Assembly: GCA_003231955.1 (NCBI GenBank)
Contig: QIKL01000021.1
Location: 1 to 42,899 of the forward strand
Length of the DNA stretch: 42,899 nucleotides
Source of the DNA: Candidatus Uhrbacteria bacterium
GTDB taxonomy: Bacteria; Patescibacteriota; Patescibacteriia; 2-12-FULL-60-25
Direction: 5' to 3'
How positions within the stretch are numbered: the first letter of the stretch is position 1; each line of letters starts with the position of its first letter. Made by a program: the position numbers and the translations under genes. The notes beneath the pieces were generated by a model, which was not told the origin of the DNA, did not search any database, and saw only the letters and a list, made by a program, of their open reading frames with translations. Below are positions 1-42,899 of this stretch, one piece after another.

Positions 1-46
1 TAGGTACTAGACTAGCATCTCTCTTATCTCTTCTTAATGCCAAAGA

Positions 47-340
47 CTAGAATTTTACTCTTGGCTCCTCTTCCTCTTTTTCTCCCTCGTCCGCGTCAAT
101 CTTCTTTTTAATGCTACCAAAATAACTTTCATCCAACTCAAATTCACCAGAACTTTTTTGTTTTTGTTCTTCTTGAAATCCGTCCAGCGTAATTTTGAAT
201 CTCCTATACAAAACATTAACCGTATTCCTGTTCACTCCGAACGATCTAGGCTGCCTGGATGGATGTCAAATCAGCTGAAAACATCTTAATATTTTTGTTT
301 ACCTTATGTCTTACGCTCCACAAATGCGGTAATTCCAACA
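47..340 (-). pseudogene. Decayed IS1595/ISXO2-type transposase remnant
   Basis: The readable part (codons from a GTG at 235 down to 47) gives a short protein with NRNTVNVLYRRF followed by GEFELDESYFG. These resemble the HTH and the first catalytic Asp region (ELDESYFG) of IS1595-family DDE transposases. Upstream, between about 265 and 340, another frame reads KMFSADLTSIQAA, which fits the segment expected just before the HTH. A stop and a frame change near 255-265 separate the two. The remaining DDE domain is missing after about 15 residues of charged sequence. It is therefore a broken, truncated copy, not a working gene. It lies directly outside the left inverted repeat of the neighbouring cassette and may mark a region that collects insertions. 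Family assignment rests on short motifs only. Confidence 0.6.
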
Positions 341-410
341 AGAAACGGAACGCTCCGCGCGTGAATTAGTGTTTGTTTTGAAAAAAAGGTTCGGATTTAG
401 TAAAATAAAG

Positions 411-548
411 CACCAGAATAAAAAATGTCGACATTTTGTCGACATTTTCTATTCTGGTGGAACTATACGATTCCGTTTAAACTTATTTAATCAAAAATTT
501 TTGAACTTTACGAGTGTCTCCGTGCTACCGCTTTGCAACGAACTATGC
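411..548 (+). repeat. Left copy of a 138-bp inverted repeat (palindrome outermost)
   Basis: This 138-nt segment recurs in opposite orientation at 3537-3674. Aligned by eye without gaps, I count 7 mismatches, so about 95% identity. Its outer 49 nt (411-459) form a near-perfect palindrome with 22-nt arms containing two GTCGAC sites and a 5-nt centre; one arm base is mismatched in this copy. The inner ~90 nt contain an A/T palindrome and no convincing ORF. With its partner it brackets 549-3536. No transposase is encoded inside the pair. Confidence 0.95.
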
Positions 549-640
549 CTGCGGAAGGCTTACTAAAAAAAAGAAAACTGATGTATTATCTCAAATAGTC
601 AAAGCCGTTCCTTGACAACTAAAAAAGGAGATAAAAAAAT

Positions 641-1054
641 ATGACGGATAAAAAGACAACTCAACACTCGCTCAAGAAAGACAAGTATGTGAATACCCGC
701 GGAGGTAATTCGCATTTTCTTGATATTTATTGCTGTAAGTGTAATCAGCATCTCGTCCTTTATCAAAAGGACGGGCATGGCAGTTTACTTCGGATGTATC
801 TGGACCGAATCCTCGAGCCACAAGAGTTTCTTCTCCTGCAATCAAAGGTAGGCAGTAAAATTGAAATGCCAAATCTAAAGTGTCCAAAGTGTAATGTACT
901 CATTGGTACACCAATGCTTTATAAAGCGGAGGGAAGGTTAGCGTTTCGACTCGTTCGCGGCTCGTTCGCAAAAAAGAAAAGTGAAGGCGTTTATCCACCC
1001 TTACACCAAAACCAATCCCATGGAAAAGGAGAAGGCGATGAAGACAGAAATTAA
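641..1054 (+). CDS. Zinc-ribbon protein of unknown function (first gene of the cassette)
   Basis: 137 aa. Two Cys pairs, CCKC at about residues 31-34 and CPKC at about 81-84, would form a treble-clef or zinc-ribbon site. The C-terminal tail is Lys/Glu/Gln-rich and low in complexity. I do not recognise the family. A strong SD (AAAGGAG at 624-630) precedes the ATG at 641. A TTGACA hexamer lies at 612-617, but a matching -10 is not clear. The last 17 nt overlap the start of the GTP-cyclohydrolase-like gene, so the two are probably translationally coupled. A binding or chaperone role for the downstream enzymes is possible but is inference only. Confidence 0.75.
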   Translation: MTDKKTTQHSLKKDKYVNTRGGNSHFLDIYCCKCNQHLVLYQKDGHGSLLRMYLDRILEPQEFLLLQSKVGSKIEMPNLKCPKCNVLIGTPMLYKAEGRLAFRLVRGSFAKKKSEGVYPPLHQNQSHGKGEGDEDRN

Positions 1055-1844
1055 GCCGCCGAACGTAATTGACATTTGCAAGAAAGCAAACATGTCCGTT
1101 GAAGATGTTAATGCTTTCCTCAATCTGTTGAAGCGTTCAACGGAGCCATTCTTAAAACGCATTAGCGTCATTGAGAACGGGATCATGCGCTACTACACAG
1201 TAGAAAGAAGGGGTATCGGTATCCTCAAAACCGAGCATGGAAAGTTTTGGCAGTATAGTTTTGCCATTGATGACCGTTGGGAGAAATACTCAGTAATCGT
1301 CAAAGCAGAGCTCGATAAAAACCTGCTCATCCCCGTGTTCAACAGTAAAGACAAACTTGTTTTGCGTACCGATTCTGGATGCGAAACAGGACAGGTTTTC
1401 GGCGATCTGACGTGTGAATGCCACGACCAGTTTCATCTCGCACTAAAGACGCTTGAGGAAATCGGAGAGGGAATGCTCATTAATATTCCACACCAAGACG
1501 GGCGTGAAATGGGACTAACCTTCAAACTAGCGACACTCTGGATTCAGGATGTACTTGAAATTAACACCGTGGAGTCAGCAACTTTGCTCGCTCCCAGCGG
1601 CGTGATCGACATTCGGACATATTCGGGCGTCATCTGTATATTAAAGTTCTTCGGCATCTCAAAAACATGCCGGATTAACTTGGTGACTAACAACCCCAAG
1701 AAAGCCAGGGTGTTTGCTGAGAACGGTTATACGATAGCGGATTATACCCCTATCGTTATCAAGCCTAATAAGCACACCGAAGCACACTTGAAAGCAAAGC
1801 AAGATTATCTTGGACACAAGGGACTCATCAAAAAAGGAGACTAA
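1038..1844 (+). CDS. GTP cyclohydrolase II-like protein, divergent active site
   Basis: 268 aa. The ATG at 1038 is chosen because AGGAG lies 6 nt upstream; longer in-frame starts at 981 (GTG) and 1020 (ATG) overlap the previous gene more. GTP cyclohydrolase II (RibA) opens the GTP ring to give a diaminopyrimidinone. The zinc ligands C115, C126 and C128 match E. coli C54/C65/C67 with identical spacing, and QDGR (153-156), DIR (191-193, with the family's Asp and nucleophilic Arg) and TNNPKK (217-222) are present. By alignment anchored on the preceding Lys and following QD, the active-site Tyr (Y105 in E. coli) is Leu167 here. An N-terminal ~100-residue region is longer than in RibA and unlike it. 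No other riboflavin gene is in the window, so a riboflavin role is doubtful. Confidence 0.8.
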   Translation: MKTEIKPPNVIDICKKANMSVEDVNAFLNLLKRSTEPFLKRISVIENGIMRYYTVERRGIGILKTEHGKFWQYSFAIDDRWEKYSVIVKAELDKNLLIPVFNSKDKLVLRTDSGCETGQVFGDLTCECHDQFHLALKTLEEIGEGMLINIPHQDGREMGLTFKLATLWIQDVLEINTVESATLLAPSGVIDIRTYSGVICILKFFGISKTCRINLVTNNPKKARVFAENGYTIADYTPIVIKPNKHTEAHLKAKQDYLGHKGLIKKGD

Positions 1845-1845
1845 G

Positions 1846-2686
1846 ATGAAAGCAAATGATCAAATCCTTGAACGAATGAAGTCGCATAACACGCTCTTGT
1901 GTTGTGGCCTTGATCCGGACATGAAGAAAATGCCATTTGAAATTATAGGAAAGCAAACTTCCGATGAGGACAAAATGTTTGAATTTCTTCGAGTCGTGGT
2001 TGATGTTACGGCATCGCATGTGTGTGCCTACAAGGCCCAAAAAGCTTTTTTTGATGTGTTGGCTGGTGGCCATGATGTTTTAAAAAAAAATAATTGGTTA
2101 CATTCACGCATCATATCCAGGTATACCTGTCATTGTGGATTGCAAGATTGGCGATATCGAAAACACGATGGCGGTGTATATTCAAAATCTGTTTTATTTA
2201 CTCCAAGCAGACGGCATCGTCATCAATCCTTACATGGGTGATGATGTCGTGATTCCACTTGCCGAACTGGTCGACAAGTCTATTGTAGTGCTCGTCAAGA
2301 CAAGTAACCCCTCAAGTGGAATTGTCCAAGATGTGGCACTTCAGAACGGCCAGCCACTCTGGCACCATGTGCTCAACCTCGTGGTGAATCGCTGGAATTG
2401 TAACACGAACATGATTCCTGTACTTTCTTCAACTGTCGGGCTAAACATGATGGAAATCCGATCGCTTATTCCAGATAGGATGCCGATTCTGCTTACAGGA
2501 GTCGGTGCACAAGGCGGTAACTATGCTGATTTGCGTAATCTTCTCAACTCCGAAGGTATTGGGGTATTCGTTAATTCGTCTCGTGGCATCCTCTACTCGC
2601 AAAGCCAGCAACCCTGGCGAATTGCGATTGAGGAAGCCGCGGTTGGATTGAAAGAAGCTCTAAATAACGAGAGGAGGATAAGATGA
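1846..2686 (+). pseudogene. pyrF: Orotidine 5'-phosphate decarboxylase (type 2), frameshifted in an A9 run
   Basis: OMP decarboxylase converts OMP to UMP. The first frame (1846 to about 2090) carries the substrate loop GLDPD (residues 21-25) and YKAQKAFF. The second frame, from about 2090 to 2686, carries the catalytic DxKxxD motif (DCKIGDI), NPYMGDD, KTSNPSSG, GVGAQGG and NSSRG, all typical of the mycobacterial-type PyrF family. The frames join at nine A residues at 2082-2090. Removing one A gives a continuous protein of about 279 aa reading LKKIIGYIHASYPGIPVIVD across the junction. Both halves keep all expected motifs, so either the break is recent, or it is a homopolymer sequencing error, or polymerase slippage on A9 restores the frame. 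SD AAAGGAG lies upstream, and the TGA stop overlaps the next ATG (ATGA). Confidence 0.85.
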
Positions 2687-3249
2687 GCAAGTTTCTACTT
2701 CTCTTGGGACCGTCAGGTGTTGGTAAAAGTTTGATCATCGAGGAATTGCTCCGACTAGATAGTAGGTTCGTTTACATTTCTCCATTTATGACTCGATCAC
2801 TTCGAGAAGGAGAGAAAAATAAAATCTCCATAAGTAGCGAAGAGATGGATGAAATGTGGAATAGTGGAGAGCTTTTGGTGATCAATAAACTTTACGGTAT
2901 TCGTTACGCAACACCTCGACTGCCAATAGTGCAAGCATTGGCACAAGGCAACTTTCCAGTGCTTGATTGGCCGATCAGTCGAATAAAAACGATGACGCAA
3001 GCGTTTCCGAATCAACTCTGCGTTATATATGTCTCGCCGCCTTCAATCGAAGCCTTACGGCAACGATTGACCAAAGACGGAAGAGACATGGACGGACATC
3101 GCTTACGAAGCGCGCGCGAAGAGTTGAAAGCATACGAATCTTCTCGATATATCGGAGTTTGTAATTTCGAGATTATCGCGGAAGAAAACCAAGTACCGAA
3201 AATCGCTCATGCGATCCATTCCAATTATCTCCAGTTCCTTCGTCAGTAA
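2683..3249 (+). CDS. Guanylate kinase-like NMP kinase
   Basis: 188 aa, close to the usual ~200 for guanylate kinase (GMP + ATP to GDP + ADP). The P-loop GPSGVGKS is at residues 9-16. A TRSLREGE segment matches the GMP-binding region, YGIRYATP sits where YGTS-type substrate contacts occur, and a lid-like segment with RLTKDGRDMDGHRLRSA follows. It overlaps the decarboxylase stop by four bases (ATGA), which implies coupled translation, and it is followed by an intrinsic terminator, so it ends the cassette operon. Differences from standard Gmk around the GMP site leave room for another nucleotide substrate. It is not evident from this window whether another gmk exists in the genome. Confidence 0.8.
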   Translation: MSKFLLLLGPSGVGKSLIIEELLRLDSRFVYISPFMTRSLREGEKNKISISSEEMDEMWNSGELLVINKLYGIRYATPRLPIVQALAQGNFPVLDWPISRIKTMTQAFPNQLCVIYVSPPSIEALRQRLTKDGRDMDGHRLRSAREELKAYESSRYIGVCNFEIIAEENQVPKIAHAIHSNYLQFLRQ

Positions 3250-3256
3250 TCCTAAT

Positions 3257-3309
3257 CTCGCAGTTCCATTTCAGAGATTTCTGAATGGACTGCGAGGTTT
3301 TCTTTTTTT
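3257..3309 (+). terminator. Intrinsic terminator of the cassette operon
   Basis: A long stem begins with CTCGCAG (3257-3263) and closes with CTGCGAG (3290-3296), with further pairing inside, and is followed by a T-rich run. It starts 8 nt after the guanylate-kinase-like gene ends. From here to the right repeat (3310-3536) I see AT-rich and pyrimidine-rich sequence with no supportable gene. Confidence 0.85.
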
Positions 3310-3536
3310 AGCAAGCCTCCCGCTCCCAAATATAATTTTAATGAGACCAACGAGAGCGGGGTGGAAATTCATTTTCCCCACACCCCTTTTTCTTCCCGCC
3401 CCGCTTGGACGAAACATTAGCACGTCTCCGCCTGCTCTAAATGAGCAGAACGCAGAAAGTAAAAATTTTTTTACATTTTTTGTTTTTCGCCCACTACTAT
3501 TTTTTAATCTTAAAGGAAAGAAAAATTCTTCTTGAT

Positions 3537-3674
3537 GCATAGTTCGTTACAAAGCGGTAGCATGGAGACACTCGTAAAGTTCAAAAATTTTTGATAAAAT
3601 AAGTTTGAACGGAGTCGTATGGTTCCACCAGAATAGAAAATGTCGACAAAATGTCGACATTTTCTATTCTGGTG
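3537..3674 (-). repeat. Right copy of the 138-bp inverted repeat
   Basis: Inverted partner of 411-548, same length, 7 mismatches by eye. In this copy the outer palindrome is perfect and slightly longer: 24-nt arms at 3624-3647 and 3653-3676 around a 5-nt centre. The outer arm includes the 3' ACCA tail and last acceptor-stem bases of tRNA-Val. The palindrome could also act as a terminator or processing signal for that tRNA. Confidence 0.95.
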
Positions 3675-3746
3675 GACGTTGCAGGATTCGAACCTGCGAC
3701 CTCTCGGATGTGAACCGAACGCTCTAACCAACTGAGCTAAACGTCC
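3670..3746 (-). tRNA. tRNA-Val (anticodon CAC), CCA encoded
   Basis: Read on the minus strand, the 7-bp acceptor stem GGACGTT/AACGTCC, the D-stem GCTC/GAGC, a 5-bp anticodon stem with loop TTCACAT (anticodon CAC, reading GUG) and the T-arm GCAGG-TTCGAAT-CCTGC all form. A discriminator A and genomic CCA follow, giving 77 nt. The CCA tail is part of the right repeat's palindrome, so the tRNA gene and the element boundary overlap. Confidence 0.95.
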
Positions 3747-3787
3747 TGGACATCGCAAATTATGCGTGGATAGTACACAATACCCAC

Positions 3788-4687
3788 ATGACTGACAAGC
3801 CTTCTTGCCCCACCATTGCCGACGTCCTACACAACGCCGCAGATGCGCTTCAACCAAAAAAAAATATCTGTGCCACAAATAAAGACATTGGCCGTCTAGA
3901 GGCTGAGATTCTTTTAGCCTATGCGCTAAAAGAAAATCGAACATGGCTCCTCACCCACCCATATTACAAACTCCGAACTTCAAGTTATACGCGCTTCCGT
4001 TATCTTATCGCCCGCCGAAAACGCCACGAACCTATCGCGTATATTCTCAGAAAAAAGGATTTCTATGGACGAACATTCCGCGTTACAAACGCTGTACTCA
4101 TCCCACGACCAGAGACAGAACAAATAATTGACATAGCAAAAACAGCAGACCCGCTGGTGATCTGGGATGTGGGTACGGGTTCTGGCTGTATTGCTGTGAC
4201 GCTTGCCATCGAATTTCCAAATGCGCACATTCTCGCCACAGATACGAGTTCCCGCGCACTCGCTGTTGCCCGTTCCAATGCGAAGAAATGGAACACCACA
4301 AACATTACCTTCAAAAAATGCAATCTCCTTGATCACACAGCTCTTGATTGGTTTGATGTGCACCCAGCACAAAAGTCACATTTTCTCATCACGGCCAACC
4401 TCCCGTATCTCCCAATTAAAGATACACAAAAACTCGCACCCGATATCGTTCAATACGAACCTGCTCAAGCTCTCTACGGAGGATCCTGCGGAAGTGAACT
4501 TATTGAAAAACTTTTACGACAAATCGCGGCGATCAGCCTCAATATGAATATCATTTTTGAGTGTGACCCGCCTGAAGCGCTACGGCTTGCGCGGCTTGCG
4601 CGGTCACTTTTTCCGCATGCCCGCGTCTGTGTCTCCAAAGACCTAGCGCGCCGAAACCGGATACTCTTGATTACGCCAAACCTTTAA
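3788..4687 (+). CDS. prmC: Release-factor glutamine methyltransferase PrmC
   Basis: 299 aa, a normal length for PrmC (HemK), which N5-methylates the Gln of the GGQ motif of class I release factors using SAM. An N-terminal helical domain (about 1-90) precedes the methyltransferase fold. Motif I DVGTGSGC is at 127-134, and the substrate Gln-binding motif is NLPY at 204-207, in place of the usual NPPY. IPRPETE at 105-111 is the family signature. The start ATG has no SD. It is divergent from tRNA-Val and its 3' end overlaps the murA-like gene by 17 nt on the opposite strand. Confidence 0.93.
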   Translation: MTDKPSCPTIADVLHNAADALQPKKNICATNKDIGRLEAEILLAYALKENRTWLLTHPYYKLRTSSYTRFRYLIARRKRHEPIAYILRKKDFYGRTFRVTNAVLIPRPETEQIIDIAKTADPLVIWDVGTGSGCIAVTLAIEFPNAHILATDTSSRALAVARSNAKKWNTTNITFKKCNLLDHTALDWFDVHPAQKSHFLITANLPYLPIKDTQKLAPDIVQYEPAQALYGGSCGSELIEKLLRQIAAISLNMNIIFECDPPEALRLARLARSLFPHARVCVSKDLARRNRILLITPNL

Positions 4688-6212
4688 TGACGCGAATATC
4701 GGCACCAATAGTGTTTAGCCGTTCTGCAATTTCCTCATATCCGCGTGCAATAGAATAAACATTACGAAGGATTGATGTGCCTTCGGCAGCGAGCATCGCA
4801 ATCAAAATAATAACTGCAGGCCGAAGTGCTGGCGGACACACAACTTGCGCCGCCTTGAGTGGTGTCTTTCCGTAGACAAATACGCGATGCGGATCCGCGA
4901 GCATCATATTCGCGCCCAACCGATTCAACTCCGTAAAATAAATAGCACGGTTCTCCCACATCCAATCATGAATCAATGTCGTTCCAGCCGCCTGCGTCGC
5001 GATAGGAACAAAAAATGGAAGATTATCAGAGTTAATCCCAGGATACGGTTGGGCATGAATCTTATCGTGCAAAGCTTTGAGTTTTGATGGATACACTGTA
5101 ATATCGACAAGCTCTGTACGATTGTTCTTCGCGAGATACGGCTTTGAAATCTTCATACGTACGCCCATTTTGCGTAATTTGAGGAGCTCTAATTCGAGAA
5201 ACCGGATCGGACAACGATGAATCGTAAGCTCGGATCCCGTAGTGACGGCCGCACTCACAAACAACATTGACTCAATAGGATCTTCACTGTTCCACCATTC
5301 AATCGGACGATCAATCTCTTTGATCCCGTGAACTGTAAGGACTGTAGTCCCGATTCCGTCGACTTTCACGCCAAGTGCCTCAAGAAAAAAACAGACATCC
5401 TGAACTTGATAATTCGGCGGCGCGTAGCGAATAATCGTCTTTCCAGGAATAAGTGCCGCGGCAATGAGCAAATTTTCTACTGCCGTGTCACTCGACTCAT
5501 ACATGACAATATCCGCAGGTTTAAGCTGTCCGACGCGAATCTTGTACGCATTTTGTCCCGATGTAATTTTTACACCCAGTTCCTCAAGGCCGTAGCGGTG
5601 TGCGGCAATGGTCCGCATCCCCATCTTGCAACCGCCAGCGGATGGGATCTCGAACTCGTGTTGACGATGGATCATTGAACCAATAAGCATAATAACCGAG
5701 CGAGTCTTGCTTCCAGCCTCGCGGTCCAATCGATCGAGATGAAACATCTTCGGAGGCCGAATTTCTAAAATATTTGAACCTTTCCAAGAAGTCTGCACTC
5801 CAATGCTTTGCAGAACCTCAAGAATGCGTGAGACCTCTTCAATGCGCGCAATACCATGGAGAATAGTGACATTTCGATTAAGGAGCGCAGCGAAAAGTAG
5901 ACCCATAGATCCATTTTTCGAAGTATTCGTGATGATCGTACCATGCAGCTTACGGCCACCATGAACCTCAAAATCAACTGAATCATCAACCGAGACAATC
6001 TTATGATCTAAAACGTCCCCCAATTTGCGCAAGAGGTCAATCCCCATATTCTGCTTACCATTTTCCATACGAGCCAGAGCGCTTTGAGAAGTTCCAAGAA
6101 CGTGAGCAACCTCAGACTGAGTCAATCCACGCTGTTCGCGGATCCGACGAACAAACGCACCAACGGCGCTGCGTTCATCGGCAAGCTGTTTAGCGGATGA
6201 TGCCTTTGTCAT
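4671..6212 (-). CDS. murA: Fusion of a Cro/C1-type HTH domain with UDP-GlcNAc 1-carboxyvinyltransferase (MurA)
   Basis: 513 aa from the ATG at 6212. MurA transfers enolpyruvate from PEP to UDP-GlcNAc, the first committed peptidoglycan step in the cytoplasm. Residues ~16-75 form an XRE-family helix-turn-helix (LTQSEVAHVLGTSQSALARMENG lies within it). Residues ~80-513 are MurA: K99-N100 in SKNGS match the UDP-GlcNAc/PEP site, C195 in GGCKMGMR matches catalytic Cys115 of E. coli, and YPGINSD carries the catalytic Asp. A MurA core is normally ~420 aa, so the HTH is an addition. ATG at 6212 is preferred over ATG 6233 because an extended -10 lies 7 nt upstream. That element sits inside a 24-bp palindrome, so the protein may repress its own gene. 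An alternative is that the HTH has lost DNA binding. Confidence 0.93.
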   Translation of the reverse strand: MTKASSAKQLADERSAVGAFVRRIREQRGLTQSEVAHVLGTSQSALARMENGKQNMGIDLLRKLGDVLDHKIVSVDDSVDFEVHGGRKLHGTIITNTSKNGSMGLLFAALLNRNVTILHGIARIEEVSRILEVLQSIGVQTSWKGSNILEIRPPKMFHLDRLDREAGSKTRSVIMLIGSMIHRQHEFEIPSAGGCKMGMRTIAAHRYGLEELGVKITSGQNAYKIRVGQLKPADIVMYESSDTAVENLLIAAALIPGKTIIRYAPPNYQVQDVCFFLEALGVKVDGIGTTVLTVHGIKEIDRPIEWWNSEDPIESMLFVSAAVTTGSELTIHRCPIRFLELELLKLRKMGVRMKISKPYLAKNNRTELVDITVYPSKLKALHDKIHAQPYPGINSDNLPFFVPIATQAAGTTLIHDWMWENRAIYFTELNRLGANMMLADPHRVFVYGKTPLKAAQVVCPPALRPAVIILIAMLAAEGTSILRNVYSIARGYEEIAERLNTIGADIRVIKGLA

Positions 6213-6218
6213 ATAAAA

Positions 6219-6242
6219 AAGTATATCATACATGATATACTT
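6219..6242 (-). promoter_or_regulatory. 24-bp palindrome overlapping the extended -10 of the HTH-MurA gene
   Basis: Perfect inverted repeat with 11-nt arms (AAGTATATCAT / ATGATATACTT) around a 2-nt centre. On the minus strand one arm contains TGATATACT, an extended -10 (TGn + TATACT at 6220-6225), 7 nt before the ATG at 6212. The geometry fits a repressor operator over a promoter for a leaderless mRNA. Operator function is inferred. Confidence 0.65.
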
Positions 6243-6257
6243 CAAACTTTTTTTAGG

Positions 6258-7409
6258 TCAATGTTGCTCTAACGGCGTCGACGTTGCAGCGCCTGAAGGA
6301 TTCCCAGATACTGACCCATCCAGCATAACCTCAATCCACGTCGTCCCGCGATCAAAATAAACATCCGTCCCGTCGAGTCCTTCAAATTGGACATGCACAC
6401 CAAGCGCGCGTGTCCAAATAACATCAAATTTCCTACCATCTCGATACAGCGTTGCCTTCCCGCGCCCAGTTGTCCGTATCTTGAGCCGTCCTTCACTATC
6501 TATTACGGATCCGTTTGTGTGTAGAACTATAATATTCTTAGCCTGAACCTGCACTCCATCCCGATCCTTTTGGAGCCGACCTGCCTCAGATCGAAGATAG
6601 ACATTCTTTGAACGTTTATACGTCCAAGCTACGCTATATGAATATGAATGACCATAATTCAGTGCCGGCCCGTTCTCGGTTCCACGCACGCTTGATGTCG
6701 GGCTCTTTAACGGCTCGTCGGCCTTATAATGCCAACTGCGAAAATGGCCAACTCTGAAACGCTTTGACGCATCGGCCTCATGAAGCAAATCCGTACGTGT
6801 GAATACATTATGCGGTGCAGTATGGTTAGCGCTACGCCAAAAATATTTTCCGTTGAAAAACTCATTCAGATCACGAAATCCCGCCAGATTCGAAATCTCG
6901 TTCAAACTCTGCGGGCTACCTCCGACGTGCGCATACACCGCATTCAGACCATCGGCATAGTCCACAAAATACGGACGAGCACTTCGTACTGGACCGATCG
7001 CATCTATAGTCGTCGTCGCATCAAAAACGAGGAGATATCTTGAAATCCCACCTTCCACTGGAATCTCAAAGGCAAGATTCGCATGCGCTGGACCGGAAAG
7101 CGGACGTGCACCTATATAGTTCTCAACCATCACGGCATATGGCTGGAGTTCCGCATTGACTGGTTGAACAAAGATACCGTCCAGAGCTCGAGGGACAAGA
7201 ATATCCGTCGACGTCGCGGATATCACGACAGTCGAACTAGTTTCAACCGGAAGCGCAGTAGAAGTAAACTTGCGTCCCTGACCGGAAATAGCAAACCATA
7301 AAAGCCCAACAATGACGGCAATCAACAAAACGGCCCCAAATGCCAGAAGCGGCCAGGACCGTTTGATCAGGGTCTCAATTGAAATACGGACCTCACGATG
7401 TTCCTCCAT
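6258..7409 (-). CDS. DUF3048 (YerB-like) membrane-anchored surface protein
   Basis: 383 aa from the ATG at 7409 (MEEHREV), 7 nt after the bL25 stop. A longer in-frame start at 7511 would run through bL25 and is rejected. A GGGTGA that includes the bL25 stop may serve as SD. One transmembrane segment (~residues 18-38) is followed by a Ser/Thr-rich linker. Then come the DUF3048 signatures: QPYAVMVEN, ARPLSGPAHANLAFEIPVEGGISRYL, GPVRSARPYF and a second C-terminal domain with a GTTWIEVML ending. Such proteins are extracytoplasmic and often lipid-anchored, with function unknown. Here the anchor looks like an uncleaved signal-anchor. It is co-transcribed with bL25. Confidence 0.85.
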   Translation of the reverse strand: MEEHREVRISIETLIKRSWPLLAFGAVLLIAVIVGLLWFAISGQGRKFTSTALPVETSSTVVISATSTDILVPRALDGIFVQPVNAELQPYAVMVENYIGARPLSGPAHANLAFEIPVEGGISRYLLVFDATTTIDAIGPVRSARPYFVDYADGLNAVYAHVGGSPQSLNEISNLAGFRDLNEFFNGKYFWRSANHTAPHNVFTRTDLLHEADASKRFRVGHFRSWHYKADEPLKSPTSSVRGTENGPALNYGHSYSYSVAWTYKRSKNVYLRSEAGRLQKDRDGVQVQAKNIIVLHTNGSVIDSEGRLKIRTTGRGKATLYRDGRKFDVIWTRALGVHVQFEGLDGTDVYFDRGTTWIEVMLDGSVSGNPSGAATSTPLEQH

Positions 7410-7416
7410 GGATATG

Positions 7417-8106
7417 TCACCCAGCGACCTTCTTGGCGGCGGATTCATCCGGCTTGTCCACTTCTCCCTCGGCTTTTTTGATCTCGGCTTCAGTCTTAAT
7501 CGTCGAAACATCAGCAGCAGACATTTCTTCGAGCTTCTTTAGTTGCTCATCAGTAAGCGGCGCGACGACCGTAGCGACGGTCACATCTGGATTTTCTTCG
7601 ATCTTCACACCCTTTGGGAGATTAAGCGAAGCAATTGTGATAGCCTTATCAAAAGTAGTTAGCATCGAAAGATCAACCACAATCTCATGCGGCAAATCTG
7701 CTGGAAGACACGTGACTGTTAGTGCGTCAAATGAATGAACGAGCGTTCCAGCTAATTCTTTGACCGCCTTGGATTCGCCAACAAACTTAAGCGGCACTTC
7801 AGTCGTCAGTTCTTCGTTCATACGAATCTGCTGAAAATCAACATGTACAGGAGCCATTGTAATCGGATGAACCTGAACCTCTTTGAGGAGAACCTTAACA
7901 GGCGCCGCACCATCTAATGTCACGTCGACGAGGGATGAAGTCCCTGCATTTCGGAGCAACTTACGAAAATCCGAAGCATTCACTTGAATAGCCTTGGATT
8001 CAATACCATGGCCATACATAATCGCCGGAATATTCCCGGTGGCCATAACCTGTTTTGCTTGTCGACCGAGCGCCGTCCGACTCTGTGCTGCGAGTGTGTA
8101 TGACAT
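7417..8106 (-). CDS. rplY: 50S ribosomal protein bL25 (Ctc-type, long form)
   Basis: 229 aa. bL25 binds 5S rRNA in the large subunit; the long Ctc form has an N-terminal 5S-binding domain (LAAQSRTALGRQAKQVMATGNIPAIMYG) and a C-terminal beta domain (TTEVPLKFVGE...). Both are present, plus a ~40-residue acidic/Lys tail. The ATG at 8106 lies 15 nt from a consensus -10, leaving a very short 5' UTR (~9 nt) with no SD. The stop is TGA. Confidence 0.93.
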   Translation of the reverse strand: MSYTLAAQSRTALGRQAKQVMATGNIPAIMYGHGIESKAIQVNASDFRKLLRNAGTSSLVDVTLDGAAPVKVLLKEVQVHPITMAPVHVDFQQIRMNEELTTEVPLKFVGESKAVKELAGTLVHSFDALTVTCLPADLPHEIVVDLSMLTTFDKAITIASLNLPKGVKIEENPDVTVATVVAPLTDEQLKKLEEMSAADVSTIKTEAEIKKAEGEVDKPDESAAKKVAG

Positions 8107-8121
8107 AAAATCAGTGGCAGA

Positions 8122-8150
8122 ATTATAAGAGAATCAGGCATTCTTGTCAA
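8122..8150 (-). promoter_or_regulatory. Consensus sigma70-type promoter for bL25
   Basis: TTGACA (complement of 8145-8150), 17-nt spacer, TATAAT (complement of 8122-8127): both hexamers are exact. It overlaps the 3' end of the upstream zinc-ribbon gene. Transcription should start about 9 nt before the bL25 ATG. Confidence 0.9.
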
Positions 8151-8475
8151 GCAAACCTTTGCAAAAGGCTAAACTCCCACGCTCCATGAGTCGATGCACA
8201 GCAATACATTCGTCACTCGAAACTGAATCTGCATTCGTAAATCGCAATGCGTCCTCAATTTCAAGATCTGTAACGAGTCCAACAGAACTAACAGATCCAT
8301 TAGATTCAAGGACGACAGCGAGAACCGACTGCCCACAAGACTGGCATGAACAGTGAAAAAGTCGCGTTGAGCCATATTCACCAAGCAAGCGGACTCTCGT
8401 CGCATCGTATGCGGTGTGGCAGAGCGGACAGTGCGCAAGCAATCGCTCGGAGTGCGGCTGATCCATATATTTCAT
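8134..8475 (-). CDS. Small zinc-ribbon protein, function unknown
   Basis: 113 aa from the ATG at 8475; a TTG at 8502 is possible. Two CxxC pairs, CPLC at about residues 16-19 and CQSC at about 43-46, suggest one structural zinc site. A C-terminal region (SSVGLVTDLEIEDALRF...) looks globular and helical. No family recognised. It lies between the receiver gene and bL25 on the same strand, but the strong internal promoter at 8122-8150 means bL25 need not depend on it. Confidence 0.7.
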   Translation of the reverse strand: MKYMDQPHSERLLAHCPLCHTAYDATRVRLLGEYGSTRLFHCSCQSCGQSVLAVVLESNGSVSSVGLVTDLEIEDALRFTNADSVSSDECIAVHRLMERGSLAFCKGLLDKNA

Positions 8476-8510
8476 GCTACCTGCGGGAATGATATTCCGC
8501 AATAACTAAA

Positions 8511-8541
8511 GATCGACGAACCCGATATGGGAACGTCGATC
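8511..8541 (-). terminator. Inverted repeat downstream of the receiver gene, possible terminator
   Basis: Arms GATCGACG and CGTCGATC, an AA/AA internal loop, then CCC/GGG around a 5-nt loop. On the minus strand it is followed by CTTTAGTT, a weak U-tract. It lies between the stop of the receiver gene (8589) and the start of the zinc-ribbon gene. Confidence 0.5.
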
Positions 8542-8588
8542 AAAAAACGGTTGAGATCGGTCGTGCTCGTAACAAGGTCTCGTAGTCG

Positions 8589-8984
8589 CTACAAACCCAG
8601 TACGTCGGTTACTAACTTTATAATATCCATCTTCCTTTGGACGCGACTATTGCATCCTGCGGCAAGAAGCTTGACGTTCATCTCTTCGTCGGATGATGCA
8701 GCAAACATCATTCCGGTGTAGGTTTTTCGGATCTCCCGAGCCAAATCTACCATATTTGCAACGTCGAGAGGTAACGATGCTAAATCGTAAATTGGAACGG
8801 ATCCGTCGAAAACAATCACTGTGAATCCACGAGGATCTTCTCTATACGCTTTCCATCCAGCATCAATGGTTGGCGCAATAACGAGACGGATTTTCTTCCC
8901 AAAGAGGCGACGAATGGCGCGCTGCCAAAGAGGGTTGTCTTCAATATAGAGAACGCTCCGTACCTCTTTTGAAGTCTCTATCAT
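8589..8984 (-). CDS. Stand-alone response-regulator receiver domain
   Basis: 131 aa. The ATG at 8984 is favoured because AGGAGAAGGA lies just upstream. Acidic pocket E15-D16 after a hydrophobic first strand, phospho-acceptor candidate D60 (VIVFDGS), S97 at the end of strand 4 and K118 fit the receiver (CheY-like) fold. No output domain and no sensor kinase is nearby. It could act by protein contact on a partner such as the envelope machinery next to it (rodA is directly upstream on the same strand), but that is speculation. Confidence 0.75.
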   Translation of the reverse strand: MIETSKEVRSVLYIEDNPLWQRAIRRLFGKKIRLVIAPTIDAGWKAYREDPRGFTVIVFDGSVPIYDLASLPLDVANMVDLAREIRKTYTGMMFAASSDEEMNVKLLAAGCNSRVQRKMDIIKLVTDVLGL

Positions 8985-9086
8985 ATTAAATCCTTCTCCT
9001 AGAACCGGAAGACATGTCCGGTACATATCAAAGTACAAATGATTGATATCGATACCATGAAACAACCATTTCGTCAAAACGCTGCG

Positions 9087-10190
9087 TCAAAAAACATTAC
9101 GCCCATGAACGGCGATGGATTCCGCAATGGCAATCGCGATAAACGTTACAACAATGGATGACGCGGCAGCTGATAAAAATGGTAATGGAATCCCCGTGAC
9201 TGGCATAATTCCAAGATTCATTCCAGCATTAATAACAAGATGAAAGAGAATGAAAGCCGCAATCATAACGAGTAAGATACCAGCAAACGCGTCTTCCGCC
9301 TCCATCGCGATCCGAATGAGGCGGTACAATAAAAACAAAAAAGTCACGAGGATCACACCGACTCCGACGAAACCAAGTTCTTCTCCGAGAACTGCAAACA
9401 TAAAATCTGTCGAGGCTTCAGGCAAAAAACGTAAGCGCGCTTGCGACCCTTCCCCGATCCCCTTGCCGAACCATCCACCAGAACCGATGGCAATTTGCGC
9501 TTGTGCAACGTTATATGATGCACCGTATGGATCCGCAGCTGGATTGATGAACGAGGTGATTCGATCGCGCTGATATTGTCGAAGACCGAAGCTCCAGACG
9601 AGCGCACTCGCCGTCAAAAAAGTAAGAAGTAAAATCCACCATGCATGACGCGGTAGTCCACAAAAAATGACAGCGGAGATCCAAATGGCAACGAGGACCA
9701 TGGCAGAGCCAAAATCAGGTTGAGCAAGGACAAGCGCCATATAGGCACCCGTCGCAAGCGCACTTCCAAAAAGCGATGTCCACGTCAGCCGTTTATGCGC
9801 GTGACGCGCAAAATATGCGGCGAGGAAGATAGCAAGAAATATTTTTGCGATCTCGACAGGTTGAAACGAAAGTGGACCTATGACAAACCAACGACCAGCA
9901 TTTCGCGCCGTAGTCCCCATAACAAGAACAAGAGCGAGCATCCCAGCGCCTCCGAGATAAATCGGCAATGCGAAACTTCGAATCCGACGATAATCCAAAA
10001 ATGGTGCACCAAGCACGATGACAATACCAATGACGACGGCAAAGAGTTGCTTCTTTAGCTGAAAAAAATCCGTGCTCCCCTGCGAGATGTTAATACCATA
10101 AATCGCAAGCAAACCTATTGCCGTCAACGCAAGCGCAGAAAAGAAGAGAGCCCAGTCGTACCGAGCATATATAGCAATCCAGCGTCGCAT
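9087..10190 (-). CDS. rodA: Rod-shape-determining SEDS glycosyltransferase RodA
   Basis: 367 aa, a typical RodA length. SEDS proteins polymerise lipid II into glycan strands at the inner membrane, with a class B PBP as partner (none seen here). About ten hydrophobic helices are visible. Family segments include RWFVIGPLSFQPVEIAKI, LAQPDFGSAMV, the extracytoplasmic loop with GSGGWFGKGIGEGSQARLRFLPEASTDFMFAVLGEELG, and the C-terminal TGIPLPFLSA. It resembles RodA more than FtsW. With the MurA fusion 3 kb away it indicates a peptidoglycan wall. Confidence 0.93.
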   Translation of the reverse strand: MRRWIAIYARYDWALFFSALALTAIGLLAIYGINISQGSTDFFQLKKQLFAVVIGIVIVLGAPFLDYRRIRSFALPIYLGGAGMLALVLVMGTTARNAGRWFVIGPLSFQPVEIAKIFLAIFLAAYFARHAHKRLTWTSLFGSALATGAYMALVLAQPDFGSAMVLVAIWISAVIFCGLPRHAWWILLLTFLTASALVWSFGLRQYQRDRITSFINPAADPYGASYNVAQAQIAIGSGGWFGKGIGEGSQARLRFLPEASTDFMFAVLGEELGFVGVGVILVTFLFLLYRLIRIAMEAEDAFAGILLVMIAAFILFHLVINAGMNLGIMPVTGIPLPFLSAAASSIVVTFIAIAIAESIAVHGRNVF

Positions 10191-10247
10191 GCTCCCGAGC
10201 TTGCCACACCAGCCTCACCTTGTCATTCATTCATTTTGCTCGGAATT

Positions 10248-11135
10248 TTATTTAAAATACTGCGTTGGGAGATACGCGGACGGATTGAGCAGATTAACCT
10301 GCGGAATTACCTTTGTCTTACTCACGCTCGGCAAATTATCCATCCACACCATCTGAATAGGCCGCTTTTCACCTGGCTGAATATTTTTTACAGTAATCTG
10401 ATTAACCGCGATAATACTATTCCCCCGGTATAGCTGAACAATAAGATTAACTTTCCAAAATCCATACGCGGTATGATTATCGAGCGTAAAAGATGTCTGA
10501 CCAATACGTTTTTTTCCGATTACGATATTTGTATCGTATGTAATATTGTCGAACGTCATATGGAATCGTTCCGCAGCAAAATTCTTATAACTCACACCGA
10601 CAAATTTTGAATCGACACGATGCCATCGAACATTGTCAACGACTAACGTTGCACTCCGCCCACCGAGCGCCTTTGGCATATATCCAAGCTCTGTCAGAAC
10701 CTGTGTGCTTTGCGGAAGAACGTATCCTGACCGTACGGGAGTTTCTTCACCAGATATATTAAAATGATAATTAAATTCAACCCACCATTTGTCATTCGGA
10801 TTCGTGACCTTGACCACCATGTTGTACCGATGATCCGTAGACTGGAATACCGAAACATCAGACGTGGAAACATTTTGTGGACGAGCACTGCCAAGTGCAG
10901 TCAAAAGCTGCTGATTCAATGCAACCTGCCGCGTAATACGAGACTCCCGCGGATAAGAAATCGCATACGCATCAAGCGCACCCCATGCCGCGTATCCCCA
11001 AAACAACACATTTAACCCGATAAGAGATCCGTACAGCAACCGACGTAAAAGCCGTTGATTCCGTATCCAAAATGACGCTACTTTGAGCTCTCCCGTGGTA
11101 AAACCACCAATCGGGATGTCATCGTTATTTGCCAT
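10248..11135 (-). CDS. Membrane-anchored protein of unknown function
   Basis: 295 aa from the ATG at 11135 (MANNDDIP). One transmembrane helix at about residues 33-52 (LLYGSLIGLNVLFWGYAAWGALDAY), then a ~240-residue extracytoplasmic region rich in beta-type sequence with VVKVTNPNDKWWVEFNYHF and WKVNLIVQLYRGNSIIAVNQI. These look like two immunoglobulin-like or FxLYD-type modules. No enzyme motif. The start follows an extended -10 (TGGTACACT) at 9 nt and a 28-bp near-palindrome. It is divergent from gyrB and directly upstream of rodA, with a 57-nt gap. Confidence 0.75.
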   Translation of the reverse strand: MANNDDIPIGGFTTGELKVASFWIRNQRLLRRLLYGSLIGLNVLFWGYAAWGALDAYAISYPRESRITRQVALNQQLLTALGSARPQNVSTSDVSVFQSTDHRYNMVVKVTNPNDKWWVEFNYHFNISGEETPVRSGYVLPQSTQVLTELGYMPKALGGRSATLVVDNVRWHRVDSKFVGVSYKNFAAERFHMTFDNITYDTNIVIGKKRIGQTSFTLDNHTAYGFWKVNLIVQLYRGNSIIAVNQITVKNIQPGEKRPIQMVWMDNLPSVSKTKVIPQVNLLNPSAYLPTQYFK

Positions 11136-11144
11136 ACTATTTTC

Positions 11145-11153
11145 AGTGTACCA
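11145..11153 (-). promoter_or_regulatory. Extended -10 element of the 10248-11135 gene
   Basis: Minus-strand TGG followed by TACACT, 9 nt before the ATG at 11135. Start of transcription at or just before the ATG is predicted, so the message would be leaderless or nearly so. Confidence 0.55.
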
Positions 11154-11181
11154 CGCTACATTGCGTATACGCGATGTAGCG
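11154..11181. promoter_or_regulatory. 28-bp near-perfect palindrome in the gyrB divergent region
   Basis: Arms CGCTACATTGCGTA and TACGCGATGTAGCG, 14 nt each with one mismatch and no spacer. It sits in the -35 region of the leftward gene and about 205 nt before the gyrB ATG. No U-tract follows, so an operator is more likely than a terminator. The rest of the 250-nt intergenic region holds nothing else clear. Confidence 0.6.
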
Positions 11182-11385
11182 CGTCTACACGCCTTAATTC
11201 GCATGTGAAAACCATTCAATCCGTATTGTTTGCAAAAACAATTTTCGCAATTATGATGAGCACTCAACGTTCATCTGAACTTTCTAATGCCGCTACCGTT
11301 GCCTTTCCAAAAATATGATAATCTCACATACCCCCTTCACGAGACCGCGGGACCACGCTACCATCTCCGCATCTTAACTATACTT

Positions 11386-13425
11386 ATGGCAACCAAAAAA
11401 CCCATCAAAAAAAAACCGTCTGAATACGGTGCAGAACAAATCTCCGTCCTTGAAGGATTAGAGCCCGTACGCAAGCGCCCGGGTATGTATATTGGCTCAA
11501 CTGGACCAGATGGCCTCTTTCATCTTCTTCGCGAAGTCGTAGATAATTCGTTCGACGAAGCTATGGCTGGATATGCAAACGAAATCACGCTCACACTCCT
11601 TCCTGGCGATAAAGTTTCGGTTTCAGATAACGGTCGCGGGATTCCAGTAGATATCCACAAACAGTATAAAGTCTCAGCGCTTGAGCTCGTCATGACCAAA
11701 CTCCATGCCGGAGGCAAATTCGGCGGCGAAGAATCCGGATATAAAATATCAGGAGGCTTGCACGGTGTGGGTGTCTCGGTTGTAAACGCACTCTCAGATT
11801 GGATGGAAGTCATTGTGGAACGCGACGGTGGAAAGTGGAAACAAGAATATGCACGCGGCATCCAAACGAGCAAAGTGAAAGAAATCGGGAAGAGCAAACG
11901 TCACGGGACAACCGTAACTTTCAGACCTGACCCCATGATCTTCACCGAAGGAGTCTCCTTTGATATCAAACGTGTAATCGACCACTATCGCCAGCAGTGT
12001 TATCTCACCAAAGGAGTCCAGGTAACGATCGTGGATATGCACGAGACGAACCACCGCAACGTCTACACCTTTTATTTTGAAGGCGGGGTCGCATCGTACG
12101 TTGCATATCTGAATCATGCCAAACAGCCGAAACATGAAAATATCTTTTACGTTGAAAAGCAGGTTGGCAAATCAGAAGTCACAATCGGACTCCAATATAC
12201 CGATGACTATAGTGAGACGCTCTATGCCTTCACAAATAACATCATCAATCCAGAAGGTGGTACGCATGTTCAAGGCTTTCGCACGGCGCTGACACGCGTC
12301 CTTAATAATTACGCACGGAATAAAAACCATCTTAAAGAAAAAGATGACAATCTCACTGGTGAAGATGTACGAGAAGGATTAACCGCAGTCATTTCGATCC
12401 GCTATCCCGAACCACAATTTGAGGGCCAAACCAAAGTTAAACTAGGAACACCAGAGATTCGTGGAGCCGTAGAAACTGTGATGGGCGAAGCACTTGCGAC
12501 CTTTTTAGAGGAACATCCCAAGGACGGCGAAGCAATTATTGGGAAGTGCGTGCTCGCCCAGCGTGCTCGCGCCGCTGCTCGCGCCGCGCGCGACACCGTA
12601 CTCCGAAAAGGCGTACTTGAGGGACTTATGCTCCCCGGTAAACTCTCAGATTGTTCATCAAAAGACCCCTCACTATGTGAGCTCTACATTGTTGAGGGCG
12701 ATTCGGCAGGTGGTTCCGCAAAACAAGGCCGCAACCGCGAGTTCCAGGCCATCCTTCCCCTGCGTGGAAAAATTCTCAATGTAGAACGTGCACGGCTCGA
12801 TAAAATGCTCTCAAATAATGAAATCAAAAATCTTGTAATCGCACTTGGAACCAATATCGGCGAACTCTTCGACATCTCCAAGCTCCGATATCATCGAATC
12901 GTAGTTATGACCGATGCCGATGTTGATGGCGCACATATCCGTACACTCCTCCTTACGCTTTTTTATCGCTACTTCCCCGAGCTTATCCGTCAACGTTATA
13001 TCTATATCGCCCAACCGCCGCTCTTCCGTATAGCCAAAGGGAAAAAAGTAAAATATGCTTTCTCGGACGATGAACGCGACAAAATCTTAGAAGAATTCAA
13101 AAAACTAAAAGAAGAAAAGGCGAGAGAAAAATTAACAGTCAAAAAGCAACAATCAAAAATTGAAGAATTAGAATCAGAAACAGAGATGGAGGAAGTATCT
13201 TCTGTCACTGGCGTTAGCATCCAACGTTATAAAGGTTTAGGTGAGATGAATGCAAACCAACTTTGGGAAACAACAATGGACCCAGAAAATCGGCTTATGA
13301 AAGTCGTAACAATTGAAGATGCAGAAGAAGCAGATACAACATTTGATACGCTAATGGGGACTGAGGTTGCCACGCGTAAAAAATTCATCCAGAGCCACGC
13401 CAAACAAGCAAACTTAGATATTTAA
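11386..13425 (+). CDS. gyrB: DNA gyrase subunit B
   Basis: 679 aa from the ATG at 11386 (MATKKPIKKK); upstream in-frame codons are not gyrase-like. GyrB supplies the ATPase and part of the cleavage site for negative supercoiling. The GHKL ATPase shows VLEGLEPVRKRPGMYIG, VVDNSFDEA, DNGRGIP and GGLHGVGVSVVNAL. The TOPRIM shows EGDSAGGSA (~437) and DADVDGAHI (~510), and the tail QRYKGLGEMNANQLWETTMDPE is close to the C-terminus. It lacks the large proteobacterial insertion. A charged Lys/Glu stretch of ~40 residues precedes QRYKG. GyrB is favoured over ParE by the Gyr-like tail. No SD, and no convincing promoter next to the ATG. Confidence 0.95.
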   Translation: MATKKPIKKKPSEYGAEQISVLEGLEPVRKRPGMYIGSTGPDGLFHLLREVVDNSFDEAMAGYANEITLTLLPGDKVSVSDNGRGIPVDIHKQYKVSALELVMTKLHAGGKFGGEESGYKISGGLHGVGVSVVNALSDWMEVIVERDGGKWKQEYARGIQTSKVKEIGKSKRHGTTVTFRPDPMIFTEGVSFDIKRVIDHYRQQCYLTKGVQVTIVDMHETNHRNVYTFYFEGGVASYVAYLNHAKQPKHENIFYVEKQVGKSEVTIGLQYTDDYSETLYAFTNNIINPEGGTHVQGFRTALTRVLNNYARNKNHLKEKDDNLTGEDVREGLTAVISIRYPEPQFEGQTKVKLGTPEIRGAVETVMGEALATFLEEHPKDGEAIIGKCVLAQRARAAARAARDTVLRKGVLEGLMLPGKLSDCSSKDPSLCELYIVEGDSAGGSAKQGRNREFQAILPLRGKILNVERARLDKMLSNNEIKNLVIALGTNIGELFDISKLRYHRIVVMTDADVDGAHIRTLLLTLFYRYFPELIRQRYIYIAQPPLFRIAKGKKVKYAFSDDERDKILEEFKKLKEEKAREKLTVKKQQSKIEELESETEMEEVSSVTGVSIQRYKGLGEMNANQLWETTMDPENRLMKVVTIEDAEEADTTFDTLMGTEVATRKKFIQSHAKQANLDI

Positions 13426-13437
13426 AAATTTGTAAAG

Positions 13438-14124
13438 ATGGATGTCGTCATCTTAGCCGCGGGTCGCGGCACACGTTTGCGACCATTGACCGATACAACC
13501 CCAAAACCCCTTATCCCTGTTGCTGGTAAGGGACCGTTATTACATACTCTCGACGCTATTCAAGCACATGTGAACCGGATTATCCTCGTCGTCAACCACC
13601 TAAAGGAATCTATCCATAAAGTTGTGGGCGAAGAATGGAATGGACGGCCCGTGACGTACGTAACCCAACATCGTTTAGATGGAACTGGCGGCGCGCTACG
13701 CCTCGTAGAACCATTCCTCCGCTCCGAACGTTTTATGGTCCTAAACGGCGACGATATCTACGATACGGATGATCTACATCACCTTACCCGCCTTGTTCGC
13801 GGCGTACTTGTAAAAACACAAACTCTTATAAAAGAAAGCGACACATGGATCATTAACAATAATCGTCGACTGATCGGACAAACAATCCATTACGCAGGAG
13901 ATGTTAGCGCGATAAATACCGGAGCATATCTTCTTGGTCATGAATGGTTCGAGACCAAACCTGTTATTGTTCCTGGAAAGACGGATGAATGGAGCCTACC
14001 GCATGCGATTCCCCAGCTCCTCGGCTCGTATGTCTATTACGCCGTTGAAGCAATATGGTACCCGTGCGGCACACTAGATGAACTCGCCCGCGCCGAAGCG
14101 GCTCTCGCTCCAAAAAATCTCTAA
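13438..14124 (+). CDS. Sugar-1-phosphate nucleotidyltransferase (RmlA/GlmU-like)
   Basis: 228 aa, catalytic domain only. Such enzymes join NTP and a sugar 1-phosphate to make NDP-sugars for glycans. The signature LAAGRGTRLRPLTDTTPKPLIPVAGKG begins at residue 6. Further motifs are GTGGAL (~83), the metal-binding LNGDDIY (~100) and a late WYPCGTLDEL segment. There is no C-terminal left-handed beta-helix, so it is not full GlmU; substrate (Glc, GlcNAc or Man 1-phosphate) cannot be told from sequence. It starts 12 nt after gyrB with no SD. Confidence 0.85.
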   Translation: MDVVILAAGRGTRLRPLTDTTPKPLIPVAGKGPLLHTLDAIQAHVNRIILVVNHLKESIHKVVGEEWNGRPVTYVTQHRLDGTGGALRLVEPFLRSERFMVLNGDDIYDTDDLHHLTRLVRGVLVKTQTLIKESDTWIINNNRRLIGQTIHYAGDVSAINTGAYLLGHEWFETKPVIVPGKTDEWSLPHAIPQLLGSYVYYAVEAIWYPCGTLDELARAEAALAPKNL

Positions 14125-14153
14125 ACCCATAAAAAAATGCAATCATAGCCCGC

Positions 14154-14182
14154 TTGCCATTTTTTCTATTCCCTGCTATGCT
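14154..14182 (+). promoter_or_regulatory. Promoter of the secE-nusG-rplK operon
   Basis: TTGCCA (14154-14159), 17-nt spacer, TATGCT (14177-14182), with an extended TG before the -10. Transcription should begin near 14189, about 120 nt before the secE start. Confidence 0.8.
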
Positions 14183-14193
14183 CTCCGCCAGAT

Positions 14194-14214
14194 AGCCCTG
14201 GGAGGGGGCTTTTT
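14194..14214 (+). terminator. Terminator-like hairpin at the very start of the secE leader
   Basis: AGCCC/GGGCT stem with a 7-nt loop followed by TTTT. It lies only ~5 nt after the predicted transcription start. It could attenuate the operon or cap the 5' end; no leader peptide seen. Confidence 0.45.
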
Positions 14215-14310
14215 AAAAAGCAGCGGCATCTCCCGACAATTCAACTCATCAAGATATCGCCCTAGGCGAAACAGAGAGAAAAAATATACAGAAAAAAAAC
14301 CATCAAGAAT

Positions 14311-14664
14311 ATGAACCTCCTAAAAATATTAACCGATTACCTTCGCTCGGTGCAGAGCGAACTTCGGAAGGTTTCATGGCCTTCACAACGAGATACCATC
14401 CGTTACAGTGCGATTGTAATTGGGATTAGCCTCATAACTGGCGCCTTTTTTGCGACGCTTGACTATGAATTTAACTTGCTATCTCGAGCGGGCATTGCGG
14501 CTCGGGACAAATATATCTCTCGACAAATCACACCCGCCCCGTCGACTGTACAAACAACATCAACAAAAACTCCACCTGCCGCGCAGACGAACCCGAAAAT
14601 CAATTTCAACGACGTAACACCAATCACAACGCCCGCGTCTGGAACAACAAAAACAATTAACTAA
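14311..14664 (+). CDS. secE: Protein translocase subunit SecE with a C-terminal extension
   Basis: 117 aa; typical single-TM bacterial SecE is ~60-70 aa. SecE clamps the SecY channel. The amphipathic helix SVQSELRKVSWPSQRDTIRYS (within residues ~13-34) and one transmembrane helix (~34-52) are the conserved core. After it come ~60 residues rich in Thr, Pro and Ala, probably disordered. It is followed by nusG after 7 nt, the standard secE-nusG order. No SD. Confidence 0.92.
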   Translation: MNLLKILTDYLRSVQSELRKVSWPSQRDTIRYSAIVIGISLITGAFFATLDYEFNLLSRAGIAARDKYISRQITPAPSTVQTTSTKTPPAAQTNPKINFNDVTPITTPASGTTKTIN

Positions 14665-14671
14665 TAATACT

Positions 14672-15220
14672 ATGCCAAAACAAACTCTCGAACTCGGTCG
14701 ACGATGGTATGCGATTCATACCTACTCCAATTATGAAGAGAGCGTCGCCGATAACCTAAAGCGCCGTATTGCAACGATGAGCATGCAGGACACGATCTTT
14801 AACATCATTGTCCCAACCGAAAAAAAGATTAAAATCAAAAATGGGAAACGAAAACTCGTCGAAGAAAAAATTTATCCTGGATACGTCCTCGTTGAGATGA
14901 TTGTGACCGACAATTCTTGGTATGTCGTGCGCAATACGCCAAATGTGACAGGTTTCATCGGAACAGGAACAACGCCGACGCCACTCGCCGAAGCCGAAGT
15001 TGCCGCACTTATGAAAAAAATGGCTGCGACCGAAGAAGCAGTCTTCTCTATCGACCTCCAGCCCGGGATGCCTATCAAAATCGGCGATGGACCGTTTAAG
15101 GGTTTCGAGGGTAAAGTTAACGAGGTCGACGGTGCGCGCGGTAAGGTCAAAGTTCTTGTTTCAATGTTCGGTCGCGAAACGCCTCTTGAATTGGATTTTA
15201 CGCAAGTCAAACGTGTCTAA
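14672..15220 (+). CDS. nusG: Transcription antitermination/elongation factor NusG
   Basis: 182 aa, normal for NusG. The NGN domain opens with RRWYAIHTYSNYEESVADNLKRR and contains KIYPGYVLVEM-type and VRNTPNVTGFIG segments. The KOW domain at ~128-160 reads PIKIGDGPFKGFEGKV...GKVKVLVSMFGR. NusG binds RNA polymerase and, through KOW, ribosomal S10 or Rho. Spacing to rplK is 65 nt and contains a strong hairpin. Confidence 0.96.
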   Translation: MPKQTLELGRRWYAIHTYSNYEESVADNLKRRIATMSMQDTIFNIIVPTEKKIKIKNGKRKLVEEKIYPGYVLVEMIVTDNSWYVVRNTPNVTGFIGTGTTPTPLAEAEVAALMKKMAATEEAVFSIDLQPGMPIKIGDGPFKGFEGKVNEVDGARGKVKVLVSMFGRETPLELDFTQVKRV

Positions 15221-15226
15221 GACACG

Positions 15227-15270
15227 GATGGCCCACGAATGATGTGCTTCTCGTCATTCGTGTCTCCATC
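15227..15270 (+). promoter_or_regulatory. Nested hairpin in the rplK leader
   Basis: Inner perfect 9-bp stem CACGAATGA (15234-15242) / TCATTCGTG (15254-15262); outer GATGG (15227-15231) / CCATC (15266-15270). It sits 15 nt before the rplK ATG. No U-run follows, so an mRNA control or processing element is likelier than a terminator. Confidence 0.6.
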
Positions 15271-15285
15271 AATTAACTAACAACT

Positions 15286-15708
15286 ATGGCCAAGAAAGTA
15301 AAAACCCTTATCAAACTTCAAATTCAGGGTGGTGCGGCAAATCCTGCTCCACCGGTCGGTACGGCGCTTGGACCCCAAGGTTTAAACATCGCAGAATTCT
15401 GTAAGAGATTCAACGATGCGACGGCCAACCGACGCGGCGAAGTAGTCCCTTGTCTCATCACGGTGTACGAAGATCGCTCATACGACTTCATTTTAAAAAT
15501 CGCTCCGGTCCCGGAGATGCTAAAAAAAGCCGCGGGGATTAAAAAAGGTTCCGCAAAATCTCTCCAGGATAAAGTAGGTAAAATCACCACAGCACAAATT
15601 CGCGAGATCGCAGAAAAAAAGATGCCAGATCTGAACTGTCATACGGTCGAAGCCGCTATGAAACAGGTTAAAGGAACAGCCCGCAACATGGGATTAGTAG
15701 TAGAGTAA
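15286..15708 (+). CDS. rplK: 50S ribosomal protein uL11
   Basis: 140 aa, standard length. uL11 forms the GTPase-associated centre with 23S r[28 protein letters not shown] near the N-terminus and the C-terminal rRNA-binding helices ([28 protein letters not shown]...[14 protein letters not shown]) are typical. Unusually, uL1 does not follow directly: two unrelated genes lie between. Confidence 0.97.
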
Positions 15709-15748
15709 AGATCTATCTAATCAATCAGCTTATAGCTATGCAACCAAC

Positions 15749-15771
15749 AAAAGCCCGTCCTGCGGGCTTTT
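15749..15771 (+). terminator. Terminator after rplK
   Basis: AAAAGCCCG stem, 5-nt loop, CGGGCTTTT closing arm, then TGTG. It ends the secE-nusG-rplK operon 40 nt after rplK; symmetrical A and T tracts could also stop leftward transcripts. Confidence 0.85.
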
Positions 15772-15789
15772 GTGTTAAACTTTCAGCAT

Positions 15790-16530
15790 ATGCCAGACGT
15801 CCCTCAAGCAAATTTGCCGACACCTGCCATTCCGCCGGCGTCGCCAATACCTCAACCTAAACCGTCAAAAACTCCAAAATCTCCATCACCAGCACCATCA
15901 TCAAAATCGGAAGCCCCAAAACCCCCAACTACTCCGCCTCCAACAGCCTCAAATTCTGTAGATCCAACACCACTCAAACCATCGACCGTTCATCATAAGA
16001 TATTCGGCATTTTCGTAATTCTTACATGCCCCCTCATTTTAATCGCACTTGGATTTATCTTATGGCCTATGCTTAACATTCTCCAACAGCCAACGCATCC
16101 AGCGACGGTACCTATCACAACAACAACACCCACCACACTAATAGTGACCTCCACTCCACCAATCGCGCATAACGAAACAACTTCCACATCCGCGGTACAA
16201 GCGACCTCAACAGCACCAACGATTCACCAACTCGGTGAGTCGGTCGTGTTATTTAAAAACGATGCCGCACTCTTCGCGGGACATAATGGACACACATACA
16301 CAATAATCGCGATGAATTTTAACGATTCCCGTTGCCCTGCGGGTGTCCAATGTGTCTGGGCTGGCGAACTCGGAATGACACTCCGTATTCAAAAATCAAC
16401 AAGTGAATCCGTTGATGTTTATCTTGGCATGTCACGCGCAAAATCAGTCACTGCCTACGGTCTAAACATTCACCTCAACGATATTTCCGAAGAAAAAGGC
16501 GGATTCGCTGCAACTATCACAGTCAAATAA
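15790..16530 (+). CDS. Proline-rich single-span membrane protein with a Cys-containing outer domain
   Basis: 246 aa. The cytoplasmic N-terminus (~1-75) is Pro/Ser/Lys-rich. One transmembrane helix lies at ~78-100 (FGIFVILTCPLILIALGFILWPML). A Thr/Pro-rich linker leads to a compact C-terminal domain (~150-246) with the motif DSRCPAGVQCVWAGE, where the two Cys may form a disulfide outside the cell. I know this motif from uncharacterised bacterial proteins but can give no function. It stands between rplK and rplA with its own terminator upstream. Confidence 0.75.
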   Translation: MPDVPQANLPTPAIPPASPIPQPKPSKTPKSPSPAPSSKSEAPKPPTTPPPTASNSVDPTPLKPSTVHHKIFGIFVILTCPLILIALGFILWPMLNILQQPTHPATVPITTTTPTTLIVTSTPPIAHNETTSTSAVQATSTAPTIHQLGESVVLFKNDAALFAGHNGHTYTIIAMNFNDSRCPAGVQCVWAGELGMTLRIQKSTSESVDVYLGMSRAKSVTAYGLNIHLNDISEEKGGFAATITVK

Positions 16531-16534
16531 AAAT

Positions 16535-16864
16535 ATGATTCTCGAACAAGACAGCAAACCTTCAAATGAACTAAAACATACTCCACTCGCCGCCACGCTC
16601 TCAAAAGAGATACTCCTATTTGATGGCACTAAAACACCGTTTGCGCAAAAAATCTATGCCATCGTCGCAAAAATCCCTATAGGAAAAACACTGAGCTATA
16701 CACAAGTCGCAATCGCCGCTGGAAATCCGAAGGCCGCGCGCGCCATTGGGAATATCATGAACAAAAATCGCGATATGCACGTCCCCTGCCACCGTGTCGT
16801 ACGGTCTGACGGAAGCATCGGCGGATACGCATTTGGAGGAAAAAGAAAAAAAGATGCATCTTAG
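16535..16864 (+). CDS. ogt: Methylated-DNA-protein cysteine methyltransferase, C-terminal end frameshifted
   Basis: 109 aa. It is the DNA-binding and active-site domain of O6-alkylguanine transferases, which move an alkyl group from O6-guanine to a Cys. TPFAQKIYAIVAKIPIGKTLSYTQVA, a recognition helix with NPKAARAIGN, and the acceptor motif VPCHRVVRSDGSIGGYAFGG are present. The frame stops after KRKKDAS. In the next frame ILEREGAIQ followed by TAA matches the normal family C-terminus. The frames would join if the A7 run at 16846-16852 had one more A. The missing tail is ~10 residues, so the short form might still work. It begins 4 nt after the previous gene. Confidence 0.85.
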   Translation: MILEQDSKPSNELKHTPLAATLSKEILLFDGTKTPFAQKIYAIVAKIPIGKTLSYTQVAIAAGNPKAARAIGNIMNKNRDMHVPCHRVVRSDGSIGGYAFGGKRKKDAS

Positions 16865-17033
16865 AACGCGAGGGTGCAATTCAATAAAAAATTGCTAGAC
16901 TTTTTCTAAAAAAACAAAATAAGATATAAAAACTCACAAAAAACTCGCACGTAAACATATTTTTATACTGACAAAATTTTCGTCTATATCTTGCTTATCC
17001 GTACTGTTTACCATCTGAATCCATCACTGGGAC

Positions 17034-17060
17034 TTGACCCGTCAACAATTTTTGTATAAA
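17034..17060 (+). promoter_or_regulatory. Likely promoter of rplA
   Basis: TTGACC (17034-17039), then TATAAA at 17055-17060 (15-nt spacer), or TAAACT at 17057-17062 (17-nt spacer). The AT-rich stretch 16865-17033 upstream holds no gene that I can support. Confidence 0.55.
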
Positions 17061-17082
17061 CTGTCGGCATTACATATTAACC

Positions 17083-17116
17083 GTGGGAGTCTCATATACC
17101 ATTGGGACGTCCGCAC
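17083..17116 (+). promoter_or_regulatory. Leader hairpin upstream of rplA
   Basis: GTG-GGA-GTC (17083-17091) pairs with GAC, TCC and CAC (17106-17116), with two single bulged G residues, around a 14-nt loop. It lies 9 nt before the rplA ATG. Autoregulation by uL1 binding its own leader is known in other bacteria; here it is inference. Confidence 0.55.
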
Positions 17117-17125
17117 CACAGTCCT

Positions 17126-17815
17126 ATGACGCATTCCAAGCGTTACACAGAAGCTAAAAAATTGATTGACGTAAAAAAACTCTATACGCCCGTCGAAGCA
17201 GTGGAACTTGTAAAAAAAACCGCAAACACAAAATTTGATGGATCTGTTGAGATCCATATGAACCTGGGTATAAACGTAAAAAAAAGCGACCAGCTAATCC
17301 GCGCGACAATCATCCTTCCGCATGGAACGGGAAAAACAAAAAAGATCGCCGCCTTTGTCCCAGTGAATAAAGAAAAAGACGCGACAGATGCGGGCGCCGA
17401 TATCGTTGGCAATGAAGATCTTATTGCAGAAATCGCAAAATCTGGAAAAGTAAATTTCGATATCGCCGTCGCAACACCAGACATGATGCCAAAGCTGGCC
17501 AAAATTGCAAAAATCCTGGGTCCAAAAGGTATCATGCCTAACCCAAAAACCGATACGGTTGGCCCGAACGTAAAAAAGATGATTGAAGAGCTAAAGCGAG
17601 GCAAAGTTACACTTAAAAACGACGCAACTGGTAATATCCATCAAATACTCGGTAAGGTCTCGGGCGATGCCTCAATGCTTGTAGAAAATCTCGATACCGT
17701 TATCATTGCGATCCGCAAAAATAAGCCAGCAAGCACCAAGGGTACATTCGTCAAAAATGCAGTTCTCACATCCACAATGGGCCCGGCGATTCATCTGGAT
17801 GTTGCAAAGATGTGA
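17126..17815 (+). CDS. rplA: 50S ribosomal protein uL1
   Basis: 229 aa from the ATG at 17126 (MTHSKRYTEAKKLID), standard for uL1, which binds the L1 stalk of 23S rRNA. The N-terminus is in the usual place and LYTPVEAVELVKKTANTKFDGSVEIHMNLGI, GPKGIMPNPKTDTV (~residues 134-147) and the C-terminal STMGPAIHLDV are diagnostic. A TTG at 17102 is in frame but falls inside the leader hairpin. There is no SD. Neither rplJ, rplL nor rpoB follows, so the usual beta operon is broken up. Its presence argues against the Parcubacteria lineages reported to lack L1. Confidence 0.96.
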   Translation: MTHSKRYTEAKKLIDVKKLYTPVEAVELVKKTANTKFDGSVEIHMNLGINVKKSDQLIRATIILPHGTGKTKKIAAFVPVNKEKDATDAGADIVGNEDLIAEIAKSGKVNFDIAVATPDMMPKLAKIAKILGPKGIMPNPKTDTVGPNVKKMIEELKRGKVTLKNDATGNIHQILGKVSGDASMLVENLDTVIIAIRKNKPASTKGTFVKNAVLTSTMGPAIHLDVAKM

Positions 17816-17827
17816 AAACCTATCGAT

Positions 17828-17853
17828 AAAAAATCCGCTTCGGCGGATTTTTT
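17828..17853 (+). terminator. Terminator after rplA
   Basis: AAAAAATCCGC, TTCG tetraloop, GCGGATTTTTT: a strong symmetrical hairpin 13 nt after rplA. Confidence 0.92.
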
Positions 17854-17905
17854 ACAAGCATATTAACTTATAATCTCCCATTTAAACGACGAGCCTATAT
17901 ACACT

Positions 17906-18472
17906 ATGTCAAAAATTATCATCGGCTTAGTTGGCCGCCAGGGAGCCGGAAAAGGTACAGTGGCAGAATATCTACACAGCCGATATAGCGCGGAGATCTT
18001 CCGATTCAGCACAGTTCTTACTGACATACTCAACCGGCTTGCGATCGAAAAAACGCGAGAAAATCTCATTATGCTTTCCGAGACTCTACGTAAAAAATTT
18101 GGTGAAGACGTCCTTGCCTACGCAATTGAAAAAGATACACACACTACAACCGCAGATCGGATCGTCATTGACGGCATCCGACGAATTGAGGATCTTACCG
18201 TGCTAGAGCCTCTTCCGCAGTTCAAGCTTGTAGAAATAGTAACTCCAGAAAAAACTCGCTTCGAACGGATCACTCATCGCGGCGAGAAGTCCGGCGAACG
18301 CGAAATGACCTATGAAAAATTCTCCAAGCAAGAACAAGCGTCGACTGAAATTATGATTCCATCTGTTGCGGCACGAGCATGGAAGACAATCCATAACAAC
18401 GGAACACAATCAGAACTCATGTCAAAAATTGATGATCTTATGGACGAACTTGGGATGCATCCAAAAATCTGA
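17906..18472 (+). CDS. P-loop nucleotide kinase (dNMP kinase / dephospho-CoA-kinase-like)
   Basis: 188 aa. The P-loop GRQGAGKGT is at residues 10-18. The order strand, P-loop, FRFSTVLTDILNRL, then VIDGIRRIEDL near residue 90 and TRFERITHRGEKSGE (lid-like) follows the adenylate-kinase superfamily, close to archaeal UPF0200 and phage dNMP kinases. The substrate is not certain. The neighbours (dCMP deaminase, thymidylate synthase) favour a deoxynucleotide monophosphate, but this is inference from context. Confidence 0.75.
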   Translation: MSKIIIGLVGRQGAGKGTVAEYLHSRYSAEIFRFSTVLTDILNRLAIEKTRENLIMLSETLRKKFGEDVLAYAIEKDTHTTTADRIVIDGIRRIEDLTVLEPLPQFKLVEIVTPEKTRFERITHRGEKSGEREMTYEKFSKQEQASTEIMIPSVAARAWKTIHNNGTQSELMSKIDDLMDELGMHPKI

Positions 18473-18487
18473 TACCGTAAAACGGTT

Positions 18488-19075
18488 ATGATCCATACTG
18501 TACACACCATGCCAGCCTCCGTCCTAAAAGGAACCGAACGTCAAATCATTGAGCAAACACGCATTTTGCCCATTGTCTCACGCCTCCGAAAAAAAGGAGC
18601 AAAAATCGTGATGACGCAGGGATCATACGACCTCGTGCATATTGGCCACGCTCGATACCTTGCTGCCGCAAAACGTCACGGCGACGTTCTTATCGTCGGC
18701 ATTGATTCCGATAAAAAAATACGAAAACGTAAAGGTCCAGAACGTCCCATCGTACCACAAAAAGAGCGTATGGAGATGGTCCTGCATCTCCGCCCTGTAG
18801 ACATCGTTGTTCTCAAGCGTTTAAAAGATCCAAAGTGGAACCTTATCAAACTAATACGGCCTGACGTTCTTATCGCAACTAAAGATACATACAATGACAA
18901 GGAGCTTCAGCAGCTCAAAAAAATCTGTGGTGACATTATCGTCCTCAAGCGTATGGCTACAACAACAACGAGCGCCAAGATCCGCCTCCTCCAAATAAAA
19001 ACCACAAAAAAACTCGAACGAGTACTCACGCCAAAACTCGTCCGTGCCCTACAGGAAGCGCTTGCTGGCGTTTAA
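18488..19075 (+). CDS. Cytidylyltransferase-like nucleotidyltransferase (HIGH family)
   Basis: 195 aa. GSYDLVHIGHARYLAAAKRHGDVLIVGIDSD with HIGH at residues 51-54 and the later KRMATTTTSAKI (in place of the usual ISTT/TS..I motif) mark the family of RfaE2, TagD and related ADP- or CDP-transferases. These activate sugar phosphates, glycerol 3-phosphate or vitamins with ATP or CTP. Substrate undetermined. An N-terminal ~38 residues and a C-terminal Lys-rich helix are extra. A second ATG at 18509 is possible. It is followed after 3 nt by the deaminase gene, so the two are probably functional partners. Confidence 0.83.
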   Translation: MIHTVHTMPASVLKGTERQIIEQTRILPIVSRLRKKGAKIVMTQGSYDLVHIGHARYLAAAKRHGDVLIVGIDSDKKIRKRKGPERPIVPQKERMEMVLHLRPVDIVVLKRLKDPKWNLIKLIRPDVLIATKDTYNDKELQQLKKICGDIIVLKRMATTTTSAKIRLLQIKTTKKLERVLTPKLVRALQEALAGV

Positions 19076-19078
19076 TTT

Positions 19079-19909
19079 ATGTCCGTAATCGTCGCCTACA
19101 TTCCCGTCCTGCATGAGGGATATCGTCGCTTATTCGATCGTCATCCAGAGGCAACGGAACTATGCCTTTTTGGAGATGAAAGTATCGCTTCTTTTGAGCA
19201 TCTTATAAAAGACATCCGAAGATTGGATCCAAAACTCATCCGTCTCTCAATCGAAGCGTGGAATCGATTCAACCGCATAACTTTCATGGATGCAAAACGT
19301 ATCCAGCAATTGCAAAATAAAAAAACACCACTTATCATTTCGGATGATGATCTTACGTCCGAGCTTGTAAAACAATATTTTTCAGATAACCCCGTGGAGC
19401 GTGACACAATATTTTTACGTTGGGATAAAAAAACGTCCATTGAACCAATAAAAATCTCTCCAGACGTCATGATGAGCAAAAAAATATTTGATCGTAAAAT
19501 GATGGAGATCGCAAAATCCGAAGGTGAATTAAGCCATGACTGGTGGCGGCATATCGGAGCACTCGCGGTGAAGGATAAAAAAATTATTCTACGCGCATAT
19601 AATAAATACGTGCCATCAGAACAGATCGCCTACGATGAAGGCGACCCGCGAAGTAATTTCAAAAGTGGCATACATTTTGAATCATCACTCGCATTTCATG
19701 CGGAGGCTTCACTCGTCGCTCAAGCCGCAAAAAATGGCATCTCACTACAAGATTCAGATGTCTACGTGGAAACATTTCCGTGCCCTCCGTGCGCCAAACA
19801 GCTCGCCTATTCTGGTATCAAGCGATTGTATTACCATACTGGATATAAAATCCTCGACGGAGAACGCATTCTCAAGAGTCAAGGTGTACAAATTATCTTT
19901 ACTTATTAA
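19079..19909 (+). CDS. dCMP-deaminase-like zinc enzyme with an N-terminal extra domain
   Basis: 276 aa. The C-terminal ~120 residues form a cytidine/deoxycytidylate deaminase domain: H207-A-E209 (zinc and proton shuttle) and C235-PP-C238 (zinc). This fits deamination of dCMP to dUMP, the substrate of thymidylate synthase encoded on the other strand 2 kb away. The first ~140 residues do not belong to such enzymes. They open with YIPVLHEGYRRLF, which recalls a degenerate nucleotidyltransferase start, and may be a decayed copy of the domain in the preceding gene. No SD is evident. Confidence 0.8.
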   Translation: MSVIVAYIPVLHEGYRRLFDRHPEATELCLFGDESIASFEHLIKDIRRLDPKLIRLSIEAWNRFNRITFMDAKRIQQLQNKKTPLIISDDDLTSELVKQYFSDNPVERDTIFLRWDKKTSIEPIKISPDVMMSKKIFDRKMMEIAKSEGELSHDWWRHIGALAVKDKKIILRAYNKYVPSEQIAYDEGDPRSNFKSGIHFESSLAFHAEASLVAQAAKNGISLQDSDVYVETFPCPPCAKQLAYSGIKRLYYHTGYKILDGERILKSQGVQIIFTY

Positions 19910-19929
19910 ACTCCATCAAAGAATCTTAC

Positions 19930-19972
19930 AAAAAAAAGACCCATCCCCGATGTTATGTCGGCAGATGGGTCT
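19930..19972 (-). terminator. Terminator between convergent deaminase and HIT genes
   Basis: AGACCCATC (19937-19945) pairs with GATGGGTCT (19964-19972), with extra pairing inside. On the minus strand the stem is followed by an uninterrupted T run, so it mainly ends the thyA-folA-HIT transcript. Confidence 0.85.
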
Positions 19973-19991
19973 GCAATACAGTCTTTTTCTC

Positions 19992-20570
19992 CTACAGACG
20001 ACCCACGACAAGCTTTCGCTCTTCTTCCGTGAGCATCTCAATGTCCGCACCTTTGTATATCTTCTCAAAAACATACATCCGTGCGATCCCCGCGGAAATC
20101 ATTTCTGGTGCTTTCGCAAGCGTCGCTTTAACGGCGCCTGTTTGGTCTGGCACAATGATGTGTGCGTGCAGGTGTAAAACAGTGCCCGCATTCTGTAGCG
20201 GCGGACCGAAACGCATAACGAATCCGCCACCGGTGAAATGATATTTCCGCTGGGCCCAGCGGAAAAGATAGCCCATATCCGTGAAATCCTCCAATGCAAT
20301 ATCGTCACCAGGCGCAACGTGACGCTTCGGAGCCATCACGAGATGGAACTCAGTATGAGTAACTGGGAACGGATTCTCCCACATACGCCAACACCCATTT
20401 TCCGCGATAATCAAATTCGTCTTTGGATTGATCGGATCGCAGAACGGACACCCGCCCGCGCGATAGACCTTACTCATAGCAAGGTACTGCGCATATGTGC
20501 GGCAGTAAATGAGTGATCGAACTTGGTCTTCTGTAAGACCATCAAATTTCGGAATCATCAATCTTTGCAA
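19992..20570 (-). CDS. HIT/GalT-superfamily nucleotide hydrolase or transferase (paralog 2)
   Basis: 192 aa from a TTG at 20570, chosen because AGGAGG lies 5 nt upstream; an ATG at 20558 is the alternative and has no SD at normal distance. C41-PF-C44 and the triad HLHAH (H133, H135, H137) are typical of HIT proteins, which act on nucleoside phosphates through a His-AMP/UMP intermediate. GalT-like zinc Cys pairs fit better than classic Hint. It is the last gene of the methyltransferase-thyA-folA-HIT-HIT run. Confidence 0.82.
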   Translation of the reverse strand: MQRLMIPKFDGLTEDQVRSLIYCRTYAQYLAMSKVYRAGGCPFCDPINPKTNLIIAENGCWRMWENPFPVTHTEFHLVMAPKRHVAPGDDIALEDFTDMGYLFRWAQRKYHFTGGGFVMRFGPPLQNAGTVLHLHAHIIVPDQTGAVKATLAKAPEMISAGIARMYVFEKIYKGADIEMLTEEERKLVVGRL

Positions 20571-20660
20571 CTCCGCCTCCTTTGACTTTACTGTAACTCT
20601 TCAAATGAACGCCCGCACTTCATATCATCAAACACGAAATGTAGCAACGGCCTACTGACT

Positions 20661-21143
20661 TTATTTTCGTTTGTAATTCTTTGATTGGCCAATTTTAATA
20701 CGACACGCCTCGGTCTCTCCGAGTGCTTCAAGGTCCGGTTCAATAAGGTGCGCATGAATATGTGCGACACTAGAACCATAATTACCGTGCTCAGATGTAC
20801 CAAATCGAATCGCGACAGCACCACCTTTGATATGACGCTTCTTTGCCTCCTCAGAAAACATTGCGATAAGTTCTGTTCCCGCTTTTGGATCCATCTCCGT
20901 GAGGTTCTCAATATGCATTTTATAAATTGCGAGAAGATGCTGCTTTGTCTTTTCATACGGCCATTGATTCTCGGTAAGCAGCCAATATTCCCCTTCTTTT
21001 AAGAATGGCATCTCATGATATTTCATAAGATTTTGACGACAAAATGGACAATGCCCCTGCCTTGCAATCTCTTTCATGACCGCGCGCTGATCCTCGCGAC
21101 GAACAGTACTGAGATTGATAAATCGATTAGTGTCGTCGTTCAT
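20661..21143 (-). CDS. HIT/GalT-superfamily protein (paralog 1)
   Basis: 160 aa. C32-PF-C35 near the N-terminus and HIHAH (H128, H130, H132) near residue 130 match the catalytic His triad and the zinc site seen in the next gene, so the two are diverged tandem copies. The start overlaps the end of folA by 17 nt, suggesting coupled translation. Expected activity is hydrolysis or transfer on nucleotide adducts; the substrate is unknown. Confidence 0.82.
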   Translation of the reverse strand: MNDDTNRFINLSTVRREDQRAVMKEIARQGHCPFCRQNLMKYHEMPFLKEGEYWLLTENQWPYEKTKQHLLAIYKMHIENLTEMDPKAGTELIAMFSEEAKKRHIKGGAVAIRFGTSEHGNYGSSVAHIHAHLIEPDLEALGETEACRIKIGQSKNYKRK

Positions 21144-21621
21144 AAATCTGATATATCACATCATATTCATTTTTTTTATCTTTAAGCCATTGCTCCTCAT
21201 GAATCAATCTCCAGTTCGAAAAATCAATGATCGGCAATCTTACATCACCATCGCTTTGTGTATGTACACGCGTAAGAATTAAACGATCCGCATGCGGCAA
21301 TGCCATCGCGTAGATTGCCTCTCCGCCAGAGACAAAAACATCTTCTCCCTTTATCACATCCATTGCCTCGTCCCATGAATTAACAACAACACACCCAGGC
21401 GCCTTATAATCCACTTGCCGCGTAATGATAACATTTTTTCGTTTTGGGAGCGGCCCTCCGATACGCGCGACGATAGATTCAAATGTCTTGCGTCCCATGA
21501 TGCACGTATGGCCGGTTGTGAGTGTTTTAAAGTTCTTAAAATCCCGCGGAAGATTCCACGGAATCTTGTTGGAGCGCCCAATAATATCGTTATCCGACGC
21601 CGCGACAATAATCGAAATCAT
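21127..21621 (-). CDS. folA: Dihydrofolate reductase
   Basis: 164 aa from the ATG at 21621 (MISIIVAASDNDIIG), 5 nt after the thyA stop; a TTG at 21630 would overlap it. DHFR regenerates tetrahydrofolate with NADPH. PWNLPRDFKNFKTLT supplies W22 and the catalytic Asp27, MGRKTFESI the cofactor site, and VSGGEAIYAMALP the second NADPH loop. Its place right after thyA, whose reaction makes dihydrofolate, is the classic arrangement. Confidence 0.95.
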   Translation of the reverse strand: MISIIVAASDNDIIGRSNKIPWNLPRDFKNFKTLTTGHTCIMGRKTFESIVARIGGPLPKRKNVIITRQVDYKAPGCVVVNSWDEAMDVIKGEDVFVSGGEAIYAMALPHADRLILTRVHTQSDGDVRLPIIDFSNWRLIHEEQWLKDKKNEYDVIYQIYERRH

Positions 21622-21626
21622 ATCAA

Positions 21627-22541
21627 TCAAATAGCTACGGGAATACCCTTAATTCCTGGGTGCGGATCATACTCTTCAAGAGTAAAATGTTCCTTACGAA
21701 AGGAAAAAAAATCAGTAATGTTCGGATCAATCCTCATAGATGCAAGCCGCCGCGGTTCACGCTTAAGCATGGTCTCGACTGCATGAACCTGATCCACATA
21801 AATATGCGCATCAGACAAGCTATGGATGTACTCATACGGCTCCGTGCCCGTAGCCTGCGCGATCATCATGAGGAGTGCGCCGTATTGCACCATATTCGAT
21901 GGTACGCCAACCGGGACATCGCCAGAACGCTGAAACATGTGGAGCGTAAGCTTATTGTCGATGACACGCAGGTGAATCCATCCGTGGCACGGCGCCACCA
22001 CAACCTTCTGTTGTTTTCCAGTTCCGCGGATTGTATATTGCGGAATCCACGGCGAAATAAAATGCGTTCTCAGATGCGGAAATTCACGAATTTGCTCAAT
22101 GATATTTTGAAATTGATTATATGTCGAACCCTCTGCGGTTGGAAAATCATGGAATGCCGCACCATATGATCCTGGGCCAAGATCACCTGTTTCGAGTCCG
22201 CGCTTCGTGCATTTCTCCGGCGTCACCCAAGATGACCACCATGTGCACCCGAACTCCTCCAACCTTTTTTGCGTCCGCACACCATTCATAAATGCACAAA
22301 TCTCCGCAATCGCCTGCTTCCAAATCGTAACTGGAAGACGCTCCGATTCCTTTGGAGCCATATTACGCTCATTAATAATGGGAAAACCATTATCAAACCG
22401 AAAACGCATGGGACACGGCCCCATGAGTGTTATCGCATCCACACCTTGTTGGCTGTTTGTTTGAACGCCACGCTCCAAAACATCACGAAGTAAGTGCTGA
22501 TACTGCGCATCTGGAGTTCGTTCAATAAGAGATTTCACCAT
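21627..22541 (-). CDS. thyA: Thymidylate synthase (ThyA type)
   Basis: 304 aa, within the 264-315 range. ThyA methylates dUMP to dTMP using methylene-tetrahydrofolate. Catalytic C185 in APCHGW, dUMP-binding QRSGDVPVGVPSNMVQY, and SDAHIYVDQV near the C-terminus are conserved. Also seen are WKQAIAEICAFMNG and WWSSWVTPEKC near the folate side. The last residues, IKGIPVAI, match the usual hydrophobic C-terminus. It starts an overlapping thyA-folA-HIT unit. Confidence 0.96.
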   Translation of the reverse strand: MVKSLIERTPDAQYQHLLRDVLERGVQTNSQQGVDAITLMGPCPMRFRFDNGFPIINERNMAPKESERLPVTIWKQAIAEICAFMNGVRTQKRLEEFGCTWWSSWVTPEKCTKRGLETGDLGPGSYGAAFHDFPTAEGSTYNQFQNIIEQIREFPHLRTHFISPWIPQYTIRGTGKQQKVVVAPCHGWIHLRVIDNKLTLHMFQRSGDVPVGVPSNMVQYGALLMMIAQATGTEPYEYIHSLSDAHIYVDQVHAVETMLKREPRRLASMRIDPNITDFFSFRKEHFTLEEYDPHPGIKGIPVAI

Positions 22542-22602
22542 GGCCTTTTTACTTTTTTATTTTCATAAGATACCAAATAATCATCCCTAATGATATATCA
22601 GA

Positions 22603-23247
22603 CTATGGCGCCTGTAGGACGAGCGCAAGCTCATCAATTTTTATCGGTTCATCCGAGCCAGGCGGCGTAATCTCGATGTTGAGTGGCACCTCCATAAACG
22701 AAATCTTCCGTTTGGAAAGCTCAAATTGCAGCGCATTAAAATTGATAGGATACGTTCCTTCTGGAGGCATAAATCCTTCTGGTGGGTCAATCTCCGCTTG
22801 CTGAAAGATAAAAAGAGCCCATCCACCAGGAGCAAGCGCATCAAACGCATTCGCAATCACATCGACCTGTCTAGCAGGTTTAATAAACCGAAGCAGAATG
22901 TTGGCATAGATAAAATCATATGGACCGTTCGGGAGCGGATTCGTCACGTCATGCCGTAGGATTCCTCCTGAGGCGTCTTCAAGATGATCTACTGTCTTGT
23001 CCAAGGTGACCATCGTAATTGCAGACCCAAAAAGGACTTTAAAAATCCGCTGATAATGCGCGACAAGCCGACGATCGCCGCATCCAAGTACCGCCATGCG
23101 TACCATGGGAGATGTGAATACCGGCGCCCCTAACTCGATAAATAATTTCCTGAACTCAAGTAGCTTGATCTCAGCGAGCTGCGCGATCTCATCATCGGAT
23201 TGGGCTGCATATGCTTTGTGATAGGGAGATAGCATATATGTCAGCAT
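22603..23247 (-). CDS. Class I SAM-dependent methyltransferase, substrate unknown
   Basis: 214 aa (210 if the ATG at 23235 is used). MAVLGCGDRRLVAHY is motif I of the Rossmann-type methyltransferase fold, TLDKTVDHLED is the acidic loop after strand 2, and YDFIYANILLRFIKP is motif IV-like. The C-terminal half (NALAPGGWALFIF and later beta-rich sequence) completes the fold. No specific family seen. It precedes thyA by ~60 nt on the same strand. Confidence 0.75.
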   Translation of the reverse strand: MLTYMLSPYHKAYAAQSDDEIAQLAEIKLLEFRKLFIELGAPVFTSPMVRMAVLGCGDRRLVAHYQRIFKVLFGSAITMVTLDKTVDHLEDASGGILRHDVTNPLPNGPYDFIYANILLRFIKPARQVDVIANAFDALAPGGWALFIFQQAEIDPPEGFMPPEGTYPINFNALQFELSKRKISFMEVPLNIEITPPGSDEPIKIDELALVLQAP

Positions 23248-23296
23248 GACACCCGTTATCGCCCCCGTCCAGCGTATCTGGTATCATGTCTACAAT

Positions 23297-24130
23297 ATGT
23301 CAAACAACCTTCCAAGCGCCACACGACTCATTCGAGACTCCTGGGGACTTTTCATCAAAACCTGGAACGAAAGTCTCCAGGTCTCGATCTGGTTCCTGTA
23401 TTACGGTCTGGTCTACCTCGCGGTTAATCTCATTATAAAAATAGCTCCCGCGTTCACGATTATTGGCCTACTCATTTCCCTCGTAATACTCGTCTTCTGG
23501 TCGTGGTCCATTATCCGTCTCATTGAAACTAGTTTTTGGCTAGATGCTGGGGAAAAACCTAAATTGGACCGTAAAGCAATGCGCGCATCATGGAGGATCG
23601 TCATCCCGCTTCTGTGGGTCGGCATCCTCCAGATCCTCGTACTCTTGGGCTCTGCGATCCCACTTATTGCTTGGGAATTCCTTGCGCCGGTCTACCTGGC
23701 TGCATGGATCAATCCCGTGATATTCAATATCATCGCCATCGTCCTGTTCCTCCCACTTATCTACGTCGGTATCCGGCTTGGATTTGCGCAACTTGCGACG
23801 ATTAAAGATAAAAAACGAGGCATGAACGCGCTTGCCGTCTCTAGCGAAATGGTAAATAAAAACTGGTGGGCGATCTTCGGACGACAATTTCTCGCCCTTG
23901 TTGTTTTCGGTGGGGGCTTGTGGATTGCGCTAACCCTGCTTTTCCTTATTCTCGGCGCTATTGTTGGACCGGATAAATTCCTCCAACTCGCAGACCCTAA
24001 TGCACAAGCCCCTGTTCTCCGAGGTATTAGAGCACTACTTGAAGGAATCGTTCAAGCAGCAGTCTTACCACTTTTTGTGATCTTCGCCGTCAAACTCTAT
24101 AAAGCGGCTAAACGCTCACACGATATCTAA
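23297..24130 (+). CDS. Multi-pass integral membrane protein, function unknown
   Basis: 277 aa from the ATG at 23297. Six or so hydrophobic helices can be seen, with a conserved-looking amphipathic start SATRLIRDSWGLFIKTWNESLQVS. This recalls the glycerophosphoryl-diester-phosphodiesterase membrane-domain (DUF7847-like) proteins common in small genomes. No catalytic residues. It is divergent from the methyltransferase and 73 nt before gatB. Confidence 0.7.
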   Translation: MSNNLPSATRLIRDSWGLFIKTWNESLQVSIWFLYYGLVYLAVNLIIKIAPAFTIIGLLISLVILVFWSWSIIRLIETSFWLDAGEKPKLDRKAMRASWRIVIPLLWVGILQILVLLGSAIPLIAWEFLAPVYLAAWINPVIFNIIAIVLFLPLIYVGIRLGFAQLATIKDKKRGMNALAVSSEMVNKNWWAIFGRQFLALVVFGGGLWIALTLLFLILGAIVGPDKFLQLADPNAQAPVLRGIRALLEGIVQAAVLPLFVIFAVKLYKAAKRSHDI

Positions 24131-24203
24131 CAAATACTCCGCCTCGTCACAATGTTTGACGGCGGCCATTCCACGTTCCAAGATACGCGCGAGATCCCTC
24201 GTT

Positions 24204-25751
24204 ATGCGCCTACTTCCCATTATCGGACTGGAAATTCATGTCCAACTCAAAACCGTATCCAAAATGTTCTGTTCGTGTGCGAACGTCATTGATACGGCGG
24301 ATCCAAATACCTCAATCTGCCCCATCTGTACCGGTCAGCCGGGCGCTCTCCCAGCGCTCAACGCAATGGCAATTGATCTTGGGGTAAAGACCAGCCTAGC
24401 ACTCCAGTGTACGATCCCGAACCGATCAATCTTCGACCGAAAAAATTATTTCTATCCTGATCTTCCTAAAGGCTACCAAATCTCACAGTTCCAGTTTCCG
24501 CTTGCGGTAGACGGAAAAATTGAATTCGACATTGTTGGAGAAAAACCCCCTCGCGACCATATCACCGTCGGGATTACCCGCGCACATTTAGAAGAAGACG
24601 CCGCAAAAAACATCCATACTTCAAGCGACGACAATAACACACAAGCAACGTATGTGGATTATAATCGCGCGGGCACACCGCTCCTTGAGATTGTCTCCGA
24701 ACCCGACCTCCGATCGCCAGCCGAAGCCAAAACGTATCTCCAAGAGATACGTGCAATCCTACGTGCGATCGGCGCATCGGATGCAGATATGGAAAAAGGA
24801 CAAATGCGCTGCGATGCTAACGTGTCACTTTTACCAGTAGACGCTCAAAATCTTCCGCTTCAACGCAAATATAATCCTAAAATAGAGGTTAAAAATCTAA
24901 ATTCCTTCCGCTCCGTCGAGCGTGCGATCGCTTACGAAATTAAACGTCATACCAAACTGTATGAATCAAATATTATACCTGTTGAATCAACACGCGGATG
25001 GGACGAAAATAAAGGCGAAACATTTGAACAACGCCTAAAAGAAACATCCGCAGACTATCGGTATTTTCCTGAACCTGATTTACCTCCACAGAATCTTATA
25101 CAAATCCACGAGTGCATGAAAGCGACACTTCCAGAGCTTCCTGCAAATCAACGACGCCGTTTAATAAATGAATATTGGTTCTCCCCATCCGATGCGGCAT
25201 TCTTTGTGGCGAATGGATGGACGAGTTATGTTGAGGACGTTATGAGCGAACTCGGCGGATGGCTTGAAGCAACAAATCCGACCGGAAAATCTGGCGGAGA
25301 GCTCCTAGACGACCAAAAAAAGAAATTTGCCAAACTCAGCGGAGGTTGGATGACTTCAAAACTCACCAACATCCTAACAGATCGGAATATGACAATAACC
25401 GACCTCAAACTTAAAGCTGAAGATTTCGCGGAGTTTATTCATCTCATTGATGCGGGCGAAATTAACAGTGCAAATGCGATGAAACTTCTCGTATACTTAG
25501 TCGATACTGGAGATGATCCATCTCATCTCATGGAAATACACAACCTCGGACAGAATCTCCCAAAAGACGAGCTTAAACAAATTGTCAAAGATATTATCAT
25601 AAACTCACCAGATCAGGCCGCGCAGGTCAAAGCGGGAAAACTCGGTGTCTTAAAATGGTTTGTCGGTGCCGTCATGAAAGCAACTGAAGGAAAGGCAAAT
25701 CCGGTGACAACGGAAGAACTTGTCAAAAAAGAATTTGAAGATACAAATTAA
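24204..25751 (+). CDS. gatB: Aspartyl/glutamyl-tRNA amidotransferase subunit B
   Basis: 515 aa from the ATG at 24204 (MRLLPIIGLEIHVQLKT); an earlier in-frame start at 24156 lacks family similarity. GatB is the kinase subunit that activates mischarged Glu-tRNA(Gln) or Asp-tRNA(Asn) before amidation. GLEIHVQL, the zinc Cys residues (CSCAN, CPICTGQPG), NRAGTPLLEIVSEPDL and ETSADYRYFPEPDLPP are conserved, and the C-terminal YqeY/helical domain is present. gatA and gatC are not in the window. A ~12-residue insertion near GEKPPRDHITVGI is minor. Confidence 0.96.
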   Translation: MRLLPIIGLEIHVQLKTVSKMFCSCANVIDTADPNTSICPICTGQPGALPALNAMAIDLGVKTSLALQCTIPNRSIFDRKNYFYPDLPKGYQISQFQFPLAVDGKIEFDIVGEKPPRDHITVGITRAHLEEDAAKNIHTSSDDNNTQATYVDYNRAGTPLLEIVSEPDLRSPAEAKTYLQEIRAILRAIGASDADMEKGQMRCDANVSLLPVDAQNLPLQRKYNPKIEVKNLNSFRSVERAIAYEIKRHTKLYESNIIPVESTRGWDENKGETFEQRLKETSADYRYFPEPDLPPQNLIQIHECMKATLPELPANQRRRLINEYWFSPSDAAFFVANGWTSYVEDVMSELGGWLEATNPTGKSGGELLDDQKKKFAKLSGGWMTSKLTNILTDRNMTITDLKLKAEDFAEFIHLIDAGEINSANAMKLLVYLVDTGDDPSHLMEIHNLGQNLPKDELKQIVKDIIINSPDQAAQVKAGKLGVLKWFVGAVMKATEGKANPVTTEELVKKEFEDTN

Positions 25752-25757
25752 CAACCG

Positions 25758-26696
25758 TCACTTCGTTATCCACGCTCCCGCTATTTGCATAGCTTCGTCT
25801 TGTGTACGAGCCCAATAAATACGCGCGTCGCGTTTAAACCACGTCCACTGTCGTTTGGTATAGCGACGCACAGCACGCTGAGTTTTTTCTACGGCTTCAC
25901 AGAGTGGCATCTCTCCTTGAACGTATTTTAATAACTCTTGATAACCAATTGATGTCATAGCTGGCGCATCCGTAGATATCTTTTTCTTCAATGCAGCATG
26001 TATTTCATCCACCCATCCCTCCGCGATCATCTGTTCAACCGTCGCGTCATTGCGCATATAAAGTGTCTCACGATTCCACCACAATCCAATCTGAAATGTC
26101 TCAACAGAAGGAGCTCCACGCGTCTTTAATTCCGAAAAAGGTTTTCCCGTAAACGTCACGACCTCCAATGCACGGACTACACGGCGTAGATTTTTAAGAT
26201 CCACCGTCTGCGCAGCGCCATGATCAAGCTTACATAATAGTGCAACCAACTCAGAAAGTGGCTTTTTTGCAATCTCCATCCGAAAATTTGAATGTGGTTC
26301 AACTTTTGGAAAATTATAATTATCAACAAGCGAAGAAATGTAAAGACCCGTCCCTCCGACGACAATCGGCAGATGACCACGCGATGAAATACCTTTAATC
26401 GCCTTCAACACCTTTTCCTTCCATTCCGCAACCGTAAACGGTTTCTCCGGATCGAGAAAATTCATCAGATAATGCGGCACACCTTCGACAAGATAAGTCC
26501 GATGTCCCTGATATGTCGTGCGCTTGCCTGGTGGCGTTCCAGTCCCAATCCGAAATCCCTTATAGACTTGGCGAGAATCAGCATTTACGATCTCACCATG
26601 AAACTTTTTTGCAAGGCGAATGCCCAATGCTGTCTTTCCCGAGGCAGTCGGGCCGACGACACAGACGATACGCGGGATATTACTCTGAGTCGTCAT
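25758..26696 (-). CDS. miaA: tRNA dimethylallyltransferase
   Basis: 312 aa from the ATG at 26696; a longer start at 26708 is not ATG. MiaA adds a dimethylallyl group to N6 of A37 in tRNAs reading U-starting codons. The P-loop GPTASGKT is at residues 15-22, followed by VNADSRQVYKG and GTGTPP, VVGGTGLYISSL and the C-terminal KRQWTWFKRD. It lies 118 nt downstream of miaB, whose enzyme acts on the MiaA product, and ends 7 nt from convergent gatB. Confidence 0.95.
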   Translation of the reverse strand: MTTQSNIPRIVCVVGPTASGKTALGIRLAKKFHGEIVNADSRQVYKGFRIGTGTPPGKRTTYQGHRTYLVEGVPHYLMNFLDPEKPFTVAEWKEKVLKAIKGISSRGHLPIVVGGTGLYISSLVDNYNFPKVEPHSNFRMEIAKKPLSELVALLCKLDHGAAQTVDLKNLRRVVRALEVVTFTGKPFSELKTRGAPSVETFQIGLWWNRETLYMRNDATVEQMIAEGWVDEIHAALKKKISTDAPAMTSIGYQELLKYVQGEMPLCEAVEKTQRAVRRYTKRQWTWFKRDARIYWARTQDEAMQIAGAWITK

Positions 26697-26813
26697 AACA
26701 CAATACACACATCAAAGGAGTGCCAACGACCAAGAAGAGGCGCTTCATCTGCAAATCCTTCGTAGGATTTTTCCCGAACAGAGACAAAAGGGTTAAGGAC
26801 GACATTCCATTTA

Positions 26814-28154
26814 TTACAATACCATCTTTCCGATCAGCTGCCATTCTAAAGCCTGCTCGACGACAACATCAACAATCTTACCGACAAATGATACATCTGT
26901 GGATGAAAAACGCGTTAACTTCATTTCACGTGAATTTCCATATGCAAAACCATTCTCAACCTTATCAACAAGTACCGAAACGGTCTTCCCAATATAAGCC
27001 TGATTCTTCCGCTTTGCCATATTTCTCATAAGCGTCTGAAGGACCTGCCAGCGGCGCTTCTTTTCCTCGCGCGATACATCGTCCTGATACAACTTCACGC
27101 CAAGTGTGCCAGAACGCGGACTATACTGCGCGGTGTATGAGATATCAAAATCACATGTGCGATAGAGTGAAACCGTTTCCTCAAATTGTGCCTCAGTTTC
27201 TCCAGAAAAGCCAACGATAATATCAGTTCCAAGGGCAATGCCAGGACGTTTTGCTGTGACCTTCTTGATGATATTAAGAAAATTTTCGCGCGTATACTTA
27301 CGATTCATCTGAAACAATACTTTCGTAGAACCCGACTGGACAGGTAAATGGAGATAATTCACTTGCTTAGGTAATGCTAATGCGTCAATCACCTCGTCCG
27401 TCATTGAGATTGGATGTGGTGCAGTCCAATGAATACGTTGAACACCTTCAATAGTATTCACCTCCCAAAGAAGAGCAGCAAACGCATCTTTATAGGGATT
27501 CTGCGATGAAAATGATTCTGGATCTTTAGCCTTAAACGAGTTGACCGTCTGCCCGAGCAGCGTTACCTCTACGACACCATGTGCGGCAAGATCACGAACT
27601 TCCGCAAGGATATCAGCGACCGGACGATTTTGCTCAAGACCGCGCGCGTATGGAACTACGCAATAGGTACAAAATTTATTACACCCGATTTGGATCGTCA
27701 CAAACGCCTGAGCCGATGGTACACGACGCGGCATGATCTTAAGATAATCCTCGACAAGATCTGCCGAATTTGCAAGATCTGGACGTAATCCTGCAATCCA
27801 TTTTGGTAATTCTACCATCTGTGGCGTTGGAAAATATAAATCAACGGGTGCAAGGCGTTTGCGAAGCTCTCCATCTTTATCCCGTCCGGCCATACATCCT
27901 GTAACTGCGATAATAAGTTCCGGTTTATCCTTTTTCAGACGGATATAGTCCTTCATTTTTCCATAAATCCGCTCTTCCGCGCTCTGACGAACAGAACAGG
28001 TGTTTAAAATAATAAGATCCGCTTCGCGTTCCGATGCGGTCTCGACGAACCCAAGCGCGGAAAGCAACCCGCCGATTCGCTCGGAATCATTCTTATTCAT
28101 TTGACACCCATATGTGATCAGCTGATATTTCGGAGCTCGTGTCGCATCTAACAT
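26814..28154 (-). CDS. miaB: tRNA-2-methylthio-N6-dimethylallyladenosine synthase
   Basis: 446 aa. A radical-SAM methylthiotransferase with two [4Fe-4S] clusters. C17, C53 and C87 form the N-terminal UPF0004 site, C158, C162 and C165 (CNKFCTYC) the radical-SAM site, and a TRAM domain (~375-440) binds tRNA. All six Cys are present. An extended -10, TGATAGGGT, ends 6 nt before the ATG, so the mRNA may start at the initiation codon. Confidence 0.95.
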   Translation of the reverse strand: MLDATRAPKYQLITYGCQMNKNDSERIGGLLSALGFVETASEREADLIILNTCSVRQSAEERIYGKMKDYIRLKKDKPELIIAVTGCMAGRDKDGELRKRLAPVDLYFPTPQMVELPKWIAGLRPDLANSADLVEDYLKIMPRRVPSAQAFVTIQIGCNKFCTYCVVPYARGLEQNRPVADILAEVRDLAAHGVVEVTLLGQTVNSFKAKDPESFSSQNPYKDAFAALLWEVNTIEGVQRIHWTAPHPISMTDEVIDALALPKQVNYLHLPVQSGSTKVLFQMNRKYTRENFLNIIKKVTAKRPGIALGTDIIVGFSGETEAQFEETVSLYRTCDFDISYTAQYSPRSGTLGVKLYQDDVSREEKKRRWQVLQTLMRNMAKRKNQAYIGKTVSVLVDKVENGFAYGNSREMKLTRFSSTDVSFVGKIVDVVVEQALEWQLIGKMVL

Positions 28155-28160
28155 TGCGAA

Positions 28161-28169
28161 ACCCTATCA
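28161..28169 (-). promoter_or_regulatory. Extended -10 element of miaB
   Basis: Minus-strand TGA then TAGGGT, 6 nt before the miaB ATG (28154). The match is weaker than at eno or the antiporter gene but has the same geometry. Confidence 0.4.
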
Positions 28170-28205
28170 CGGAAAAGCGCCTATTTCAAGATATAGATAT
28201 ACATC

Positions 28206-28214
28206 TGATATACT
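28206..28214 (+). promoter_or_regulatory. Extended -10 element of the 56-aa gene
   Basis: TGA followed by TATACT (28209-28214), 8 nt before the ATG at 28223. A related GATATACAT precedes it directly. Confidence 0.6.
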
Positions 28215-28222
28215 TCTAATAT

Positions 28223-28393
28223 ATGAAGCTCAAACCCGCACAACAAGCTCAGATAAAGAGAATCCTCGTGGAGTACAAACAGAACGTCCACGCGCTCGTG
28301 AAGAAAAATAACGATGAGATCCAAAATCTCATTAGAGCCCTAGACAAACAAAAAACAGAACAGATCCATCGGCTTATCAAAGGCATACAATAA
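28223..28393 (+). CDS. Small charged helical protein, 56 aa
   Basis: ATG at 28223 to TAA at 28391-28393. The protein is Lys/Gln-rich (MKLKPAQQAQIKRILVEYK at the start, HRLIKGIQ at the end) and predicted to be one long amphipathic helix or coiled coil, with no Cys and no membrane segment. It is supported by an extended -10 at leaderless distance and by lying alone in a 360-nt gap between divergent miaB and the eno 3' end. No known family. The remaining gap (28394-28515) shows nothing clear. Chance occurrence of a 56-codon frame is possible, so confidence is moderate. Confidence 0.55.
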   Translation: MKLKPAQQAQIKRILVEYKQNVHALVKKNNDEIQNLIRALDKQKTEQIHRLIKGIQ

Positions 28394-28515
28394 TCCATCC
28401 CTCGGTCATCTCGATGTTAATCTCCTACACCGCACAATTTACATCAACTGTCTCGGCGAGAGAACTAATCTGACTCAAGACGATCTCAAAAATGCCGATC
28501 CTACAATGGACGTGA

Positions 28516-29778
28516 TCATTTTAATTTTAATTCTGTTTCGATCTCCATGAGCCTATTATACTTCTCCACGCGCTCGGAGCGCGACAATGAACCGGTCTTA
28601 ATATGTTCTGCGCCGCAAGCGACCGCAAGATCTGCGATCGTAGTATCCACGGTCTCGCCAGAACGATGTGAGATGACGATCGCAAACTTAGCCTTCTGTG
28701 CCACACAAATTGCGTCAACCGTCTCAGTAAGCGAGCCAACCTGATTCAATTTGATAAGGATCGATGTTGCAGCTTTCTCTCGGATGCCCCGCTCTAACCG
28801 TTTAACATCTGTCACGAAAAAATCATCACCAACGATAAGCGACCGTTTTTTAAGGACTGGAACTGCCAATTCCCAAGCAGCCCAATCATCCTGGTCATAT
28901 GGGTCTTCAAGTAGCTGAAGCGGGAATTGTTTTTGCCACCGTGCATATCTATTAAGAAGCTCTGATGCTGTATATGTCCGTCCTTCAGCCTTAAACCGAT
29001 AAACATTTTTCTTTTTGTCATACAACTCACTCGCAGCAACATCGGTTCCGATTCCGACCTCTGTACCGGGCTTGTATCCAGCTTTCTTAATTGCATGGAT
29101 GAGGAGTGCAAAAGAGTCTTCAACGGTCGCAAGCTTTGGCGCAAAACCACCCTCGTCCCCCACTGTCGTCGCAAATCCTCGTTCTCTGAGAAGCTTCGCA
29201 AGGACATGAAAAATCTCCGAACCCGCACGGACACGTTCCGCAAATGTACGCTGACGCGGCATCACCATACATTCCTGCACATCCATTGCAAAATTTGCAT
29301 GCACACCACCGTTCAAAAGATTCATCATGGGAACGGGCAACCCAGCCTTTTTGGAGAAATGAAATGTATTTCGAAGAGACTTCCACAATGGTTGTTTACG
29401 ATGAACAGCCAACGCCTGCGCTACACCTAACGAGACTGAGAGAATCGCGTTCGCCCCGAGACGTGATTTATTTACCGTCCCATCGAGTTCTATCATGACA
29501 TGATCAATATCTGCTTGTCGTGTTGCATCAATCCCATGCAGAACAGACGCAATCTTCTGATTGACGTTGGTAACAGCCTTCCGAACACCTTTACCACCAT
29601 ATCGCTTGCCGCCATCGCGTAACTCAAGTGCTTCATGAATCCCTGTCGAAGCACCAGAAGGAACCCTTGCCTCCGCTGTGGCACCAGACATAAGAGTCAC
29701 TCGGCATGCAACAGTCGGATTGCCGCGCGAATCAAGAATCTCCCGCGCGATGATGTGTTTGATTTTAGAAGAAAGCAT
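28516..29778 (-). CDS. eno: Enolase
   Basis: 420 aa, normal for enolase, which dehydrates 2-phosphoglycerate to PEP. REILDSRGNPTV, the mobile loop SGASTG (41-46), LNGGVHANFAMDVQECMVMP, GDEGGFAPKL, the metal Asp/Glu in LLEDPYDQDDW and VGDDFFVTD, the catalytic Lys in SILIKLNQVGSLTE, SHRSGET and KTGSLSRSER are all present. VHANFAMD departs from the usual GG.HA.N.....E pattern only slightly. It has an extended -10 at 7 nt from the ATG and no SD. It is the last of a leftward glycolytic block. Confidence 0.96.
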   Translation of the reverse strand: MLSSKIKHIIAREILDSRGNPTVACRVTLMSGATAEARVPSGASTGIHEALELRDGGKRYGGKGVRKAVTNVNQKIASVLHGIDATRQADIDHVMIELDGTVNKSRLGANAILSVSLGVAQALAVHRKQPLWKSLRNTFHFSKKAGLPVPMMNLLNGGVHANFAMDVQECMVMPRQRTFAERVRAGSEIFHVLAKLLRERGFATTVGDEGGFAPKLATVEDSFALLIHAIKKAGYKPGTEVGIGTDVAASELYDKKKNVYRFKAEGRTYTASELLNRYARWQKQFPLQLLEDPYDQDDWAAWELAVPVLKKRSLIVGDDFFVTDVKRLERGIREKAATSILIKLNQVGSLTETVDAICVAQKAKFAIVISHRSGETVDTTIADLAVACGAEHIKTGSLSRSERVEKYNRLMEIETELKLK

Positions 29779-29785
29779 AGATACT

Positions 29786-29794
29786 AGTATACCA
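29786..29794 (-). promoter_or_regulatory. Extended -10 element of eno
   Basis: Minus-strand TGG followed by TATACT (complement of 29786-29791), 7 nt before the eno ATG. It predicts a leaderless eno mRNA and a promoter of its own within the glycolytic block. Confidence 0.7.
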
Positions 29795-29840
29795 ACACTA
29801 CGTTCAAATGAAAAATAATAAACCGAAGGTTGTTATCTGC

Positions 29841-30602
29841 TTACCGTACCTCATACGTAATAGTTACGTTTGAGACCACATCCCGCGACCCTGCCTCGAT
29901 CTGAGGCGATGGTAGAGACCTCACGTTCTCGGCAGCAAGATTCATTGTGTGCACAAAAGGCACAATGGGCGGACGGATATTCTGTGGAGTCTCTGAGAAG
30001 GAGACTACTTTGAACAAGTGGATCCCCAACGTACCTGCAAGATCCCGTGCCTTCTGTTTAGCGTCGTTAATCGCTTTATTCCGCGCTTCTACCTTAAGCG
30101 CCTGCGGATCATCAATCGTAAATTGAACACCGCTCGTTTGATTCATCCCAAGCTCACCAGCCTTGGCTAAAATACCTCCTATTGAGCCGAGCTTCCGGAC
30201 TTTAATCTGGATATTTTGAGAAACTGTATATCCGACAATGTCTTGTCGCCCATTCGTGTAGTCGTATTTGGGATAAATACTATAATTAGAAGTCTGGAGA
30301 TCCTTAGGCTTAATCCCCATCACCTTGAGCGCAGCAATAATCTGATTCATCTTTTGTGTGTTCTGTGTCTGAACAGCTTTAACTGTCTTCCCGTCATCCT
30401 TAACACCGAGATGTAAGATAGCGACATTCGGAGTCGCAGAGACTTTTCCCGTGCCGGAAACCGCAATTGTGTCGCGTTTCGTGGACGCTTTACCGATATA
30501 ATTATATTCCTCAAGCGCATTACGCGTCTTCACACCAACAAAAATAATAAGTGCAGCGGCGAGGAGAGCAATCAGTACCTGGAGATATCTATTGAGCTTC
30601 AT
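29841..30602 (-). CDS. SIMPL-domain (DUF541) membrane-anchored protein
   Basis: 253 aa. An N-terminal signal-anchor helix (~residues 7-25) is followed by the SIMPL domain: ISGTGKVSATPNVAILHLGV-like opening (here AVSGTGKVSATPNVAIL), the central VGYTVSQNIQIKVRKL and a C-terminal beta-rich part ending VSNVTITYEVR. The family (BP26/YggE type) forms ring-like periplasmic or surface assemblies; its role is poorly known. It lies between pgk and eno on the same strand, but that position does not imply a glycolytic role. Confidence 0.85.
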   Translation of the reverse strand: MKLNRYLQVLIALLAAALIIFVGVKTRNALEEYNYIGKASTKRDTIAVSGTGKVSATPNVAILHLGVKDDGKTVKAVQTQNTQKMNQIIAALKVMGIKPKDLQTSNYSIYPKYDYTNGRQDIVGYTVSQNIQIKVRKLGSIGGILAKAGELGMNQTSGVQFTIDDPQALKVEARNKAINDAKQKARDLAGTLGIHLFKVVSFSETPQNIRPPIVPFVHTMNLAAENVRSLPSPQIEAGSRDVVSNVTITYEVR

Positions 30603-30709
30603 AGAAAAATGGATACGTTATTTATTTGACCATATAAATTATCTACAAAATTAAGGCGCCAAACGAGAAACGAAAAGAACTGTTATCAAATCGTAAATTA
30701 AATAGCATA

Positions 30710-31918
30710 TTAATGATGTTTCAATTGAGTACGTTCTAAAACGACGAGCCCCGGTAGTTTACCTTTAGTAGCAATGAACTCAACCATGGCGCCTCCACCG
30801 GTCGAGATGTGATCAAACCACTCAGACATCCCCGTCGCAAGAACAATCGGCAGGGTATCGCCTCCACCTACCACGCCGTACGCTGGTCCTTTACTGCGCG
30901 CGGCAATAACCCTAGCGACGAGGAGCGAGCCATGCGAGAATGCCGGAATATCTGCAACACCAAGCGGGCCATTCCATACAATTGTCTTTGCGCGTTTAAT
31001 TTCCTGCGCCCATGCACGCATAGTTTCCGGACCGATATCTCCAATTGCTTCCGTCTGTTTCAAACCATCAATAGCAGTCGCACGAACATGTACTCCAGGT
31101 GCAATTTTTGTCGCGACAACCGCATCCACGGGCAATCGGAGTTTCGGATTCTTCAAAAGTTTTCGCGCGAGGGGGATCCCCTCCTTCTCAATATAAGACT
31201 TTCCGATTCGTTTTTTTTGTGCAACAAAAAACGGATGTGCCATAGCGCCACCGACACAAACAACATCTGCGATAGAGAGAAAGGTTTTTAGAACAGGTAA
31301 TTTCGTCGAGAGTTTTGCTCCCCCAATCACGGCAACATACGGTCTTTTTGGTTTCATGAGAAGCTTCTCAAGCGCACGTACTTCTTCTACAAGCGTCGGA
31401 CCTGCATAGTGTGGTAACACCTTTGCGACACCGACCACGGATGCGTGCGCACGATGACTAGAAGCAAAAGCATCATTCACAAAAATGTCAGCTAACGACG
31501 CAAAGGCTTTCGCGAGCTTTAAAGTATTCTTTTCTTCTCCCTGATAGAAACGAACGTTCTCAAGCAAAAAGATACTACCAGGTTTCGCGGCGTTAATAAT
31601 CTTGAGTGCCGAAGTACGACCGCCTATCGTCGAAAGATCCTCCCCAAGGAATACCAAATCGACTCCGTACCGAATCAGAACAAGATGTGCAAGTTGTTTG
31701 GTACTGAGTTTTGGATCACGTTTTTTTGGACGGCCAAGATGCGTCGCTACAAGAATGACTGCTTTACGCTTAGCGAGTGCCTGCACCGTCTTAATTGATC
31801 GAGTTAACTTGAGTGAATCTTCAGCCGAACCACCGATCATCGGGACATTCCAATCGACACGCAAAAAAATTCGCTTATTCTTGAGCGCCATCTTTGATGG
31901 AATAATCGGAAGCTTCAT
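30710..31918 (-). CDS. pgk: Phosphoglycerate kinase
   Basis: 402 aa, standard. Pgk makes ATP from 1,3-bisphosphoglycerate. FLRVDWNVPMIGG (substrate Asp/Asn), THLGRPKKRDPKLS, FLLENVRFYQGEEKN, VNDAFASSHRAHASVVG, IGGAKLSTKLPVL and the nucleotide site GGGDTLPI (GVVGGGDT) are present. It sits 28 nt downstream of the phosphoesterase gene, in one run gap, phosphoesterase, pgk. No SD before the ATG. Confidence 0.96.
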   Translation of the reverse strand: MKLPIIPSKMALKNKRIFLRVDWNVPMIGGSAEDSLKLTRSIKTVQALAKRKAVILVATHLGRPKKRDPKLSTKQLAHLVLIRYGVDLVFLGEDLSTIGGRTSALKIINAAKPGSIFLLENVRFYQGEEKNTLKLAKAFASLADIFVNDAFASSHRAHASVVGVAKVLPHYAGPTLVEEVRALEKLLMKPKRPYVAVIGGAKLSTKLPVLKTFLSIADVVCVGGAMAHPFFVAQKKRIGKSYIEKEGIPLARKLLKNPKLRLPVDAVVATKIAPGVHVRATAIDGLKQTEAIGDIGPETMRAWAQEIKRAKTIVWNGPLGVADIPAFSHGSLLVARVIAARSKGPAYGVVGGGDTLPIVLATGMSEWFDHISTGGGAMVEFIATKGKLPGLVVLERTQLKHH

Positions 31919-31946
31919 AGCAAGAAGGATACCATATTCTCACCAA

Positions 31947-32852
31947 TCAAATACCGATATCGGCAACAACAATCTCCGGCGGACAAAAAAACCGAATCCG
32001 AGCATCTTGCTCTCCCAAGCCGCTGGAGACAATGAGACGCATTCCATTCACAATCTTCTCTCCCCAATCTACGGCACGACCAAGCCTAGCTGGAATGGGA
32101 TACATTGATCCAAAAAATGGTAAGCGGACTTGTCCGCCGTGCGTATGACCAGAAAGAATAAAATCCGTATCTCCTTCATGCAGATCCATTACTACATCCG
32201 GTTCGTGCGATAAGAGAAGATGGGGAATATTAGACGACAATCGTTGAAACGAATGAGGATCTCCACGCCAATGATCATCAATGCCTTGAATTTCAAACAA
32301 GTGGCCTTCGTGTTCAATGCACGTCGATCGGTTCGTCATATCCGTGAATCCCCAAGAAACGAGCGCAGAACGGATATCCTGTGGACGATCCAAATAATCA
32401 TGATTCCCAAAGACAAAAAATTTCCCAAGTGGCGCAGAAAGCTGACGGAGATATGCTAGCTGCGACATAAAATCAGCACGATCAGCCACAAAATCTCCAC
32501 CAAGGACAACACTATCTGGATTCAATACCTGCACCTCATGTGCGATACGCTCAAACCAAACGGCATTTCTGAATCCACCTGCGTGAAAATCAGAAAGAAA
32601 AACAATCCGAATCCATATTTCTGGCTTGGAAACAAGTGGAACTTGGTAACGGGTGACATGTAAATGATGTGGTTCGATAAACACGCTATACGCCAACAGC
32701 ATAAGTGCAATGACCGCAACGACAAAGAATATTTGTTTCCAGCTCTCTCCCCCGAACGTAAAAACTATAACGACAAAAAGAATACTCGCGCAAATGATGA
32801 GCGCAGTATCATAGACGATCGAATGTTGCTGTGAAGATCGAAGATCAATCAT
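31947..32852 (-). CDS. Membrane-anchored metallophosphoesterase (YkuE/YaeI-like)
   Basis: 301 aa from the ATG at 32852. Two transmembrane helices at ~12-60 anchor a calcineurin-like domain: FLSDFHAGG (D and H), VVLGGDFVAD, VFGNHDYL, LLLSHEPD and LSGHTHGGQVRLP, giving the full dimetal site. Relatives cleave lipid A precursors (UDP-diacylglucosamine) or other phosphodiesters at membranes; the substrate here is not known. It is sandwiched between gap and pgk (34 and 28 nt gaps), so it is probably co-transcribed with glycolytic genes. Confidence 0.88.
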   Translation of the reverse strand: MIDLRSSQQHSIVYDTALIICASILFVVIVFTFGGESWKQIFFVVAVIALMLLAYSVFIEPHHLHVTRYQVPLVSKPEIWIRIVFLSDFHAGGFRNAVWFERIAHEVQVLNPDSVVLGGDFVADRADFMSQLAYLRQLSAPLGKFFVFGNHDYLDRPQDIRSALVSWGFTDMTNRSTCIEHEGHLFEIQGIDDHWRGDPHSFQRLSSNIPHLLLSHEPDVVMDLHEGDTDFILSGHTHGGQVRLPFFGSMYPIPARLGRAVDWGEKIVNGMRLIVSSGLGEQDARIRFFCPPEIVVADIGI

Positions 32853-32886
32853 GTGCGCAAAAGAAATAAGGGCGCACAACCAAAAT

Positions 32887-33897
32887 TTATTTTTTTAAGG
32901 ACTTCCCAACCAAGATCGCGAGATCTGCGAGCCGATGCGAATATCCCCATTCATTATCATACCAAGCAAGAATCTTAACCATATCGCCATCCACAACCTG
33001 TGTGAATGGAAGATCTACGATAGAAGAAGCTGGATTACCGATGAAATCCGTTGAGACAAGAGGCTCTTTACTTACTTTGACGATCCCTTTGTACAACGGA
33101 CTTTTGCTCGCATCTTTCAAAACCGTATTCACCTCTTCCACAGTCGTTTTACGCTTGAGCAGAAAAGTAAAGTCCGAAAGCGAAACACATGGTGTTGGTA
33201 CGCGAATAGAGATCCCATTAAAGAGACCTTTGAGCTCTGGAACAACCTCTGTCGTCGCGATTGCAGCTCCAGTTGTTGTTGGAATGATATTATGTGCCGC
33301 CGCACGCGCACGACGTAAATCTCTATGCGGACCATCCTGCAAATTCTGATCCGCCGTATATGAATGCACCGTCGTCATCATAGCCTTTTTTATACCAAAA
33401 GCATCATTCATAATCGCTGCAACTGGGGCGATGCTATTCGTGGTACATGAGGCATTATTGATAATCTTCGCTTTTTTCCCCGCACCTTTTTCATTAACGC
33501 CAATCACATGCGTTGGCACGACACCACCCTTAGCGGGAGCCGAAATAATGACACGCTTTGCACCAGCTGTAATATGTTGTCCAGCAAGTTCTTCTGTTCG
33601 GAATCTCCCTGTGCACTCCAAAACTACATCAACCTTCATCGCTCCCCATGGGAGTTGTTTAGGATCCCGTTCCGCAATCACTGGAAATTTTTTCCCATCC
33701 ACAATGATATTTTTGGCATTAAAGGAAACATCTTTTCCCCACATGTGATATGTGGAATCGTGTTTCAAAAGATACGCAAGCGTTTTTGCATCCGTCAGAT
33801 CATTCACAGCGACGACGTTAAACCCTGGCTTATCAAACCCGGCTTTGAAGGTATTCCGACCGATTCGGCCGAACCCATTGATGGCAATATTTGGCAT
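32887..33897 (-). CDS. gap: Glyceraldehyde-3-phosphate dehydrogenase
   Basis: 336 aa. GFGRIGR (8-14) binds NAD, and D33 in VNDLTD favours NAD over NADP. Catalytic C151 in NNASCTTNSIAPV and the His in TTVHSYTADQNLQDGPH are in place, with WYDNEWGYSHRLADL near the end. It heads the leftward glycolytic block. A promoter lies about 120 nt upstream and there is no SD at the ATG. Confidence 0.97.
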   Translation of the reverse strand: MPNIAINGFGRIGRNTFKAGFDKPGFNVVAVNDLTDAKTLAYLLKHDSTYHMWGKDVSFNAKNIIVDGKKFPVIAERDPKQLPWGAMKVDVVLECTGRFRTEELAGQHITAGAKRVIISAPAKGGVVPTHVIGVNEKGAGKKAKIINNASCTTNSIAPVAAIMNDAFGIKKAMMTTVHSYTADQNLQDGPHRDLRRARAAAHNIIPTTTGAAIATTEVVPELKGLFNGISIRVPTPCVSLSDFTFLLKRKTTVEEVNTVLKDASKSPLYKGIVKVSKEPLVSTDFIGNPASSIVDLPFTQVVDGDMVKILAWYDNEWGYSHRLADLAILVGKSLKK

Positions 33898-34017
33898 ATT
33901 AATGAATAGATTAGAGACATTCTATAAGTAAAATAATAAGGATGTAGGCCAGCGACGTCTCTCATTGCCGGCTCCATGGTAGTACTTCGTTCAGATAACG
34001 GACGGAGTGTGTACTCT

Positions 34018-34046
34018 AGTATACGCGCAAGACAGACGGATAACAA
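34018..34046 (-). promoter_or_regulatory. Promoter of gap
   Basis: Minus-strand TTGTTA (complement of 34041-34046), 17-nt spacer, TATACT (complement of 34018-34023). The ~115-nt leader that follows contains a GCCGGC/GCTGGC hairpin (about 33952-33978), unlike the leaderless genes around it. Confidence 0.65.
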
Positions 34047-34087
34047 AAGGGACGACCATCCCCGCCCTTTTCATCATTCATAAAAAA

Positions 34088-34720
34088 TTAAAAATGAATC
34101 GTGACTGTTCGCGTCTCAATGTCTTGTGTCCCGTCGGCTTTCTTCACAAGGACATTATATTCAATCTCGCTCGGACTCTTCCATTGCACGGACATCTGGC
34201 TCTCTTGTGGCGTTCCCTTTCCAGTCGATTCTAAAGACGTGTTGAAAAGCACAATGTATTTCGGCCGCGATTCGCCTACAATCTCGACAGCCACGCCGAT
34301 CTTTCCTTTAACTGTGTCGTTGTATCCCGCGTACCGAGTTCCGTCCGCATTTAGCATCCCGCGATCCAACGCACCAGTTGGACTCATTGACGGCTCAACG
34401 GGCACCGCTATCTGCGAGAGCGTCGACGTGGGAACGACGACGGGTATTATCGGTGGAATTACCACTTGATTAACTTGATTAACTTGTGACTCTAACTGTG
34501 CAATACGCTGACCAAAAATATTCAACGTAACTTCTGCATCATTGAGACGTGACGTAAATGACGCCATGACGAGAAACCCCGCTAGAGTCACAAAAATGAC
34601 AATAATCCATAGAATCGTGATCTGACTCGCATGATAACTTATCGCATGAGTTAGCGGTGGAGGCGCCGTGCGCTTCGGATGCTTTGATGTGGAAGAAGAA
34701 TGTGAGATACGAGGAGACAT
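34088..34720 (-). CDS. Single-span membrane protein with a coiled-coil segment, function unknown
   Basis: 210 aa. The Ser/Lys/Pro-rich N-terminus (~1-35) is followed by one transmembrane helix (~34-55, ILWIIVIFVTLAGFLVMASF). A short coiled coil (LNDAEVTLNIFGQRIAQLESQ) comes next, then a Pro/Val hinge. The C-terminal ~100 residues look like a beta domain (VKGKIGVAVEIVGESRPKYIVLFNTSLESTGKG). No known family. An extended -10 TGCTATACT lies 27 nt upstream of the ATG. Confidence 0.7.
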   Translation of the reverse strand: MSPRISHSSSTSKHPKRTAPPPLTHAISYHASQITILWIIVIFVTLAGFLVMASFTSRLNDAEVTLNIFGQRIAQLESQVNQVNQVVIPPIIPVVVPTSTLSQIAVPVEPSMSPTGALDRGMLNADGTRYAGYNDTVKGKIGVAVEIVGESRPKYIVLFNTSLESTGKGTPQESQMSVQWKSPSEIEYNVLVKKADGTQDIETRTVTIHF

Positions 34721-34747
34721 AGAATTTTGAAATGAAAAATTTATTCA

Positions 34748-34756
34748 AGTATAGCA
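34748..34756 (-). promoter_or_regulatory. Extended -10 of the 34088-34720 gene
   Basis: Minus-strand TGC followed by TATACT (complement of 34748-34753), giving a short leader of about 20 nt. Divergent from the antiporter promoter. Confidence 0.55.
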
Positions 34757-34793
34757 CACACTGTTCGTGTCCTGAAATTATCAGGTTCTCATG

Positions 34794-34802
34794 TGTTACA
34801 AT
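34794..34802 (+). promoter_or_regulatory. Extended -10 of the antiporter gene
   Basis: TGT followed by TACAAT (34797-34802), 6 nt before the ATG at 34809: leaderless geometry. Confidence 0.6.
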
Positions 34803-34808
34803 TCGAAC

Positions 34809-35768
34809 ATGCTCGATGTCGTCTTACTCTTAATTGGCGCTCTCATCTTAACCAAATCATCTGGCTGGATGATTGAAAATTCGCTCATCCTCGGTAAGGC
34901 GTTGCGGCTTTCTCCTACAACTGTCGGGCTCACAATCATTGCATTCGGAACATCGGCGCCAGAACTCTCGATTAATGTCCTCGGAAGCATCCAAGGACTA
35001 CAAGGGATGGTATTGGGAAATGTCATTGGCAGCGATATCGCAAATATTCTCTTAGTACTTGGCATCGCAGCTCTTCTCCGAACGATCCCCATTAATCATC
35101 TTGTCATAAAACTTGGTATTCCCCTTAACCTCCTCGCAATCACGATCATTGTTGTCTTTACACAAGAACGAATTGGATGGATTAGTAACTTTCAAGGGCT
35201 ATCACGTCCAGAAGGGCTTATGCTCCTCCTAGCGTTTCCATTATACGCCTATTATGCCTTCAGTCTCGGCAAGGACCATCGACCTCTGTTTCAAATCCCC
35301 GTCAATCGACGAAAAACTCTTTTAGCCACAGCTGGCATCATAGCGTCGCTCGTCGGACTCGCCTTTGGCGCGGAATGGATTATTCAGGGCGCTTCGGGCA
35401 TTGCTCACTCATTCGGAATCTCGGACTATACAATAGGTCTCACGGTCGTTGCACTTGGTACGTCTTTGCCAGAGCTCGCAGTCACAATCTCAGGGGTATT
35501 CAAACGTCAGACTGGCCTCATCGTCGGAAATATCATTGGATCAAACCTTTTTAATTTACTTTTCATTCTAGGCCTCTCCGTCGTCATCCGTCCGATCCCA
35601 GTCGATTTTTCACAAACAACAGATCTTATTATTTTGGCATCTGTAACCGCACTCCTCTGGATTTTCCTCACTCTCTCGAAACGAAAGCAACTCGTCCGAT
35701 GGCACGGTTTTGCACTCATCGGCCTATATGCTGCAATTATCGCCACTCGAATATTTGGAAGTACCTAA
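34809..35768 (+). CDS. Calcium/sodium:cation antiporter (CaCA family, YrbG-like)
   Basis: 319 aa from the ATG at 34809. Ten or so membrane helices in two inverted halves. Each half has the alpha-repeat signature, GTSAPELSINVLGSI...GNVIGSDIANILLVLG (~residues 50-90) and GTSLPELAVTISGV...GNIIGSNLFNLLFILG (~220-260), with the ion-binding acidic residues (PE). It exports Ca2+ or another cation in exchange for Na+ or H+. The next gene, a P-type ATPase, begins 6 nt later, so the two form an export pair. Confidence 0.9.
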   Translation: MLDVVLLLIGALILTKSSGWMIENSLILGKALRLSPTTVGLTIIAFGTSAPELSINVLGSIQGLQGMVLGNVIGSDIANILLVLGIAALLRTIPINHLVIKLGIPLNLLAITIIVVFTQERIGWISNFQGLSRPEGLMLLLAFPLYAYYAFSLGKDHRPLFQIPVNRRKTLLATAGIIASLVGLAFGAEWIIQGASGIAHSFGISDYTIGLTVVALGTSLPELAVTISGVFKRQTGLIVGNIIGSNLFNLLFILGLSVVIRPIPVDFSQTTDLIILASVTALLWIFLTLSKRKQLVRWHGFALIGLYAAIIATRIFGST

Positions 35769-35774
35769 CCTTTT

Positions 35775-38381
35775 ATGGCAATGATTAAACCTCCTCTTTC
35801 GGCGGATACAATCAAACAACCATTCTGGTCTATCCCGACCGAAGAGAGCCTAAAAATTCTTGCGACAGAATCAGGCGGACTAAAAACGACAACAATTGCC
35901 GTACGCTCCAAAATCTTCAGTCGTAATGTGATTATGAACGGGCCACGATTCACTCGCCTCCGTATTCTTGGCCGACAAATCGCAAATCCGCTCATTATCA
36001 TTCTGCTCATTGCAGGAATAATCACCACATTCCTTGGAGATTTACTCGATAGTATTGTGATTTTCAGTGCGGTAACGGTGAACATTGCCATGGGCTATTG
36101 GCAAGAACACAAAGCAGAAACGATCCTCAAAGAATTAACGAACTATATCCGTACTATCGCACGAGTGGTCCGCGACGGAACGAGGCACGAAATCGATGCG
36201 ACTATGCTTGTTCCTGGAGACATCATTCAACTCTCGCGAGGTATGCGCATACCGGCGGATGGACGTCTTTTATCAGGGACTTCATTTGAAGTCGACGAGT
36301 CTATCCTGACCGGCGAATCTCTGCCAGAAAAAAAACAAATAGACCCGCTCCCACTCGAAACACCCCTTGCAGAACGTTCATGCATGATCTACGGAGGAAC
36401 GCTCGTTGTATCGGGCTTCGCCACCGCCGTTGTCACTGCAACTGGACGAATGACAGAAGTCGGCCGTATCGCCCATCTTTCTGCCATCCAACGAGACGTG
36501 CCATCACCGATCCAGACTGCTGTAGCAAAATTCAGCCGAACATCTGGGATCGTCATCGCGCTCTTCGCCGTAGCGCTCTTCACTATCGGAATTAAAGTTG
36601 GATATGAACCTTTGCAAATCTTTGTGATCAGCGTAGCCGTCGCCGTCTCCGCCGTTCCAGAAAGTCTTCCCATTGCGCTTACAGTTATTATGACTATTGG
36701 TGTCGAACGACTCGCAAAACGCCATGGGATCGTCCGCCGGCTCCTCGCGGCAGAAACGCTCGGTTCAACATCCGTTATCCTCACGGACAAAACCGGAACG
36801 CTGACCAGAGCAAAAATGACAATCTCAGACATCCTGCCATGGAACGCAAAAGGGAAACAGGCAAAAGACGCTCTTTTAGCGGACGCAATCTTAAATACGG
36901 ACGTCATTATCGAAAATCCAAACGACGCACCAAAAAAATGGCAAATCTCCGGCAGACCACTAGAAACATCTCTCGTCCGTGGTGCGGCAGAACGAAACAT
37001 CCTTCTCCCCACGATCCGTACCAAACGAACCATCGTCGAACGCGTCCCATTTGATGCAACAAAACGATACTCACTCGTCCTTCTTAATACGAACCATGGC
37101 ACACGGAGCGTCGTTCTCGGTGCACCAGAGACAATTTTAGACTTTTGCACACTGACAAAAGACACACGTATAAAAATTTTTAACGAAATTAACAAACGAG
37201 CACAAACGGGAGAGCGTATCCTGGGTCTTGCAAGCTCCGATGCCACAGGCTCAACACATACATCACATATTCCGCCGAAACATCTTACATTCCGAGGTCT
37301 CATTGTCTTCCGCGACCCCTTACGACCAAGCGCGAAACGTGCGGTAAAACAAATGAGAGACCTAAATGTTCTCACTATTATTGTGACCGGAGATCATCGC
37401 GGAACAGCTGTTGCCGTAGCGCGCGAACTTAATATCCCCGCATCAAACGATGAAGTTTTAACAGGAGCGGACCTCGACCAGCTAAAAGATAATGATCTCA
37501 TTGGTCGTCTGCATCGAATTCGCGTCTTTGCGCGCGCGACACCAGAACACAAACTCCGAATTGTCGACCTCTACCGACGCAGAGGTGATGTCGTTGCCGT
37601 CACAGGAGACGGCGTAAACGACGCTCCAGCACTCCGTGCTGCAGACATTGGTGTCGCAGTTGGATCTGGAACAGAAGTAGCAAAAAGTGCTGCAGATCTC
37701 ATCATCATGGATGATAATTTTGGCACAATCGTCGCAGCCGTAACCGAAGGACGCCGAATCCTCCAAAATATTCGTAAGGTAATGGTCTATCTCCTCTCCG
37801 ATGCACTGGACGAAGTAATGCTCATTGGTGGCGCGCTTATCCTTGGAATTGCCCTCCCACTCAACGCCTTACAAATCTTGTATGTCAATCTCTTTTCAGA
37901 TAGTTTTCCCGCCATCGCTTTTGCTTTTGAGCAACGCGTAGACACAGATCAAAAACGCCGTGCCATACCAAAATTGTTTGATCCAGAGACTACGTTTCTT
38001 ATTTTTGTCCTCGGAGCATTTATGAGTATCGCCGTCTTCGGTATCTATCTTGCACTCCTACACGCAGGATATCCAGCTGGCCTCGTCCGAACCTTTACAT
38101 ACGCGCTCTTTGCAACATATACGCTCTTTGTTGCCTTCTCACTTCGTAGCCTCCATGAGAGTATCCTTACCTACAATCCATTTGATAATCTTCCGCTCAC
38201 AGCCGGCGTCGGCCTAGGTCTTATACTCACCATTGTCTCAATTTATTTTCCACCTCTTGCGAATGTCCTTCACAACGAACCTCTTCCGCTTCCATGGATC
38301 TTGAGCGTTGGCGGACTCGGCCTCGCGAGCGTCGCACTCATCGAAGTCGGAAAATGGATATTTAGCCGGAACCGCGAGTGA
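35775..38381 (+). CDS. P2-type cation-transporting ATPase (Ca2+/Mn2+ class likely)
   Basis: 868 aa. Phosphorylation motif DKTGTLT (Asp near residue 338), actuator TGES (~178), GDGVNDAPAL hinge (~612), and the M4 ion motif PESLP (~295), in place of the usual PEGLP. M6 reads VNLFSDSFPAIAFAFE where Ca2+ pumps have VNLxTDxxPAxAL. There is no N-terminal metal-binding domain, so a soft-metal pump is excluded. Ca2+ or Mn2+ export is most likely; Na+/K+ pumps of the P2C class are longer. The 3' end overlaps trmD by 20 nt on the other strand. Confidence 0.9.
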   Translation: MAMIKPPLSADTIKQPFWSIPTEESLKILATESGGLKTTTIAVRSKIFSRNVIMNGPRFTRLRILGRQIANPLIIILLIAGIITTFLGDLLDSIVIFSAVTVNIAMGYWQEHKAETILKELTNYIRTIARVVRDGTRHEIDATMLVPGDIIQLSRGMRIPADGRLLSGTSFEVDESILTGESLPEKKQIDPLPLETPLAERSCMIYGGTLVVSGFATAVVTATGRMTEVGRIAHLSAIQRDVPSPIQTAVAKFSRTSGIVIALFAVALFTIGIKVGYEPLQIFVISVAVAVSAVPESLPIALTVIMTIGVERLAKRHGIVRRLLAAETLGSTSVILTDKTGTLTRAKMTISDILPWNAKGKQAKDALLADAILNTDVIIENPNDAPKKWQISGRPLETSLVRGAAERNILLPTIRTKRTIVERVPFDATKRYSLVLLNTNHGTRSVVLGAPETILDFCTLTKDTRIKIFNEINKRAQTGERILGLASSDATGSTHTSHIPPKHLTFRGLIVFRDPLRPSAKRAVKQMRDLNVLTIIVTGDHRGTAVAVARELNIPASNDEVLTGADLDQLKDNDLIGRLHRIRVFARATPEHKLRIVDLYRRRGDVVAVTGDGVNDAPALRAADIGVAVGSGTEVAKSAADLIIMDDNFGTIVAAVTEGRRILQNIRKVMVYLLSDALDEVMLIGGALILGIALPLNALQILYVNLFSDSFPAIAFAFEQRVDTDQKRRAIPKLFDPETTFLIFVLGAFMSIAVFGIYLALLHAGYPAGLVRTFTYALFATYTLFVAFSLRSLHESILTYNPFDNLPLTAGVGLGLILTIVSIYFPPLANVLHNEPLPLPWILSVGGLGLASVALIEVGKWIFSRNRE

Positions 38382-39048
38382 GATGTTTCCGCCAGCTCGC
38401 AATCTTCGCGTGATCACCCGAAAGGAGTATTGGCGGAACCCTCCATCCGAGATAGATTTCTGGACGTGTATACTGCGGATATTCTACAGACGTTCCGTCA
38501 ATCCAAGACTCCTCAATAAGCGATGCTTCCGCACCCAAAACACCAGGACACAAGCGTACAATAGCATCGGTCATAACCATTGCGGCAAGTTCACCACCCG
38601 TGAGCACATACGGACCAATCGAAATCTCTTCATCCGCGAGTTTTGCAACACGTTCATCCACACCTTCATACCGTCCACATAAAAAAACTAAACGATTATA
38701 TTTCAATAAACGTTTTGCATCTGACTGCGTAAACATTTTCCCTTTTGCGCTTGTCAGAATAACACGCGTCTTCTTCGCTGCTACGGTCTTCTTTCCAACT
38801 TTTGTACGAAGTTTTAAAGCAACAAGCGCCTCATGAAATGGAAGAACTTTCATTACCATCCCCGCCCCTCCGCCGAACGGCCGATCGTCCACTCGGCCAT
38901 GCTTGTCATGTGACCACTTCCGTAATTGATGAATTTTCATCGTGAGCTTTTTTGACTTTTGAGCTCGTCCAAGAATTGACGCGGCGAGATACGGCTCTAC
39001 CGCTTCTGGAAAAAGGGTAACAATATCGATACGAATTTTTTTCTTCAT
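38362..39048 (-). CDS. trmD: tRNA (guanine37-N1)-methyltransferase
   Basis: 228 aa. TrmD methylates G37 next to the anticodon using SAM in a trefoil-knot fold, preventing frameshifts. RIDIVTLFPEAVEPYLAASILGRA, VDDRPFGGGAGMV, FLCGRYEGVDERV and SIGPYVLTGGELAAMVMTDAI are diagnostic. A Lys-rich insertion (TKVGKKTVAAKKT) lies at ~82-94. Order rpsP-khpA-trmD is kept but rimM, usually before trmD, is absent, as is rplS after it. Confidence 0.95.
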   Translation of the reverse strand: MKKKIRIDIVTLFPEAVEPYLAASILGRAQKSKKLTMKIHQLRKWSHDKHGRVDDRPFGGGAGMVMKVLPFHEALVALKLRTKVGKKTVAAKKTRVILTSAKGKMFTQSDAKRLLKYNRLVFLCGRYEGVDERVAKLADEEISIGPYVLTGGELAAMVMTDAIVRLCPGVLGAEASLIEESWIDGTSVEYPQYTRPEIYLGWRVPPILLSGDHAKIASWRKHLTRGSG

Positions 39049-39077
39049 ATTGGATGACCTATGGGGAATAAATATAA

Positions 39078-39103
39078 CACAAAATCCCTTCCGGGATTTT
39101 GTG
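39078..39103 (-). terminator. Hairpin between khpA and trmD
   Basis: Perfect 11-bp stem CACAAAATCCC / GGGATTTTGTG with a 4-nt loop; on the minus strand followed by TTATATTTATT. It may partly terminate before trmD or regulate it. Confidence 0.65.
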
Positions 39104-39121
39104 ATTTCACTACTTAAAACT

Positions 39122-39466
39122 CTAGATGCCTAAATCTGCGAGATCTTCATCACTAACCAACCCCGCTTCCCCATGCGTCTGTACCTTCTTCTCCTGGTGC
39201 TCACGACGCATATTCTCCGGTTCAAAAATCTTAAGATTGACGCGTGCATCTTCTTTAGCACCCACAATCTTAAGCAGGATTCGGAGCGCACGGGCCGTCT
39301 GACCTTGCCGGCCGATAACATACCCCATGTCATCCTGATTCACATACAGAGTAATGAGGACCCCCCGTTCGTCGACCGTTCGCTCGGTCTTAACATCCTC
39401 TGGGTGATTCACGATGGACTTCACCAAAAACTCGATGAACTGTTGATCACGAAACGCTTCTTCCAT
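39122..39466 (-). CDS. khpA: KH-domain RNA-binding protein KhpA (YlqC type)
   Basis: 114 aa; KhpA is usually ~75-80. A single KH domain with the GYVIGRQGQTARALRILLKIVGA core (GxxG = GRQG) binds RNA and, in other bacteria, pairs with KhpB/Jag to influence cell size and sRNA function. After the domain come ~35 residues rich in Glu/Gln/Arg. It lies between rpsP and trmD, the widespread place for this gene. Confidence 0.9.
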   Translation of the reverse strand: MEEAFRDQQFIEFLVKSIVNHPEDVKTERTVDERGVLITLYVNQDDMGYVIGRQGQTARALRILLKIVGAKEDARVNLKIFEPENMRREHQEKKVQTHGEAGLVSDEDLADLGI

Positions 39467-39576
39467 ATCGACAATGTCTTCTCCGCCTAAGGCGGATGGT
39501 TAATTTCTAATGAGCCAACGGAGGCCGTTGTCTCGTATGAAAAGAGTAGCAAGTGACGAAGGAGAAATCAACAGAA

Positions 39577-39601
39577 AAGAAAAAAGGCCACATTATGCGG
39601 C
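39577..39601 (-). terminator. Terminator at the end of rpsP
   Basis: GCCGCA/TGTGGC stem with the rpsP stop codon in its 3-nt loop, followed on the minus strand by CTTTTTTC. It overlaps the last codons of rpsP, so khpA would be read by read-through or its own promoter. Confidence 0.8.
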
Positions 39602-39907
39602 TTTTTTCTCTAATGCAAGCTTCTCCTTACGCTTTTTGGAGATCTTCACTTTTCTACGCTTATCACCTTCGACAATCTTTTGGTCCACAAACAAATTCCA
39701 AACTGTATCGGAAGTCTGTGCACCTTTCCCGATCCAATATTTGATACGAGCAACTTTAAAAGTCGTCGCTGAGGGATGAACACGTGGATTATAGGTCCCA
39801 AGATTCTCGAGATACCTCCCCCATGGATCTTTAGATTTTTCTGATACGATGAGCCGATACATGGGCTGTTTTTTCTTACCCACACGGCTCAGACGGATAG
39901 TCAACAT
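39593..39907 (-). CDS. rpsP: 30S ribosomal protein bS16
   Basis: 104 aa including a ~20-residue Lys-rich tail. LTIRLSRVGKKKQPMYRLIVSEKSKDPWGRYLENLGTYNP is the conserved bS16 core, which helps 30S assembly. It heads the rpsP-khpA-trmD group. The ~140 nt upstream include a nested hairpin. Confidence 0.97.
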   Translation of the reverse strand: MLTIRLSRVGKKKQPMYRLIVSEKSKDPWGRYLENLGTYNPRVHPSATTFKVARIKYWIGKGAQTSDTVWNLFVDQKIVEGDKRRKVKISKKRKEKLALEKKAA

Positions 39908-39973
39908 GAATAGATTGCTTAACGGACAGGGTGAGCAAAAACCCCTTTAATTGACGGTGTCGTAAGGCTACAC

Positions 39974-40011
39974 GAGCCACAGCATCTGGTCAATACCGGA
40001 CACAATGGCTC
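39974..40011 (-). promoter_or_regulatory. Nested hairpin upstream of rpsP
   Basis: Outer GAGCCA/TGGCTC, inner CTGGT/ACCGG with a CAAT loop (plus-strand reading). It lies ~70-105 nt before the rpsP ATG. Possibly an mRNA leader; no transcription start can be placed with confidence. Confidence 0.35.
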
Positions 40012-40047
40012 ATCAAATAAAAAATCTCCATACGGAAAATCTTTCTT

Positions 40048-40122
40048 TGGTAGCCCCTAGGGGAGTCGAACCCCTCTTAACGGCTTGAAAAGCCGCTGTC
40101 CTGACCGATAGACGAAGGGGCC
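40048..40122 (-). tRNA. tRNA-Glu (anticodon TTC), CCA encoded
   Basis: Minus-strand acceptor GGCCCCT/AGGGGCT (one G-T pair), anticodon arm GCGGC-TTTTCAA-GCCGT with anticodon TTC, T-arm GAGGGG... CCCCTA region, discriminator A and genomic CCA. 75 nt. Confidence 0.93.
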
Positions 40123-40198
40123 ACGCGCGCCAGAGAATACCGAAAATTTCCTTACTAGTCAAACACTACACGTATGCCGACGGTCGCAATCCGATACA

Positions 40199-40231
40199 AA
40201 AAAACACCTCGGAAAGCCGGAGTGTTTTTTT
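40199..40231 (-). terminator. Terminator after tsf
   Basis: Stem with ACACCTCGG / CCGGAGTGT arms (one mismatch) and AAAG loop, flanked by A and T runs, 8 nt beyond the tsf stop. Works in either direction, but tsf is the obvious client. Confidence 0.85.
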
Positions 40232-40238
40232 GATGCGG

Positions 40239-40847
40239 TTAACACACCTGTGATGACGGCGACATTTCGTACCGAACCATACGCGTGATCTGAATCTTTT
40301 CTCCGATCTTTGCGATCTTCTCAGCCACAAGTTGTTCGATTGTCATATCCTCATTCTTTAAAAAGTCTTGTTTTGTCAGACAGACCTCGCTCATCCATTT
40401 ATTGAGTTTTCCCTCAACAATTTTTATCTTGATATCGTCAGGTTTCTTTTCTTCTTTAATCTCCTCCATAAAAATCTGTCGTTTCTTCTCCAACATATCA
40501 GTAGGAATATCTTCTGGGGAGATAAATTCAGGACTCATAGCTGCAATTTGCATAGCCACGTCATTCCCAAACTCAATAAACTCCGCGTTCCGTGCGACAA
40601 AATCAGTCTCGCACTGTACCTCAACCATCGCGGCCAGCTTCTTTGTATGGTGAAGATAGACCGCAACTACACCCTCGGACGTTGTGCGCTCTGCAGATTT
40701 CTTTGCAGCCTTTGCTGCGCCACTTTTTTTAAGAACCTCTATTGCCTTTTCTATGTCACCACCCGCCTCATCAAGTGCATTTTTGCAGTCGACGACGCCA
40801 GCACCCGTACGATTCCGGAGTTCCATGACGATTTTTGCGTCTGCCAT
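40239..40847 (-). CDS. tsf: Elongation factor Ts (short form)
   Basis: 202 aa from the ATG at 40847 (MADAKIVMELRNRTGAGVVDCKNAL); upstream in-frame sequence overlaps rpsB and is not EF-Ts-like. EF-Ts recycles EF-Tu-GDP. The UBA-like N-terminal domain and the Tu-contact segment CETDFVARNAEF (around residues 77-90) are present. Only one core subdomain follows, as in Thermus-type EF-Ts (~200 aa against 283 in E. coli). It sits 58 nt after rpsB. No SD. Confidence 0.95.
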   Translation of the reverse strand: MADAKIVMELRNRTGAGVVDCKNALDEAGGDIEKAIEVLKKSGAAKAAKKSAERTTSEGVVAVYLHHTKKLAAMVEVQCETDFVARNAEFIEFGNDVAMQIAAMSPEFISPEDIPTDMLEKKRQIFMEEIKEEKKPDDIKIKIVEGKLNKWMSEVCLTKQDFLKNEDMTIEQLVAEKIAKIGEKIQITRMVRYEMSPSSQVC

Positions 40848-40905
40848 AATTGAGAAGTTAAAAGTTAAAAAATACAAGCAATAATAAGGTATTGCATACC
40901 ATATT

Positions 40906-41640
40906 TTACCGCTGTTGGACGAGCGAACCGCCAAGACGTGCGCGCGCTTTTTCCCACTCATCGCGACCTTCCTGGCAGGCATGAGCAACGAGGTTTGCGA
41001 GAAGTTCAATTGATTTCACAGCGTCATCATTAGCTGGAATCGGGTAATCCACGTTCTGCGGATTAACGTTAGAATCACAGAGCGCAACGATTTTTACGCC
41101 ACGACGAACCGACTCTTCAAGAGCGGTCTTATCTTTACGGATATCCAAAATAAACACCGCATCTGGAATGCGCATAAGATCCTGAATACCGCCGACTTTG
41201 TCATCAAGCGTCTTGATCTCTTCAGAAAATTTTAGCTGTTCAAACTTGGTATATTTAGAAAGCTCGCCACGTTCCTGTTTGCGCTTCAAATCCTTAAACT
41301 TACGAAGCATCTGAGCAATGACCGCAAAATTGGTAAACGTACCGCCAAGCCAGCGTTTATTGACAAATGGCATACCGCACGACTTCGCTGCTTGCTGAAC
41401 GATATCCGAAGCCTGCTTCTTCGTACCAACGAAGAGTACTGTCCCGCCGCGTTGCGCGACTGATTTCACAAAAGAAAGCGCAGATTCAAGCGATTTCTGT
41501 GTCTCTTCGAGATTAATAATATGGATGCCCTGGCGACTCCCAAAAATATATTTCTTCATTTTGGGATGCCACTTGGATGTCCGGTGGCCAAAGTGTGTTC
41601 CAGACTGGAGCAACTCGGTTAAAGATGGAATGGTTGCCAT
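40906..41640 (-). CDS. rpsB: 30S ribosomal protein uS2
   Basis: 244 aa. LLQSGTHFGHRTSKWHPKMKKYIFG, HIINLEETQKSLESAL, LFVGTKKQASDIVQQAA, FVNKRWLGGTFTNF and VALCDSNVNPQNVDYPIPANDD are standard uS2 motifs. uS2 joins late in 30S assembly and bridges to bS1. Classic rpsB-tsf pair. Its ~100-nt leader is predicted to fold into a closed structure. Confidence 0.97.
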   Translation of the reverse strand: MATIPSLTELLQSGTHFGHRTSKWHPKMKKYIFGSRQGIHIINLEETQKSLESALSFVKSVAQRGGTVLFVGTKKQASDIVQQAAKSCGMPFVNKRWLGGTFTNFAVIAQMLRKFKDLKRKQERGELSKYTKFEQLKFSEEIKTLDDKVGGIQDLMRIPDAVFILDIRKDKTALEESVRRGVKIVALCDSNVNPQNVDYPIPANDDAVKSIELLANLVAHACQEGRDEWEKARARLGGSLVQQR

Positions 41641-41664
41641 ATAAATCTATGCCTTTTTTACCTC

Positions 41665-41728
41665 TCTGCCGCGGTTGCGGACCCCAATATAGATCAGGGA
41701 GGCGCCGCGCACCTTTTAGTGCGGCAGA
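41665..41728 (-). promoter_or_regulatory. Structured rpsB leader
   Basis: TCTGCCGC (41665-41672) and GCGGCAGA (41721-41728) are perfectly complementary 8-mers enclosing ~48 nt with further pairing (a GTGC/GCAC-type stem beside it). The region is within the predicted rpsB 5' UTR. Autoregulation by uS2 is known in some bacteria and is only a guess here. Confidence 0.5.
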
Positions 41729-41762
41729 TGAGAAATGAAAAATACTTCAAAAGAGCGTCGCG

Positions 41763-41791
41763 ATCGTACCAAAGGACACGATTTCCCGCAA
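41763..41791 (-). promoter_or_regulatory. Candidate rpsB promoter
   Basis: Minus-strand TTGCGG, 17-nt spacer, TACGAT. The spacing is right and the hexamers imperfect. It would give a leader of ~115 nt containing the hairpin at 41665-41728. The rest of 41792-41904 shows nothing I can support. Confidence 0.45.
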
Positions 41792-41904
41792 GAGGTCACC
41801 TATAGAACTGGGACAAAAAAATAAATTTTTCTATTTTTATATTTTATATGAAGATACCCTCAGTTCAAGACAAAAACCAAGGGTATCAATTTAGAACAGT
41901 AGAG

Positions 41905-42678
41905 TCACGGTGCCGTGAATACGATGTCCTTGCGGCCGTTACGGATCTTAAACGAGAGCTTGCCAGAGGTCGATGCGTTCTGCATCGTACCAATGATCTT
42001 CCCGTCTTTGATCACAACCGCGCGGCCTTTACAGCCTACGCTGTCACATGCAAAACGACCTGAAATGGTCGGACCCTGGAGTGTATGCAAACCCGGCGCA
42101 AACTCGACAGTTGTGCCACTCGGTGCGGGAAGACCGCACAGCACAAATGAAGATGCAGGATTCCCAGCAACGCATTTCTTTCCGATAGCAACCATCGGAT
42201 CATTGAAATACACACTCACTGGCATCCCAACTGGCGGATTGGACCCCGCCAGTCCCACAACGCCACACGCGGCACGATGTGGGAGACTATAACAGATCCA
42301 GAGCCCCGTCGGCGAGATTTTTCCACAACCAGAGGGTTTGCTGTTAGTAAACCCGCCGTTCTTGCACAAATCTCCAGTGCTCCCAGCAGATCCACCAGCA
42401 CCTGCGGTTCCAGACTTTCCGCCTGCTCCGCCAGCGCCAGAAGTGCCGCCGGTTCCACCGAAGCCTGCTGTTCCGCCAACTCCCGCGTCACTGCCAGCAG
42501 TTCCGCCGGTTCCAGCAGTTCCTGAGTTTCCGCCAGCACCAGAAGTGCCACCGACTCCAGCCGTTCCGCCAAAGCCAGCGGTTCCACCAGCCGCTGCTAC
42601 GCCGAAAGAAACATCACTACAGCCACACAGTGCGACCGCAACAAACACGACAACAATGCTTACTCTAACCATCATCAA
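41905..42678 (-). CDS. Lipoprotein with a glycine-rich GGTxG repeat stalk
   Basis: 257 aa. A signal peptide (VSIVVVFVAVALCGC) ends in a lipobox LCGC, with Cys ~20 as the likely lipidated residue. Residues ~28-100 are a low-complexity run of GGTAG, GGTSG and GGAGG units, a likely flexible stalk. The C-terminal ~155 residues hold about eight Cys and read like a beta-rich secreted domain ending KIRNGRKDIVFTAP. Such GGTAG stalks are frequent in myxobacterial and related lipoproteins. The gene has a good SD (AAAGGGG, ~4 nt before the ATG) and a GC-rich body, unlike most neighbours, so transfer is possible. Function unknown. Confidence 0.8.
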   Translation of the reverse strand: MMMVRVSIVVVFVAVALCGCSDVSFGVAAAGGTAGFGGTAGVGGTSGAGGNSGTAGTGGTAGSDAGVGGTAGFGGTGGTSGAGGAGGKSGTAGAGGSAGSTGDLCKNGGFTNSKPSGCGKISPTGLWICYSLPHRAACGVVGLAGSNPPVGMPVSVYFNDPMVAIGKKCVAGNPASSFVLCGLPAPSGTTVEFAPGLHTLQGPTISGRFACDSVGCKGRAVVIKDGKIIGTMQNASTSGKLSFKIRNGRKDIVFTAP

Positions 42679-42828
42679 TTCCCCTTTCTGAGGTTTCGTT
42701 TGACTAGTATCGTTAAATCAAGGAACACACCCCTCAAGATACAACACTAAAAAAATATGAGAGGGAAGGTACATTTATCCCATAAAATGGGAATATCGTC
42801 AAGGAATTGGTTTATTCAAGCAAATAAA

Positions 42829-42854
42829 AGACGGAACCAAAAAAGGTTCCGTCT
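42829..42854 (-). terminator. Hairpin at the right edge
   Basis: AGACGGAACC, AAAAAA loop, GGTTCCGTCT: perfect 10-bp stem. The minus strand continues with TTTTATTTG, so it probably ends a leftward gene beyond the window. 42679-42828 holds the lipoprotein upstream region and no other gene. Confidence 0.65.
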
Positions 42855-42899
42855 AGATAGAGGTGGGTGAGACTACACGAAGCGGAAAGCGGTGTACGC

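Follow-up and report, generated by a model that had tools for sequence, protein, structure and literature searches.

Introduction

The SCC elements of staphylococci insert at the 3' end of rlmH and occur as tandem copies and as copies devoid of a recombinase, and the large serine integrases A118 and SPbeta YokA act in systems that have a single attP. Tycheposons, described for Prochlorococcus and other taxa, carry tRNA-bounded cargo in elements of 4-200 kb with a tyrosine recombinase (PMC10872708). Little is understood of how Patescibacteria acquire genes. Here we analyse a four-gene block next to tRNA-Val of a Candidatus Uhrbacteria bacterium, in a stretch of 42,899 nucleotides (contig QIKL01000021.1) that we refer to as the window. 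The block very probably serves as cargo module in a small integrative element belonging to a large-serine-integrase family that targets tRNA 3' ends. This family of integrase/cargo elements is widespread in Patescibacteria and apparently undescribed: no description was found in the open-access literature searched.

Results

The window is a complete contig that starts within a second cassette, the far end of which lies outside the contig. The features referred to below are (coordinates, strand, description):

27..259, minus, IS1595-like transposase fragment, frameshifted and cut by the contig end (NF033547, E 1.7e-4)
379..416, minus, P half-site of the distal second cassette (PWM 20.9 bits, top match in the window)
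411..459, unstranded, palindrome H2, a 49-nt P'/P' module like H1 that separates cassette 1 from cassette 2
411..548, plus, left inverted-repeat arm, palindrome and P-type arm (~93% identity carries on to 557)
641..1054, plus, zinc-ribbon protein, cargo gene 1 (dN/dS 0.06-0.11)
1020..1844, plus, GTP cyclohydrolase II-like protein (PF00925, E 5.6e-21)
1846..2686, plus, orotidine-5'-phosphate decarboxylase (pyrF_sub2), frameshifted (TIGR02127, E 3.9e-34 for the second part)
2683..3249, plus, guanylate kinase-like protein (PF00625, E 2e-16)
~3256..3308, plus, operon terminator, read from sequence
3537..3674, minus, right inverted-repeat arm (its outermost 5 nt belong to the 3' end of tRNA-Val)
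3593..3630, minus, P half-site of the right cassette arm, TGGTGGAACCATACGACTCCGTTCAAACTTATTTTATC (PWM 7.2 bits)
3624..3676, minus, palindrome H1: CACCA core, P', loop, inverted P', inverted core
3670..3746, minus, tRNA-Val(CAC), targeted for integration (its 3' CACCA forms the core)

The arms align without gaps and are identical at 131 of 138 positions, leaving seven mismatches; the chance expectation for an arm pair of such quality is ~4e-58. In agreement with the initial annotation the palindromes are outermost, and the four genes with their own terminator lie between the arms as passenger genes, with no transposase among them. The promoter-like sequence of the operon is also located between the arms. 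Palindrome H1 has a perfect stem of 25 bp and a loop of 3 nt, folds as DNA at -28.1 kcal/mol (z -14.7) and comprises the core CACCA (3670-3674), by which the right arm overlaps the tRNA-Val 3' end by 5 nt, the P' half-site GAATAGAAAATGTCGACA and the inverted core (3626-3630). This P' half-site matches the arm adjoining tRNA-Leu on another contig of the same genome (C27) at 12 of 14 nt, a score reached by 1e-4 of random 14-mers. The cassette's own two P half-sites are weak by PWM, at 7.2 and 4.5 bits; the one in the right arm ranks fifth of ~85,700 positions with a PWM built from other loci, and shows 74% identity over 58 nt to the junction of locus L039. The P half-site of the second cassette scores 20.9 bits, compared with 8.5 bits for the next-best site of the window, and is 86% identical over 50 nt to contig C27. 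The 138-nt repeats form the two ends of a mobile cassette; each arm is composed of a core, a palindrome in which two P' half-sites oppose each other, and a P half-site.

A search of the genome assembly identified no further copy of the 138-nt repeat, which disagrees with the alternative, raised initially, of a dispersed terminator. A terminator-like match does exist on the minus strand (412-458); the palindrome was nevertheless rejected as a terminator, given that the repeat occurs at this locus only in the genome and that in relatives tRNA-Val is followed by an ordinary terminator, unlike the palindrome. The tRNA-Val(CAC) site is empty in 18 of 18 same-family relatives among those listed; thus the empty site that the mobile reading predicted was found, and fixed synteny in all relatives, its stated alternative, was not.

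The cargo operon has relatives elsewhere. Zinc-ribbon protein relatives stand first in other cassettes too, and the GTP cyclohydrolase II-like protein is 60-86% identical to its counterparts in L038-L044. PyrF is a single reading frame in relatives; in the window its frame is shifted at an A9 run (2082-2090), where the relatives' frame requires A8. DNA homology to the cargo of L038 and L040 stops at the terminator (3308/3330). The four-gene cargo is also found at tRNA-Arg (twice: GCG, TCG) and tRNA-Lys in other Patescibacteria, flanked by other long inverted repeats than those of the window, and both tRNA-Arg copies adjoin large serine integrase modules with long inverted repeats of their own. 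Locus L040, like the window, holds the cargo without an integrase gene. In L041, L042, L043 and L044 the cargo is present and arms are not detectable, hence the frame either was never there or has decayed. Other cargo was found in the same type of inverted-repeat frame, as would be expected of the mobile cassette that had been proposed. Mobility of this non-autonomous metabolic cassette is supported by its relatives at other tRNA genes; its connection with a tRNA-targeted serine-integrase element had not been recognized. Also missed were that the cassette is one of at least two tandem modules and that its repeats are paired attachment sites.

The integrases of L038 and L039 consist of resolvase, recombinase and zinc-ribbon domains, match the A118 integrase in the PDB and have CcrB, XisF and CcrA as closest NCBIfam models. 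The family was identified in 121 of 381 genomes of the class and 59 of 287 of the phylum. Architecture, target and orientation were observed directly in 50 integrase copies with good flanks: inverted repeats surround the integrase in 46, the element adjoins the 3' end of a tRNA or tmRNA gene in 44, invariably in convergent orientation (44/44), and a second inverted-repeat module with cargo directly follows the integrase module in 29. In 21 loci the integrase/cargo junction, read in reverse complement, equals the attP predicted for the circular form (median 100%), and therefore two inverted attP sites divide the integrase and cargo modules. The distal core equals the 3' end of the element's own target tRNA in 12 of 25 elements, as compared to a mean of 4.0 and a maximum of 10 in 10,000 permutations. 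Elements measure 2.3-8.2 kb and their cargo includes metabolic, transport and restriction-modification genes as well as candidate defence genes.

An empty site and variation of cargo were observed as well. In the one fully resolved pair of an occupied and an empty genome (G339 versus G199), a 4,917-bp unit lies between tRNA-Leu and the terminator of tRNA-Leu, integrase and cargo modules having been inserted together as a single unit. Two congeners share tRNA-Gln and a homologous integrase module and differ in cargo. The pairs G232/G202 and G111/G287 also differ in cargo; their distal flanks lack homology, so that neither pair yields a clean empty site.

In the genome of the window, no intact integrase of the family was found in the assembly, and decayed integrase remnants are present at three other tRNA genes. 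Since the intact integrase was not found, the window copy looks old and stranded.

Discussion

The intact form of the element reads tRNA.core.P'[integrase]P'.core(inverted).P[cargo]P.core.host, in which the core, usually 5-6 nt, is the 3' terminus of the tRNA targeted. Integrase and cargo form distinct modules, each surrounded by inverted repeats, and a complete attP (P.core.P') is found at each side of the integrase module, the two pointing in opposite directions. In the putative recombination reaction, by way of a presumed circular intermediate, one attP would be spent on integration, giving attL and attR, and the other would persist as the integrase/cargo junction. Arm identity is presumably kept up. 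In the window the integrase gene has been lost, so that only a 49-bp palindrome remains, in which two P' half-sites oppose each other, and two cargo cassettes stand in tandem past tRNA-Val; mobilisation of the cassette would require an integrase acting in trans. Two equivalent inverted attP sites should permit both orientations of the integrase, though its orientation is constant, for which reason the second, inner attP may be non-functional. Given that two complete inverted attP sites part integrase from cargo, cargo modules could be swappable and stackable, and we tentatively suggest that recombinase-mediated cassette exchange occurs here in nature, whereby integrase modules would trade cargo and cargo modules would accumulate at the ends of tRNA genes. 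If true, genome-reduced Patescibacteria would have a phylum-wide system of interchangeable cargo, with integrase lineages for many tRNAs.

Integrase and cargo modules might instead move independently, as two inverted-repeat elements with a common preference for tRNA 3' ends, and be adjacent by chance. That each module has its own pair of inverted repeats, that cargo varies next to homologous integrase modules and that the window and L040 hold cargo in the absence of an integrase gene would all fit, yet we consider this unlikely: 21 loci have an inverted attP at the inner junction, the core is common to both modules, and the insertion in G339 as a single unit weakens it further.

It is highly improbable that the block is a mobile insertion cassette, with non-autonomous cargo flanked by terminal repeats of the IS1595 type and mobilised by a neighbouring IS1595-like transposase. 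Transposase-free passenger genes within long inverted repeats do fit the definition of such a cassette, and an IS1595-like fragment lies immediately left of it. That fragment, however, belongs to the interior of the next, second cassette. Moreover, in 29 loci such modules adjoin a serine integrase at a tRNA end, both modules entered G339 together, and the cassette ends carry the 3' terminus of the tRNA targeted, whereas ends that track tRNAs are unexpected for a DDE transposase. As the ends follow tRNA and integrase, the IS1595 reading was rejected.

Equally hard to credit is an invertible switch, in which recombination between the inverted repeats would flip the block and so control its expression. 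Serine recombinases are capable of DNA inversion and the block is flanked by inverted attachment-like sites, but both the terminator and the promoter-like sequence lie inside the arms, such that a flip would have no obvious switching effect. In addition, integrase orientation is fixed in relatives (44/44) despite inverted arms there too, and this genome assembly yielded no intact family integrase. Finally, phage origin was rejected, as a single-protein scan of viral contigs returned no relatives of the GTP cyclohydrolase II or the integrase and phage matches of the former are just 27-30% identical.

The serine-integrase element, then, is present in about one fifth to one third of the sampled genomes with ends marked to the base, and its paired inverted attP layout offers a mechanism of cargo exchange that can be tested. 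A predicted attP and a tRNA attB come with each integrase, and these enzymes may find use as integration tools.

Comparison with known systems

What characterizes integrative elements of large serine integrases was found in relatives: Resolvase, Recombinase and zinc-ribbon domains, a short core common to attB, attL and attR, and an empty site. Domain order and detectable homology connect the family with the phage and ICE integrases A118 and SPbeta YokA, although identity to phage and plasmid records is only ~22-29%. The window repeats match arms associated with serine integrases, and no arm copy was found on another IS in this genome. With mobile insertion cassettes the element shares transposase-free passenger genes in inverted repeats, presumably moved in trans; here the ends are those of a serine-integrase attachment system that restores the tRNA 3' end rather than of a DDE IS. 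Integrons likewise combine interchangeable cargo, palindromic attachment sites and a recombinase, but IntI is a tyrosine recombinase that works on attI and attC sites, whereas ours is a serine recombinase with inverted sites at both sides of the cargo.

Tycheposons are similar in being tRNA-bounded elements with variable metabolic or other cargo in streamlined genomes and differ in their tyrosine recombinase as opposed to a serine integrase; to our knowledge no inverted attP pair is known in them. SCC elements are alike in their large serine recombinase, with the closest models given above, in their choice of a conserved gene's 3' end as insertion site, where a short core forms direct repeats, and in the occurrence of tandem and recombinase-free copies. 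The present family differs from SCC in that it targets many tRNA and tmRNA genes (44/50) rather than rlmH, in its integrase scores of 119.6 bits versus the 900-bit CcrB cut-off and 68.3 versus 700 for CcrA, in its element size of 2.3-8.2 kb, and in the second, inverted attP between integrase and cargo.

The cassette and its surroundings

The 138-nt inverted repeats claimed in the initial annotation are present: 411-548 and 3537-3674 are identical at 131 of 138 positions without gaps and have their palindromes at the outer ends, and the computed expectation of such a pair by chance in 42.9 kb is negligible. The four-gene operon described between these arms was recovered with its own terminator, which ends near 3308. 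The genes are:

641-1054, zinc-ribbon protein
1020-1844, GTP cyclohydrolase II-like (GCH II-like) protein
1846-2686, orotidine-5'-phosphate decarboxylase (pyrF), frameshifted
2683-3249, guanylate kinase-like protein

The frameshift consists of one A too many in an A9 run (2082-2090), whereas pyrF is a single open frame in relatives; sequencing error, a pseudogene and transcriptional slippage are the alternatives. The right arm shares five bases, CACCA, with the 3' end of tRNA-Val(CAC). The source genome comprises 837 kb in 64 contigs, and the window is the whole of contig C2, which starts within a second cassette to the left, with its far boundary beyond the contig end. There, 379-416(-) is the top window match to a matrix of attachment half-sites from other genomes (20.9 bits vs 8.5 for the next), and beyond it lies a broken IS1595-like transposase fragment.

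Relatives of the cargo

The GCH II-like protein was searched for in one genome per species and is encoded on seven other contigs, 60-86% identical, from Magasanikbacteria, Yanofskybacteria, Azambacteria, Andersenbacteria and others. Five loci contain all four genes in the same order (L038, L039, L040, L043 and L044), the zinc-ribbon gene of L039 being truncated by the contig end; L041 has the four in order, its match to the kinase being broken, and the stretch seen of L042 holds only the first two. Judging by pairwise dN/dS of 0.05-0.19 for the four genes (window decarboxylase excluded), the cargo is under purifying selection.

The L040 cargo is flanked by long inverted repeats beside tRNA-Lys. 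L038 and L039 end in or ahead of the left cargo arm; both have the right arm, which adjoins a further inverted-repeat pair. This pair encloses a single gene, a large serine integrase, and overlaps at its other end the CACCA of tRNA-Arg. Homology between the window and L038/L040 is limited to the cargo (574/597 to 3308/3330) and excludes the arms, hence the same cargo occurs in different inverted-repeat surrounds. Four different tRNA genes, distant lineages and the 60-86% protein identity indicate that the cargo has probably spread by horizontal transfer. The integrase reading frame in L038 (3411-5036) and L039 (3253-4824) extends through the arm into the tRNA antisense strand, so integration would alter the integrase C-terminus.

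The integrase family

At E<=1e-60, 121 of 381 class genomes encode integrase relatives, and at E<=1e-90, 59 of 287 phylum genomes do; most of the genomes are metagenome assemblies. Loci around 67 copies were examined, and counts were taken from the 50 flanked by 400 bp or more on each side; these are lower bounds, since contig ends fall inside arms. Own inverted repeats surround the integrase in 46 of the 50, and 44 modules lie at a tRNA (43) or tmRNA (1; L213) 3' end, always convergent with it (44/44) and overlapping it by 3-6 nt in 36. A second inverted-repeat pair follows directly in 29 of 50. Single-contig genomes include several such elements (L196-L200); in the closed genome G545 two complete ones are adjacent, at tRNA-Leu and tRNA-Gln (L197). 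Elsewhere, a LOOT RNA lies at 3730-3850 of L215, and L151 has a group I intron (5545-5743) near an integrase arm that lacks a tRNA call, perhaps marking an intron-split tRNA.

Predicted paired attachment sites

With P and P' as half-sites and the core as the target tRNA's 3' end, the order outward is tRNA.core.P' [integrase] P'.core(inverted).P [cargo] P.core.host. The core tracks the tRNA: elements at Arg, Leu, Lys and Val tRNAs have CACCA, those at several Glu tRNAs TACCA, at Ser CGCCA, at Trp CTGC, and at Asn and some Gln tRNAs AGCCA. In 12 of 25 loci the five bases that end the element's own tRNA reappear at the far end, against a mean of 4.0 and a maximum of 10 in 10,000 shuffles of tRNA assignments. 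Past the far end, 7 of 24 loci have an intrinsic terminator, against 5% of random places. The P half-site resembles a tRNA T-arm (GGTTCGnATT.. ahead of the core), a likeness in sequence only.

A circular attP was predicted by joining the far P arm and near P' arm across the common core. At 21 loci the integrase/cargo junction, read in reverse complement, matches this sequence (median 100%, range 90.5-100, over 82-89 nt), so that each element would carry two oppositely oriented attP sites, which alone would account for the inverted repeats around both modules. Gene conversion or renewed recombination are candidate routes by which the copies could be kept identical. The fixed integrase orientation is not accounted for by two equivalent attP sites.

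Insertion and cargo turnover

In G339 a 4,917-bp insert, comprising an integrase module (6346-8097 of L129) and cargo (8092-11268), lies between tRNA-Leu(GAG) and the terminator of that tRNA. In the congener G199 the flanks are contiguous with overlap GCACCA, an empty site, which indicates that the two modules entered together as a single unit. G387 likewise matches an empty site, close to the tRNA. Empty tRNA-Val(CAC) sites, proposed earlier as a check, were found in 18 of 18 listed same-family relatives, in which the tRNA ends in TCCACCA and runs straight into different sequence, in most cases a simple hairpin terminator; prmC adjoins it in several.

G232 and G202, of one genus, have elements at the same tRNA-Gln with homologous integrase modules but unrelated cargo. 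Cargoes include an ABC transporter, a trypsin-like protease, a LexA-fused methyltransferase with restriction enzyme, a polyprenyl synthase, a radical SAM enzyme, an NYN-domain protein, a zeta-toxin-like protein and PDC-S02, a candidate defence protein; the cargo of L138 and L145, at tRNA-Asn and tRNA-Trp, includes restriction-modification genes and PDC-S02. Many cassettes have a 70-aa Cro/C1-type (HTH) regulator adjoining the integrase-side arm (L122, L138, L139, L141, L143, L152, L155, L157; assigned by Pfam match for L141, by similarity for the rest). A zinc-ribbon protein occupies this position in others, the window included; our guess is that both could act in regulation or directionality.

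State of the window copy

The 49-bp palindromes of the window read core, P' half-site, 3 nt, P' half-site, core. This P' agrees at 12 of 14 bases with the P' half-site next to tRNA-Leu on contig C27 of this genome, a level reached by 1e-4 of random 14-mers. We read the palindrome as an integrase module that no longer has its gene. Decayed or cut integrase remnants occur in this genome at tRNA-Leu(CAG), tRNA-Tyr(GTA) and tRNA-Leu(TAA), and no intact integrase of the family was found in it. Given this, the 5% arm divergence and the frameshifted pyrF, the window copy looks like an old one that could move only if an integrase reached the genome. Another cassette of this genome, with a zinc-ribbon gene (contig C24, L090), contains a fusion (7345-9063) between a guanylate kinase-like region and a dihydroorotate dehydrogenase that has ferredoxin-type clusters; pyrE was not found above the cut-off in the genome.

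Comparison with known systems

In broad terms these are integrative elements of the large-serine-integrase class. We infer mobility in trans, circles and excision from sequence. No description of paired inverted attP sites with a split into integrase and cargo modules was found in open-access full text. In sequence the integrase comes closest to cassette chromosome recombinases and XisF, scoring far under their model cut-offs. By layout the SCC element is closest, and the present element resembles an SCC shifted to tRNA targets. The closest tRNA-targeted analogue is the tycheposons, which, unlike the elements here with their serine integrase, carry a tyrosine recombinase (PMC10872708).
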